Shown: positions 1 to 48,379 of the stretch, one piece after another
Layout: every line of letters starts with the position of its first letter
How positions within the stretch are numbered: position 1 is the first letter of the stretch
The notes under the pieces: model-generated
What the model was told of the DNA's origin: nothing
The model's input: the letters and a program-made list of their open reading frames with translations, nothing else
Database searches by the model: none
Program-made: the position numbers and the translations under genes
Assembly: GCA_903928075.1 (NCBI GenBank)
Contig: CAIYPD010000018.1
Coordinates: 1 to 48,379 of the forward strand
Reading direction: 5' to 3'
DNA from: Candidatus Firestoneibacteriota bacterium
GTDB taxonomy: Bacteria; Oederibacteriota; D2-FULL-39-29
DNA: 48,379 nucleotides

Positions 1-18
1 CCGGAGCAGCAATAAAAT

Positions 19-915
19 ATGTTCATTGAACAACTGGTCAATGGTTTGACATTGGGAAGCATTTATGCCCTGTTTGCCCTGGGCTATACCATGGTATACG
101 GCATACTGCGAATGATTAATTTCGCGCACAGCGAGATTTTTATGGTCGGGGCTTATATAGGATTTTGGGTGCTTGCCTCACTGCCGGTATTCCTTCCCGG
201 CTTTCTCCCTGCGTATTTTTTAGCCGTATTTATTATCTCCATGCTTGGGGCGGGCTTATTAGCCGTTGTGGTGGAAAGAATTGCCTATAAACCGCTGCGG
301 CATGCTTCAAGACTTGCGCCTCTGATAAGCGCTATAGGCGTCTCAATATTCTTACAGAATCTTATCATGCTGACTGCGGGTGCGTCCTCCCAACCTTACC
401 CGGAAAAATTACCCATAGTGCAATATTATATTTTAGGCATCCAGATAAGCTCCCTGCAGCTCTTCATCTTTGGTTTAGCCGTTTTTCTGATGCTCATCCT
501 TACTATATTCATCACAAAAACCAGACTGGGTAAGGCGATGCGGGCCACGGCCGAAAATCATATAGTTGCCCAATTAATGGGTATCAATGTCAACACGGTC
601 ATTTCCCTGACTTTTATAATCGGCGGAGGCCTGGGCGGAATAGCGGGAGTGCTGAACGGGCTGTATTACGGCAGTGTAAAATACAATATGGGCTTTTTGC
701 CGGGTATAAAAGCTTTCACGGCCGCTGTGCTGGGCGGAATCGGGAACATTAAAGGCGCCATGGTCGGCGGGTTCATACTCGGGATAGCCGAGGCACTGGC
801 GGCCGGCTATATTTCCTCCGAGAATAAAGATGTTTTTGCTTTTATAATTCTGATACTTGTGCTTCTTTTTAAACCTGCCGGAATCTTCGGCGAAGAGGTT
901 ACGGAAAAAATATGA
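19..915 (+). CDS. livH: Branched-chain amino-acid ABC transporter permease LivH
   Basis: First of two inner-membrane permeases of a high-affinity leucine/isoleucine/valine importer. The 298-residue product is almost entirely hydrophobic (about eight membrane segments) and opens with the family-typical LTLGSIYALFALGYTMVYG and INFAHSEIFMVGAY. A cytoplasmic loop with LGKAMRATAENHIVAQLMGI near residues 172-192 fits the site that docks to the ATPases. Length equals that of the family. The gene leads livHMGF and its stop overlaps the livM start (ATGA). The substrate-binding protein gene (livK type) is not in the window and may lie just upstream. The only Shine-Dalgarno-like GGAG before the ATG is about 14 nt away, so the start rests on homology. 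Substrate could extend to other amino acids or amides. Confidence 0.93.
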   Translation: MFIEQLVNGLTLGSIYALFALGYTMVYGILRMINFAHSEIFMVGAYIGFWVLASLPVFLPGFLPAYFLAVFIISMLGAGLLAVVVERIAYKPLRHASRLAPLISAIGVSIFLQNLIMLTAGASSQPYPEKLPIVQYYILGIQISSLQLFIFGLAVFLMLILTIFITKTRLGKAMRATAENHIVAQLMGINVNTVISLTFIIGGGLGGIAGVLNGLYYGSVKYNMGFLPGIKAFTAAVLGGIGNIKGAMVGGFILGIAEALAAGYISSENKDVFAFIILILVLLFKPAGIFGEEVTEKI

Positions 916-1871
916 AATGGCTGATTACTTTGTTCCTGCTGATCATAGCACCCTTAATAGGCTATAACTTTGGTAATTATTACGCCATACATGTGGCCGG
1001 GCTGGTCGGAATTTATTGCATTTTATGTGTGGGACTTAATATTACAGTGGGTTTTGCGGGTTTGCTGGATCTGGGATTTATGGCATTTTGCGCTATCGGC
1101 GCATATACGGCGGCACTGCTAAGCATCTTGGGCCTGTCCTTCTGGATAACTCTCCCTATAAGTTTACTTCTGGGCGGTTTTATCCGCTATCTGATAGGCG
1201 CACCCGTCCTGCGTTTACGGGGTGATTATCTGGCTATTGTTACCCTGGCCTTCGGAGAAATTTTCCGGTTGATAGCAAATAACTTTGACTGGCTGACCAA
1301 CGGTCCTAAGGGTTTACCCCGTGTAGGTGAAAAAATTTCAGAAATAAACCTGTTTTCTTTAAAATTTACAAATGACCTTCAATTCTATTATTTGATACTT
1401 TTCTTTCTAATCTGTACCATTCTGGTAAGCTACCGGCTGGAGCACTCGCGTATCGGCCGGGCTCTGGTAGCAATCCGTGAGGATGAATTAGCGGCAAAAT
1501 TATCCGGTATAAATATACCGCAGGTTAAATCTCTCGCATTTGTTTTAAGCGGTATGTTCGGTGCCTTAGCCGGCGCTATATATGTCCACTGGATAGGATT
1601 TATTTCACCGGAAATGTTCACCTTCTGGGAATCGATACTTCTGGTTTCGATGATAGTAATAGGCGGAATGGGAAACATTGCCGGCGCAGTCTTAGGGGTG
1701 CTCCTACTGGTGGGCGTTCCCGAGATTTTGCGGCCGGTACTGGGAACAAAATTTGTCGAATACCGGATGCTTATATTCGGGATAATAATGATTGTGGTAA
1801 TTATCTTCCGCCCGGAAGGCTTATTGCCCTCAAAAAGACGCGCCGCAGAATTACATTCAAAGGATGACTAA
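912..1871 (+). CDS. livM: Branched-chain amino-acid ABC transporter permease LivM
   Basis: Second permease of the Liv importer, 319 residues with about nine to ten hydrophobic segments. It shows the LivM hallmarks GLNITVGFAGLLDLGFMAFC near residues 43-62 and the coupling loop SRIGRALVAIREDELAAKLS around residues 180-200. The start codon overlaps the livH stop, and its own stop directly abuts the livG start with no spacer, so the four Liv genes are translationally linked. The final residues are charged and cytoplasmic. Assignment to the family is firm; amino-acid specificity is inferred from the family. Confidence 0.93.
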   Translation: MKWLITLFLLIIAPLIGYNFGNYYAIHVAGLVGIYCILCVGLNITVGFAGLLDLGFMAFCAIGAYTAALLSILGLSFWITLPISLLLGGFIRYLIGAPVLRLRGDYLAIVTLAFGEIFRLIANNFDWLTNGPKGLPRVGEKISEINLFSLKFTNDLQFYYLILFFLICTILVSYRLEHSRIGRALVAIREDELAAKLSGINIPQVKSLAFVLSGMFGALAGAIYVHWIGFISPEMFTFWESILLVSMIVIGGMGNIAGAVLGVLLLVGVPEILRPVLGTKFVEYRMLIFGIIMIVVIIFRPEGLLPSKRRAAELHSKDD

Positions 1872-2624
1872 ATGTTATTGCAGATAAATTCGGTTTCTAA
1901 ACATTTTGGCGGCTTAAAAGCAGTCTCAGACATAGATCTTACGGTTAATGCTAACGAAGTTTTGGGTCTGATAGGCCCCAACGGCGCGGGCAAATCCACC
2001 CTTTTTAATCTAATCACCGGTGTATATACTCCCGATAAAGGTGAAATTTTCTTTACCGGCAAAAACATTAACCGGGTTGCACCCCATAAAATTACCTCTT
2101 TGGGTATAGCCCGGACATTTCAAAATATCCGTTTATTTTCCAATATGACCGTGCTGGAAAATGTTATGGTCGGCAGACATTGCCGGACCAAATCCGGCTT
2201 AACGGGATCATTGCTGCAAACCGGTACTTTCAAGCAGGAGGAAAAAGAAATAACCGAAAGTGCGAGATCGTTCCTTGATTTTATTGGTTTGCTTAAAGAA
2301 GGAAACCAGCTGGCAAAAAATCTTTCTTACGGCGCGCAAAGAAGATTGGAGATTGCGCGGGCTCTGGCGGCAGAACCCTTACTCCTCCTTCTGGACGAAC
2401 CGACGGCAGGAATGAATATGCAGGAGTGCAATGAATTAATGGAACTTATCTACAAGGTTAGATCAAAAAATATTACGATAATTATCATTGAACACCAGAT
2501 GAATGTGATAATGAAAGTTTCAGACAGAATAGTGGTCCTGGACTACGGCGAGAAGATAGCCGAAGGCAGGCCTGAAGAGGTCCAGAGAGACCCTAGGGTA
2601 ATTGAAGCCTATTTGGGAAAGTGA
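1872..2624 (+). CDS. livG: Branched-chain amino-acid ABC transporter ATPase LivG
   Basis: One of the two cytoplasmic ATPases that energise the Liv importer. The 250-residue protein has Walker A GPNGAGKSTLFN near residue 36, an ABC signature LSYGAQRRLEIARAL near 151-165, Walker B LLLLLDEPTAGMN just after, and the H-loop IIIIEHQMNVI. The Gln-containing signature and the C-terminal EGRPEEVQRDPRVIEAYLG tail are typical of LivG rather than LivF. The ATG follows the livM stop immediately, with AAGGA seven bases upstream serving as ribosome binding site inside livM. Confidence 0.94.
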   Translation: MLLQINSVSKHFGGLKAVSDIDLTVNANEVLGLIGPNGAGKSTLFNLITGVYTPDKGEIFFTGKNINRVAPHKITSLGIARTFQNIRLFSNMTVLENVMVGRHCRTKSGLTGSLLQTGTFKQEEKEITESARSFLDFIGLLKEGNQLAKNLSYGAQRRLEIARALAAEPLLLLLDEPTAGMNMQECNELMELIYKVRSKNITIIIIEHQMNVIMKVSDRIVVLDYGEKIAEGRPEEVQRDPRVIEAYLGK

Positions 2625-2683
2625 ACCGCCGGCAGCTAAGCTCTCACGGGGGCTTGTTTTAAGAGGAGCGCATACAAAATAAT

Positions 2684-3400
2684 ATGACAAAACTCTTGGA
2701 AGTAGATCAAATACAGGTTTCTTACGGCAAGATTGCGGCACTAAATGCGGTTTCTTTATGCATTGAGCCGGGAGAAATAGTGGCCATAATCGGCGCCAAT
2801 GGAGCTGGTAAAACTACCCTGATAAATACCATTTCAGGGATTTTGCAGCCGCAAAAAGGCTCTATTAAATTCAAAGACGAACTAATCAGCGGACTACCAG
2901 CCTGGAAGATAGCGAGAAAAAGGGTGATTCAAATTCCTGAAGGAAGAAAGGTTTTCCCAAAATTAACCGTGCTGGAGAATATGGAGCTGGGCGCCTTTCC
3001 CGAGAAGGATGGCTCAAAAGTAAAGTCTGATCTGGAAAATATGTACAACCTGTTCCCGGTTTTACGGGAAAGAAAAAACCAATCGGCCGGCACCCTGAGC
3101 GGCGGCGAACAACAGATGCTGGCTATAGCCCGCGGCTTGATGGCAAAACCCGAATTGCTGATGTTTGATGAACCTTCAATGGGTTTATCACCGGTGCTGG
3201 TGGAAAAAGTATTCCAAATTATTCGGGAGATCAACAAACAGGGCATTACGATATTGTTAGTCGAGCAGAATGCAAAAAAATCCTTGCAGATAGCGGGACG
3301 CGCGTATGTTCTGGAAACAGGCAGCATAATTCTTTCCGGCTCCGCAGACAAACTATTAGGAAACGACCGGATAAAGAAAGCTTATTTAGGGGAACATTAA
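2684..3400 (+). CDS. livF: Branched-chain amino-acid ABC transporter ATPase LivF
   Basis: Second ATPase of the Liv importer, 238 residues, with Walker A GANGAGKTTLIN, signature LSGGEQQMLAIARGLM, Walker B LLMFDEPSMGLSP and the LivF-typical QIPEGRKVFPKLTVLEN. It follows livG after 59 nt. The spacer carries GAGGAG but about 15 nt before the ATG, longer than usual, so either spacing is loose or a weaker site is used. It ends the + strand operon and converges with the next gene on the other strand 11 nt away; no hairpin terminator is visible between them. Confidence 0.94.
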   Translation: MTKLLEVDQIQVSYGKIAALNAVSLCIEPGEIVAIIGANGAGKTTLINTISGILQPQKGSIKFKDELISGLPAWKIARKRVIQIPEGRKVFPKLTVLENMELGAFPEKDGSKVKSDLENMYNLFPVLRERKNQSAGTLSGGEQQMLAIARGLMAKPELLMFDEPSMGLSPVLVEKVFQIIREINKQGITILLVEQNAKKSLQIAGRAYVLETGSIILSGSADKLLGNDRIKKAYLGEH

Positions 3401-3411
3401 TATTTTTCCGT

Positions 3412-4068
3412 TTACTTTACCGCTTCTTTAAAATTTATCTCAATATCATCATAATAAAAAGTTTCTGCGCCGTCTTTTTCGGCCCCAAAGATTATCCCGC
3501 TAAAACCTTTTGTGAACAGCGATTTTTCTTTGTCAATCTCCTCGGGTTTGTTTTCATCCAGTGTAAATATTATCGTATTTAACTCCGGCATTTCTATCTT
3601 TATTTTATGCCAGCCCTTTTCTATTTTTCCGGAGGTTTTAGCCAGGTCGGTCCACAGGTATTCTTTTGTGGAACACAGATAATAGTAGGCACCCCAAATA
3701 TGCCGCCCTGATTTGCTCTGTTCAAAGGCCAGCGAAAATTTCTCGCCGTCGGTATTAACCACGCCAAAATAGGGACCAAATTGATAGGTACTCCCTTTTT
3801 TCAGCCCCACTCTTGAATCATAGACCCAAAAGGACACCGTACCGGTTTTATTTTCTTTACTTACCTGCCAGACTGCCGAGGAACTTACCGGAACCAACAG
3901 GGATTTTTCGCCGCTGTGGAACTGGTCTTTTACTATCTTTACTTCCCCGTCAATCTTCCAGGCTTTTAGACATTCCTCATTTTCAAACCCCTCTTTTACT
4001 GCTTCTGCCCGGCAAACCCCGCCGATAAAAAACATCAGGAAAGCGCCCGCAAACATTACTCTTTTCAT
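3412..4068 (-). CDS. Secreted protein with probable jelly-roll (LamG-like) fold
   Basis: I do not recognise a named family. The 218-residue product starts with a signal peptide (MKRVMFAGAFLMFFIGGVC) and reads as an all-beta protein: GFENEECLKAWKI, TGTVSFWVYDSRVG, GWHKIKIEMPE and a final YYDDIEINF are typical of concanavalin A-like/LamG domains that bind or line glycan enzymes. I place the start at the ATG at 4068 because GGAGGG lies seven bases upstream; a longer TTG-initiated frame would put that site inside the gene. It is the last gene of the long minus-strand operon starting at lacZ, 51 nt after the preceding gene. A role in glycan binding is inference. Confidence 0.7.
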   Translation of the reverse strand: MKRVMFAGAFLMFFIGGVCRAEAVKEGFENEECLKAWKIDGEVKIVKDQFHSGEKSLLVPVSSSAVWQVSKENKTGTVSFWVYDSRVGLKKGSTYQFGPYFGVVNTDGEKFSLAFEQSKSGRHIWGAYYYLCSTKEYLWTDLAKTSGKIEKGWHKIKIEMPELNTIIFTLDENKPEEIDKEKSLFTKGFSGIIFGAEKDGAETFYYDDIEINFKEAVK

Positions 4069-4119
4069 TTTCTTACCCTCCTTCAAAATATTTACTTTCC
4101 GGCCCTGCAGGTTGAGGGC

Positions 4120-5400
4120 CTATTTCTTCGGTATCTCTTTAATATAGCGCGGCTCCCAGCTTACCGGCTGGGACATCTCAATAAGATATCCAAGCGTGTC
4201 GCTCCACGGCACCCAGCCTTTTTTCGAGTTCTCAATGGAGAGTTTCCAGAGGTCCCGTATCCTGGGATCAAAGTGGGCTAAACTTGTCCAGAGCCAGCCT
4301 TTATCATAGTTGTATTTGACTCCGGTGGCAGCGTAAACTCCGTTAATATTCTTAAAGGTCGGCGGGGTCGTATCCTGCCGCCACATAAATTCAAGATTGG
4401 TTTTTATTAGTTTTTCCATATCCGGTTGTTTAAAAAATATTCCGACATCATAGAGCATAGTCGCGGCCTGGACATCGAGCCGGTAATACCCGCCTTTACG
4501 ATGAACCCAGGCGCCGGTTTTGGTTTTACCTTTACCCACCACGCCGCCCTCGTAGTCTGCCGGCAAATAGTGGTCACGATAATTCCACTCCACATGTTTG
4601 CCGTCCTCGCGCCAGTGAGCGCGCCAGAACTTAGCGCTTTTCTCCATCCTGACCCGGTACCAGTCGTCTCCGGTCATCCGGTAGGCCAGGCAAAGTGCTT
4701 CATAGAGCGCATTTACTTTGTTGTATTGCACGGTCCCGCCGGAAAAGATCGTTGTATTCTTAGTTATCTTTCCGTCTTTGTCGGGATACTCGGTAACAAT
4801 ACTATAATAGCCGGTCTTTGCATCCAGGTCATTCCAGCAGCCGCGTTTGTCCCAGGCACGGATGGATTCTTCCACATCTTTAAACCAGGCTTCGGCTTTG
4901 GCACCGTATTTTTCTTTGAGCTTCGGATCCTCCCGCACTTGTTTTACAAACATCAAAACAGGAACATAATAAAGAATAGTATCATGATCAATTAAGGGGC
5001 AAATCTCCCCGCCGTTACCTTTAAAGTTAAACCAGCCTTTCCATTCCGGCCGTGAAGGATGGATAAAGCGCTGGGAAAGTATCTGTTCCTGTAAAGGAAG
5101 ATAAGCGGCGAGAAAGACCGGGTCATGCGAGTACTCATAAGCCTGCAAAAGAGGAATTGTTCTTGCGGACATCAGCCAGAAATAACTTTCTTCGGAGTCT
5201 TTTAGCAATAGAGGCGGCTGTGCGGCGTTTCTTAATATTACCGGTTTAATATCCGCAAAGAGTTTCTTTTGTTCGGGTGTAGCCCTGTCAAGCAAGGTCT
5301 CCCCGGCGCTTAAGCCGGAAAGAAACAGTAGAGCAAACACTATGGCTAAAAAGCCTGAATTTAGTAAACCTCTTTTCTTCCGTCTTGTAGAAATCAACAC
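4120..5400 (-). CDS. Secreted protein of unknown function, alpha/alpha-toroid-like
   Basis: A 426-residue exported protein. The best start is the GTG at 5400, five bases after AGGAGG; a longer TTG-started frame would bury this site. The N terminus is basic, then a hydrophobic stretch FLAIVFALLFLSGLSAG. The rest is rich in Trp, Tyr and helical segments (SYFWLMSARTIPLLQAYEY, WKGWFNFKGNGGEICPLIDH, EALCLAYRMTGDDWYRVRM), the texture of alpha/alpha-barrel glycosidases and lyases, but I see no diagnostic catalytic motif. A TATAAT box at 5427-5432 could give extra internal transcription in the 102-nt gap after nupC; its -35 partner is poor. Related in look, not clearly in sequence, to the gene at 42836. 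Confidence 0.7.
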   Translation of the reverse strand: MLISTRRKKRGLLNSGFLAIVFALLFLSGLSAGETLLDRATPEQKKLFADIKPVILRNAAQPPLLLKDSEESYFWLMSARTIPLLQAYEYSHDPVFLAAYLPLQEQILSQRFIHPSRPEWKGWFNFKGNGGEICPLIDHDTILYYVPVLMFVKQVREDPKLKEKYGAKAEAWFKDVEESIRAWDKRGCWNDLDAKTGYYSIVTEYPDKDGKITKNTTIFSGGTVQYNKVNALYEALCLAYRMTGDDWYRVRMEKSAKFWRAHWREDGKHVEWNYRDHYLPADYEGGVVGKGKTKTGAWVHRKGGYYRLDVQAATMLYDVGIFFKQPDMEKLIKTNLEFMWRQDTTPPTFKNINGVYAATGVKYNYDKGWLWTSLAHFDPRIRDLWKLSIENSKKGWVPWSDTLGYLIEMSQPVSWEPRYIKEIPKK

Positions 5401-5502
5401 ATATTCCTCCTTAATGCTTATACGCAATTATACCGTTTTCAATTCAAAACTTAAACAAAAGTCTGCTCTTTGAAATACAAGCTTTCTTTAAACCCCGTTT
5501 TC

Positions 5503-6702
5503 TTATATCAATATACTCGCTATACAGGCAGTCATAAAACAGGCCAGGGTTCCGGAGACCAGGGCTTTCAGGCCAAGCGCCGCCACTTCTTTTTTTCTTG
5601 AAGGGGCAAGTGCGCCGACCCCGCCTATCATTATCGCGATACTGCCGAAGTTAGAAAAACCGCAGAGAGCATAAGTCGCTATTACCACAGAGCGTTCCGA
5701 GAGGAGGCCTTGTTTTATCATCCCGCCCATATTAAGGTAAGCCAGGAATTCGTTAAAGACGGTCTTCGTCCCGAGCAGCCGGCCAACCTCGAGACAGTCT
5801 TTATACTCAACACCCATCAAAAAAGCGAAAGGTGAAAAGACATAACCCAGCACCCGCTCAAAAGGGATCCTGAAAGTATATTCAAAGAGCCCGTTAATCA
5901 TAAAAATTATCCCAACAAAAGCAATGAGCATAGCGCCCACCTGCGCCGCGAGTTTTAGCCCGTCATAAGCTCCGTTGGCGGCGGCCTCAATAATATTACT
6001 GTCATTACTCTTGTAAGTTACCATCTTCTCGTCCACGGTAAGAGGTTTTTTTGTCTCAGGTATCATTATTTTTGAAATTACAACGGCCGCCGGAGCGCTC
6101 ATTATAGAAGCCGCCAAAAGATGGCCGGCCGAAGCCCCAAAACTTACATAGGCCGCCATAACACTGGTCGCTATCGTTGCCATAAAGCCCGTCATCATGG
6201 TAAAGAGTTCCGAGCGGGTCATTTTTTCTATATATTTTTTCGCGGTTGTAATCGTTTCTATCCCCATAAATATAAACAAGGAAGTGAGGAAGGCTTCCAA
6301 ACCGGAGATCTTCATAGTGCGCCGCATAACCCAGGCAAACATCTTCACAATGAACTGGATAATCCCGTACATATATAGTATGCCGGCAATGGAAGAAACA
6401 AAGATTATTATCGGTAATACCTGGAAAGCTACAATAGCTCCGAGATTATAGTCCGAAACAAGGGTCCCAAAAAGAAAGGCAGCGCCTTTATTGGAATAAA
6501 AGACCAAACCCCCGAAGAATTTCCCTGCCATTTTAAAAAGTATGAGACCGGCAGGCGTCTTTAAGACAAGAAAAGCAAAACCTGCCTGAAGCCCTATACC
6601 CCAAAGAATTATCCGCGCTTTAACCCCGCTTCTTTTTTCGGAAATTAGCCAGGCAAGAAGCACAAAGACTAAAAGCCCCGCAAGACTGACCAGGCGTAAC
6701 AT
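5503..6702 (-). CDS. nupC: Concentrative nucleoside transporter (NupC/CNT family)
   Basis: Inner-membrane symporter that takes up nucleosides with H+ or Na+. The 399-residue length and about ten hydrophobic segments match the CNT family. The conserved CNT region is clear: GTKTVFNEFLAYLNMGG near residues 310-326 and YALCGFSNFGSIAIMIGG near 343-360, which contain the substrate-coordinating Asn-Glu and Phe-Ser-Asn elements. The start has AGGAGG six bases upstream. It lies 26 nt after the giant SGNH-hydrolase gene in the same direction, suggesting that products released by secreted enzymes include nucleosides. Ion specificity cannot be read safely. Confidence 0.92.
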   Translation of the reverse strand: MLRLVSLAGLLVFVLLAWLISEKRSGVKARIILWGIGLQAGFAFLVLKTPAGLILFKMAGKFFGGLVFYSNKGAAFLFGTLVSDYNLGAIVAFQVLPIIIFVSSIAGILYMYGIIQFIVKMFAWVMRRTMKISGLEAFLTSLFIFMGIETITTAKKYIEKMTRSELFTMMTGFMATIATSVMAAYVSFGASAGHLLAASIMSAPAAVVISKIMIPETKKPLTVDEKMVTYKSNDSNIIEAAANGAYDGLKLAAQVGAMLIAFVGIIFMINGLFEYTFRIPFERVLGYVFSPFAFLMGVEYKDCLEVGRLLGTKTVFNEFLAYLNMGGMIKQGLLSERSVVIATYALCGFSNFGSIAIMIGGVGALAPSRKKEVAALGLKALVSGTLACFMTACIASILI

Positions 6703-6728
6703 AAACTACCTCCTTCTATGCCTCTTTT

Positions 6729-9614
6729 TTATTCTTTTTTACTTAAATACCAGGTTTTTGTATTTTCATCGGTCTTAAAAAATTCCGCAAGCAGCTGCGC
6801 TACTTTTTCCGTACCTGACCGTGAGGGATGCGTACCGTCAGGTCCAAAATCTTCTTTATTCCAGATAAGCCCGTCACTTTTTCTCGGCGTTGTTCCGTTT
6901 CCCCATAAATACGGCCCCCATAAAAGTACCGGCGCTTCTCTCTTCCCTTTGGAAATATCCGCGTTTAAATCAATCTTTCCGTTTATCTGGTCAAGAATCA
7001 ATCCTCTTACAGAAAAGGCGCCTTCAAAAGCATATGGCTCGGGATTCAGTGTGGTAGTCGCATAACCGCCGTATATTCTTGAGGACAAGTATATCAATTG
7101 CAGGTTAGGAAATTTTACTTTAGCATATTTAACAAGTTCATTCAGCGCGGCTTTCAGAAATTTGGTATGCGCCGGAAACTCGCCTTTTCCTGCGGGCTGG
7201 GCCAGGGCCTGCTTAAGCCAGACAACCTGAACCTGTTTAGCCGAAACTTGCTGGCCTTTCAATCTCTTTTCAACAGTAAGCCAGATATTTTCTTCCCGCC
7301 CGGAACCCGGAATCCAGGCCTCGGCCGTCATTCCGCCCTGGGCGCCGTCTACGATAATGACCGCGGGATTCTTATCCCTGTCCACTGCCGCCTGCCTCAT
7401 TAAAATTGACGACTCCTGCGAGGTGTTTGACATCCCTATGGTACAAAGGACTATCTTTCCGGCAGTAGAGGGATTGCCGTTTTCATCCAGTAACTTTATT
7501 TTTTTTGTTGCTTCCGCTGCAAGGTTTTTATGGTAGGAAGGCGGCTCATTACTCCCCTTTCCGTATAGCCCGCCGTCCTCACCTTTATAAGAAACTTTCA
7601 ACTCAGAAAGCGGTAAAATCCCTTCCACGGTCTGCGCCCCCGCATTTGGACCTGGCCCTTGCATATCGTAATTACTTCTCACTTGCGGTTCTGCTTTTTG
7701 TGGGGCCAACACCGCCTTTTGCAAATACTCCTGCTCTTTGCTTAATTTTTTTACTTGGACCGGAAAGTCCTTCATAATTTCTTCGTTACTTACTCCGCAA
7801 TATATTCTTGATTCCGAGTTGACCACACAGGTAGCCGGTGTTGAGGAGGTAGAGGAACCCGAATACGAATGATTTACTATTATTATTTTTGCTCCATTAG
7901 ATACATTTTTTTTCAAAGAATAATTGAAAATCAAATAAGTATTAGGAATAGATATTATTTGGCCATTTTCAAGGTTTGCTGTCAAGGAGCTAATAGCATT
8001 ACTTTCTTCTGAAACCCGGGCTATATAACTAATGCTCCCATAAAAAATGAGTTTCCCGGGAATGCTTAGTTTTGCCGGAAGCAGGGACAGCCTGCTTGCC
8101 TGAGGAACTCTTTTCGCAACTTCTTCTATAAAATACTCATCCGGAATCTCCGTGTTTAATTTCAAAGAAGAAATATTCTCACTGCTTACTTTCTTCCCGC
8201 CATTATAAGATTCTATTAAATACGGCATTGCCCATTTATCCGTCGTTTCCTTGTAATCAAGAAATTTCCTGACATCTGTTTGCCGACCACCCTGCACCCG
8301 CCTGAGTATTCTCTCCTCTTTCATAAGGCAAAGAGTACTTTTATCCACCCAGATCTTGTAATTCAGATTTAACCCGGTAGTTTCGCTAATCTCAATTACA
8401 TAGCAATCTTTGCCGTCGACATTTTCACTCCCCGAGATATTCGCAGCTTTCTTATCCAGTTCCCACCAATCATTAAAAACCTGAAAAAAAAGCATATCCA
8501 TATCTTCTTTACCTGCAGGAAAAGGGGATATTCTTGTTCCGGTCCAGTTTTTTTTCAAAATAGACCCGGTTTCTCCGTCGTAAATCCAAACCTGATTATT
8601 ATTTTTCAGTTCAGGCCGTGAAAACTGAGACTCTATTCTAATATTCCTGCCTTTCTTAAAAACCTTTACCTTGTTAAATTCATCGCTCCTGCTTATTACC
8701 AGCTCAACATTGCTATCGTTATTCATAAAACTCTTGAATCTATTTTTTGCTGCTTCAAATATTTTGTCAACTTCGCGCTCCTGATTTGTACTTTCCGGAT
8801 CGTCTTTTTCTTGCGCTTCAGGTTTTGATGGACCGCTCGCTGCGGCCTTATTGGCTGCTTTGATTTTTTCCTGTTGCGTAAGAAACATATCTTCCGGAAT
8901 ATCAAGATTCAATTTTAGCGATTTAATGTATTCAAAAATGCTTTCCTTTTCGCCTCTGGGAAATTCCATGGTAAATGCCATCTCCCAGGTGCCTGCAACT
9001 TTCTGAAAATCTTTGAAGTTCTTAATAATGTTTCGCCACTGCAATGGCACAGCTGTAGCTCTGTTTTGGGCATCAATATTGAAATCCCTCTTTTTTTCTT
9101 CTTTCACCATCTGAAGGTTATTTTTATCCACCCAAATTGTATATTTTTCCCCTACATTTCCTGTAATTTTGGAACAATCAATTATATAGCAATCTTTCCC
9201 GAAAAATTTCTCACTTCCCTCCAGCCGCGCTTTTTTTGTATCAAATTTCCACCAATCCCGGAAAATCCAATAAAAAGCATTATTAATATCTTTTCTATAA
9301 AAATAATCTTTATCCATTGATATCAAGCCCCCAGACAGCTTATATTTGCTTCCGGTCTCGCCATCATAAAACACAACATGCTGTATAGTTTCTTTTTTAA
9401 ATATGCTTTCTATTCTTATCTTATTTCCTTTTTTGTAAACTCTGTATTTTACAGAGTCCTTATCTTTTATCTCAAATTTCAGATTTGTAGTGTCGTCCAG
9501 GAATTTTTGAAAGTTATTTTTTGCTTCTTCCGCTATTTCTTCAAGACTAGGAGCAGCACTTTGAGCGGTACAGGCGTAAAGGCTGATGAAAACAAAAAGC
9601 ATTAACTTTTTCAT
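6729..9614 (-). CDS. Large secreted protein: two LolA-like repeats plus C-terminal SGNH hydrolase
   Basis: 961 residues with a signal peptide (MKKLMLFVFISLYACTAQSA). Residues about 20-250 and 280-500 are two copies of one beta-rich unit, each with TNLKFEI or a similar opening, YDGETGS, a Trp-rich DWW segment, a GSE-GKDCY-I strand, and IWVDK-L---KEE; this layout resembles LolA/LolB-type outer-membrane lipoprotein sorting domains. A further beta region spans about 515-640. The C-terminal part (about 715-955) is an SGNH/GDSL-type hydrolase: IGMSNTSQES near 730 supplies the Ser, and DGTHPSRSG near 930 the Asp/His. GAGGAG lies eight bases before the ATG. The same repeat occurs three times in the neighbour at 13338. 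Substrate unknown; a carbohydrate ester is a reasonable guess. Confidence 0.8.
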   Translation of the reverse strand: MKKLMLFVFISLYACTAQSAAPSLEEIAEEAKNNFQKFLDDTTNLKFEIKDKDSVKYRVYKKGNKIRIESIFKKETIQHVVFYDGETGSKYKLSGGLISMDKDYFYRKDINNAFYWIFRDWWKFDTKKARLEGSEKFFGKDCYIIDCSKITGNVGEKYTIWVDKNNLQMVKEEKKRDFNIDAQNRATAVPLQWRNIIKNFKDFQKVAGTWEMAFTMEFPRGEKESIFEYIKSLKLNLDIPEDMFLTQQEKIKAANKAAASGPSKPEAQEKDDPESTNQEREVDKIFEAAKNRFKSFMNNDSNVELVISRSDEFNKVKVFKKGRNIRIESQFSRPELKNNNQVWIYDGETGSILKKNWTGTRISPFPAGKEDMDMLFFQVFNDWWELDKKAANISGSENVDGKDCYVIEISETTGLNLNYKIWVDKSTLCLMKEERILRRVQGGRQTDVRKFLDYKETTDKWAMPYLIESYNGGKKVSSENISSLKLNTEIPDEYFIEEVAKRVPQASRLSLLPAKLSIPGKLIFYGSISYIARVSEESNAISSLTANLENGQIISIPNTYLIFNYSLKKNVSNGAKIIIVNHSYSGSSTSSTPATCVVNSESRIYCGVSNEEIMKDFPVQVKKLSKEQEYLQKAVLAPQKAEPQVRSNYDMQGPGPNAGAQTVEGILPLSELKVSYKGEDGGLYGKGSNEPPSYHKNLAAEATKKIKLLDENGNPSTAGKIVLCTIGMSNTSQESSILMRQAAVDRDKNPAVIIVDGAQGGMTAEAWIPGSGREENIWLTVEKRLKGQQVSAKQVQVVWLKQALAQPAGKGEFPAHTKFLKAALNELVKYAKVKFPNLQLIYLSSRIYGGYATTTLNPEPYAFEGAFSVRGLILDQINGKIDLNADISKGKREAPVLLWGPYLWGNGTTPRKSDGLIWNKEDFGPDGTHPSRSGTEKVAQLLAEFFKTDENTKTWYLSKKE

Positions 9615-9646
9615 AATTTCATCTCCTCAAACTCTACTAATTACCT

Positions 9647-11095
9647 TTACTTTATAATATTAAATTTTACAAACAACTCATCATAAGAAGAACCGTATTC
9701 AAAAGCGCCGATATCTATTCTTTTCCCTCCAAAAGACGGAGGCGGTATGGAGGGGTCACCGGCATCTATAGCGGGACTGCCTTTCTGTAATCTGTAATCC
9801 CCTTTTTCCGCATCAACGAATTTTGGGTCCACGCCAAACAAACCATGCAGGTCATAAACAGTTGATTTAGGCGGGTATTTAAAATCATAATTATGCAGGT
9901 TGTAATCCCAAACCGAACCGGGCAGGCTGGTTGGTTCGCTAAACACGGTGCCCGAGCGCTCGCCCTTGGTCTGCTCGCGCCTGTTGTTATAGAAGATATT
10001 ATTTAGTACTGTGGCATGATGAGAACTCTCACCAAAGGTTATCGGCCCATAGTAAGATTCGGCCACAACATTGTTCACAAAGGTAAAATTATCGCTGTTA
10101 CTTCTTATCTGGAAGGCGTAAGCTCCGGCACGCCTGAAGACATTATTCTTAAAAGTTATATGATGGACCATATTTTTCCCGAATTTACTCTCGTGTTTAT
10201 CTTCACACATAAACATCTGGCCGATATTATCGCAATAATTTCCTTCAACTAAAATATCCGAAGCAAACGATAAATACGGCGGTGCCCGCCAGGTTGAAAA
10301 GGTTTGAAAAGCGTCAAGATGGGGTTTGCTTCCGGGGAACTGTTCCGCATCCAAAAAATCATGGAGATAATTACATCTTATTATATGCCCCGTGCCAAAA
10401 AAGCGTATAGCGTCCTCGCCTCCGACATTCCCGCCTGTTTGGGTATTACAATTGGTTCCGTGAGAAACCTCATTGCCTTCCACCAGCCAGTTTTGGCCGG
10501 TTATGCAAATGGAAGTCCCCGGACAGCGGAAGAGCGTATTATCTTTTATCAGAATATTCTTATTCTCATTACTATAGGATATAATCCCGCCTGCCTGCCC
10601 TGCGGGCGGATTCAAGTCATGAAGAAAGTTATTGACGACCTGAATTGAGTCGGCCTTTTCAAAAAATACTCCGCCTCTTTTTGTTACTGCAGTTATTTCA
10701 AAATTCTCTATCCTGACAAAAGCCGCATTCGTTATATCAAAACCTTGTGAAACGGCGTTTAATTGGGGATTTCCTGAAAAAGCTTCGGGTTTTAAAGGAT
10801 CAAAGACTTTATTTTGGTCTACATGGGCTTTACTTGGAGCCGAAAAACCTTTTATAGTAAGGAGTTCTCCGGCCTTTCCGCTCTTTTTGACCGCCGTTCT
10901 GCTGTAACTCCCCGGCATAACCACTATTGTATCCCCCGGCTTTGCTGCTTCCACCCCGTTTTGAATGGTAAGCCAGGGCATTTCTTTTGTGCCGGGATTG
11001 GCGTCTTTTGCCTTCGGGTCACCGCCGTTTACATAAAATTCAGCTGCATTAAAAGTCCCTGAAAGTAAAATTAGACACAGGATAAGTGCTCTCAT
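9647..11095 (-). CDS. Secreted right-handed beta-helix protein (DUF1565/pectate-lyase-like)
   Basis: 482 residues with a signal peptide (MRALILCLILLSGTFNAAEF). The N terminus has the DUF1565-like pattern FYVNGGDPKAKDANPGT, then PWLTIQNGVEAAKPGDTIVV, followed by repeated short strands rich in Asn and Gly (ILIKDNTLFRCPG, WLVEGNEVSHG, FTFVNNVVAES, ATVLNNIFYNN), as in parallel beta-helix polysaccharide lyases and hydrolases. The end GSPAIDAGD and IDIGAFEYG is a common closing motif of such proteins. No catalytic residue can be fixed by eye. It sits 27 nt after the uroporphyrinogen-decarboxylase-like gene and 32 nt before the SGNH fusion, so it belongs to the same operon. Confidence 0.85.
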   Translation of the reverse strand: MRALILCLILLSGTFNAAEFYVNGGDPKAKDANPGTKEMPWLTIQNGVEAAKPGDTIVVMPGSYSRTAVKKSGKAGELLTIKGFSAPSKAHVDQNKVFDPLKPEAFSGNPQLNAVSQGFDITNAAFVRIENFEITAVTKRGGVFFEKADSIQVVNNFLHDLNPPAGQAGGIISYSNENKNILIKDNTLFRCPGTSICITGQNWLVEGNEVSHGTNCNTQTGGNVGGEDAIRFFGTGHIIRCNYLHDFLDAEQFPGSKPHLDAFQTFSTWRAPPYLSFASDILVEGNYCDNIGQMFMCEDKHESKFGKNMVHHITFKNNVFRRAGAYAFQIRSNSDNFTFVNNVVAESYYGPITFGESSHHATVLNNIFYNNRREQTKGERSGTVFSEPTSLPGSVWDYNLHNYDFKYPPKSTVYDLHGLFGVDPKFVDAEKGDYRLQKGSPAIDAGDPSIPPPSFGGKRIDIGAFEYGSSYDELFVKFNIIK

Positions 11096-11122
11096 CGACT
11101 CCGTCCTTTGATAATAATAATT

Positions 11123-12151
11123 TTACCTCGCAACAATAAATCCCGTTACCGCGTTTTTCGGTATATATTTTTCCGGTAAACTTAGCAGTGCTATTTTTTT
11201 CTCAAAACATAATTTTACCATCTGCTCCATATTGTTAAGATGCGGCTGGGAGGTATTTATCCCGGAAAGATTTTTACTCTCGCACATAGACCGGATAAAG
11301 GTGTCTCCTTTCCCGCAAAAATGGATACAGCCGCCGAACTCGTTAAGCAGTTTCTGGTCATACGGTTTTACAAACTCGTCATACTGGGCCGGGGAGATCA
11401 TCACTGAGGAATCGTCCCGGAGCATTATCCCGCCTTTTATATAATAATTCCAGTGCGTTGAATAATCATTACCTTCCCCGATATGCAGTTTCCATTTCTT
11501 CATAAATACTATATAGGTTTCGGTTATGAGCGAGAGCAGTTCATGGACTAACCCGGGACAATCATACATTGCGTACAAAATATCATGGCCCCAGATTAAA
11601 TGCGCCGCGTCAAAAGTACTCTGTAAGTCCGGATGATAGATAGAAATTGCTTTTTTAAGTTTCGGGTAGGCCTTGAGGGTCTCACTGTAGTAGGTTGCGG
11701 TTTCAAAACAAGTTTTCCCCAGGCCGTTTTTGTAATCAGGGATGCCTTTTGCAATAAGTTTTTTTATATCCTCTCTTGAATCAAAATGCGAGGCCCATGG
11801 TAAAGAAGTTTCTGTAAGTTGGTATTTTGCGCCGAAGATGGAAGGCAAAATGACGGTACCGTAATTACCCCGGATGTTTAAAGAATGATAATCTCTTACC
11901 TGGACATGCCGGAAGACTATGCCCAGCTCATTTAATAGCATCTTAGCCGGGTCAAAGAAAGCGTCGTTATAAGGATAGGACGGCCAGTCCTTGTCTGCGA
12001 CTTCTTCAACTCCCCTCAAATCAATAAAAGGCAGTTCGGCAACCGGCTCAAAGTTAAATATTTTTTTGATGGCGCTTCGCGTCTCCGCCTGCCACTTAAG
12101 ATCCAGCATCCCTTCTAATTTACCCAGGTACTTCCTTAGCATTTCTTCCAC
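11123..12151 (-). CDS. Uroporphyrinogen decarboxylase-like protein
   Basis: 342-residue cytosolic protein of the URO-D superfamily (TIM barrel). Typical segments are ILYAMYDCPGLVHELLSLIT, DYSTHWNYYIKGGIMLRDDS, ISPAQYDEFVKPYDQKLLNE and IHFCGKGDTFIRSM. The last His-x-Cys resembles the metal-binding region of corrinoid-dependent methyltransferases such as MtaA/MtbA more than a haem enzyme. Such paralogues are often found among sugar-degradation genes in Lentisphaerae-like bacteria, where their reaction is unknown. The start is a GTG with GGAG eight bases upstream. It follows the SGNH esterase gene after 14 nt, so they are co-transcribed. It is not a good candidate for true HemE, since no haem genes are nearby. 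Confidence 0.82.
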   Translation of the reverse strand: MEEMLRKYLGKLEGMLDLKWQAETRSAIKKIFNFEPVAELPFIDLRGVEEVADKDWPSYPYNDAFFDPAKMLLNELGIVFRHVQVRDYHSLNIRGNYGTVILPSIFGAKYQLTETSLPWASHFDSREDIKKLIAKGIPDYKNGLGKTCFETATYYSETLKAYPKLKKAISIYHPDLQSTFDAAHLIWGHDILYAMYDCPGLVHELLSLITETYIVFMKKWKLHIGEGNDYSTHWNYYIKGGIMLRDDSSVMISPAQYDEFVKPYDQKLLNEFGGCIHFCGKGDTFIRSMCESKNLSGINTSQPHLNNMEQMVKLCFEKKIALLSLPEKYIPKNAVTGFIVAR

Positions 12152-12165
12152 AGTAATGTCTCCGT

Positions 12166-13251
12166 CTATTTTAATATTTTTTTAAGTACAGGTGTAAGAA
12201 CGGCCGCTATTCTCCAAAAACCAAGGTCGGTGGGATGCACGCCGTCTACCGTACATTCGTCGTAGTCCTTGCCGAGAAGTTTAGAACCGTCAAGCAGGTA
12301 CAGGTTCTTTTCACCCCGGGCTTTGAACCCGGCGACCGTATCTTTCGTAAACTTAAAACGCAGCAGCCGTACTCCCGTCTCTTGCCCAAGAGTTTCCGGA
12401 GAAAACTTCATGCGGGAAATAATCAGTATCGGAATTTTTGCATGGTAACTTCTAAGTATTCTTATGAACTGGGGAAGGTTTTTAGCATACATACATCCCG
12501 AGTTTGCCTCAAAATCCAGAACAAAACAGGCGGGCCTCTCTATTTCAGAGATAAGCCTCGCAAGTTCCGGTTCTCCGAGACCGTTGCCGGAGAAACCTAG
12601 ATTAATAAATTCCAGATTAATCCGCCTGCTTAAAATATTTGTAAATAGCATCCCCGGCCTTGAAGCGCACCCGCCCTGGGTAGTGGAGGTTCCGTAGACG
12701 ATTATCTTTTTTTTGTTTTTATATGGTAAAGGAGGCAGAACTTTACTGCTCTTATCCAACCCTATTATTAAATCCTTAACCTCCTGGTACAACGGAAAGT
12801 TCAAAGTAATGCTCTTCATTTCTTTTTTATCCGTTTCAAAAAAACGGTATTCATAAGCAAGTTTTGTCTGGTCAAATCTGGTAGTACTTATATACAGGGT
12901 CTTTCCGGGACGACCTATATAGCAGTCAAAACCCGCCTGTCCGGTAGCCGTCATATGTTCGTGTCTTTGGGCCTCAGTTAAAAGGACTCTTATCGCTACT
13001 CTTTTTGAATCAGTCCGGAAGCGAAGCTGGGCTCCCGCAGGGCAATCGGCCAGCAGATCAACACCTTCACGCACCTTCCATTCAGGTTTAACCGGCAGTC
13101 TCCGATACAGTTTTTCTTTTTTGAACCACGCAAGTCCGGAAACAACAAAAGGAGCTTTTTTAGGATCAAGCCACTTTATCCCCGCAAGCACGGCTCCCTG
13201 CAAACCCATCTTCTTATCCAATTTTTTTATATCAAGTACTTTAGCTCTCAT
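12166..13251 (-). CDS. SGNH/GDSL-type esterase with N-terminal jelly-roll domain
   Basis: 361 residues. The N-terminal half (about 35-150) is beta-rich (FVVSGLAWFKKEKLYRRLPV, GAQLRFRTDSKRVAIRV) and matches the extra domain often preceding this class of SGNH hydrolase. The catalytic half starts with IIVYGTSTTQGG near residue 185 (nucleophile Ser), has INLGFSGNGLGE (Gly and Asn of the oxyanion hole) and ends with DGVHPTDLGF (Asp/His). These are the SGNH blocks. No signal peptide is obvious. I prefer the ATG at 13251 because GGAG is ten bases away; a GTG nine bases earlier is only one base from it. Likely a carbohydrate deacetylase working with the lacZ operon; substrate unknown. Confidence 0.85.
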   Translation of the reverse strand: MRAKVLDIKKLDKKMGLQGAVLAGIKWLDPKKAPFVVSGLAWFKKEKLYRRLPVKPEWKVREGVDLLADCPAGAQLRFRTDSKRVAIRVLLTEAQRHEHMTATGQAGFDCYIGRPGKTLYISTTRFDQTKLAYEYRFFETDKKEMKSITLNFPLYQEVKDLIIGLDKSSKVLPPLPYKNKKKIIVYGTSTTQGGCASRPGMLFTNILSRRINLEFINLGFSGNGLGEPELARLISEIERPACFVLDFEANSGCMYAKNLPQFIRILRSYHAKIPILIISRMKFSPETLGQETGVRLLRFKFTKDTVAGFKARGEKNLYLLDGSKLLGKDYDECTVDGVHPTDLGFWRIAAVLTPVLKKILK

Positions 13252-13337
13252 TTTATTCACACTCCTTATAAAATTTTACTAAAACATTTATCTCGCCGGG
13301 CTGTTTTTTAAATATTTCTTCCAAAATAATTACAAGT

Positions 13338-16300
13338 TTACTTTGTGTTTTTATCAGGAAGACTAACAATCCATCTTTCCCAAATACGCTGAAAACCGTT
13401 TAGTTTCATTTTTAAGACAGTTTCCAGCGTGGTTTTTCCTGTTTTGTCTGTATTATAGTCTTTTTTATATTGTTCGTAAAACATTTTCAACAGGTCTTTC
13501 TCCTGTAAATATAACCCGAGATACCTGACCTCGGCGTAAAACAGTTCAATATTTTTCCCGTCCATTAATTCCTCATTACTCATTATTATAAGTTTTTCAA
13601 GTGGTATTATTTTGTCGTTTGCAATGCCGTCCAGCATTGACTCGAAACGCCCCCCCAGTTTATTTAACTCAATTTTATTAAGTTTCTCATCATAATCAAT
13701 CTCTTCATTACCTGTACTGAGCATCTCTTTCAGCCACTTTGGATGCGACTGGTTATTCTTGCTGGCATCTCCCGCGTGAAGCGCGTGTGTATATTCATGA
13801 CTGAAAACACCAAGCCCGGAATATATATCGGTAAACAATACGCCGTAGGAGGGGTCAAAAAGTCCGCTAAAATATCCGTCACTCCCCGTGAGCATTCCTA
13901 TCATTGCGCTGTTAACATCATCTTTATCAGAAAATATCCATAAGACACTAAAGGGCGACTGCTCAAACATCAGATTTGCCCGGGCATACTCCCCGAAAAG
14001 CCCGGTAAATTTTCTTATCTGCTCAATATATTCTTTTTCTTTTACATCCGTAAATATTAAAACATTATCTGTTTTAAGTTTTACTTCATAATAACTTGCA
14101 AGTTCCTTTCTTATTGAGACCAGCAGATTTTTTCTTCCCAGCGCATACAGTTTTGGTTTATCATTAAGAAGAAAATCTAATTTCTTGTTTTCCACAAGTT
14201 TATTAAAATCCTTCTCTTCAAATATAGAGGCAAAATCGCAATAGCCGCTCTCAAAAGCTGTTTTTAATGCAGCAGCTGCTGGCTCATCCTTTCCTTTTTT
14301 GGCAAGCATTACAGCTTTAAGAAAGAGTAATTCGGCATCCTCCGGAAACTTTACCAGTTCGACCTCTATTACCTTCTCCGTTTCTTCGTACTTTTTTTCT
14401 TCTTTTAATTTATATATTTCCTCAAGCTTTGGGCTGAAAAATGAATGGGCGACCCGGGTTGCTTCGCCTGCAGTTATGGTAGAAAGCATGTTCTTCTGGT
14501 ATTTATCCGCTTCTTCTTCCGGAAGAAGTTCATATTCAAAATCAATGGTGACCAGGGTGTTTTTTACTTTCAGAAATACTTCCCTGGATTTAACTGTCTC
14601 GCCATCTTCATTCTCATACTCTATTTTAAGGACTATCACCTCCGTTGCCTTTATTTTCACTCTTGTTTTATCGTCAATTTTGGCCCCGGGATATTTTTTA
14701 GCCAATCTTTCTTTGTAAGAAGCTGTTATTGTTTCCAGATTTTCTGAAGTATAATTCTTATGAATAGAGATTTTCCCGTCACCCTCTATAATATCATCAC
14801 CCGCTTGCGCTTTTTTCTTTTTATTCACAGGATTAAACTTATACACATTATAGTAATAAATGGACCTTGAGAAGTCCTCGGGAACTACAAACGAAAAACC
14901 GGTTATAGCATCCGAAAAACTACGGCCCAGATAGCGTTTCTTGCTCTTAAAATCTTTCAACTCTTCCTGAAACTGCTCAATTTCCGTTTCTCTTGCCTTT
15001 TCAATTTTATTGCGCCTGTTTATAGCCTTGCATTTTAATTCCGTCTTAATGCTATTCTCAATCAGCGCCGCTTTTTCATCGTATATGACATTATCCGGCT
15101 CAGAGAATTTTTTTGACAAAATAAGAATTTTAGAGACGGTTTTACGCAAATTGTCTTCACCGGTCATCTTAATGAAAGAAGGAAATTCAAAACCTTCCTG
15201 TTTGGTATTTTTATATGAATAATTTACCTCTTCTATTTTAACTTCTCCGGTTATATATATGGATTCCCTCTTAACTCTTAGAAGGCGGTTATTTTCTCTG
15301 TCCACCCAGAAATAGGTATGCCGTTTATCGCTTTCGTTCTTTCTTATAAGATAGCAATCCCGTTCATTGGATTTCTCTATTCTCAGTATTTCAAGTCCGG
15401 ATAAAGTATTTTGCCACCAATTAAGCGACAGGTCAGAGTCACTGAAATACCCGCCTCTCATACCCAGGGAAGAGGTACTACCGGAGGTATAATCATGAAT
15501 AAACCGGAAGTCGTGTGTAAGGTTCCCGGCGGCGGTTGTGGAAAATATCTCCCACCTGATCTTTTCACTTCCTTTGAATATTTTACCGTCCAGCCTATTA
15601 CTTGTTATTATTTTATTTTCTTGTGTTGTAGATGAACCTGTAAATATCATTTCAATACTGTTCTTCCGGTCTTTATTTATAAGCGCGGTTTTTGCTTTTT
15701 CTATAAGGCCGGGAAGTATTTCGTTTGTCATTTTTTCGTCAAGAGGTTCTATTTTTAATGCTTTTTCTGCTTCTTTTTTCTTCTCGAAGGAGGCAAATTT
15801 CTCTGCCTTGGCTTTTTTTTCTACGGATTCTCTTCCGGCAATGCAATTAAACTCCAATTTAGTTATTTCAAGAAAAATACAACTGAACAAATTCAGGTTG
15901 TCTTTCATTTTATATTCAGGATGAGTGTTCTTAACTTTTATTTGAGACACAAAATCCTTAATTTCTATTTCATGGTAATTTTTTCCCACAGGATTGAATA
16001 TTTTCAGAGATTTATAATCGCCGTTTTCATTAAGATAACTGACCTGCGCCCCCAGATCATAGTATACAGAAACCGGTAAATCAACCCGCGCGGGTTTTCC
16101 TTCGGCTTTGAATATTATCTTGGATATATAGACCGGCACTTTCAAATTAATGATAAAATCGTTCGGTCCTATTTTTGGTGAACCCGATATAAAACCTTTG
16201 TAAATTTCAGTACTGGCATTGGAAATATTCATACTTGTCGGACTTACATTTAAATTAAAACGCAAAACAATATTTTCTTCCTTCTCAAAAACAGGCAGCG

Positions 16301-17900
16301 GATGTTGTGTCTCCTGCTCAGGCGTGTTGATTCTATTAGGTGACCATTCCGGAGGGACTATTTTTGTAACTTCTTCAGTAAAATAGTCATCCGGAATATC
16401 AGCGTTTGTTTTGAAGGAAATAATTATTTCGCTGTAGCTCATTTTTAGCTCTTCTCTGATATTCATATTTCCATTCTGCTGCGATTCTATAACAAACGGC
16501 ATTTCAAATTTACCTTCTATTTCCTTGTACCCGGTAAATTTTCTTACTGTTATTTGCTGCCTGTCCTGCGGCAACTTAAAAGTTTGTTCGTCCTTAAGCA
16601 GGGAAAGAGTGTCTTTACCCACCCAGATTTTGTACCCTAAAAACTCCCCGAATTCTATAATATAACAATCCTTCCCGTCAACATTTTCACTACCGGAAAT
16701 TACCACATTTTTCTTATCGAGCTCCCACCAATCTTTAAATACTTGATAGAAAAGCGAATGTACAGATTCTTTACCGGGAATAAAAGAACTTTTCCGTACA
16801 GCAGTTTGAAACCTTTGCAGAATCTCTCCGGCTGCACCGTCGTAAATCAACATCTGATTAGTAAGTTGTTCCGTAGCCCGGGAATATTGGGATTCGATTC
16901 TTATTTTTTTCCCTTTTTTAAAGATCTTAAATATATTAAATCCATTAAAGCGATCTATGACAAGCTCAATCGGCTTATCATCATTCAAAAAGTTTTTGAA
17001 TTTATTTCTCGCATCCTCAAATAATGCATCAATTACCGCGCTCTCGCCTGCATTCACCGGCTTTTTTATTATTTTCGCTTCAGGTTTTGGCGAACTACTG
17101 GTTGAAGTGATATTACTTGCTTTTATTTTTTCCGGTAGAGAAAGGAATAAATCTTCAGGAATATTCTCGCCTAATTTTAACGCCTTTAAATATTTAAAAG
17201 TATTTTCTTTCCCTTTTTCGACAGTTTCCGTAATAAACGGCATTGCCAAGCCCCCCGCCACTTTTCTGAAATCCTTGTATTGTCTCACAGAGGCTTGTAC
17301 GGACATTTTATTTGCTGCAGGGTCCTTTTGGCCGGCTCCCTCAATACTCCCGGTCTTTTCTTCTTTTAAGAGGAGAAGAGTTTCTTTATCCACCCAGATT
17401 TTATAATTTTCCCTCGGCTCCGGCTTGCGATAATTAATAACATAACAATCCTTTTCTAAAAATAATTCACTTCCGGTTATCTGCGCATTTTCCTTGTCAA
17501 TTTCCCACCAATTCCTAAAAACCAGGTAAAAAGGATTAGCAACATCATTTTTCGTCCTTACTAAATAATAATCCCTGCCTTTTGCTGCTGCCTCCCCAAA
17601 ACTGCTAAAATTATTTCCTGTTTCTCCGTCATAAAACCAAACAGACTCAATAACTTCTTTTTTTGCGAACTCCACTATTTTTTTTCGTACACCTTCTATC
17701 CTTACCTGTTTGCCTTTTTTGTAAACCCTCCAAAGCACATTATTCTTATCCGAAATTTCAAATTTAAGATTTGTCGTATCGTTTATAAATATTTTAAAAT
17801 TATTTTCTGCTTCTTCGGATATTTTGGCAATGCTAAAAGCATCGCCTTGAACAGGACAGGCAAAAAATACTATCAATATTAAAAGAAATATTTTTTTCAC
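13338..17900 (-). CDS. Giant secreted metallopeptidase with three LolA-like repeats
   Basis: 1520 residues with a signal peptide (MKKIFLLILIVFFACPVQG). The LolA-like unit seen twice in the gene at 6729 occurs here about at 30-260, 285-525 and, more diverged, 735-960 (FWVDRENNRLLRVKRE). Between the second and third lies a beta-sandwich (about 545-700). Residues about 1010-1140 (GFSFVVPEDFSRSIYY) look like a PsbP/DUF1795-type domain, about 1158-1250 is TPR-like, and the C terminus is a gluzincin peptidase: HEYTHALH near 1367 and WLKE about 20 residues later give the HExxH plus Glu zinc site of the peptidase MA-like family. Start is GTG with only a weak AAAGG upstream. It follows lacZ after 34 nt. 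Confidence 0.82.
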   Translation of the reverse strand: MKKIFLLILIVFFACPVQGDAFSIAKISEEAENNFKIFINDTTNLKFEISDKNNVLWRVYKKGKQVRIEGVRKKIVEFAKKEVIESVWFYDGETGNNFSSFGEAAAKGRDYYLVRTKNDVANPFYLVFRNWWEIDKENAQITGSELFLEKDCYVINYRKPEPRENYKIWVDKETLLLLKEEKTGSIEGAGQKDPAANKMSVQASVRQYKDFRKVAGGLAMPFITETVEKGKENTFKYLKALKLGENIPEDLFLSLPEKIKASNITSTSSSPKPEAKIIKKPVNAGESAVIDALFEDARNKFKNFLNDDKPIELVIDRFNGFNIFKIFKKGKKIRIESQYSRATEQLTNQMLIYDGAAGEILQRFQTAVRKSSFIPGKESVHSLFYQVFKDWWELDKKNVVISGSENVDGKDCYIIEFGEFLGYKIWVGKDTLSLLKDEQTFKLPQDRQQITVRKFTGYKEIEGKFEMPFVIESQQNGNMNIREELKMSYSEIIISFKTNADIPDDYFTEEVTKIVPPEWSPNRINTPEQETQHPLPVFEKEENIVLRFNLNVSPTSMNISNASTEIYKGFISGSPKIGPNDFIINLKVPVYISKIIFKAEGKPARVDLPVSVYYDLGAQVSYLNENGDYKSLKIFNPVGKNYHEIEIKDFVSQIKVKNTHPEYKMKDNLNLFSCIFLEITKLEFNCIAGRESVEKKAKAEKFASFEKKKEAEKALKIEPLDEKMTNEILPGLIEKAKTALINKDRKNSIEMIFTGSSTTQENKIITSNRLDGKIFKGSEKIRWEIFSTTAAGNLTHDFRFIHDYTSGSTSSLGMRGGYFSDSDLSLNWWQNTLSGLEILRIEKSNERDCYLIRKNESDKRHTYFWVDRENNRLLRVKRESIYITGEVKIEEVNYSYKNTKQEGFEFPSFIKMTGEDNLRKTVSKILILSKKFSEPDNVIYDEKAALIENSIKTELKCKAINRRNKIEKARETEIEQFQEELKDFKSKKRYLGRSFSDAITGFSFVVPEDFSRSIYYYNVYKFNPVNKKKKAQAGDDIIEGDGKISIHKNYTSENLETITASYKERLAKKYPGAKIDDKTRVKIKATEVIVLKIEYENEDGETVKSREVFLKVKNTLVTIDFEYELLPEEEADKYQKNMLSTITAGEATRVAHSFFSPKLEEIYKLKEEKKYEETEKVIEVELVKFPEDAELLFLKAVMLAKKGKDEPAAAALKTAFESGYCDFASIFEEKDFNKLVENKKLDFLLNDKPKLYALGRKNLLVSIRKELASYYEVKLKTDNVLIFTDVKEKEYIEQIRKFTGLFGEYARANLMFEQSPFSVLWIFSDKDDVNSAMIGMLTGSDGYFSGLFDPSYGVLFTDIYSGLGVFSHEYTHALHAGDASKNNQSHPKWLKEMLSTGNEEIDYDEKLNKIELNKLGGRFESMLDGIANDKIIPLEKLIIMSNEELMDGKNIELFYAEVRYLGLYLQEKDLLKMFYEQYKKDYNTDKTGKTTLETVLKMKLNGFQRIWERWIVSLPDKNTK

Positions 17901-17934
17901 AAAATATTTTGCCTTTACTTGCTAATATTTCTTT

Positions 17935-21030
<3,096 letters not shown>

Positions 21031-21040
21031 TTATTAACCC

Positions 21041-21053
21041 TTCCCTGTGGGAA
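21041..21053. promoter_or_regulatory. Small inverted repeat upstream of lacZ, possible operator
   Basis: TTCCC-TGT-GGGAA is a perfect inverted repeat about 40-50 bases before the lacZ ATG, next to an AT-rich TTATATAA stretch that could hold a -10 box. A repressor site here would control the nine-gene operon. No convincing -35 box is seen, and 5-bp arms can occur by chance. Confidence 0.25.
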
Positions 21054-21151
21054 ATTTTGCTGCAGGCGGATATACATAAAGCAGAATTAACAGCCTTCGC
21101 CGGCAAAAAGGGATAGGATTTTTCAGGTCTAAAAGTCAGTGGAGCAGGAAT

Positions 21152-21180
21152 ATTTAACAAAGGATTAGCCCTTTTGTTAA
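21152..21180 (-). terminator. Possible terminator hairpin after the lipoprotein gene
   Basis: Arms TTAACAAAAGG and CCTTTGTTAA, with one bulged base and a six-base loop, overlap the stop codon of the 157-residue lipoprotein. The following tract is A/T-rich but not a clean U-run, so termination would be weak. The remaining spacer to lacZ holds nothing else I recognise. Confidence 0.35.
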
Positions 21181-21650
21181 TAAAGTATAAAATTTCCGCC
21201 CATCGATATTTGATTACCGTTGATATCTTCACCGGAAATAACTACAACCAAATTAAGCTGGGTTAAGGCGTTGGCGGTTTTATAAGCCGTAACACTGGCA
21301 TTCGTTACATTAATAGTGATATACCCTGTTGCCGGGGCGGCAACACTTCCGGAGCCCGCTATATAGGCCGTAATTTTATTATCAATTGAAATAGGGAGAA
21401 GTCTCCCGTTTACATCATAATAATCAATACTGTAGTCGGTAAAAGTGGTGTCCACACCGTTAGTTATGGTAACAAAAGCTTTTGCTGCATGCGGCGCGGC
21501 GCCAACCAGAGTCAGCGACACCGCCTGAAGATTGGTCATATCCGTAAAATAAGAGATTTTTGCGTCAGCTTTAGGATTAAAGAGCGGGGTTTTGCACCCG
21601 GCAAAAAGCAGGCAGACCGCCAGAGTCGCACAAAATAAAGTCTTTTTCAT
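21177..21650 (-). CDS. Small lipoprotein of unknown function
   Basis: 157 residues with a lipoprotein signal peptide: MKKTLFCATLAVCLLFAGC, lipobox LFAGC, Cys 19. The mature part is all-beta, rich in Thr, Val, Ala and Asn, with a segment about the form of a Greek-key or Ig-like domain (AKAFVTITNGVDTTFTDYSI, YITINVTNASVTAYK, NLVVVISGEDINGNQI). I recognise no family. GGAG lies six bases before the ATG. It lies downstream of the secretin and IPT genes in the same direction but across a 245-nt, repeat-filled spacer, so it may be a separate unit. A pilotin-like or surface accessory role is only a guess from position and size. Confidence 0.65.
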   Translation of the reverse strand: MKKTLFCATLAVCLLFAGCKTPLFNPKADAKISYFTDMTNLQAVSLTLVGAAPHAAKAFVTITNGVDTTFTDYSIDYYDVNGRLLPISIDNKITAYIAGSGSVAAPATGYITINVTNASVTAYKTANALTQLNLVVVISGEDINGNQISMGGNFILY

Positions 21651-21662
21651 AATACACTCCTC

Positions 21663-21716
21663 ATAAAGTCGATAGGGTCTGTAAAGTCCGTAAAGTTCGT
21701 AAGGTCTATAAAGTCG
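21663..21716 (+). repeat. Tandem array of six 9-nt units
   Basis: Six successive 9-mers in perfect phase: ATAAAGTCG, ATAGGGTCT, GTAAAGTCC, GTAAAGTTC, GTAAGGTCT, ATAAAGTCG; consensus RTARRGTYB. They lie just upstream of the lipoprotein gene. The same unit recurs, in both orientations, at 21788-21805, 21869-21895, 25524-25550 and 28432-28458. Confidence 0.85.
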
Positions 21717-21787
21717 AAAGTCTTACCTTATTGTAGTATTAATTTTTGTGAAAACATATTTTTAAAATAATATCCTTCAACGATTTT

Positions 21788-21895
21788 AGACTTTAAGAAC
21801 CTTATCTCGCTATGCCAAAGTATTTTGGCATCTATATATCTCTACCTAGCGAGAAAAGCTTTGCTTACAAACCTTATGAACCTTATAGACTATTT
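21788..21895 (-). repeat. Reverse-oriented 9-nt units flanking a hairpin
   Basis: Two units at 21788-21796 and 21797-21805 (on the minus strand TTAAAGTCT and ATAAGGTTC) and three more at 21869-21895 (ATAAGGTTT, ATAAGGTTC and a diverged AAATAGTCT) belong to the family at 21663 but are inverted. The last unit abuts the secretin stop codon. The stretch 21771-21804 is nearly repeated at 25507-25540. Confidence 0.7.
21805..21854. repeat. Nested inverted repeats downstream of the secretin gene
   Basis: Inner perfect hairpin ATGCCAAA-GTAT-TTTGGCAT at 21812-21831 lies inside a 7-bp outer pair TCTCGCT (21805-21811) and AGCGAGA (21848-21854). There is no U-run, so it is not a standard intrinsic terminator; it may protect the 3' end of the secretin mRNA or be a repeat-element core. 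Confidence 0.6.
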
Positions 21896-22882
21896 TTATT
21901 TAAACTCATCCGGCGCTACTAGTTTTTCCCCTTCTTTGATTACATGCGGAGTAATGAAAATAATAATTTCTGTTTTTACTTTTTCCACGGCGGATTTTTT
22001 AAACAGGAGGCCGAGCAAAGGCAGATCGCCCAGGATGGGAAGCTTATATTCCACGGTCAGGGATTTATTCCGGAGCAAGCCGCCGACCATAAGTGTTTCA
22101 TTGTCGCGCACGATGACGGCGCCGTCCACTTTTCTCTGAGAAATTATGGGGTCACCGGTCGAAGCACTGTACTCAAGAACTTCACTGACTTCCGGATGAA
22201 TGTCCAGCAGGATATAGTTATCCTCCTTAATGGTTGGGGTAACGCGAAGCTTGACACCGGTCTCTTTAAAAAGGGTAGTGGAGACAGTAATAGTACCCTG
22301 CGTAGTCACGGATTTAATCGGAATCTGGTCGCCGGTATTAATACTGGCTTCCTTGCCGTTTAAAGTCACGATGCTGGGACTGGAAAGCAGGTCGGTATTG
22401 GTCTGGGTTAAAAGGTACTGGAGAATTATATTAAAGCCGTCGGTACGGAGTGTGCCGAACTGCCCCGAAAACTTGCTGTCGGCGGGAACAAAATTTTCCA
22501 GAAAAGATTTTATTTCTTTGTTGGAATTATTATAAAGGTCCTGCCAGGTCCAGTTGACCCCCATCTTATCCGTGGTTGAGAGTTTAGTCTCCACAATTTT
22601 GGCTTGTATCCGTATCTGGGCCGTTTTCAGGTCTACAAGTTTTAACATATTCTCAAAGATATTTATATTTTCCTGGGTATCGGTAACCATGGCCATTTTA
22701 AATTCTTCATTAACTTCCAGGCCCATATTAGGAAGCATTTTGGTGACCACATACTTAAATTCCTTGGCGGAGATATAATTCAGATAATAGTATTTGGTTA
22801 TTTTAGCCGCGGGCGGGACGGGCAGCGGCGCCGCAAAGAAAAGAGCAGAACAAAATACCAGTAAAATAATTGTTTTCATCAT
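21896..22882 (-). CDS. Short secretin (type II/III secretion or pilus family)
   Basis: 328 residues, about half the usual size of GspD/PilQ. After a signal peptide (MMKTIILLVFCSALFFAAP) there is a single N-domain (about 30-95, YYYLNYISAKEFKYVVTKML, then VDLKTAQIRIQAKIVETK), then the secretin core: LLSSPSIVTLNGKEASINTG, GVKLRVTPTI, ILLDIHPEVSEV, MVGGLLRNKS and VEYKLPILGDLPLLGLLFKK. These match the outer-membrane beta-barrel domain. The N0 domain and other periplasmic modules are missing. The start overlaps the stop of the IPT/TIG gene (ATGA), and a second ATG follows directly with better spacing to GGAG. No ATPase, pilin or other secretion gene is in the window, so its partner system is unknown; the IPT protein is the natural partner. 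Confidence 0.88.
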   Translation of the reverse strand: MMKTIILLVFCSALFFAAPLPVPPAAKITKYYYLNYISAKEFKYVVTKMLPNMGLEVNEEFKMAMVTDTQENINIFENMLKLVDLKTAQIRIQAKIVETKLSTTDKMGVNWTWQDLYNNSNKEIKSFLENFVPADSKFSGQFGTLRTDGFNIILQYLLTQTNTDLLSSPSIVTLNGKEASINTGDQIPIKSVTTQGTITVSTTLFKETGVKLRVTPTIKEDNYILLDIHPEVSEVLEYSASTGDPIISQRKVDGAVIVRDNETLMVGGLLRNKSLTVEYKLPILGDLPLLGLLFKKSAVEKVKTEIIIFITPHVIKEGEKLVAPDEFK

Positions 22883-24780
22883 TTCTCCAGTTCGCGTATA
22901 ACCAGATCGGTAATATCCGGCACATCTTTTACCGGGTTGCCTTCCTTATCGGTAACATAGCCCACTTCCCCGATAAGATCATATTCGTATTTTTTCTGGA
23001 TCAACTTGTAGATATCTCTTACCGATTCATTGATTTTGTTTATGGTGAGCCAGTACCGGGCAACATCCGAAGATATATTGTCCCTGACAATAACCTGGTA
23101 AAGGGGATGCTCGAGATAGATCTTCTTTTTATTTACTTTTGCCGGTTTCCTGAAGCTGTTAATATCCCCGTAATAGATACTTTCTTTGTCGACTTTATTT
23201 ATGCCGAAACAGTCCTGCATTTCAAAGGAACCCCCGTCGGTGTTGGAGAGATAGACATCTCTTTTTTCCAGCGTGGCTTTTGCGCCGACGGTAACCCGGG
23301 TTTTCAGCAAACCGGGACCCGCGTATTCCACATCACCTACAACTATCCCTTCCCCGCTTATTTTTATCGCGGTGCTTTTGGTAAAGCCCTGCCCTCTAAT
23401 CTCTATTTCCTGGGCAAAAACGCCCTGGACTGCGCTGGCCGGCATTATCTCTTTAATTGCAGGATTAAGGTTGATCTTGAAAGAATTCTTTAGAATACCC
23501 GTTCCCCCGTCAGGATTGACGGCTAAAACATCAAAAGCGCCTTCGAGTGCCCGGTCGGAAACATTGATTACCGCCAGGATTTGTTGGGGCATTCTTGTAT
23601 CGGAATTTGTTATTCTTATTCCGGGGGTGCTGAACTTTATCTGTGTATCCTTGCTGAAATTATTTCCGGTGATGGTAATAATCCGGTTCTCGGCGCCCTG
23701 GGGTAACTGATCCGGCGTTACCGCACTGAGCACAGGCCTTAAAGAAACAGTGAGGTAAAATTTCTGATTACCGCCGTCAGGGGCAAAAAGTACGAGTTCT
23801 TTCTTTCCGGGTACGGCCAGGTCCGCGACGGTTACATTTATGACCGCCTCGTTCTCCGAAAGCACAAATATATTATTTACCGCCAGGCCGTCGTCTTTGG
23901 TTTCGACTTTCAGGGATTTCGAAAAGTTACTTCCTTTTATCGAGATCTCCAGACCAAGCGACCCTTGCGGTACGGTCTGCGGCAGGACACTATTGATACC
24001 CAGCGCGGTGGTAACTTGAAGTTTATTGCCCGCGCTCTCCCCGTCGGGATTTATGAGCTTAAATTTTATCTCCCCCGGTTTGGCCGAAGAAGCTACATCA
24101 ATGCTTAATTTTATTTCTTTATCGGATTTAACCTCCACGGACTGCGAAACCAGTTCACCCGTACTTTCCAGAAAGTCAATTTTCGCTCCGGGCAAAAACC
24201 CGGTACCGCCCAGGGTCACCTCGTTTCTCAGAGAGCCCTGCCGGATTTCTTTCTGCACCACGGCGTTTACTTCAGGTTTACTCATTATCTGTACTGCGTT
24301 CTTAAGCATTGCAGTGGTGTCTGCCGAGTTTTGCACTAAAAGGTCATACTTTCCCGGCTTTGCGCCTTCTCTTACGGTTACGGAAAGTTTCACGCTATCA
24401 GGCGCAATTTCGCCAAGATTGTCTATGGTAAGGTGTTCGGTTGCAAATTTAACTAAAATACTTTTGGCAAATTTTACTCCGGTTATTTTAAAGTCAAGAT
24501 AGCATTTACCGGGATAAAGTTTAACAGGATTTACACTTTTGATTTCCGGCACGGGCACCGGGGCCGGAACTAAAGAAACACTGCCGTCTAAAGCAGTAAT
24601 TGTCGTGCTTCCATCGGAATTTACAATGGTTTTCGGGGTGGAGGCTGTCGGGACGGCCGGAAGCGCCTCCGCGGTAATTTCTTTAACCGCAGGCGCGGCA
24701 ATGGCTTCCGCAAAAAGAAAACCCTGAAGCAGGCATAAAAAAAGAGTTATGATGAAACTCTTGCCGGATACACTTTTCAT
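22879..24780 (-). CDS. Secreted IPT/TIG-repeat protein
   Basis: 633 residues: signal peptide (ending FLFAEAIA), a Pro/Ala/Thr-rich linker to about 78, five Ig-like IPT/TIG repeats about at 78-167, 168-257, 260-345, 348-437 and 440-527, and a distinct C-terminal domain about 528-633. Each repeat opens with a form of I-S-V-P-----QG and the later ones close with NPDGG, APDGG or NTDGG. The C-terminal part contains a helical section (YWLTINKINESVRDIYKLIQ) and IGEVGYVTDKEGNPV. Such repeats build surface stalks or line secretion ports. Its stop overlaps the secretin start, so the two are made together. The ATG lies six bases after a -10 box, with no Shine-Dalgarno site. Confidence 0.85.
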   Translation of the reverse strand: MKSVSGKSFIITLFLCLLQGFLFAEAIAAPAVKEITAEALPAVPTASTPKTIVNSDGSTTITALDGSVSLVPAPVPVPEIKSVNPVKLYPGKCYLDFKITGVKFAKSILVKFATEHLTIDNLGEIAPDSVKLSVTVREGAKPGKYDLLVQNSADTTAMLKNAVQIMSKPEVNAVVQKEIRQGSLRNEVTLGGTGFLPGAKIDFLESTGELVSQSVEVKSDKEIKLSIDVASSAKPGEIKFKLINPDGESAGNKLQVTTALGINSVLPQTVPQGSLGLEISIKGSNFSKSLKVETKDDGLAVNNIFVLSENEAVINVTVADLAVPGKKELVLFAPDGGNQKFYLTVSLRPVLSAVTPDQLPQGAENRIITITGNNFSKDTQIKFSTPGIRITNSDTRMPQQILAVINVSDRALEGAFDVLAVNPDGGTGILKNSFKINLNPAIKEIMPASAVQGVFAQEIEIRGQGFTKSTAIKISGEGIVVGDVEYAGPGLLKTRVTVGAKATLEKRDVYLSNTDGGSFEMQDCFGINKVDKESIYYGDINSFRKPAKVNKKKIYLEHPLYQVIVRDNISSDVARYWLTINKINESVRDIYKLIQKKYEYDLIGEVGYVTDKEGNPVKDVPDITDLVIRELEK

Positions 24781-24786
24781 ATGTTA

Positions 24787-24815
24787 ATTGTATCTATTTT
24801 AGTGTTTTAAGTCAA
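24787..24815 (-). promoter_or_regulatory. Sigma-70-type promoter giving a leaderless mRNA
   Basis: On the minus strand TTGACT (24815-24810), exactly 17 bases, then TACAAT (24792-24787), then TAACAT and the ATG of the IPT gene at 24780. Start of transcription would fall on or next to the A of the ATG. There is no purine-rich ribosome site. Confidence 0.75.
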
Positions 24816-24875
24816 CAAGAGAGATAGTTGCTTCGTTTTACAATAACTGCAAAACACTAAGAAACACCAATAGAA

Positions 24876-24904
24876 AAGGGCAAAACCCGATAGGCCTTGC
24901 CCTT
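24876..24904 (-). terminator. Intrinsic terminator after the small Cys-rich gene
   Basis: Perfect 8-bp arms AAGGGCAA and TTGCCCTT around a 13-base loop, followed on the minus strand by TTCTATT, after an arm end that is itself T-rich. It lies between the stop at 24923 and the promoter at 24815, separating the two transcripts. Confidence 0.6.
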
Positions 24905-24922
24905 AAATTGTCTTACATTTTT

Positions 24923-25153
24923 TTATGTCTTTTTTCTGCTTCTTTTAGCTTGTTTTTTAACCGTCTTGGCCATGCAGGAGCCGGCCAGCGCGCACCACTC
25001 CATACATTTATTTGCAGTAGTAATAAGAATAGTTGCGCCGCAGTGTGTACAGCTGGCTTTTTTCTCATCAGAAAATATTTCCACAGTTTCGAAACACCTG
25101 GAACATCTATAAATCGCAACCTTTAATTTTGATCCCTTACATTTTTCAGGCAT
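24923..25153 (-). CDS. Small Cys-rich, zinc-ribbon-like protein
   Basis: 76 residues with nine Cys. Residues about 17-41 form a rubredoxin/zinc-ribbon-like pair of knuckles (YRCSRCFETV ... CTHCG), followed by KCMEWCALAGSCMAK with three Cys, and a very basic tail. This could bind zinc or an Fe-S centre. I do not know a function. The gene starts ten bases after the NifU-like gene stops, with AAGG upstream of the ATG, so the pair is probably co-transcribed and a role near Fe-S or redox chemistry is inferred from this. An alternative frame over the same bases lacks the Cys pattern and is rejected. Confidence 0.75.
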   Translation of the reverse strand: MPEKCKGSKLKVAIYRCSRCFETVEIFSDEKKASCTHCGATILITTANKCMEWCALAGSCMAKTVKKQAKRSRKKT

Positions 25154-25163
25154 AACCTTTTCC

Positions 25164-25403
25164 TTAGCTTGCCGGCTCTACGCTCTTAATCTCCGGTATT
25201 TCTTTTTTCAGGAACTTCTCTATTCCGTTTTTTAGCGTCATCTGGGCCATAGGACAGCCGCCACAGGCGCCAACCAGCTTAACCTTTACAATATTGTCAG
25301 CAGTGAGTTCAACAAACTCGACATCTCCGCCGTCCGCTTGAAGTGCGGGCCTGACTTTATCCAAAGATTTTTTTACTTTTTCTATTAATGTTTGTTCTGC
25401 CAT
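25164..25403 (-). CDS. NifU-like C-terminal domain Fe-S scaffold protein
   Basis: 79 residues forming only the NifU C-terminal (Nfu) domain. It contains VRPALQADGGDVEFVEL, VKVKLVGACGGCPMAQMTLK with the cluster-binding Cys-x2-Cys, and the FLKKEIPEIKSV end. Nfu proteins carry a [4Fe-4S] cluster, bridged between two subunits, to target enzymes. Clients near by could be the ferredoxin domain of EtfA or IlvD. The ATG is preceded by GGAGG with four bases between. The upstream spacer to the Crp/Fnr gene is 205 nt and full of short repeats. Confidence 0.93.
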   Translation of the reverse strand: MAEQTLIEKVKKSLDKVRPALQADGGDVEFVELTADNIVKVKLVGACGGCPMAQMTLKNGIEKFLKKEIPEIKSVEPAS

Positions 25404-25415
25404 AACTCCTCCGTG

Positions 25416-25455
25416 TTACAAGATTGCAAGCTAACAAGAATACAAGACGACTAGG
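25416..25455 (+). repeat. Tandem array of five 8-nt units
   Basis: TTACAAGA, TTGCAAGC, TAACAAGA, ATACAAGA, CGACTAGG, continuing as GACAAGCA; consensus NWACAAGA in phase. It lies just upstream of the Nfu gene and is a different unit from the 9-nt family. Confidence 0.65.
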
Positions 25456-25523
25456 GACAAGCAAATACCAATCTCGCCTTTGCTAACTTTTCAACAATTT
25501 GTTATATATCCTTCCAAGATTTT

Positions 25524-25550
25524 AGACTTTACAAATCTTATAAACATTAT
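25524..25550 (-). repeat. Three 9-nt repeat units, minus orientation
   Basis: On the minus strand ATAATGTTT, ATAAGATTT, GTAAAGTCT in phase. The same family as the array at 21663. With 17 more bases upstream (25507-25523) the block copies 21771-21804. Confidence 0.7.
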
Positions 25551-25608
25551 AAACAATTCTTTTTTTATTATGTATGATTTCTGTCATGTAAAACTTTGAT
25601 TTTTCGGG

Positions 25609-26286
25609 CTAAACAATATTTAGCGGGGGGCCTTCGGCGAGAATCTCTAATTTTTGTTTGTCTATTATCTGTATTTTCCCGCGTGTGGTTTTTATTACTT
25701 TAGCTTCTTTAAAACGGCTGGTAACCCGGATGGCGGTTTCGATTGTGGTACCTACCATGCTGGCTATTTCCTGACGGGTAAAAGGAATCTCGTTGCCCAT
25801 TCTATTTGAAAGAGTAATAAAAATTTTGGCAATTCTTTGTTCTACTTTGTCCGAAACAAATTCTTCTATCTTGGCCTGCGCGGCGCGTAAGCGTCTCCCG
25901 AGAGCGATAAAGGTTTTTGAAGCTATACCCGGATTCTGGCGCAGTAATTCCATAAATTCTTCTTTTTTTATTATATTTACGGTAGTATGGGTCAGAGCTA
26001 TTGCAGTATAGTAATAAGGTTCTCCGGATATGGCGGCAACCTGCCCGATCATATCGCACTGTCCGAGGATTTCAAGTATTAACTCTCTGCCGTCAGAAGT
26101 AAATCTAGTGCCTTTAACCTGGCCCCCGGTTACGATATATACAAAAGAACTTTTATCGCCTTCCTGGGAAATTATATCGCCTCTTTCAAAATCCTTCTGT
26201 ACGGAAAAAGAAAGCATCTTGGCTTTTTCCTTCTCCGAAAGAGTCCCGAATAAATTGCATGTCTTTATCGCTTCAAAATTTTTCAT
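25609..26286 (-). CDS. Crp/Fnr-family transcriptional regulator
   Basis: 225 residues: cyclic-nucleotide-binding-like beta-roll (about 10-125), a long dimer helix (about 125-150) and a C-terminal winged helix-turn-helix with IPFTRQEIASMVGTTIETAI near 168-187. The phosphate-binding cassette reads GQVAAISGEPYYYTAIAL and lacks the Arg of cAMP receptors, and only two Cys occur, too few for an FNR [4Fe-4S] sensor. The signal is therefore unknown; redox, nitric oxide, CO or a metabolite are options. It stands alone between a bidirectional-looking terminator and the Nfu gene. The ATG has no Shine-Dalgarno site and lies eight bases after a TATAAT box. Confidence 0.9.
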   Translation of the reverse strand: MKNFEAIKTCNLFGTLSEKEKAKMLSFSVQKDFERGDIISQEGDKSSFVYIVTGGQVKGTRFTSDGRELILEILGQCDMIGQVAAISGEPYYYTAIALTHTTVNIIKKEEFMELLRQNPGIASKTFIALGRRLRAAQAKIEEFVSDKVEQRIAKIFITLSNRMGNEIPFTRQEIASMVGTTIETAIRVTSRFKEAKVIKTTRGKIQIIDKQKLEILAEGPPLNIV

Positions 26287-26294
26287 AACAAGGT

Positions 26295-26323
26295 ATTATA
26301 CTCGATGGAAAGTAAGTTGTCTA
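26295..26323 (-). promoter_or_regulatory. Promoter of the Crp/Fnr gene, near-leaderless
   Basis: TAGACA (26323-26318), 17-base spacer, TATAAT (26300-26295), then eight bases to the ATG at 26286. Expected transcription start is zero to two bases before the start codon. Confidence 0.72.
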
Positions 26324-26331
26324 CATCAATG

Positions 26332-26366
26332 AAAAAGGGCTTCCCGGCAAGGAAAACCCTTTTTTC
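26332..26366. terminator. Intrinsic terminator after etfA, usable on both strands
   Basis: Arms AAAAAGGG (26332-26339) and CCCTTTTT (26358-26365) with an inner pair TTCC/GGAA make a stable hairpin, with U-runs on either side. On the minus strand it lies 14 bases after the etfA stop, and it insulates the Crp/Fnr promoter from the etf operon. Confidence 0.8.
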
Positions 26367-26379
26367 TTCTTCTTTGTTA

Positions 26380-27573
26380 TTACTTCTTTATTTTTGCTAT
26401 TAATGCGGGGACCACTTCAAAGAGGTCACCGACTATACCGTAGGTCGCTATCTCAAATATCGGCGCCTGCGGGTCTCTATTTATGGCAATTATATTCTCC
26501 GAGGACTGCATACCAGCCATATGTTGAATGGAACCTGATATTCCTACCGCGATATAAAGTTTGGGACAGACGGTCTTTCCGGTCTGACCGACCTGATGCG
26601 AATAGGGTATCCAGCCCGCGTCCACTGCCGCGCGGGAAGCGCCGACTGCGCCGTTTATTAGCTGGGCCAGTTCTCTGACCAGCGCGAAGTTCTTGGCTTC
26701 ACCCAGGCCTCTGCCGCCGGAGACAATAATATCAGCTTCGGAGAGATTCACCGTGGACTCTTCCTCTTTGATAAAATCTACAAGGCGGGTCCTGGCAACC
26801 AGACAGTCTTCCATTATGTTTTTTGTTATTATCAGTCCTTTTCTATTAGGATCTTTTACTGCTTTTTTAAATACTTTGTGTCTTACGGTTGCCATCTGCG
26901 GCCTGAAACTCGGGCAGGTAATGGTCGCCATAAGGTTACCGCCGAAAGCCGGGCGCGTTTGAAGTAAAAGTTTTGTGTAATCATCAATATCTAATTGGGT
27001 ACAGTCCGCCGTCAAGCCGGTTTCCAGCATTACGGCAACTTTAGGAATAAACGACCTGCCTATAGCCGTTGCGCCGGTAAGTATTATATTAGGTTTATAC
27101 TCTTCAACAAGAGAAACAATGGCTTTGGCGTAGGACTCATCATTAAACTGCGCGAGGCAATTGGAATCCACCACATAAACCTTGTCCGCGCCGTGCATAA
27201 TAAGATCATTTGCTTTAGCGGTGACATTACTGCCAACCAAAACAGCGCAAAGTTCTTCGCCTAACTGCGTGGCAAGTTTGCGGCCTTCGTTCAAAAGTTC
27301 ATAAACCACGGAAGCAATTTCCCCGTGCCTTTGTTCCGCGTAAACCCAGATACCCTTGTAGAGGGACAGGTCCTGATCAGAAACCTTACGGTCGATCTCA
27401 ATAAGTATGGCTTTAAACTTTTTGCAGGCATCAAGACAGGCCCCGCAATAGTTACACTTAATAGGATCAATAAACGCTTTTTTATTTTCAAGTATGGTAA
27501 TTGCACCCTGCGCGCAGGTAGGCAGACATAACTTACAGCCCACGCATTTTTCATTTAATACCTTAATCGCCAC
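26380..27573 (-). CDS. etfA: Electron-transfer flavoprotein alpha subunit with N-terminal 2[4Fe-4S] ferredoxin domain
   Basis: 397 residues. The first 60 are a two-cluster ferredoxin: C10-x2-C13-x2-C16-x3-C20 and C40-x2-C43-x2-C46-x3-C50. The rest is EtfA, with the FAD-binding end GRGLGEAKNFALVRELAQLI, PYSHQVGQTGKTVCPKLYIA, GISGSIQHMAGM and IIAINRDPQAPIFEIATYG. Such fused EtfA subunits occur in anaerobes where EtfAB bifurcates electrons from NADH to a dehydrogenase and to ferredoxin (for example the caffeyl-CoA and lactate systems). The start is GTG, five bases after GGAGG. It follows etfB by 23 nt. Together with the acyl-CoA dehydrogenase upstream it probably forms one complex. Confidence 0.92.
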   Translation of the reverse strand: MAIKVLNEKCVGCKLCLPTCAQGAITILENKKAFIDPIKCNYCGACLDACKKFKAILIEIDRKVSDQDLSLYKGIWVYAEQRHGEIASVVYELLNEGRKLATQLGEELCAVLVGSNVTAKANDLIMHGADKVYVVDSNCLAQFNDESYAKAIVSLVEEYKPNIILTGATAIGRSFIPKVAVMLETGLTADCTQLDIDDYTKLLLQTRPAFGGNLMATITCPSFRPQMATVRHKVFKKAVKDPNRKGLIITKNIMEDCLVARTRLVDFIKEEESTVNLSEADIIVSGGRGLGEAKNFALVRELAQLINGAVGASRAAVDAGWIPYSHQVGQTGKTVCPKLYIAVGISGSIQHMAGMQSSENIIAINRDPQAPIFEIATYGIVGDLFEVVPALIAKIKK

Positions 27574-27596
27574 AATAGCCTCCGGAGCTTTGACTT

Positions 27597-28394
27597 TTAG
27601 TTTATCAGTTTTGCTTCTCTTAATTTATTGGCAACCGTCTCGCACTTTTCTTCGACTGTTGCGCCCTCTATCATTTCTTTCTTGCCGCTGCGAACCGGCA
27701 CAAAAACCCGGTTAACCAGGGTAGGAGAGCCCCTAAGTCCGATAAAGTCGGGATCGCATTCTATATCTTTGGCCGACCAGACCACCGGTTTATAATTCTT
27801 CGCTTTCATCTTGCCCCTGAGCGATTCTATTCTGGGTTCGTTAATTTCTTTCACCACGGAAAGCAGGACCGGCAGAGTACTTTCGATAACCTCATAGCCG
27901 TCGTCCATCAGGCGTTCCACGGTTATTTTTTTTGCCGCTTCTTCGACCTTTTCAACTTTTTTCACCCAGGCCACAAAAGGTATATCCAGCCAGTGGGCTA
28001 TGCCGGGGCCGACCTGCGCGGTATCTCCGTCCATAGCCTGCTTGCCGGTCAGAATAACATCGGCGCCGCCCATCTTTTTTATACCTTGCGCAAGCGTATA
28101 GGAAGTAGCCAGCGTATCCGAACCCGCAAACGCGCGGTCAGAAAGAAGAACGCCTTCGTCAGCACCCATACCGATACAGGTTTTTATCGCCTGATCTGCC
28201 TGAGGCGGGCCCATTATAACAACGGTGACTTTTCCGCCAAACTTTTCTTTAAGGCGGATGCCTTCCTCTACGGCGTACATATCAAAAGGATTAACGATCG
28301 CCTCTACGCCTTCACGGATAAGGGTATTAGTTGCCGGATTAATGGCGACTTTTGTCGTCCCCGGCACCTGTTTTATACATACCACTATATTCAT
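27597..28394 (-). CDS. etfB: Electron-transfer flavoprotein beta subunit
   Basis: 265 residues, cytosolic partner of EtfA. It shows MNIVVCIKQVPGTTKV, VNPFDMYAVEEGIRLKEKFG, VVIMGPPQADQAIKTCIGMG, LLSDRAFAGSDTLATSYTLA, ILTGKQAMDGDTAQVGPGIA and VTVERLMDDGYEVIESTLP, all family marks. The GSDTLATS stretch is like that of bifurcating EtfB, where the subunit holds the flavin that receives hydride from NADH; this reading needs a structure-based alignment. AGGAG lies seven bases before the ATG. An imperfect pair, GTCCTTC and GTCCTTA (28414-28433), and the 9-nt array lie in the 240-nt spacer upstream. Confidence 0.93.
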   Translation of the reverse strand: MNIVVCIKQVPGTTKVAINPATNTLIREGVEAIVNPFDMYAVEEGIRLKEKFGGKVTVVIMGPPQADQAIKTCIGMGADEGVLLSDRAFAGSDTLATSYTLAQGIKKMGGADVILTGKQAMDGDTAQVGPGIAHWLDIPFVAWVKKVEKVEEAAKKITVERLMDDGYEVIESTLPVLLSVVKEINEPRIESLRGKMKAKNYKPVVWSAKDIECDPDFIGLRGSPTLVNRVFVPVRSGKKEMIEGATVEEKCETVANKLREAKLIN

Positions 28395-28431
28395 ATTGAT
28401 TCTCCTAAAAACTGTCCTTCAAAAACAGTCC

Positions 28432-28458
28432 TTAAAGTTTATAAGGTTTGTAAGGTCT
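28432..28458 (+). repeat. Three 9-nt repeat units, plus orientation
   Basis: TTAAAGTTT, ATAAGGTTT, GTAAGGTCT in phase; the last unit is identical to the fifth unit of the array at 21663. It lies in the spacer between the acyl-CoA dehydrogenase and etfB genes. Confidence 0.75.
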
Positions 28459-28543
28459 TTTTCAAATGTATTATTATTTATCTAATATAACTCAAAGCAT
28501 CTTCTTTTACAGCTTCTTCCAAGATCTTTCTGCCCACTGACTT

Positions 28544-28638
28544 CCGGCCTCAGGCCTCCGGCCTTACGCCTTCTGTCCTCTGGCACTTGCCAAGCATCCA
28601 AGCATCCAATCCTCTAAGCCTCTATCTTAAGCCTCTAT
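28544..28638. repeat. GC-rich and direct repeats between acyl-CoA dehydrogenase and etfB
   Basis: 28544-28563 contains three GGCC cores spaced seven bases (GGCCTCA GGCCTCC GGCC), including GGCCT-C-AGGCC. Next come AAGCATCC twice in a row (28591-28606) and TAAGCCTCTAT twice with a 13-base period (28615-28625, 28628-28638), the second running into the stop of the dehydrogenase gene. Confidence 0.6.
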
Positions 28639-29801
28639 TTCTTAGAAGCTATTTCTTTTATCAAACCCAGGGCTATTTCGTTTCTTTGTATCTGGTTGGT
28701 TCCTTCATAAATCTGGGTAATCTTGGCGTCGCGCATCATTTTTTCAACAGGATATTCTTTCATATAACCATAGCCGCCGAGAATCTGCACCGCATCAACC
28801 GTCACCTTCATAGCGACATCGGAACAGTAAAGTTTACTCATGGCGGATTCTTTCGCAAAAGCCTTGGCATCGCCGGCCGCATCTATGGTTTTGGCCGTTG
28901 CATAAAGAAGCGCTCTCGCCGCTTCAACTTCGGTAGCCATATTCGCCAGCATATGTTGTACGGCCTGGAAAGAACTTATCGGCTGCCCGAATTGCTTTCT
29001 CTGTCTGGAATAAGCAAGTGCTTCTTCAAAAGCGCCGGCGGCTATACCCAGTGCCTGTGCCGCAACACCCGGCCTGCTGTTATAAAGCGTGTTGACCGCA
29101 ACGATAGCGCCCATTCCTTCTTTGGCTATTATCTGATCCTTGTGAATTTTGCAATCCTGAAAAACCAGCTCGCGGGTTGCGGAAGCGCGGATACCCATCT
29201 TGTTTTCTTTTTTGCCGAAGGTAAAGCCCGGAGTATCTTTTTCAATAATAAAAGCCGTTAAACCGCGTGAACCCCTGGCCCGGTCCGTAACTGCGATAAC
29301 AGAATAAATCTGCGCTTCGCCGCCGTTCGTTATCCACTGCTTGGTGCCGTTTAGTATATAGTAATCGCCGTCTTTTTTTGCGGTAGTCTGCATACCGAGA
29401 GCGTCAGAACCGGCATTAGCTTCGGTTAAACCGAAAGCCGCGAGATTCTTGCCGGACGCTATATCAGGCAAATATTTTTTCTTCTGGGTATCGGTGGAAA
29501 AAAGCAGAATCGGGAAGGTCCCGAGCGCGGTCGCCGCCATGGAAAGCGCGATGGCCGAACAAACTTTGCTCATTTCTTCAACTGCCAGGCAAAGACCCAT
29601 GATCCCCTTGCCCATACCGCCGTATTCTTCCGGTATATAGAGGCCGCAGAGGCCGGCTTCGCCCATGGCTTTAACTTCGGCAGTGGGGAAATGCCCTTCC
29701 TCGTCATATTTCTCCCTTACGGGTTTAATATATTTTTCGGCGAATTCCTTAGCCGTATCAATGATCATTTGCTGCTCTTCAGTAAAGAAATAGTTCATCA
29801 T
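28635..29801 (-). CDS. Acyl-CoA dehydrogenase (short-chain/butyryl type)
   Basis: 388 residues with the FAD-dependent acyl-CoA dehydrogenase fold. Marks include YGGMGKGIMGLCLAVEEMSK, AAFGLTEANAGSDALGMQTT, YILNGTKQWITNGGEAQIYS, RKQFGQPISSFQAVQHMLA and QILGGYGYMKEYPVEKMMRD. The catalytic Glu is in IYEGTNQIQRNEIA near residue 365, where short- and medium-chain enzymes have it. Placed just before etfB and ferredoxin-etfA, it probably acts as butyryl-CoA dehydrogenase in a bifurcating Bcd-Etf complex, or oxidises acyl-CoA using Etf as acceptor. It starts 13 nt after rnc, so it belongs to the same transcript as fabF-rnc. Chain-length preference cannot be read by eye. Confidence 0.92.
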   Translation of the reverse strand: MMNYFFTEEQQMIIDTAKEFAEKYIKPVREKYDEEGHFPTAEVKAMGEAGLCGLYIPEEYGGMGKGIMGLCLAVEEMSKVCSAIALSMAATALGTFPILLFSTDTQKKKYLPDIASGKNLAAFGLTEANAGSDALGMQTTAKKDGDYYILNGTKQWITNGGEAQIYSVIAVTDRARGSRGLTAFIIEKDTPGFTFGKKENKMGIRASATRELVFQDCKIHKDQIIAKEGMGAIVAVNTLYNSRPGVAAQALGIAAGAFEEALAYSRQRKQFGQPISSFQAVQHMLANMATEVEAARALLYATAKTIDAAGDAKAFAKESAMSKLYCSDVAMKVTVDAVQILGGYGYMKEYPVEKMMRDAKITQIYEGTNQIQRNEIALGLIKEIASKK

Positions 29802-29814
29802 ATCGGCACTCTCC

Positions 29815-30561
29815 TTATATTTTCGTTCTACTTTTTTCTTTTATATCCGCAGGTTTTTTCTTTAGGGCTTCAAGTGCTGCCCTCGCGGCTTCCAGTTCAG
29901 CTTCTTTTTTACTTTTACCGCGGCCTTCACCGAGAATCTCCCCGTTGAAAACAGCTTTTACAAAAAACACCTTCTGGTGTTCGGGCCCTACTTCAGAGAC
30001 CACCTGATAATGCGGCCTTTTTTTATGTTTTTTCTGTATATATTCCTGGAGTTCCGACTTGTAATCTTTTGCTTCCCGCTCGTCAACTACAATTTCATCC
30101 AAAAAGGCCATTCTTAAAAAAACCGAGGCCGGATCCAGACCGCCGTCAAGATATATTCCGCCCGTAAGCGCCTCAAAAACATTGGAAAGAGAGGAGTCCC
30201 TTTGCTGTCCGCCGGAGGCCTCTTCGCCTTTTCCTAAAAGCAGGTACTTTCCCAGCCCCAGCACGGCCGCCGCCTTACTCAAAGACGGTTTACTTACAGC
30301 CAGAGATTTTACCCGGGTTAAAAACCCTTCATTTTCTTTTTCGTATTTTTCGTAAAGAAACCTGTTTGTTACCAGGGCGATAACCGCGTCCCCGAGAAAT
30401 TCCAGGCGCTCGTTAGAGTCCTGACTTGGAATGTGTTTCTCGTTGGCAAAAGAAGTATGCGTAAAAGCTCTAACCAAAAGCTCCGGCTCTTTGAAACGGT
30501 ACCTGATAACTTCTTGAATCTCTTCAAGCCTGGCCGCGCTAATATACTCAGACTTATTCAT
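29815..30561 (-). CDS. rnc: Ribonuclease III
   Basis: 248 residues. The catalytic domain carries the signature [15 protein letters not shown] near residues 50-64 with the Mg-binding Glu and Asp, and a second acidic segment [15 protein letters not shown] near 126-140. The C-terminal double-stranded RNA-binding domain (about 170-238) ends in [19 protein letters not shown]. It cleaves rRNA precursors and structured mRNAs. The start overlaps the fabF stop (ATGA). The pairing acpP-fabF-rnc is widespread in bacteria and supports the assignment. Confidence 0.96.
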
Positions 30562-31796
30562 CCAATATATTTTTTAATCGCAACCGTTGCGTTATGGCCG
30601 CCAAACCCGAAGGAGTTGGAAAGCGCATAGTTAATTGTTCTTTGTTTACCTTTATTGGGGACATAGTCCAAGTCACAATTTGGATCGGGATTTTCCAGGT
30701 TTATGGTCGGTGGAATAAAATTATTGTTAATAGAGAGCACTGTCGCAATGAATTCCGCACCGCCGGCCGCGCCGAGTAAATGACCGATCATGGATTTTGT
30801 AGAACTAACAGAAAGCTTGTAAGCATGCTCTTTAAAGACAGTTTTAATGGCCTGGGTTTCGCCGGCATCCCCAAGCGGTGTAGAAGTTCCATGCGCGTTA
30901 ATATAATCATATTCCTCGAGTCTGGCGCCGGAATCATTAATAGCATTTTGCATCGCTCTTGCGCCGCCTTCACCGTTTGGCGGCGGAGCCGTCATGTGAA
31001 AAGCATCGGAGGAAAGGCCGTAGCCCGCCATTTCAGCGTAGATTTTAGCGCCCCGGGCTTTTGCGTGTTCAAGCTCTTCCAGAACTACCATCCCCGAGCC
31101 TTCTCCCATGACAAACCCGTCTCTTTTTAAATCAAAGGGACGGCTCGCACGTTTGGGATCGTCATTCCTGCAGGAGAGCGCCTGGGCAGAGCAAAAGCCT
31201 GCCATGGCGAGTTCGATAATGGTGCTTTCGGAACCCCCCGCGACCATAACATCGGCATCGCCGTACTGAATGTGCCGGTAAGAGGAACCTATACTGTTAT
31301 TACCCGAAGCGCAAGCAGTCACAACACAGGCGCTCGGGCCTTTTAAGCCAAACTGAATTGAAATCATGCCGGAAGCCATATTGGAAATCATCATAGCAAT
31401 AAAAAATGGACTGACCCGGCCGGGGCCTTTTTCGATAAGCGTATAGGTTTGATCCATGAGGGTGGTCAAGCCCCCGATACCGGAACCGACAAAAACTCCC
31501 ATTCTGGAAGTATCTTTTGTCAGATCCAATCCGGAGTCCTTCAAGGCCTGGGACGCAGCGGCTACTGCGTATTGAGTAAAACCGTCCATACGACGCGCGC
31601 TTTTCTTATCAGTATATAAAGTGGGATCAAAACCTTTGACTTCACAGGCAATCTGCGTAGTAAGGCGGGAAGCATCAAAACGCGTTATTTTATCCGCACA
31701 ACTAACCCCGTCACAAAGACTTTTCCAAAAACTATTAACATCGTTACCGGCCGGGGAGATCACCCCAAGACCGGTAACTACGACTCTACGTTTCAT
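30558..31796 (-). CDS. fabF: 3-oxoacyl-[ACP] synthase II
   Basis: 412 residues, elongating condensing enzyme of type II fatty-acid synthesis. The Cys-His-His triad is visible: [15 protein letters not shown] (Cys near 163), [15 protein letters not shown] (His near 302) and [16 protein letters not shown] (His near 338). The N-terminal [15 protein letters not shown] and C-terminal [14 protein letters not shown] are standard. It follows acpP after 16 nt with only a weak GCGGAAG site upstream, suggesting translation coupled to acpP, and overlaps rnc. Confidence 0.97.
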
Positions 31797-31812
31797 AATT
31801 TAACGCTTCCGC

Positions 31813-32052
31813 TTAAGAATTGGTCTTTTCTTTCAGGTATGCAACAACATTAGAGACCGCCTTGATCTTTTCGGCGTCTGTATCCGGTATTTCAATACCG
31901 AATTCTTCCTCAAATGCCATCACGAGTTCGACGGTATCAAGTGAATCTGCGCCCAAATCATCAACAAACGATGCGGTCGGGGTAACCTGGGACTCTTCTA
32001 CGCCCAGTTGCTCAACTATGATTTTTTTTACTCTCTCTTCAATAGTAGCCAT
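31813..32052 (-). CDS. acpP: Acyl carrier protein
   Basis: 79 residues, acidic four-helix protein. The phosphopantetheine site is Ser 37 in [15 protein letters not shown]. The acidic recognition helix [15 protein letters not shown] is intact. AGGAGG lies seven bases before the ATG. It is the first gene behind a strong promoter (32226-32198) and an about 139-base untranslated leader, so acpP-fabF-rnc can be expressed separately from the plsX-fabHDG genes upstream. Confidence 0.97.
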
Positions 32053-32191
32053 GGTAATGCCTCCTTATTTTTAACTTCAAACTTAAGCGGTATACCTCTG
32101 CCACTTTAAGTAAATAACCTAAACCATCGACTCAACTTGTGGCCAAGCCGAGCAGTCTAGTTCCTACACGGGGGATATCCTCCGTTTAAGA
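32053..32191 (-). promoter_or_regulatory. Long structured 5' leader of acpP
   Basis: The predicted transcript start near 32191 leaves a leader of about 139 bases. Near its 5' end is the near-palindrome CGGAGGATATCCCCCG (one mismatch, plus 32169-32184), which could be an operator at the start site or a 5' hairpin. Close to the ribosome site ACTTAA (32081-32086) pairs with TTAAGT (32106-32111) and encloses GGTATACC. I do not match it to a known riboswitch or a FapR-type operator. Confidence 0.45.
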
Positions 32192-32197
32192 TTACAT

Positions 32198-32226
32198 ATT
32201 CTAATGAACAAAACAAACTTTGTCAA
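32198..32226 (-). promoter_or_regulatory. Strong sigma-70-type promoter of acpP-fabF-rnc
   Basis: TTGACA (32226-32221), exactly 17 bases, TAGAAT (32203-32198) on the minus strand. The -35 is the full consensus and the -10 differs in one base. Confidence 0.85.
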
Positions 32227-32497
32227 GGATTATTTTGATTTTTCAACTAAAAAACCCTTATATTTTAATGCTTTTGTTAGATTTTCCCTTTTTTACACCC
32301 AAAACCAACCCTCTAAAGGCACTTTCGCCTTTTTTATCATTTTTTCTGTATTGTTTAGAATTCGACTTACCTTAGTGTCCATATTTTATAATTGTCACCC
32401 GTAACTCTTTAAAGCACTACCCGCCTCAGGAGGGCCAATCTTTTTGCCTGCCGGCCGTTACTTTGGAGGGGAGGGGGTAAGTGTTTCGAGCTTGCCC
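32227..32497. other. Gap between acpP promoter and fabG, with a plus-oriented hairpin
   Basis: No gene is supported here. The stretch is AT-rich except for a purine-rich part near 32460-32480. A hairpin AAAGGC-ACTTTC-GCCTTT (32315-32332) is followed by T-runs only on the plus strand, so as a terminator it points away from the neighbouring genes. No clear terminator for fabG is seen on the minus strand. Confidence 0.5.
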
Positions 32498-33244
32498 TTA
32501 AGACATTACCATCCCGCCGTCTATCGCAATAACCTGACCCGTAACATAGTCAGCCAGCGGAGAGGCAAGAAAAAGAACAACATTCGCCACATCCTGCGGC
32601 TGCCCCATCCTATTTAGCGGGACAAATTTCAGCATCGCCAGGCGTTGTTCTTCGGTGAGCTTATCGGTCATTGCTGTCTGTATATAGCCCGGTGCCACCG
32701 CATTTACATTAATATTCCGGTTGGCATATTCTTTGGCAATGGAGCGGGTAATACCAAGAACACCGGCTTTGGAAGCGGCGTAGTTGACCTGACCCGCGTT
32801 TCCCATAAGGCCTATTACCGAAGAAATGTTGATAATTCTGCCGTATCTGGCTTTCATCATGGCCTTGACCGCGGCTTTTGTGCAGTTAAAGGTGCCTTTT
32901 AAATTTATAGAAATAACCAGATCCCAGTCCTGCTCGCTCATCCTGATTAAAAGTCCGTCCCTGGTTACACCGGCATTATTCACTAAAATATCAAGTTTCC
33001 CGAGATCTTTGACCACGCTCTCAATAAGAGAGTCGCATTCCGCCGCAACCGAAACATTGGTCTTATAGGCTGTGGATTTTACACCGAGTGCCGAAATCTC
33101 TTTGGCGGTCTCCTGCGCCTTCTCCAGGTTTACATCACAAATCGCAACATGCGCCCCTTCTCTAGCCAGAGTTTCGGCAATTGCTTTCCCTATGCCCTGC
33201 GCCGCTCCCGTTACCAGCGCAACTTTATCTTTTAACATAGCCAT
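32498..33244 (-). CDS. fabG: 3-oxoacyl-[ACP] reductase
   Basis: 248-residue short-chain dehydrogenase that uses NADPH to reduce 3-oxoacyl-ACP. The cofactor loop VTGAAQGIGKAIAETLA, the NNAG motif (ILVNNAGVTRDGL), and the Ser-Tyr-Lys triad (NISSVIGLMGNAGQVNYAAS, Ser near 139, Tyr near 152, Lys near 156) are intact. The ending GQVIAIDGGMVM is typical. GGAGGG lies seven bases before the ATG. It follows fabD by 90 nt and closes the upstream fab operon; acpP follows after 445 nt with its own promoter. Confidence 0.97.
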   Translation of the reverse strand: MAMLKDKVALVTGAAQGIGKAIAETLAREGAHVAICDVNLEKAQETAKEISALGVKSTAYKTNVSVAAECDSLIESVVKDLGKLDILVNNAGVTRDGLLIRMSEQDWDLVISINLKGTFNCTKAAVKAMMKARYGRIINISSVIGLMGNAGQVNYAASKAGVLGITRSIAKEYANRNINVNAVAPGYIQTAMTDKLTEEQRLAMLKFVPLNRMGQPQDVANVVLFLASPLADYVTGQVIAIDGGMVMS

Positions 33245-33334
33245 AACAGCACCCTCCGCTAAATAAATTTCGAATTACCAACAAAAAAAGACACCGGATC
33301 CCGGATCTTAGTCCGGGATGAAATACCTGTTCGG

Positions 33335-34249
33335 TTATTTCATTTCGGTTTTAAATTTCTCCAGGGTTTCCGTGTTTTCTACATTATACACTCTGGCTTC
33401 CTTTTTAATCTTCCGGACTAAGCCCGAAAGAACTTTGCCGGGCCCGACTTCAACAAATAAGTCAACACCGTCTTTTAACATTCTATTGATTGTATCTTCC
33501 CAGAGAACGCTTGAAACTACCTGCTTTATCAGAAGTTCTTTTGCCGAATTACCGTCTTTGATATAATCGGCGGTGACATTTGAAATGACCGCTATGCGCG
33601 GAGCTGTGAACTTTACTTTATCTAACTCGGCTGCCAGTTTTTCCTGTGCCGGCTTCATGAGTGAGGAATGAAACGGCCCGCTTACGGCAAGAGGTATGGC
33701 TTTTCCGCCTGCGGACTTTGCCAGTTTGCACATTTCTTCGACGCCTTCTTTGGTGCCGGAAACAACTATTTGACCAGGTGAATTATAATTTGCCGGCGAC
33801 ACAAGCCCGACTCGCAGGGCTTCTTTGCAAAGCTGTTCGACTTTCTCTCTGGGCAGCATGAGGATAGCCGCCATGGTTCCGCCAAAAGAGGCATTCATAA
33901 ACTCGCCCCGTTTCCGGACTATTTTTACGGCCTCGCTAAAATCAAGGCTTCCGGCGGCCACAAGAGCGGAATATTCGCCCAGTGAATGACCGGCCACAAG
34001 ATCCGGTTTAATAAAAGGCAGGACTTCCTGCAAGATAGCAATAGTTGTCGTAAGTATAGCCGGCTGGGCGTTTTCCGTATTCTTTAAAACATCATCCGGG
34101 CCCAAAAAGCATATATCAGAAATCTTTTTCCCGAGAGCCGCGTCCGCCGCATCATAGATGCTTTTTGCTTTGGCAAACTTTCCAAAAAACTCCGCGCCCA
34201 TTCCCACGGTTTGCGAACCCTGCCCCGGGAAAAGAAAAGCTGTCTTCAT
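33335..34249 (-). CDS. fabD: Malonyl-CoA:ACP transacylase
   Basis: 304 residues. Loads malonyl onto ACP. FLFPGQGSQTVGMG opens the protein; the nucleophile Ser is in VAGHSLGEYSALVAAG near 91 and the His in SGPFHSSLMKPAQEKL near 195; VEVGPGKVLSGLVRK ends the core. The ATG at 34249 overlaps the fabH stop (ATGA) and has AGGTGG five bases upstream. A GTG three codons earlier would give a longer form, but the overlap pattern used throughout this operon favours the ATG. Confidence 0.96.
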   Translation of the reverse strand: MKTAFLFPGQGSQTVGMGAEFFGKFAKAKSIYDAADAALGKKISDICFLGPDDVLKNTENAQPAILTTTIAILQEVLPFIKPDLVAGHSLGEYSALVAAGSLDFSEAVKIVRKRGEFMNASFGGTMAAILMLPREKVEQLCKEALRVGLVSPANYNSPGQIVVSGTKEGVEEMCKLAKSAGGKAIPLAVSGPFHSSLMKPAQEKLAAELDKVKFTAPRIAVISNVTADYIKDGNSAKELLIKQVVSSVLWEDTINRMLKDGVDLFVEVGPGKVLSGLVRKIKKEARVYNVENTETLEKFKTEMK

Positions 34250-35235
34250 ATGGACCACCTTATCACCGCGGCGCCCATGGTAAAGCCCGCGCCAAAGGCC
34301 GTAATTACCAGGATATCGCCTTTTTTTAATTTTCCGGAAGCATAGGCTTCGGTCATGGCTATAGGAATAGATGCCGAGGAGGTATTTCCGTATTTATCAA
34401 GATTAATAAATACCTTCTCCGGCGGAAGCTTCATGCGCTTGGCTATAGATTCAATTATACGGATATTCGCTTGATGGGGAATAACCAGAGAAACATCCTC
34501 GTATTTTAAACCGGCCTTATTCAAGGCGGCATCTATCGCTCTTTCCATCCCCTTGACGGCGTTTTTAAAGACTTCATTGCCTTCCATTTTTATGAAATTA
34601 GTCCGTTGTTCCAACACTTCGACGGAAAATGGTGTCCGCGAGCCGCCTGCCGGGACCTGAAGTAAATGAGTTTTAGAAGCATCCGAAAATATATGTGACG
34701 AAAGCACGCCGGTATCTTCTTCTGTAGCTTGAAGCACTACCGCGCCGGCGCCGTCCCCAAAGAGCACGCAGGTATTTCTGTCGGTCCAGTCGGTAAGTTT
34801 TGAAAGACAGTCCGCGCCTATTACTAAAATATTTTTGGCTTCCCCACTGGCAATCATTCCTTTTGCCAGGGAAAGTCCGTAAATAAATCCGGAGCAAGCC
34901 GCGCTTAAGTCAAAGGCGGCCGCCTTTACGGCTTTAATATTATTTTGTACAAAGCAGGCCGTTGACGGAAAGAACATATCCGGCGAGACGGTGCCGACCA
35001 TTATTAAATCAATTTCCTCGGGGCCAATTTTAGCCATTTCAAGCGCTTTTAAGGCCGCCCCGGTTGCGAGATCTGAAGTCGCGGTTTTTTCGTCGGCAAT
35101 ATGCCGTTCGGACATGCCGGTACGGCTCTTTATCCATTCATCAGAAGTCTCTACTATCTTTTCAAGATCTTTATTGGTTAATATTTTTTCAGGAGCGGTA
35201 AAACCCACTCCAATAATTTTAGACTTTATATTCAT
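34246..35235 (-). CDS. fabH: 3-oxoacyl-[ACP] synthase III
   Basis: 329 residues, the priming condensing enzyme that joins acyl-CoA and malonyl-ACP. The Cys-His-Asn triad is present: FDLSAACSGFIYGLS (Cys near 112), VIPHQANIRIIESIA (His near 254) and LDKYGNTSSASIPIA (Asn near 283). The start overlaps the plsX stop (ATGA) and its own stop overlaps fabD. If the organism makes branched fatty acids, the local ilv genes could supply primers, but primer choice cannot be told from the sequence. Confidence 0.97.
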   Translation of the reverse strand: MNIKSKIIGVGFTAPEKILTNKDLEKIVETSDEWIKSRTGMSERHIADEKTATSDLATGAALKALEMAKIGPEEIDLIMVGTVSPDMFFPSTACFVQNNIKAVKAAAFDLSAACSGFIYGLSLAKGMIASGEAKNILVIGADCLSKLTDWTDRNTCVLFGDGAGAVVLQATEEDTGVLSSHIFSDASKTHLLQVPAGGSRTPFSVEVLEQRTNFIKMEGNEVFKNAVKGMERAIDAALNKAGLKYEDVSLVIPHQANIRIIESIAKRMKLPPEKVFINLDKYGNTSSASIPIAMTEAYASGKLKKGDILVITAFGAGFTMGAAVIRWSI

Positions 35236-36257
35236 TCTGCCTCCGCATATTTTTTAATCTCTTCTTCTATATGTTTATGGACGAGACTGCCGCTGCTTTG
35301 CGCCGCATTTGCTATGGCGCTCCTGATAGCTTTAGCATTGGCGCCGCCGTGGCTCTTAAAAATATTTCCGTTTACCCCGAGCAAAGGCGCGCAGCCGACT
35401 TCATCATAATCGACCTTTTTCATAAGACCTTTTATGACCGGTTTCATCAGATACCCGCCTATTTTTGTAAAAATACCCTGTTTCGTGATATCTTTCTTCA
35501 TAATCACCACGAGGTTTTTGGCAAAAGATTCCGCAAATTTTAGCACAATATTGCCTACAAAACCGTCGCAAATAACCACATGGGCCTTTCCTGCAAGTAT
35601 TTCGTTGCCTTCAATATTACCCACAAAATTAAGGTCGCTTTGCTTAATAAGTTTTGCAGCCTCCAGTACCAGCTCATTGCCTTTTGTCTCCTCCTCTCCG
35701 ATATTCAATATTCCTATCTTTGGATTTTTTACCCCAAAGACATATTTACAATACAGACTCCCCATAACGGCAAACTGCTGGAGATGTTTTGGTTTGCAAA
35801 CCGTATTCGCGCCGACATCAAGTATCAGCATTCTCCCCAGCGGAGAAGGAAAAACGGCTGCAATTGAAGGTCTTGCGACGCCTTTTATACGGCCCAGTTC
35901 GAAAAGCGAGGCCGCCATTAAAGCCCCGGTATTTCCGGAAGAAACCAAGGCATTGGCTTCATGATTTTTTACAAGACCGATAGCAACAAGCAGGGAAGAA
36001 TCTTTTTTATTTTTAAACGCGTCGATCGGAGACTCGTGCATGCCTACAACCTGTGACGCATGCCGGATACTTATGGGAAGGTTTTTTACTTTATAGGTGA
36101 TATGATGCTTCGCAGCAATCTTAAGGCACTCGGTTAATCTGTTTTTATCGCCGCAAAGAATTACTTCTATGCCGTATTCTTTCGCGGCAAGAACAGCACC
36201 TTCCACCAACGCGTAGGGCGCATTATCACCGCCCATTGCATCAAGAGCAATTTTCAT
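35232..36257 (-). CDS. plsX: Phosphate acyltransferase PlsX
   Basis: 341 residues. Converts acyl-ACP to acyl phosphate for phospholipid synthesis. Family marks: MKIALDAMGGDNAPYALVEG, ALVSSGNTGALMAASLFELG, RPSIAAVFPS, ILDVGANTVCKPKHLQQFAV, NIGEEETKGNELVLEAAKLI and NFVGNIEGNEIL. The start has no strong ribosome site; it lies 40 nt after rpmF, and the order yceD-rpmF-plsX-fabH is common across bacteria. The partner PlsY is not in the window. Confidence 0.96.
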   Translation of the reverse strand: MKIALDAMGGDNAPYALVEGAVLAAKEYGIEVILCGDKNRLTECLKIAAKHHITYKVKNLPISIRHASQVVGMHESPIDAFKNKKDSSLLVAIGLVKNHEANALVSSGNTGALMAASLFELGRIKGVARPSIAAVFPSPLGRMLILDVGANTVCKPKHLQQFAVMGSLYCKYVFGVKNPKIGILNIGEEETKGNELVLEAAKLIKQSDLNFVGNIEGNEILAGKAHVVICDGFVGNIVLKFAESFAKNLVVIMKKDITKQGIFTKIGGYLMKPVIKGLMKKVDYDEVGCAPLLGVNGNIFKSHGGANAKAIRSAIANAAQSSGSLVHKHIEEEIKKYAEAE

Positions 36258-36297
36258 GGGATTTTACCGGCGGGACCGCTTTGGCAGCCCCTTTCGG

Positions 36298-36471
36298 TTA
36301 TACATCCATTACTTCTTTTTTTCCGTAATAACCGCAATTTTCACAGACTCGATGCGGTAGCTTCGACTGTTTACATTGCGGGCAAACGGAAAGCATAGGG
36401 CTCTTTAATTTCCACTGGGACCTTCTGTGATCCCTTCTTGATGCAGAAAATCTTCTCTTCGGATTTGCCAT
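36298..36471 (-). CDS. rpmF: Ribosomal protein bL32
   Basis: 57 residues, a component of the large ribosomal subunit. Starts MANPKRRFSASRRDHRRSQW and has the zinc-binding four-Cys form VCPQCKQSKLPHRVCENCG. The ending GYYGKKEVM is typical. AGGAGG stands six bases before the ATG. It lies 11 nt after yceD, the usual order. The zinc form implies that a Cys-free paralogue may exist elsewhere for zinc starvation. Confidence 0.97.
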   Translation of the reverse strand: MANPKRRFSASRRDHRRSQWKLKSPMLSVCPQCKQSKLPHRVCENCGYYGKKEVMDV

Positions 36472-36482
36472 GAACTTCCTCC

Positions 36483-37013
36483 TTACATTTTACCTTTTTT
36501 CGCTTCTGCGTCTTTTATCAGTTTTTTTAATTCTGCAAACGGTTTTATAGTCCCGGTTTTACAGGTGCACTTTTCTTTATTTAAGTTTTTATTGCATCCC
36601 GGACAAATGCCTTTGCATTTTTCGCTGCAGACAGCTTTTTCCGGAACAGCCAGCAGTACGGCCTGCCTTATATCATCATACAGGTCCAGTGTGTCTTTCG
36701 AAAGCAGTTCTTCGTCAAGAGCCTCTTTGTTCAGTTCCCCGCCGGGAAAAGCTTCGCCTTTGACATATTTATGGTTAAAAGCGTAATCTATTTTTCCTTT
36801 AAAAGCACAGCCGCAACTTGCGCAAATCGTCTCAAAGCCGCATTTAACCCGTCCGGAAACAGTTAACTTTTCGTCCATATTATTCACTTGGACGGAGGCA
36901 AGTATCGGGGCTTTAAATTTTAAATCTTCTATTTCTATTCCGAGTTTTTCGGCCGTCTCGCTAATTTCGTATGACGAAACACCTTCACGGAGTGTTTTAA
37001 TGTCTATAATCAT
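36483..37013 (-). CDS. yceD: DUF177/YceD-family protein
   Basis: 176 residues. Family of proteins linked to 23S rRNA accumulation and nearly always placed before rpmF. Here the C-terminal family motif is clear (EKCKGICPGCNKNL), and there is an additional Cys group in the middle (FETICASCGCAF) with more Cys near the end, so it may bind zinc. The N-terminal SSYEISETAEKLGI is also typical. The ATG has AAGG seven bases upstream and follows a good promoter after a leader of about 15 bases; it leads the rpmF-plsX-fab operon. Confidence 0.92.
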   Translation of the reverse strand: MIIDIKTLREGVSSYEISETAEKLGIEIEDLKFKAPILASVQVNNMDEKLTVSGRVKCGFETICASCGCAFKGKIDYAFNHKYVKGEAFPGGELNKEALDEELLSKDTLDLYDDIRQAVLLAVPEKAVCSEKCKGICPGCNKNLNKEKCTCKTGTIKPFAELKKLIKDAEAKKGKM

Positions 37014-37034
37014 TTTTAAGCCTTGTAAAGTTCC

Positions 37035-37063
37035 ATTGTACAGGAATATACAGTGGAAGTCAA
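37035..37063 (-). promoter_or_regulatory. Sigma-70-type promoter of yceD-rpmF-plsX-fab operon
   Basis: TTGACT (37063-37058), 17 bases, TACAAT (37040-37035) on the minus strand, the same hexamer pair as before the IPT gene. Predicted start is near 37028. Confidence 0.8.
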
Positions 37064-37132
37064 GTACCTCAATTCAAAAATAAAAGAAACAGCCCAAAAA
37101 AGCCTGAAAATCAAAGCTCCGCGCCGACATAA

Positions 37133-37164
37133 TAAAAATGGGTGACAAAATCTCTGTCACCCAT
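37133..37164 (-). terminator. Strong intrinsic terminator
   Basis: Perfect 10-bp arms ATGGGTGACA and TGTCACCCAT around a 7-base loop, followed on the minus strand by TTTTTATT. It lies 17 bases after the stop of the gene at 37181 and before the yceD promoter. Confidence 0.93.
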
Positions 37165-37180
37165 TTAAGCTCTATTTCTT

Positions 37181-38053
37181 CTATTTCGTTACCGCTTTTG
37201 GCGCCGGCATACGCCTTATTTCTTTGCTCTGAATGGCAGGATCAAAAACCATATCATTAAGCCTATCAGCAGTACTCAACACCGAGACACGGTATTCCTT
37301 GAGAAGCGCATTATCTTTATAAATGGAAACTTTCTTCGTAATATTCTGCTTTCCGTAAGAAAAGGTCTGGGGACTATACACTATTTTGTAGAGATGCGTT
37401 TTCTTGTTCTCTTGAACATCAAGCTCTATGGTATAAGGCATCAGAGTATCCGTATCCACATAATATCTTATCCATTTGGCATTTAAAAATCTGTAAGTTT
37501 TGCCGTTCAGTTTCTCTGCGGTCTCAATAGCTTCTTTTAAATTAGCCTTGTGCATATATATCCAGTCCGGCAGCACACTCGCAGCAAGAAAATCAAAACT
37601 AATTTTCGTTTTTTTGGCGTCAAAACCCCTTTTTGCTTCCCAGAATTCATTATCCGCAAAAACCCTGACGCTATTAATAACAGTGTTTGTTGCTACTTCA
37701 GTTGCCGTTATCTCCTGAATCTGACAGGATTTCTTTGCGTCAGAAGTAAAGAGTTTTAATCTGCTGGTTATTACGGCTTTTCGAGTGGCAACATCTATCT
37801 TTTCAACACCGTAGTCTTTTTTCGTAAAAAATTTTTTAATTTTTGTAAAAAAGGAAGTGTCGGGAATAAAGGTTTTAACTTCATATTCCTCAACCCCTTC
37901 ACGGGTAATATCAAAACCCAGGATCAAAAGAGGCCTTTCCCGGTTGAACGCACTTGCTTTTTTCTCAATGGTCTGCTGAAAAGCGCTGGTAGCAAAAAGT
38001 CCCGAAGAAAAAACAAAAATAAGAGCAAGCAGCAACACTGTGGTTCTTTTCAT
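37181..38053 (-). CDS. Secreted protein of unknown function, possibly LolA-like
   Basis: 290 residues with a signal peptide (MKRTTVLLLALIFVFSSGLFATSAF). I recognise no family with certainty. The C-terminal half alternates short beta strands and contains WIRYYVDTDTLMPYTIELDV and LYKIVYSPQTF, reminiscent of the IWVDK-L strand pair in the LolA-like units of the proteins at 6729 and 13338, so a single sorting-type domain is possible. It is a one-gene unit with its own promoter (38130-38102) and a strong terminator. A GGGGGTG site precedes the ATG. Function cannot be assigned. Confidence 0.7.
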   Translation of the reverse strand: MKRTTVLLLALIFVFSSGLFATSAFQQTIEKKASAFNRERPLLILGFDITREGVEEYEVKTFIPDTSFFTKIKKFFTKKDYGVEKIDVATRKAVITSRLKLFTSDAKKSCQIQEITATEVATNTVINSVRVFADNEFWEAKRGFDAKKTKISFDFLAASVLPDWIYMHKANLKEAIETAEKLNGKTYRFLNAKWIRYYVDTDTLMPYTIELDVQENKKTHLYKIVYSPQTFSYGKQNITKKVSIYKDNALLKEYRVSVLSTADRLNDMVFDPAIQSKEIRRMPAPKAVTK

Positions 38054-38101
38054 ATAACACCCCCGTATATTCGGCTTCTGCCGTATACTTGACTTTGCTT
38101 A

Positions 38102-38130
38102 ATTGTATACTATTTATTTTGTTTTTTCAA
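38102..38130 (-). promoter_or_regulatory. Sigma-70-type promoter of the gene at 37181
   Basis: TTGAAA (38130-38125), 17 bases, TACAAT (38107-38102). Between it and the ATG is a small hairpin CGGC-AGAA-GCCG flanked by GTATAC and ATATAC. Confidence 0.65.
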
Positions 38131-38312
38131 ACATTAAATCGGCTGAGTTGTTTTCCTGCTCTCTTCAAACCCGGGTAAAACACCAAAACATTTCCCGCCG
38201 GCCGGCACCTGTTTCTCTGCAAAACAACTTAAACTACAAGAGTTTCCGTCAAAGAGTGCTTTTATTTTTTATTTTTACTGACTCCGGAACTTTTAGAATA
38301 CACCGAAAAAAA

Positions 38313-38816
38313 CTAACGATTTTTCTTAGTGTCTTCTTTTTGCCATTCGCGCGTTAAGGCCACCGCACCGGTCCTTACCATTTCTTTTATGCCAAAAGGC
38401 ATTAAAAGTTCTAAAAGCGCATTTATCTTATCGTCGGTGCCGGTGACTTCCACGGTAAAAGTTTTTGAACTGATGTCCACGATTTTCCCGCGGAAAATAT
38501 TTACGACCTGCATTACCTCGCTGCGGTTGCCGTTGTTTACATTGACCTTAATAAGAGCCAGTTCGCGGTTGATAAACTGCTTTTCCGTCATATCTATGAC
38601 CTTAATGGTGTCAATAAGTTTATTAAGCTGTTTGCTCACTTGTTCTAAAATAAGATCATCTCCTCCGACAACTATGGTCATCCGGGAAACAGCCAAATCC
38701 TCGGTCTCCCCCACGGTGAGACTTTCTATATTAAAGCCTCTACCCGAAAAAAGTCCCGCAACCCGGGCCAGCACCCCGGGCTTATTTTCAACTAAAACCG
38801 ATATTGTATGTTTCAT
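38313..38816 (-). CDS. ilvN: Acetolactate synthase small (regulatory) subunit
   Basis: 167 residues. The N-terminal ACT domain (HTISVLVENKPGVLARVAGL, then FNIESLTVGETED) binds valine for feedback inhibition, and the C-terminal ALS_ss domain follows (NRELALIKVNVNNGNR, VEVTGTDDKINALLELL). GGAGG lies eight bases before the ATG. It is separated from ilvB by 132 nt that contain a perfect palindrome, so it is the last gene of ilvDBN. Length is normal for the family. Confidence 0.95.
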   Translation of the reverse strand: MKHTISVLVENKPGVLARVAGLFSGRGFNIESLTVGETEDLAVSRMTIVVGGDDLILEQVSKQLNKLIDTIKVIDMTEKQFINRELALIKVNVNNGNRSEVMQVVNIFRGKIVDISSKTFTVEVTGTDDKINALLELLMPFGIKEMVRTGAVALTREWQKEDTKKNR

Positions 38817-38922
38817 TTTCTATTCCTCCCGAAAGTTCCTTCCATATATATGTATGTATTAAAAACAGTTTACTGTTTTTTTCAAACTTCTTTCCACTCT
38901 GTCTTCTTCGCCAAGTTTACCT

Positions 38923-38936
38923 GGCGAGATCTCGCC
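38923..38936. repeat. 14-bp perfect palindrome between ilvB and ilvN
   Basis: GGCGAGATCTCGCC is fully self-complementary. It can compete with a second pairing, TCGCCA (38909-38914) with TGGCGA (38922-38927). There is no U-run, so it may be a stabiliser, a processing site or a binding site rather than a terminator. TACCTGGCGAGA here resembles TACCTAGCGAGA at 21843-21854. Confidence 0.6.
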
Positions 38937-38948
38937 GAAAGCGCACGG

Positions 38949-40637
38949 CTATGCTAGTTCAACATCCTTGTAATCTATCGCATCAGTTATTGCCGCGCCC
39001 GCAGGAACCATAGGAAGCACATTTTCTTCCTTGGCTACCTTAAAATCTATAAGCGTCGGCCGGTCATTTATCTTAATGGCTTTTTCCAGAGCGGCCCTGA
39101 CTTCCTCTTCTTTGGTTACTCTCATCCCGACGGCGCCATAAGCCTCTGCGAGTTTAACAAAATCCGGCTGTATTGAGATATCCACCCCGGCATACCGTTT
39201 TTTCCAGAAAAGCTGCTGCCATTGCCGGACCATACCAAGATAGCCGTTATTCAAAATGATAATTTTTATCGGCAGTTTATGCTCCACCGCGGTAATCATT
39301 TCCTGGACATTCATCTGAAAACTGCCGTCCCCGGAGATATCAAAAATCAGCGAATCCGGTTTGGCGAATTGCGCGCCAATAGAAGCAGGCAAGCCAAAAC
39401 CCATCGTACCGAGACCGCCGGAAGAAATAAATGTTCTGGGCTGATCGTATTTAAAAAATTGTGCCGCCCACATCTGGTGCTGGCCGACTTCCGTACAAAT
39501 TATTGCCTTACCTTTTGTAAGCTCATAAATCTGTTCTATAACATACTGCGGCTTTAGCGCTCCTTTTCTGCTGTAAAGAATCGGATACGCTTTTTGCCAC
39601 TCATTAATTTTGGCCCACCATTCGGGATGCTTTCTGGAAACACATTGTTTGACAAGTTCGGCTAAAACTGTTTTCGCATCGCCAACAATTGGCACATCCA
39701 CTCTGACGCTCTTCGAAATAGAAGAGGGATCAATATCTATATGTACAATCCTGGCTTTCTTCGCAAAGTGCGCAAGGTTGCCGGTCACCCTGTCATCAAA
39801 CCTGGCTCCGACCGCCACGATCAAATCCGCTTCGTTCATAGCCAGATTGGATGTTCTGCTTCCGTGCATCCCAAGCATCCCCATAAACTGCGGATGTGTT
39901 CCGGGAAAACAACCAAGACCTAAAAGCGTGAGTCCGACAGGTGCCCCGGTTTTTTCCGCCAGGGCTTTGAGTTCTTTGCTCGCACCCGCAGAAAGAATAC
40001 CACCGCCGGCATATATAACGGGTTTCTTTGCAATATTAATCTCTTCGGCGGCTTTTTTTATCTGGTTAATGTTGCCCTTACAGGTCGGGTTGTAATTCTT
40101 CATCACAACTTTTTCCGGCCAGATAAACTCTATTTCCGCCTTTTGTACATCAGACGGAAGGTCTATGAGCACGGGACCCTGCCTTCCGGTCGTCGCAATA
40201 TGAAAAGCTTCGCGTACTGTTTTCGCCAGGTCTTTAATGTCCCTGACTAAAAAATTATGCTTTGTTATAGGCCGGGTGATACCGATAACATCAGCCTCCT
40301 GAAACGCGTCGTTGCCGATAAGTTTTGTCGGCACCTGCGCGGTAACGGCTATCATCGGAATGGAATCCATATAAGCCGTAGCCAGCCCGGTCACAAGATT
40401 AGTCGCTCCGGGACCGCTCGTAGCAATACAAACCCCGGGACGCCCCGTGGCGCGGGCAAACCCGTCAGCCATATGAGCAGCACCCTGTTCATGCTTGGTA
40501 AGAATAAGTTTAATCTTCTTGCTGTCATAAAGCGCGTCAAAAAGAGGTATCGCCTGACCGCCCGGGATACCCCAGACAATCTCTATGCCTTCTCTTTCAA
40601 GACACTCGACTAATATTTCTGCACCTTTCTTTTTCAT
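38949..40637 (-). CDS. ilvB: Acetolactate synthase large (catalytic) subunit
   Basis: 562 residues. Thiamine-diphosphate enzyme that condenses two pyruvates or pyruvate with 2-oxobutyrate. The catalytic Glu is near 50 (TKHEQGAAHMADGFA), then GVCIATSGPGATNLVTGLA. The TPP/Mg motif is GDGSFQMNVQEM with NNGYLGMVRQWQ. The FAD-binding middle domain and the C-terminal DGSF domain are full length. GAGGAG lies six bases before the ATG. It follows ilvD after 73 nt that hold a 7-nt tandem repeat. Confidence 0.96.
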   Translation of the reverse strand: MKKKGAEILVECLEREGIEIVWGIPGGQAIPLFDALYDSKKIKLILTKHEQGAAHMADGFARATGRPGVCIATSGPGATNLVTGLATAYMDSIPMIAVTAQVPTKLIGNDAFQEADVIGITRPITKHNFLVRDIKDLAKTVREAFHIATTGRQGPVLIDLPSDVQKAEIEFIWPEKVVMKNYNPTCKGNINQIKKAAEEINIAKKPVIYAGGGILSAGASKELKALAEKTGAPVGLTLLGLGCFPGTHPQFMGMLGMHGSRTSNLAMNEADLIVAVGARFDDRVTGNLAHFAKKARIVHIDIDPSSISKSVRVDVPIVGDAKTVLAELVKQCVSRKHPEWWAKINEWQKAYPILYSRKGALKPQYVIEQIYELTKGKAIICTEVGQHQMWAAQFFKYDQPRTFISSGGLGTMGFGLPASIGAQFAKPDSLIFDISGDGSFQMNVQEMITAVEHKLPIKIIILNNGYLGMVRQWQQLFWKKRYAGVDISIQPDFVKLAEAYGAVGMRVTKEEEVRAALEKAIKINDRPTLIDFKVAKEENVLPMVPAGAAITDAIDYKDVELA

Positions 40638-40678
40638 AATAAACTCCTCAAACTTTTTTGTTTTTTTTCTTTCACTTT

Positions 40679-40706
40679 GTACTTCGTACCTTGTACTTTG
40701 TACTTA
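40679..40706 (+). repeat. Four exact-period 7-nt units
   Basis: GTACTTC, GTACCTT, GTACTTT, GTACTTA: GTAC recurs four times at an exact 7-base spacing between ilvD and ilvB. Short in-phase array; it does not encode protein. Confidence 0.8.
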
Positions 40707-40710
40707 ATTT

Positions 40711-42381
40711 TTAAACAATTTCTTGCTTAAAAATGGCTCCCTTATTCGACGGTGTAACCATGGCCGCATATCTTGCCAGATAACCGGTTGTTACTTTGGG
40801 TTTCGGTTTTACCCAGGCTGCCAGGCGTTTTTTTATTTCACCGTCTGAAAGCTTTACTTTCAATAGTCTTTTTGGAATATCCATCTCTATCAGGTCGCCG
40901 TCTTTTACCACGGCTATAGCCCCGCCATCCGCCGCTTCCGGACAGATGTGCCCGATGGAAGCACCTTTGGTCCCGCCGGAAAACCGGCCGTCAGTAATAA
41001 GCGCTACATCTTTTATTTTCATTCCGGCAACCGCCGCAGTTAAAGAAAGCATCTCCTGCATGCCGGGTCCGCCTTTAGGGCCTTCATAGCGCACAACAAT
41101 AACATCGCCCTTTTTTATCTTGCCGCCCATGATAGCTTTTATAGTTTCCTGTTCGGAATCAAATACTTTTGCCGGGCCGGTGTGCTGCATCATATCCGCA
41201 GAAACAGCCGACTGTTTGACAACCGCGCCGCCTTCGGCAATATTCCCGTAAAGGATAGCCAGACCGCCTTCTTTTCTGTAGGCGTTGTCCCAGGAGCGGA
41301 TAACTTCCGTACTTTTCACGGAGGCTTCTTTTACAATTTCGCCTATTTTTCTGCCCGTGACTGTTTTACATTCAAGATTCAGCCGGTCATTTTCCGCAAG
41401 CACCTTTAGAAGGGCCGGAATCCCTCCCGCAAAATATAAATCCTCGAGAAAATGCGGGCCGCCCGGAGAGAGCGAGCAAATATATCTCGTCTTCTTGCTT
41501 ATGTCGTCAAATATCTTTATGTCAAGTTCAATGCCTGCTTCGTTAGCGACCGCCAGCAGATGCAAAGTGGTGTTGGACGAACCGCCGAACGCCATATCGA
41601 CGGTGATAGCATTTTCAAAAGCTTTAAGTGTCATAATATCTTTCGGCTTAATATTTTTTTCGACTATCTTAAGTATTTCCATCCCGGCGTATTTTGCCAG
41701 CCGCAGCCGTTCCGCATAAACCGCAGGAATTGTTCCGTTTCCGGGCAGACCCATACCGAGGGCTTCGGTTATACAGTTCATAGAATTAGCAGTAAACATT
41801 CCCGCGCAGGAACCACAACCGGGACAGGCCACATCTTCAAGCGCATCCAGTTCTTCCAGTGTCATGTCGCCGGCCTTTACCTTGCCGACACCTTCAAACA
41901 TTCCTTTAACCAGGTCGGTTTTAACGCCCTTATAGTTACCCGCCAGCATCGGACCGCCGCTTATAAATATAGAAGGGACATTCAACCTGGCCGCCGCCAT
42001 GAGCATACCGGGAATTATCTTATCGCAATTGGGCACAAAAACCAGCCCGTCAAACGGGTGGCCCATGCACTCGCATTCTATAGAGTCCGCAATGACCTCG
42101 CGGCTCGGAAGGGAGTATTTCATCCCGTCGTGATTCATGGCAATACCGTCACAGATGCCGATGACCCCGAATTCCATAGGGGTACCGCCGGCCATTAATA
42201 CGCCTTTCTTTACGGCTTCTACAATTTTATCAAGATGAATGTGCCCGGGGATAATCTCATTAGCCGAGTTTACAATACCAATCATCGGCCGTCTAATTTC
42301 TTCATTTGTATAGCCGCAGGCCTTAAAAAGTGACCTGTGCGGCGCCTTTTCCAGCCCTTTCTTCATTGCATCACTGCGCAT
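40711..42381 (-). CDS. ilvD: Dihydroxy-acid dehydratase
   Basis: 556 residues. Dehydrates dihydroxy acids to 2-oxo acids in valine and isoleucine synthesis. Cluster and metal motifs: [13 protein letters not shown] (Cys 119), [20 protein letters not shown] (Cys 186, 189, 192), and [20 protein letters not shown]. At the position where many enzymes with a [2Fe-2S] cluster have Cys, this one reads [12 protein letters not shown], as in the oxygen-sensitive E. coli enzyme, which suggests a labile [4Fe-4S] cluster; this is an inference from memory of the alignment. AGGAGG stands six bases before the ATG. It is the first gene of ilvDBN. Confidence 0.95.
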
Positions 42382-42416
42382 TTGGAGCCTCCTTAATTTT
42401 ACTGAAGTTAAATCAA

Positions 42417-42422
42417 ATTATA
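42417..42422 (-). promoter_or_regulatory. -10 box upstream of ilvD
   Basis: A perfect TATAAT lies 35 bases before the ilvD ATG; the hexamer 17 bases further up (TAGATT) is a poor -35. The implied leader is about 29 bases, too short for a classical attenuator. Confidence 0.5.
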
Positions 42423-42784
42423 TCAAATAATACTGCTTTAATCTAATAAATTTCACGGTTTTGCCTGGTTTTGAGGGTATTAAGTATGTAAATCGGAAGG
42501 TGTGGGCGTTAGCCCACTACAAGGACTACTACTAACAGGCTTATTACAGAAAAGGAAAATTCAAGAGCTTTAGCGCCCTTAAGAGTATTGAGTATGTTTT
42601 CCTTTTTGTGTGCCATATTAGATAAAGAATAACATAAGGAGGCGGGAGCTGTCAAGAGGGGAATTGATACAAACAGCGGATAGTTTTATAAAATTAAACG
42701 AAATTGTTTCGTCTAAAGCCCCATCTAACGATGGACTCCTTCCGCCACAAAGCGTTGGCGGACATGCCCAATTACAACTTTTTA
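42423..42784. other. Intergenic region upstream of ilvD with three hairpins
   Basis: No gene is supported. It holds GTGGGC-GTTA-GCCCAC (42502-42517), CCATC-TAAC-GATGG (42721-42734) and TCCGCCA-8 bases-TGGCGGA (42741-42762). GTATTAAGTATG near 42478 is nearly repeated as GTATTGAGTATG near 42585. None of the hairpins carries a U-run, so they look like repeat-element cores rather than terminators. Confidence 0.6.
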
Positions 42785-42805
42785 TTATTATCCATCATAC
42801 ATTGT
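42785..42805 (+). repeat. 7-nt units, left copy flanking the block 42.8-44.1 kb
   Basis: TATTATC, CATCATA, CATTGTT in a 7-base period. A nearly identical stretch with one more unit is at 44127-44154. Confidence 0.65.
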
Positions 42806-42835
42806 TTAATTATTATTCTATTCTAATTCCCTTCT

Positions 42836-43891
42836 TTACTTCTTCAACGCATATGCTATTACTTTTCCCCCAAGCTCTCCCGCCGCAGCATTACCGCCGA
42901 TGGTCTCCCAATAGAAAAGCGAATACGCAACTTCCTGAAAATTGACATCTTTCACATGGCCAAGGAATTTCTCCTGCCCTTTGCCGGTACGGACATTTTC
43001 ATCAACGCTGACGGCGCCTGTTTCTAGATTGATCCTTTCAATTTCCCATGCCATAGCCCGGGTGATAGAATTCACCATCAGCGATTTCAGTTTTTCGCCG
43101 GCGTAGAGGGAACAGACCTGCATCTTCCATGCAGTTACCGCATTATAGCTTGTGTCGGGACCTTTGTTATCCGGATAATAGCCCTGCTCCGCCTGCATCC
43201 GCATCGTTTCTCTGATGAATGTTTCGCCGATAGCAATGAGTTCCCTGTCGTTGAGCAGAACACCGAACGATTCAAACGCGAGCGCATCGAACGCGAGACG
43301 GTTGCAGAAATTGCGATCGATTTCGAGCACTGTGTCCTTTATAGCGATAACATGCGCTAACCACCGTTTTATCTGGTCCTTGTGCGTAAGCAGTTTAGGC
43401 AGATACGCGTCGGCATACGGCGAATCCTTCAGCACAAGCGCGGCTTCACCCACGGCACCGATGAACATCGCTTCGCCATATATATCCCTCGGTTCTACCT
43501 TTTTTGAACCCATCGCCGGGCATTTGAATGTGCCGTCATCGTTCTGATGCGCGAACGGCATGTTAAGCGCCTTTACTCCGTTGTCGATCGCAGAGGTGTC
43601 ATTGTTCGACACGCCAAAAAGAATAAGCAGCAGCGCCGATCTTTGTCCCGCCGCATCGGAGAAGGCACTGATATTTCTCCCGATACCGCCGGAAGATGAG
43701 ACTTTCATCCCGGGTATTTTTGCGGCGAGATAGGCCCGGAAGGCTTTCGTTTTTACACAGGAAATCTGCGTCGGCGCACCGGCGGAAAATACCGGTTCTG
43801 CCGCGCACAGGCAAATGCCTGAGAGTATGAAGCTGAAAATGGCACATTGCTGTCTGAATATAATAGAAGTGCCATTATTTAGTGTTTTCAT
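42836..43891 (-). CDS. Secreted protein, alpha/alpha-toroid-like
   Basis: 351 residues with a signal-peptide-like N terminus (FSFILSGICLCAAEPVFSA). The rest is helical with regularly spaced hydrophobic segments (GQRSALLLILFGVSNNDTSA, EAMFIGAVGEAALVL, LAFDALAFESFGVLL, YNAVTAWKMQVCSLY), as in alginate-lyase or glycosidase alpha/alpha toroids. A conserved-looking YYPDNKGPDTSYNAV stretch near 237-251 could line an active site, but I cannot name a family. AGGA is ten bases before the ATG. The start overlaps the end of a truncated antitoxin gene, and the block lies between similar 7-nt repeats. Confidence 0.7.
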   Translation of the reverse strand: MKTLNNGTSIIFRQQCAIFSFILSGICLCAAEPVFSAGAPTQISCVKTKAFRAYLAAKIPGMKVSSSGGIGRNISAFSDAAGQRSALLLILFGVSNNDTSAIDNGVKALNMPFAHQNDDGTFKCPAMGSKKVEPRDIYGEAMFIGAVGEAALVLKDSPYADAYLPKLLTHKDQIKRWLAHVIAIKDTVLEIDRNFCNRLAFDALAFESFGVLLNDRELIAIGETFIRETMRMQAEQGYYPDNKGPDTSYNAVTAWKMQVCSLYAGEKLKSLMVNSITRAMAWEIERINLETGAVSVDENVRTGKGQEKFLGHVKDVNFQEVAYSLFYWETIGGNAAAGELGGKVIAYALKK

Positions 43892-44060
43892 TGCTTTTTT
43901 TCCTAGGACCGACCATTATATGTACTGTTTTGAGATTTGGGAATACAGTCTTTTTTGCCTTTTTCCAATTTAATCTGTCGGCAGAGTCATGCACTGCCCA
44001 ATATTTCCGCTCTTTGTCTTCCAAGGCCGCGCTATTTTTAACTTTATCTTTTTTCATCAT
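43875..44060 (-). pseudogene. Truncated antitoxin of the CopG-antitoxin (PF12441-like) type
   Basis: 61 residues counted from the ATG at 44060. ALEDKERKYWAVHDSADRLN and KKAKKTVFPNLK match the N-terminal half of the antitoxins that pair with BrnT- or RelE-like toxins (pattern E-REFW-THDS-D-W--AK---FPNLK). The ribbon-helix-helix segment that should follow (a form of SLRLPESLL) is missing and replaced by TVHIMVGPRKKSNENTK, so DNA binding is probably lost. No toxin gene is adjacent. A longer frame from 44129 exists but has no better start signal. The stop lies inside the first codons of the gene at 42836. Confidence 0.6.
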
Positions 44061-44066
44061 GTTGTC

Positions 44067-44072
44067 ATTATA
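44067..44072 (-). promoter_or_regulatory. -10 box giving a leaderless start for the antitoxin remnant
   Basis: TATAAT, then GACAAC, then ATG at 44060: the same six-base geometry as for the IPT gene. No convincing -35 box; the region upstream is AT-rich. Confidence 0.5.
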
Positions 44073-44126
44073 TAATAAAATACTTACAGCAAAATAGTTT
44101 TGTGTCCATGCTTCCATTCTTACTTT

Positions 44127-44154
44127 CATTATCCATCATGCATCATCTATTGTT
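44127..44154 (+). repeat. 7-nt units, right copy flanking the block 42.8-44.1 kb
   Basis: CATTATC, CATCATG, CATCATC, TATTGTT in phase; the left copy at 42785 lacks one unit. The preceding 21 bases can be read in the same period but diverge. Confidence 0.65.
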
Positions 44155-44184
44155 TGATTTTATAATATAAGGTTCAAACAGGAC

Positions 44185-46497
44185 TCATTTGCTAACTGCT
44201 GCTTTAAGCTTTCTGATAAGGACCTCAAGAGCTGTTTTTTCTCCATCCTGAAGATTTAAACTATTTTTAAAATCATAATTTGTATTTTCCTTCTTCCTTT
44301 TTTTATAAAGTTCATTCAGGTCACTCTTTGTTATCTCTGCTGCCGCGCAAACAGCCAGAATATCGTCATTACTTATACCCGGATTCTTTAAAAGTTCAAG
44401 AATGCTTTCTTTTGCAATCCCCGTATTCTGACTGATTATTTCCGGAAAATCCACACCCGCCGAGGAGGCACTGTGGACAGCTCCACCGGAAGAATTTCCG
44501 TCAATAATATTCGCAACCTCTCCGGCAACCGAAAACAACTTCTTTTCCCTTTCTTGCCAGCCGAGAACATACCATTCTTTCCCTTTAGTTGCCTGCTCTA
44601 CCGTTATTTCATTATCATGGTTCTGAAAAGCCGGAATATCTTTACCTGACTTTTTTATGGCACTATACAGGCCTTCAAGGGGATATCTGCCCAAATCTGT
44701 AGCGCCTATTTTTTTTAGGTCTTCCTCGTCGTTCCATATGGTTTTCCACATAGCATGCTGAAGCTCATCAAGCGTATCCTGACAACGTTTTGCCAGCCCT
44801 GATCCTATTTTAGCTTTTTTAGTACTATTTAGCAGAGTGTCTTCCAGAAATATCCTTGCCTCGCATACCTGAGCTCCTTCCTTAAGCATCTCTAACCGCA
44901 CTGTCCCAATTGCCCCATCCGGTCCCGGAGCAAGAAACCAGTCAGCAATATCCAGGTTACGCCAATTGTTCTCGGGGTAACGGGTATAGACAAGTGCGGA
45001 CCGCTCGCCTTTTTTGTTTTTTAACACGGGCCAGTAATCCGCGCCCATTCTACCGCCTCCGCGCTGTCCTCCCGTAATATCGAAAGCAAGAAGTTCGCGG
45101 ATATCCAAAGCAGAGGCCTTGCTTAAAACGCCTCCCCGCTCAAACGCCGTCAGCAAAGCCGGATTACGCCAGCCATACATCCGGCCTTTTTCCGGGTTTA
45201 CATTGTAGATCAGATTATACACATAAGCAGAATAACCGATATCTGAAATCTTATATAATCCCTTATTCCCGATCATTACATCATTAGCAGCTCCGGCATG
45301 TCCGTGTATAGCCCACGCCAGCCCTCCCGACACATCCTTCCAGAAGGTAACCTCTTCTTTGTTCGGCCAGAGATCGGGCATTATGCCCAGCATCATTGTC
45401 TTTTCCAGACCTCGCTTTTTCATCCGCTTAATTATTTCTGTGAACATAGGCTGCCAGAGAGCTTTGCTTTCCGGATCCTCATAACGGGGAAGTATCAAGA
45501 CACTGCTTGCCTTAGTTTCCGGATCAATTGCAGTTACTCTTGGACCTTTTCCCAGGAGCGCCTGTCTGGCTATTCCCGTTTCGTTATCTTTGCTCCAGTT
45601 CGGAAGTCCTCTTTCGAGTGACTTTGCGGACATGCATATATCCCAAACCAGAAAAATGACCAGCTTGGGTTTACCCAGGTTATTTTCGGCCGAATCCAGG
45701 TATCTGTCAAAAACGGTAAAGTCATACTCATATTTCTTTTCGCCTTTTTTGACCCAGCGCACCATTGACTCTTCATTGCCAAAGTTTGTACGGCAAATAA
45801 GCGGAACATAAACAGTACGGGCCCCGCTCGGACTTAAGAGCCCAAAAGAGCGATCTATCATTTTCCAATGTTTTTCAGACCAGAGTGGCAGGTTATATTC
45901 AAGAGCAAGAGTATCGGGAGATTGCATGAAGTCTATCCAGGTTCGGTAATCCTGCGGATCAGGCAGTGTCCAATCCACAACTTCCAGATTTAGTTTCACA
46001 TTAACAAATGGGGAATTTGCCGTCTGGAGAGATATTGAACCGGTATATATTCCTGCTTTTGCGTCTTTTGGTACTTTTACCGTGACCCAAACGGGCAGGA
46101 ACCGGGCGCCTTTCTCGGGTAACAATTCAGGCGCAGACTCCGCAAGATTATCTCCCCCCTTTGGCCACCAATCTGCATAGTTGTTTTTCTCCCACTCCTT
46201 CCCATAGCGAACTTGCACATTTTTCGCGGAAATGTCACCGGCTTTGCCGGTTAGATTCCCTACGGACGCTTTAACTCCTTTTATAACTCCGGTAGATTCG
46301 ACAATTATCTTACCCGAGAGTGTTCCGTTTCTGGCCCCGACTAAAAGAACAGGTTTCAATTCCTTAACCGCTTTGTACTTTCTTTCATTTACAATTGAAT
46401 CACAGGTCCATATCTTTTCGTCCGCAACAAGCAGCTCAGGTATTAAGGCAGTTAGCATTGTCGAAATAAAAGCCAACGCAAAAAATGTCTTTTCCAT
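44185..46497 (-). CDS. Secreted DUF4091 protein, putative glycoside hydrolase
   Basis: 770 residues. The start is the ATG at 46497, seven bases after AGGAGG; the frame is open further upstream, but nothing there looks like a signal peptide. From 46497 a signal peptide follows (TFFALAFISTMLTALIPELL). An N-terminal beta-sandwich (about 40-170, with VPKDAKAGIYTGSISLQT) leads into a TIM-barrel-like part with DWTLPDPQDYRTWIDFMQSP, VIFLVWDICMSAK and WDFT-like Trp-rich strands, ending in GGQRGGGRMGADYWPVL. DUF4091 proteins are barrel proteins with glycosidase-like folds, mostly uncharacterised. The last 200 residues are helical and seem specific to this pair. It is a near-duplicate of the next gene, 91 nt away. 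Confidence 0.85.
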   Translation of the reverse strand: MEKTFFALAFISTMLTALIPELLVADEKIWTCDSIVNERKYKAVKELKPVLLVGARNGTLSGKIIVESTGVIKGVKASVGNLTGKAGDISAKNVQVRYGKEWEKNNYADWWPKGGDNLAESAPELLPEKGARFLPVWVTVKVPKDAKAGIYTGSISLQTANSPFVNVKLNLEVVDWTLPDPQDYRTWIDFMQSPDTLALEYNLPLWSEKHWKMIDRSFGLLSPSGARTVYVPLICRTNFGNEESMVRWVKKGEKKYEYDFTVFDRYLDSAENNLGKPKLVIFLVWDICMSAKSLERGLPNWSKDNETGIARQALLGKGPRVTAIDPETKASSVLILPRYEDPESKALWQPMFTEIIKRMKKRGLEKTMMLGIMPDLWPNKEEVTFWKDVSGGLAWAIHGHAGAANDVMIGNKGLYKISDIGYSAYVYNLIYNVNPEKGRMYGWRNPALLTAFERGGVLSKASALDIRELLAFDITGGQRGGGRMGADYWPVLKNKKGERSALVYTRYPENNWRNLDIADWFLAPGPDGAIGTVRLEMLKEGAQVCEARIFLEDTLLNSTKKAKIGSGLAKRCQDTLDELQHAMWKTIWNDEEDLKKIGATDLGRYPLEGLYSAIKKSGKDIPAFQNHDNEITVEQATKGKEWYVLGWQEREKKLFSVAGEVANIIDGNSSGGAVHSASSAGVDFPEIISQNTGIAKESILELLKNPGISNDDILAVCAAAEITKSDLNELYKKRKKENTNYDFKNSLNLQDGEKTALEVLIRKLKAAVSK

Positions 46498-46588
46498 TTT
46501 CAAACCTCCTGACCCGGGATGTTTAGTCTGTTTTAAAATATGCTTCATTATGCCAAACTGACCCGGTTTCCAAATTTCCAAACTAGAT

Positions 46589-48379
46589 TCATTTTTTCAC
46601 TTCAGCTTTAAGCTTTTTGAGAAGAGCATCAAAAGCTGCTTTTTCTTCTTTTTCAAGATTCAAGCTATTCACAAAATCATAATTAGTGTTTTCTTTCTTC
46701 CTTTTTTTATAAAGCTCCTTCAGGTCACCCTTTGATATTTCTGCCGCCGTACAAACAGCAAGAATATCGTCATTGCTGATACCCGGGTTCTTTGATAGTT
46801 CAAGAATGTTTTCTTTTGCAATACCCGTATTTTTGCTAATGGCTTCCGGGTAATCAACTCCCATTGAGGAAGCACTGCGGGCGGCACCGCCTGAAACATT
46901 CCCCTCAAGAATATTAGCAACCTCCCCTGCAAGCGAAAAAAGTTTCTTTTCCCTTTCCTGCCAGCCGGCAGAATACCATTCCTTGCCTTTGGTCGCTTCC
47001 TCTACCGCTATTTTATTAACTTCATTTACAAAAGGCGGCATATTTTTACCTGCCTTTTGCAGAGCGTAATACAAGCCCTCGCTCGGATATCTTTGCCCGG
47101 ACGCCTCACCTATTTTTTTTAAGTCTTCTTCGTTGTTCCAGACAGTTTTCCACATAGCGTGTTGATGTTCATCAAGCGCATCCTGACAGCGTTTTGCCAA
47201 TTCCGTCTTGAGCTTAGATTTTTTAGAACTATCAAGAAGCGTGTCTTCCAGAAATATCCTTGCCTCGCATACCTGCGCCCCTTCTTTAAGTCCTTCCAGG
47301 CGGTTTGTCGCAAGCGCGCCGTCGGGACCCGGAGCAAGAAACCAGTCGCAAATATCAAGGTTCCGCCAGTTATTCTCAGGATAGCGCGTGTAGACCCCTC
47401 CGGCACGCTCTCCTTTTTTATTTTTTATAACAGGCCAGTAATCCGCGCCCATTCTTCCGCCTCCGCGTTGTCCTCCCGTAATATCAAGAGCAAGAAGTTC
47501 ACGAATATCAATAGAGGTGGCCCTGTTCATAAGGCCTCCCCTCTCGTAAGCTGTAAGCAGCGCCGGATTCTTCCAGCCATACATCCGGCCCTTTTCCGGG
47601 TTTACATTGTAAGTCAGATTATAGACAAAAGCGGCATACCCTATATCGGAGATTTTGTATAAACCCTTATTCCCTATCATTACATCCTTGGCAAATCCGG
47701 CATGCCCATGTATCGCCCACGCCAGTCCTCCGGACACATCCTTCCAAAAGTTCACCTCTTCTTTGTTAGGCCAGAGGTCAGGCATTATACCGAGCATCAT
47801 TGTCTTCTCCAGGCCGCGCTTTTTCATCCGCTTAATTATTTCCGCGAACATAGGCTGCCAGAGAGCTTTGCTTTCCGGATCCTCATAACGGGGAAGTATC
47901 AGGGTATCGATTCCTTTAGTAACAGGGTCAAGGACAGTCACTCTCGGTCCCTTGCCAAGTAATGATTCACGATTCTTTCTGACCTCGCTTTCTCCGCCCC
48001 AAAGTCCTCTTTCGAGCGACTTTGCCGACATGCATATATCCCAAACCAGAAATATTACCAGTTTTGGTTTACCCAGATTCTTTTCGGCCGAATCCAGGTA
48101 TCGGTCAAAGACGGTGTAGTCATAATCGTATTTATTCCCACCTTTTTTTACCCAGCGCACCATTGACTGTTCATTGCCAAAGTTTGTCCGGCAAATAAGC
48201 GGCACATATACAGTACGGGCACCGCTCGGGCTTAAAAGTTCGAAGGAGCGGTCTATCATTTTCCAATGCTTATCAGACCAAAGCGGCAGGTTATATTCAA
48301 GAGCCAGGGTATCAGGAGACTGCATGAAATCTATCCAGGTGCGGTAATCCTGAGGGTCGGGCAAAGTCCAATCCACGAC
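46589..48379 (-). CDS. Secreted DUF4091 protein, paralogue, 5' end cut by window
   Basis: The last 596 codons of a gene whose start lies beyond 48379; the frame is still open at the edge, reading VVDWTLPDPQ, exactly as inside its neighbour. Judged by that copy, about 170 residues are missing. Alignment by eye shows roughly four in five residues identical over the whole length, with no gaps apart from small ones near SLERGLPNWSKDN (here SLERGLWGGESEV). This is a tandem duplication. Divergence is concentrated in the helical C-terminal third. Function as for the neighbour: probably acting on a glycan outside the inner membrane, unproven. Confidence 0.88.
   Translation of the reverse strand, partial: VVDWTLPDPQDYRTWIDFMQSPDTLALEYNLPLWSDKHWKMIDRSFELLSPSGARTVYVPLICRTNFGNEQSMVRWVKKGGNKYDYDYTVFDRYLDSAEKNLGKPKLVIFLVWDICMSAKSLERGLWGGESEVRKNRESLLGKGPRVTVLDPVTKGIDTLILPRYEDPESKALWQPMFAEIIKRMKKRGLEKTMMLGIMPDLWPNKEEVNFWKDVSGGLAWAIHGHAGFAKDVMIGNKGLYKISDIGYAAFVYNLTYNVNPEKGRMYGWKNPALLTAYERGGLMNRATSIDIRELLALDITGGQRGGGRMGADYWPVIKNKKGERAGGVYTRYPENNWRNLDICDWFLAPGPDGALATNRLEGLKEGAQVCEARIFLEDTLLDSSKKSKLKTELAKRCQDALDEHQHAMWKTVWNNEEDLKKIGEASGQRYPSEGLYYALQKAGKNMPPFVNEVNKIAVEEATKGKEWYSAGWQEREKKLFSLAGEVANILEGNVSGGAARSASSMGVDYPEAISKNTGIAKENILELSKNPGISNDDILAVCTAAEISKGDLKELYKKRKKENTNYDFVNSLNLEKEEKAAFDALLKKLKAEVKK

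What the first reader, a model, noticed from the sequence alone, without database searches (positions are those of the whole stretch)
21896..24780. Minimal secretin translationally coupled to a five-repeat IPT/TIG protein
The secretin is only 328 residues, with one N-domain and no N0 or pilotin region, and its start overlaps the stop of a secreted protein made of five IPT/TIG repeats and a novel C-terminal domain. No ATPase, pilin or inner-membrane platform is nearby. IPT domains are known from PilQ-associated and surface stalk proteins. The pair could be a reduced outer-membrane pore with its own periplasmic or surface stalk, i.e. an undescribed secretion or surface-display system.
Basis: partly seen in the sequence, partly recalled or inferred. 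Interest (0 to 1): 0.68.

Follow-up and report, generated by a model that had tools for sequence, protein, structure and literature searches.

The report
Minimal secretin with Ig-rod periplasmic partner
In a few uncultured Firestonebacteria a tiny outer-membrane pore protein is made together with its own rod-shaped, chaperone-tipped partner and a small lipoprotein, which looks like a stripped-down, undescribed outer-membrane export pore separate from the cell's other secretion machines.

Summary
The trio is conserved in three genomes of one Firestonebacteria family. Secretin and lipoprotein occur only together and only with the IPT gene. A congener (G001) has the IPT gene alone at this locus; its IPT protein, above all the C-terminal domain, evolves much faster there while flanking genes do not. 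This ties the IPT protein to the secretin. The C-terminal domain resembles a short-armed Skp/OmpH head (weak but consistent signal). The genome holds T2SS/T4P and Tad loci with their own secretins, so this is not a displaced fragment. Short secretins are common in this phylum, but as Tad CpaC; this one is not Tad, GspD or PilQ by neighbours or score. Best reading: an accessory outer-membrane pore whose missing periplasmic rings and assembly aid come from a dedicated IPT-Skp-like partner and a lipoprotein. Substrate and energy source are unknown. New variant of a known kind.

The parts
24787..24815 (-). sigma-70-type promoter TTGACT-17-TACAAT ending 6 nt before the IPT start codon (leaderless mRNA inferred)
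   Evidence: best promoter-like match of the region; same layout TTGACT-17-NANAAT-6/7 nt-ATG in G001, G002 and G004
24876..24904 (-). terminator-like hairpin closing the upstream Crp/NifU-like/Zn-protein unit
   Evidence: 13-pair stem with 6 G-C pairs
22879..24780 (-). IPT/TIG rod protein, 633 aa, N-terminal signal peptide and Pro/Ala-rich linker (residues 1-78)
23203..24546 (-). five tandem IPT/Ig-like domains (residues 79-526)
   Evidence: AF2 model; NCBIfam CoaZ repeat, 5 stretches; fold search hits tandem-Ig rods
22882..23202 (-). C-terminal domain (residues 527-633), Skp/OmpH-like short-armed head
   Evidence: Pfam OmpH in all four members, best E 0.0015; only PDB profile hit is Outer membrane protein H; most conserved domain when the secretin is present
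22879..22882 (-). stop/start overlap (ATGA/TGATG) coupling IPT gene and secretin gene; GGAG at 22888-22885
21896..22882 (-). minimal secretin (327/328 aa): signal peptide, one N-domain (res 29-88), complete secretin pore domain (res about 91-317), no S-domain
21177..21650 (-). 157-aa lipoprotein (lipobox ...FAGC-K), third member of the unit
   Evidence: no known family

Best explanation
The three genes encode a small, accessory outer-membrane secretin complex. The secretin supplies only the gated pore and one periplasmic ring. The co-translated IPT protein is exported by Sec and stays in the periplasm as a five-Ig-domain rod; its C-terminal Skp/OmpH-like head binds the secretin (nascent subunits or the finished ring) and does the work that N0-N2 domains, and probably part of the assembly chaperoning, do in full-size secretins. 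The lipoprotein anchors or pilots the complex at the outer membrane. Shown: the anatomy, conservation, co-occurrence, joint absence, and loss of constraint on the IPT protein when its partners are gone. Inferred: physical binding, periplasmic location, the roles of head and lipoprotein, and that something is exported.
For: Trio in the same order in G000, G002 and G004 (secretin 84-86% identical, IPT about 61%, lipoprotein about 55%). Lipoprotein occurs in exactly the genomes with this secretin, none of 41 others in the phylum. IPT family in 4 of 45 genomes. In G001 secretin and lipoprotein are absent, the IPT stop is followed within about 35 nt by the next gene, and IPT changes run 87:31 (repeats) and 30:7 (C-terminal domain) against G000, versus 13:24 in three flanking genes (Fisher p about 1e-4). 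The C-terminal domain is the most conserved part when the secretin is present (76-90%) but 53-57% without it. OmpH-like head: AF2 order strand-helices-helix-hairpin-helix. Precedents: RcpC supplies the periplasmic conduit for the short secretin RcpA (PMC12307814) with lipoprotein pilotin TadD (PMC10499894); a Skp homologue is a structural part of the T9SS translocon (PMC10994853).
Against: The Skp/OmpH signal is weak (13-17 bits against a cut-off of 32.4 in the tables shown; hhalign probability 15%; composition explains part of it, 1-4 of 120 column shuffles as good). No complex was predicted. The lipoprotein model is worthless (pLDDT 39). The secretin PulD uses a dedicated pilotin and a path apart from SurA/Skp (PMC4604470). 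The IPT ORF survives intact in G001 without the secretin, so it may have a use of its own. Only three trio genomes, all one family.
Confidence: 0.45

Rival explanations
1. The secretin is an alternative outer-membrane exit for the cell's T2SS or type IV pilus: the inner-membrane engine encoded elsewhere works in trans, and the IPT protein adapts it to the short pore.
For: The genome has three E/F platform loci, Tad-like genes and many GspE/PilB-type ATPases. Best scores of the secretin are to GspD (193 bits) and PilQ (170), and it falls with PilQ/GspD rather than Tad in the tree, without a resolved position. No engine gene is near.
Against: The C93 (T2SS-type), C100 (PilQ), C125 and C124 (Tad-like) secretins sit in their own loci, and such systems exist without the trio in G003 and G001. 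The secretin lacks the N0 ring that normally docks on GspC/PilP.
Confidence: 0.25
2. The IPT protein is the cargo: a surface rod or adhesin exported through its own dedicated secretin, a two-partner-like arrangement, with the lipoprotein as surface anchor.
For: Cargo-exporter gene pairs are typical of two-partner systems. A second short secretin in G002 (C82, 334 aa) lies 53 bp behind a 1856-aa NHL/Ig-like surface-type protein. Rods of IPT/Ig domains are common in surface proteins.
Against: The most conserved part is the C-terminal domain, which looks like a periplasmic chaperone head. Secretins generally pass folded cargo only with an engine. The two G002 secretins are only about 33% identical and do not group in the tree.
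Confidence: 0.2
3. The secretin is a leftover or a moved piece of a Tad or pilus locus with no present function.
For: Tad CpaC proteins here are equally short (315-340 aa).
Against: 84-86% identity across genera, the most conserved gene of the trio; it lies outside the fully supported Tad clade and has a Secretin_N domain; in this family Tad-type secretin genes are separately present.
Confidence: 0.05
4. A filamentous-phage-like (pIV) or DNA-uptake pore.
For: Stand-alone secretins are known from filamentous phages; pIV is in the same superfamily (PDB 7ofh hit).
Against: No phage genes around; stable syntenic locus behind Crp/NifU-like genes in four genomes; no coat-protein or assembly ATPase genes.
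Confidence: 0.05

Closest known systems
Tad secretin complex RcpA (CpaC) - RcpC (CpaB) - TadD
   Same: Short secretin with one small N-domain whose periplasmic extension is a separately encoded neighbouring protein, plus a lipoprotein (PMC10499894, PMC12307814). Phylum Tad CpaC are also 315-340 aa.
   Different: No CpaB, CpaE/TadZ, ATPase or Flp pilin; secretin outside the Tad clade; partner is a soluble IPT rod, not an inner-membrane-anchored oligomer; the lipoprotein gives no TPR match.
T9SS extended translocon (SprA-SkpA-SprE)
   Same: A Skp homologue used as a structural part of an outer-membrane export channel, together with a lipoprotein (PMC10994853).
   Different: Pore is a secretin, not SprA; the Skp-like head is fused to IPT repeats and has short arms; no T9SS parts seen.
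Type IV pilus secretin PilQ / T2SS secretin GspD
   Same: Complete secretin pore domain; best NCBIfam and PDB matches.
   Different: No N0 or AMIN domains, one N-domain only, no PilMNOP or GspC-M neighbours, scores far below family cut-offs (193 of 351; 170 of 284).
Skp/OmpH periplasmic chaperones
   Same: C-terminal IPT domain matches the OmpH end (profile 93-141 of 141) and, in PDB 9yju, both ends of the head in order.
   Different: Arms almost absent, fused to five Ig domains, below the curated cut-off; each genome has an ordinary Skp besides.

Membership tests
Secretin superfamily (PF00263) | Secretin pore domain over the curated cut-off, full length | tested here: met
   153 bits, profile 4-169 of 169
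Secretin superfamily (PF00263) | At least one Secretin_N periplasmic domain | tested here: inconclusive
   23.5 and 26.4 bits, just below the cut-off of 28.2, full profile covered and in the right place
T2SS GspD | N0-N3 domains and GspC-M neighbours; equivalog score | tested here: not met
   one N-domain, no platform gene on contig; TIGR02517 193 of 351 bits
Type IV pilus PilQ | N-terminal AMIN/N0 domains, PilMNOP operon, subfamily score | tested here: not met
   TIGR02515 170 of 284 bits; no such neighbours; own PilQ-type secretin at C100
Tad RcpA/CpaC | Groups with Tad secretins and lies in a CpaB-CpaC-CpaE locus | tested here: not met
   outside the 15-row Tad clade, support 100/100; no Cpa neighbours
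Tad-like complex (works like) | Neighbour-encoded periplasmic extension binding the secretin N-domain | not testable with these tools
   no complex prediction possible; indirect support from lost constraint in G001
Skp/OmpH | Profile score over the curated cut-off | tested here: not met
   13-17 bits in the tables shown, cut-off 32.4
Skp/OmpH | Head topology strand-helix...helix-hairpin-C-terminal helix, collinear at both ends | tested here: inconclusive
   AF2 order fits (block pLDDT 44-83); 9yju two collinear segments, E 0.18, part of the first segment is an expression tag
Skp/OmpH | Long helical arms forming a client cavity | tested here: not met
   only about 26-residue helix (573-598) plus short helices
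IPT/TIG-repeat proteins | Tandem IPT domains | tested here: met
   PF01833 57.5 bits, CoaZ repeat 5 stretches, five Ig domains in the model
Secretin pilotin lipoproteins | Known pilotin fold and binding to an S-domain | tested here: inconclusive
   no family match, model unusable, secretin has no S-domain; co-occurs strictly with the secretin

The most novel reading that the evidence does not exclude
A stand-alone export pore without pilus or ATPase, built from a minimal secretin, an IPT rod with a Skp-derived head that serves as periplasmic scaffold and assembly factor, and a lipoprotein: an undescribed outer-membrane transport system of Firestonebacteria.
Probability: 0.25. Interest if true: 0.75.

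Novelty: new variant of a known kind. Interest (0 to 1): 0.52.

Why it matters
Secretins are known as exits of engine-driven machines. A pore reduced to one ring plus barrel, with the missing periplasmic part given by a separate IPT-Skp-like protein, would show the smallest set needed for a working secretin, a second case (after T9SS) of a Skp fold turned into a structural part of an export channel, and a compact system that could be tested by co-expression in laboratory E. coli.

Tried and rejected
Tad secretin fragment: rejected by tree and neighbours. Divergent neighbours in G002/G004 (TPR protein; OmpA/beta-propeller protein) as part of the unit: rejected, the OmpA/propeller protein has no match in G000 or G001 and neither gene is at the window locus. 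Wider distribution: the genome scan with the secretin found one family member (Ca. Firestonebacteria RIFOXYA2_FULL_40_8) and only pilus/T2SS-type secretins elsewhere; its peptide patterns were narrow, so distant members could be missed. TIG proteins next to secretins elsewhere in the phylum: none in the listed matches, both lists being cut. Search of another phylum covered one genome only and shows nothing. Lipoprotein: no family, no usable model, only chance-level PDB hits. NCBIfam on the C-terminal domain gave only scattered chance hits. Literature: no paper found that joins secretins with TIG domains or describes this unit; one search asked for 'secretin' with 'IPT domain' but ranked only general T2SS papers.

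Full report
WHAT IS THERE. On the minus strand, behind a Crp-type regulator, a NifU-like gene, a small zinc-protein gene and a terminator-like hairpin (24904-24876), a promoter TTGACT-17-TACAAT (24815-24787) ends 6 nt before the IPT start codon. All four genomes with the IPT gene keep this layout (TTGACT-17-NANAAT-6/7 nt-ATG), so the messenger is probably leaderless and the start codon is secure. Then follow the IPT protein (633 aa), the secretin (328 aa; more likely 327 from the second ATG, which fits GGAG spacing and the homologues) and, 245 nt on, a 157-aa lipoprotein. In G002 and G004 the lipoprotein starts only about 10 nt behind the secretin, so there it is one operon.

THE SECRETIN is complete as a pore: Pfam Secretin 153 bits over the whole profile, one N-domain in front, nothing else. 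Nearest solved structures are GspD, then PilQ, RcpA and pIV. It scores far below the GspD, PilQ and MshL family cut-offs. In a 53-row tree it is a long, well-supported branch of its own, outside the Tad clade, in an unresolved comb with PilQ and GspD types. Secretins of 315-340 aa occur in many genomes of the phylum, but as CpaC in CpaB-CpaC-CpaE loci.

DISTRIBUTION. The phylum held here has 45 genomes. The IPT family is in 4, the close secretin in 3, the lipoprotein in the same 3. One of them is Ca. Firestonebacteria RIFOXYA2_FULL_40_8, which places the window in that candidate phylum. G001, of the same genus, has the IPT gene followed at once by a hairpin and the beta-galactosidase gene that in the window lies behind the lipoprotein. 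G003 (94% complete, reduced genome) lacks all three and the Crp orthologue. G001 is only 86% complete, so a secretin elsewhere in it cannot be excluded.

A FUNCTIONAL LINK FROM EVOLUTION. With the secretin present, the C-terminal domain is the most conserved part of the IPT protein (76, 78, 90% against about 53-80% for the repeats); in G001 it drops to 53-57%. Relative-rate counts with G002 as outgroup: repeats 87 changes on the G001 side to 31 on the G000 side, C-terminal domain 30 to 7; with G004, 78:39 and 32:6. Three genes just upstream (Crp, NifU-like, Zn protein) give 13:24 and 11:27. The difference between the C-terminal domain and these controls is significant (Fisher p 1e-4 and 2e-6). 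So constraint on the IPT protein is relaxed where the other two genes are missing. This is the best evidence that the three products work together.

THE C-TERMINAL DOMAIN. Pfam's OmpH is the only family matched by all four members (best E 0.0015, the window's own member 0.083, against 24,736 models), covering the end of the profile exactly (93-141 of 141). Of the reversed and six shuffled versions, none hit OmpH. A profile search of 177,635 PDB sequences returned a single sequence up to E 10: Outer membrane protein H (9yju, E 0.18), aligned at both ends of the head and skipping the arms; part of the first segment is an expression tag. The model shows helix 573-598, a hairpin and a C-terminal helix as in Skp. 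Against this: hhalign to 13 OmpH of the phylum gives only P 0.0018 and probability 15%, and column shuffles match the enrichment in 1-4 of 120 trials. I put the Skp/OmpH relation at about 0.7. By the curated cut-off it is not a member of OmpH.

THE REST OF THE GENOME. Five secretins: C93 (T2SS-type, on the contig with an E ATPase and F platform protein), C100 (PilQ-type in front of aroC), C125 (pilus/T2SS-type; orthologues follow PilM-like genes), C124 (Tad-like, cut by the contig end) and this one. Other secretin systems occur without the trio in G001 and G003, so the trio is an accessory, not their missing part.

MECHANISM. Most likely the IPT protein is a periplasmic partner that supplies length and assembly help to a secretin too short to cross the periplasm, the lipoprotein fixing or piloting the complex at the outer membrane. 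Five Ig domains could span roughly the depth of a periplasm (own estimate). The same division of labour is known for RcpA, RcpC and TadD of Tad, and Skp used as a structural element of an export channel is known from T9SS. Energy and cargo are open: sharing a resident engine, or exporting the IPT rod itself, are live rivals. A second short secretin in G002, right behind a 1856-aa NHL/Ig-like protein, hints that pairing short secretins with large Ig-type proteins happened more than once in this lineage, which favours the cargo rival somewhat.

VERDICT. Observation confirmed and enlarged, interpretation partly supported, new variant of a known kind, interest 0.52.

Noticed in passing
L045:7981-8985(+) and L119 (G002 contig C82): A second stand-alone short secretin (334 aa, about 33% identical) sits 53 bp behind a 1856-aa NHL/Ig-like protein and further large secreted proteins (848 and 1702 aa), with a phage-type integrase 0.5 kb downstream.
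   Followed up: partly
G002 contig C18 around 117000-119700: An open frame of 26,721 codons with TIG domains, i.e. a giant surface-type protein.
   Followed up: no
window 21651-21895, also upstream of IPT and behind the lipoprotein in L013: AT-rich spacers made of imperfect repeats such as GACCTTACGAACTTTACGGACTTTACAGACC and GTTTATAAGATTTGTAAAG; they look like dispersed intergenic repeats of this lineage.
   Followed up: no
L012:3978-7879(+), L013:5180-9081(-): In G002 and G004 two genes divergent from IPT encode a TPR protein and a beta-propeller protein with an OmpA domain; no match for the latter in G000 and G001.
   Followed up: partly
window 6729-9614 and 13338-17900: Two large proteins (961 and 1520 aa) with LolA-like matches in a carbohydrate cluster beside beta-galactosidase and a beta-helix protein.
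   Followed up: no
window 44185-46581 and 46589-48376: Tandem GH123-like glycoside hydrolases with alike C-termini, probably a duplication.
   Followed up: no
L014:8928-10892: The congener G001 keeps an intact but fast-evolving IPT gene without secretin or lipoprotein, with a hairpin right behind its stop: a natural partner-loss case.
   Followed up: yes
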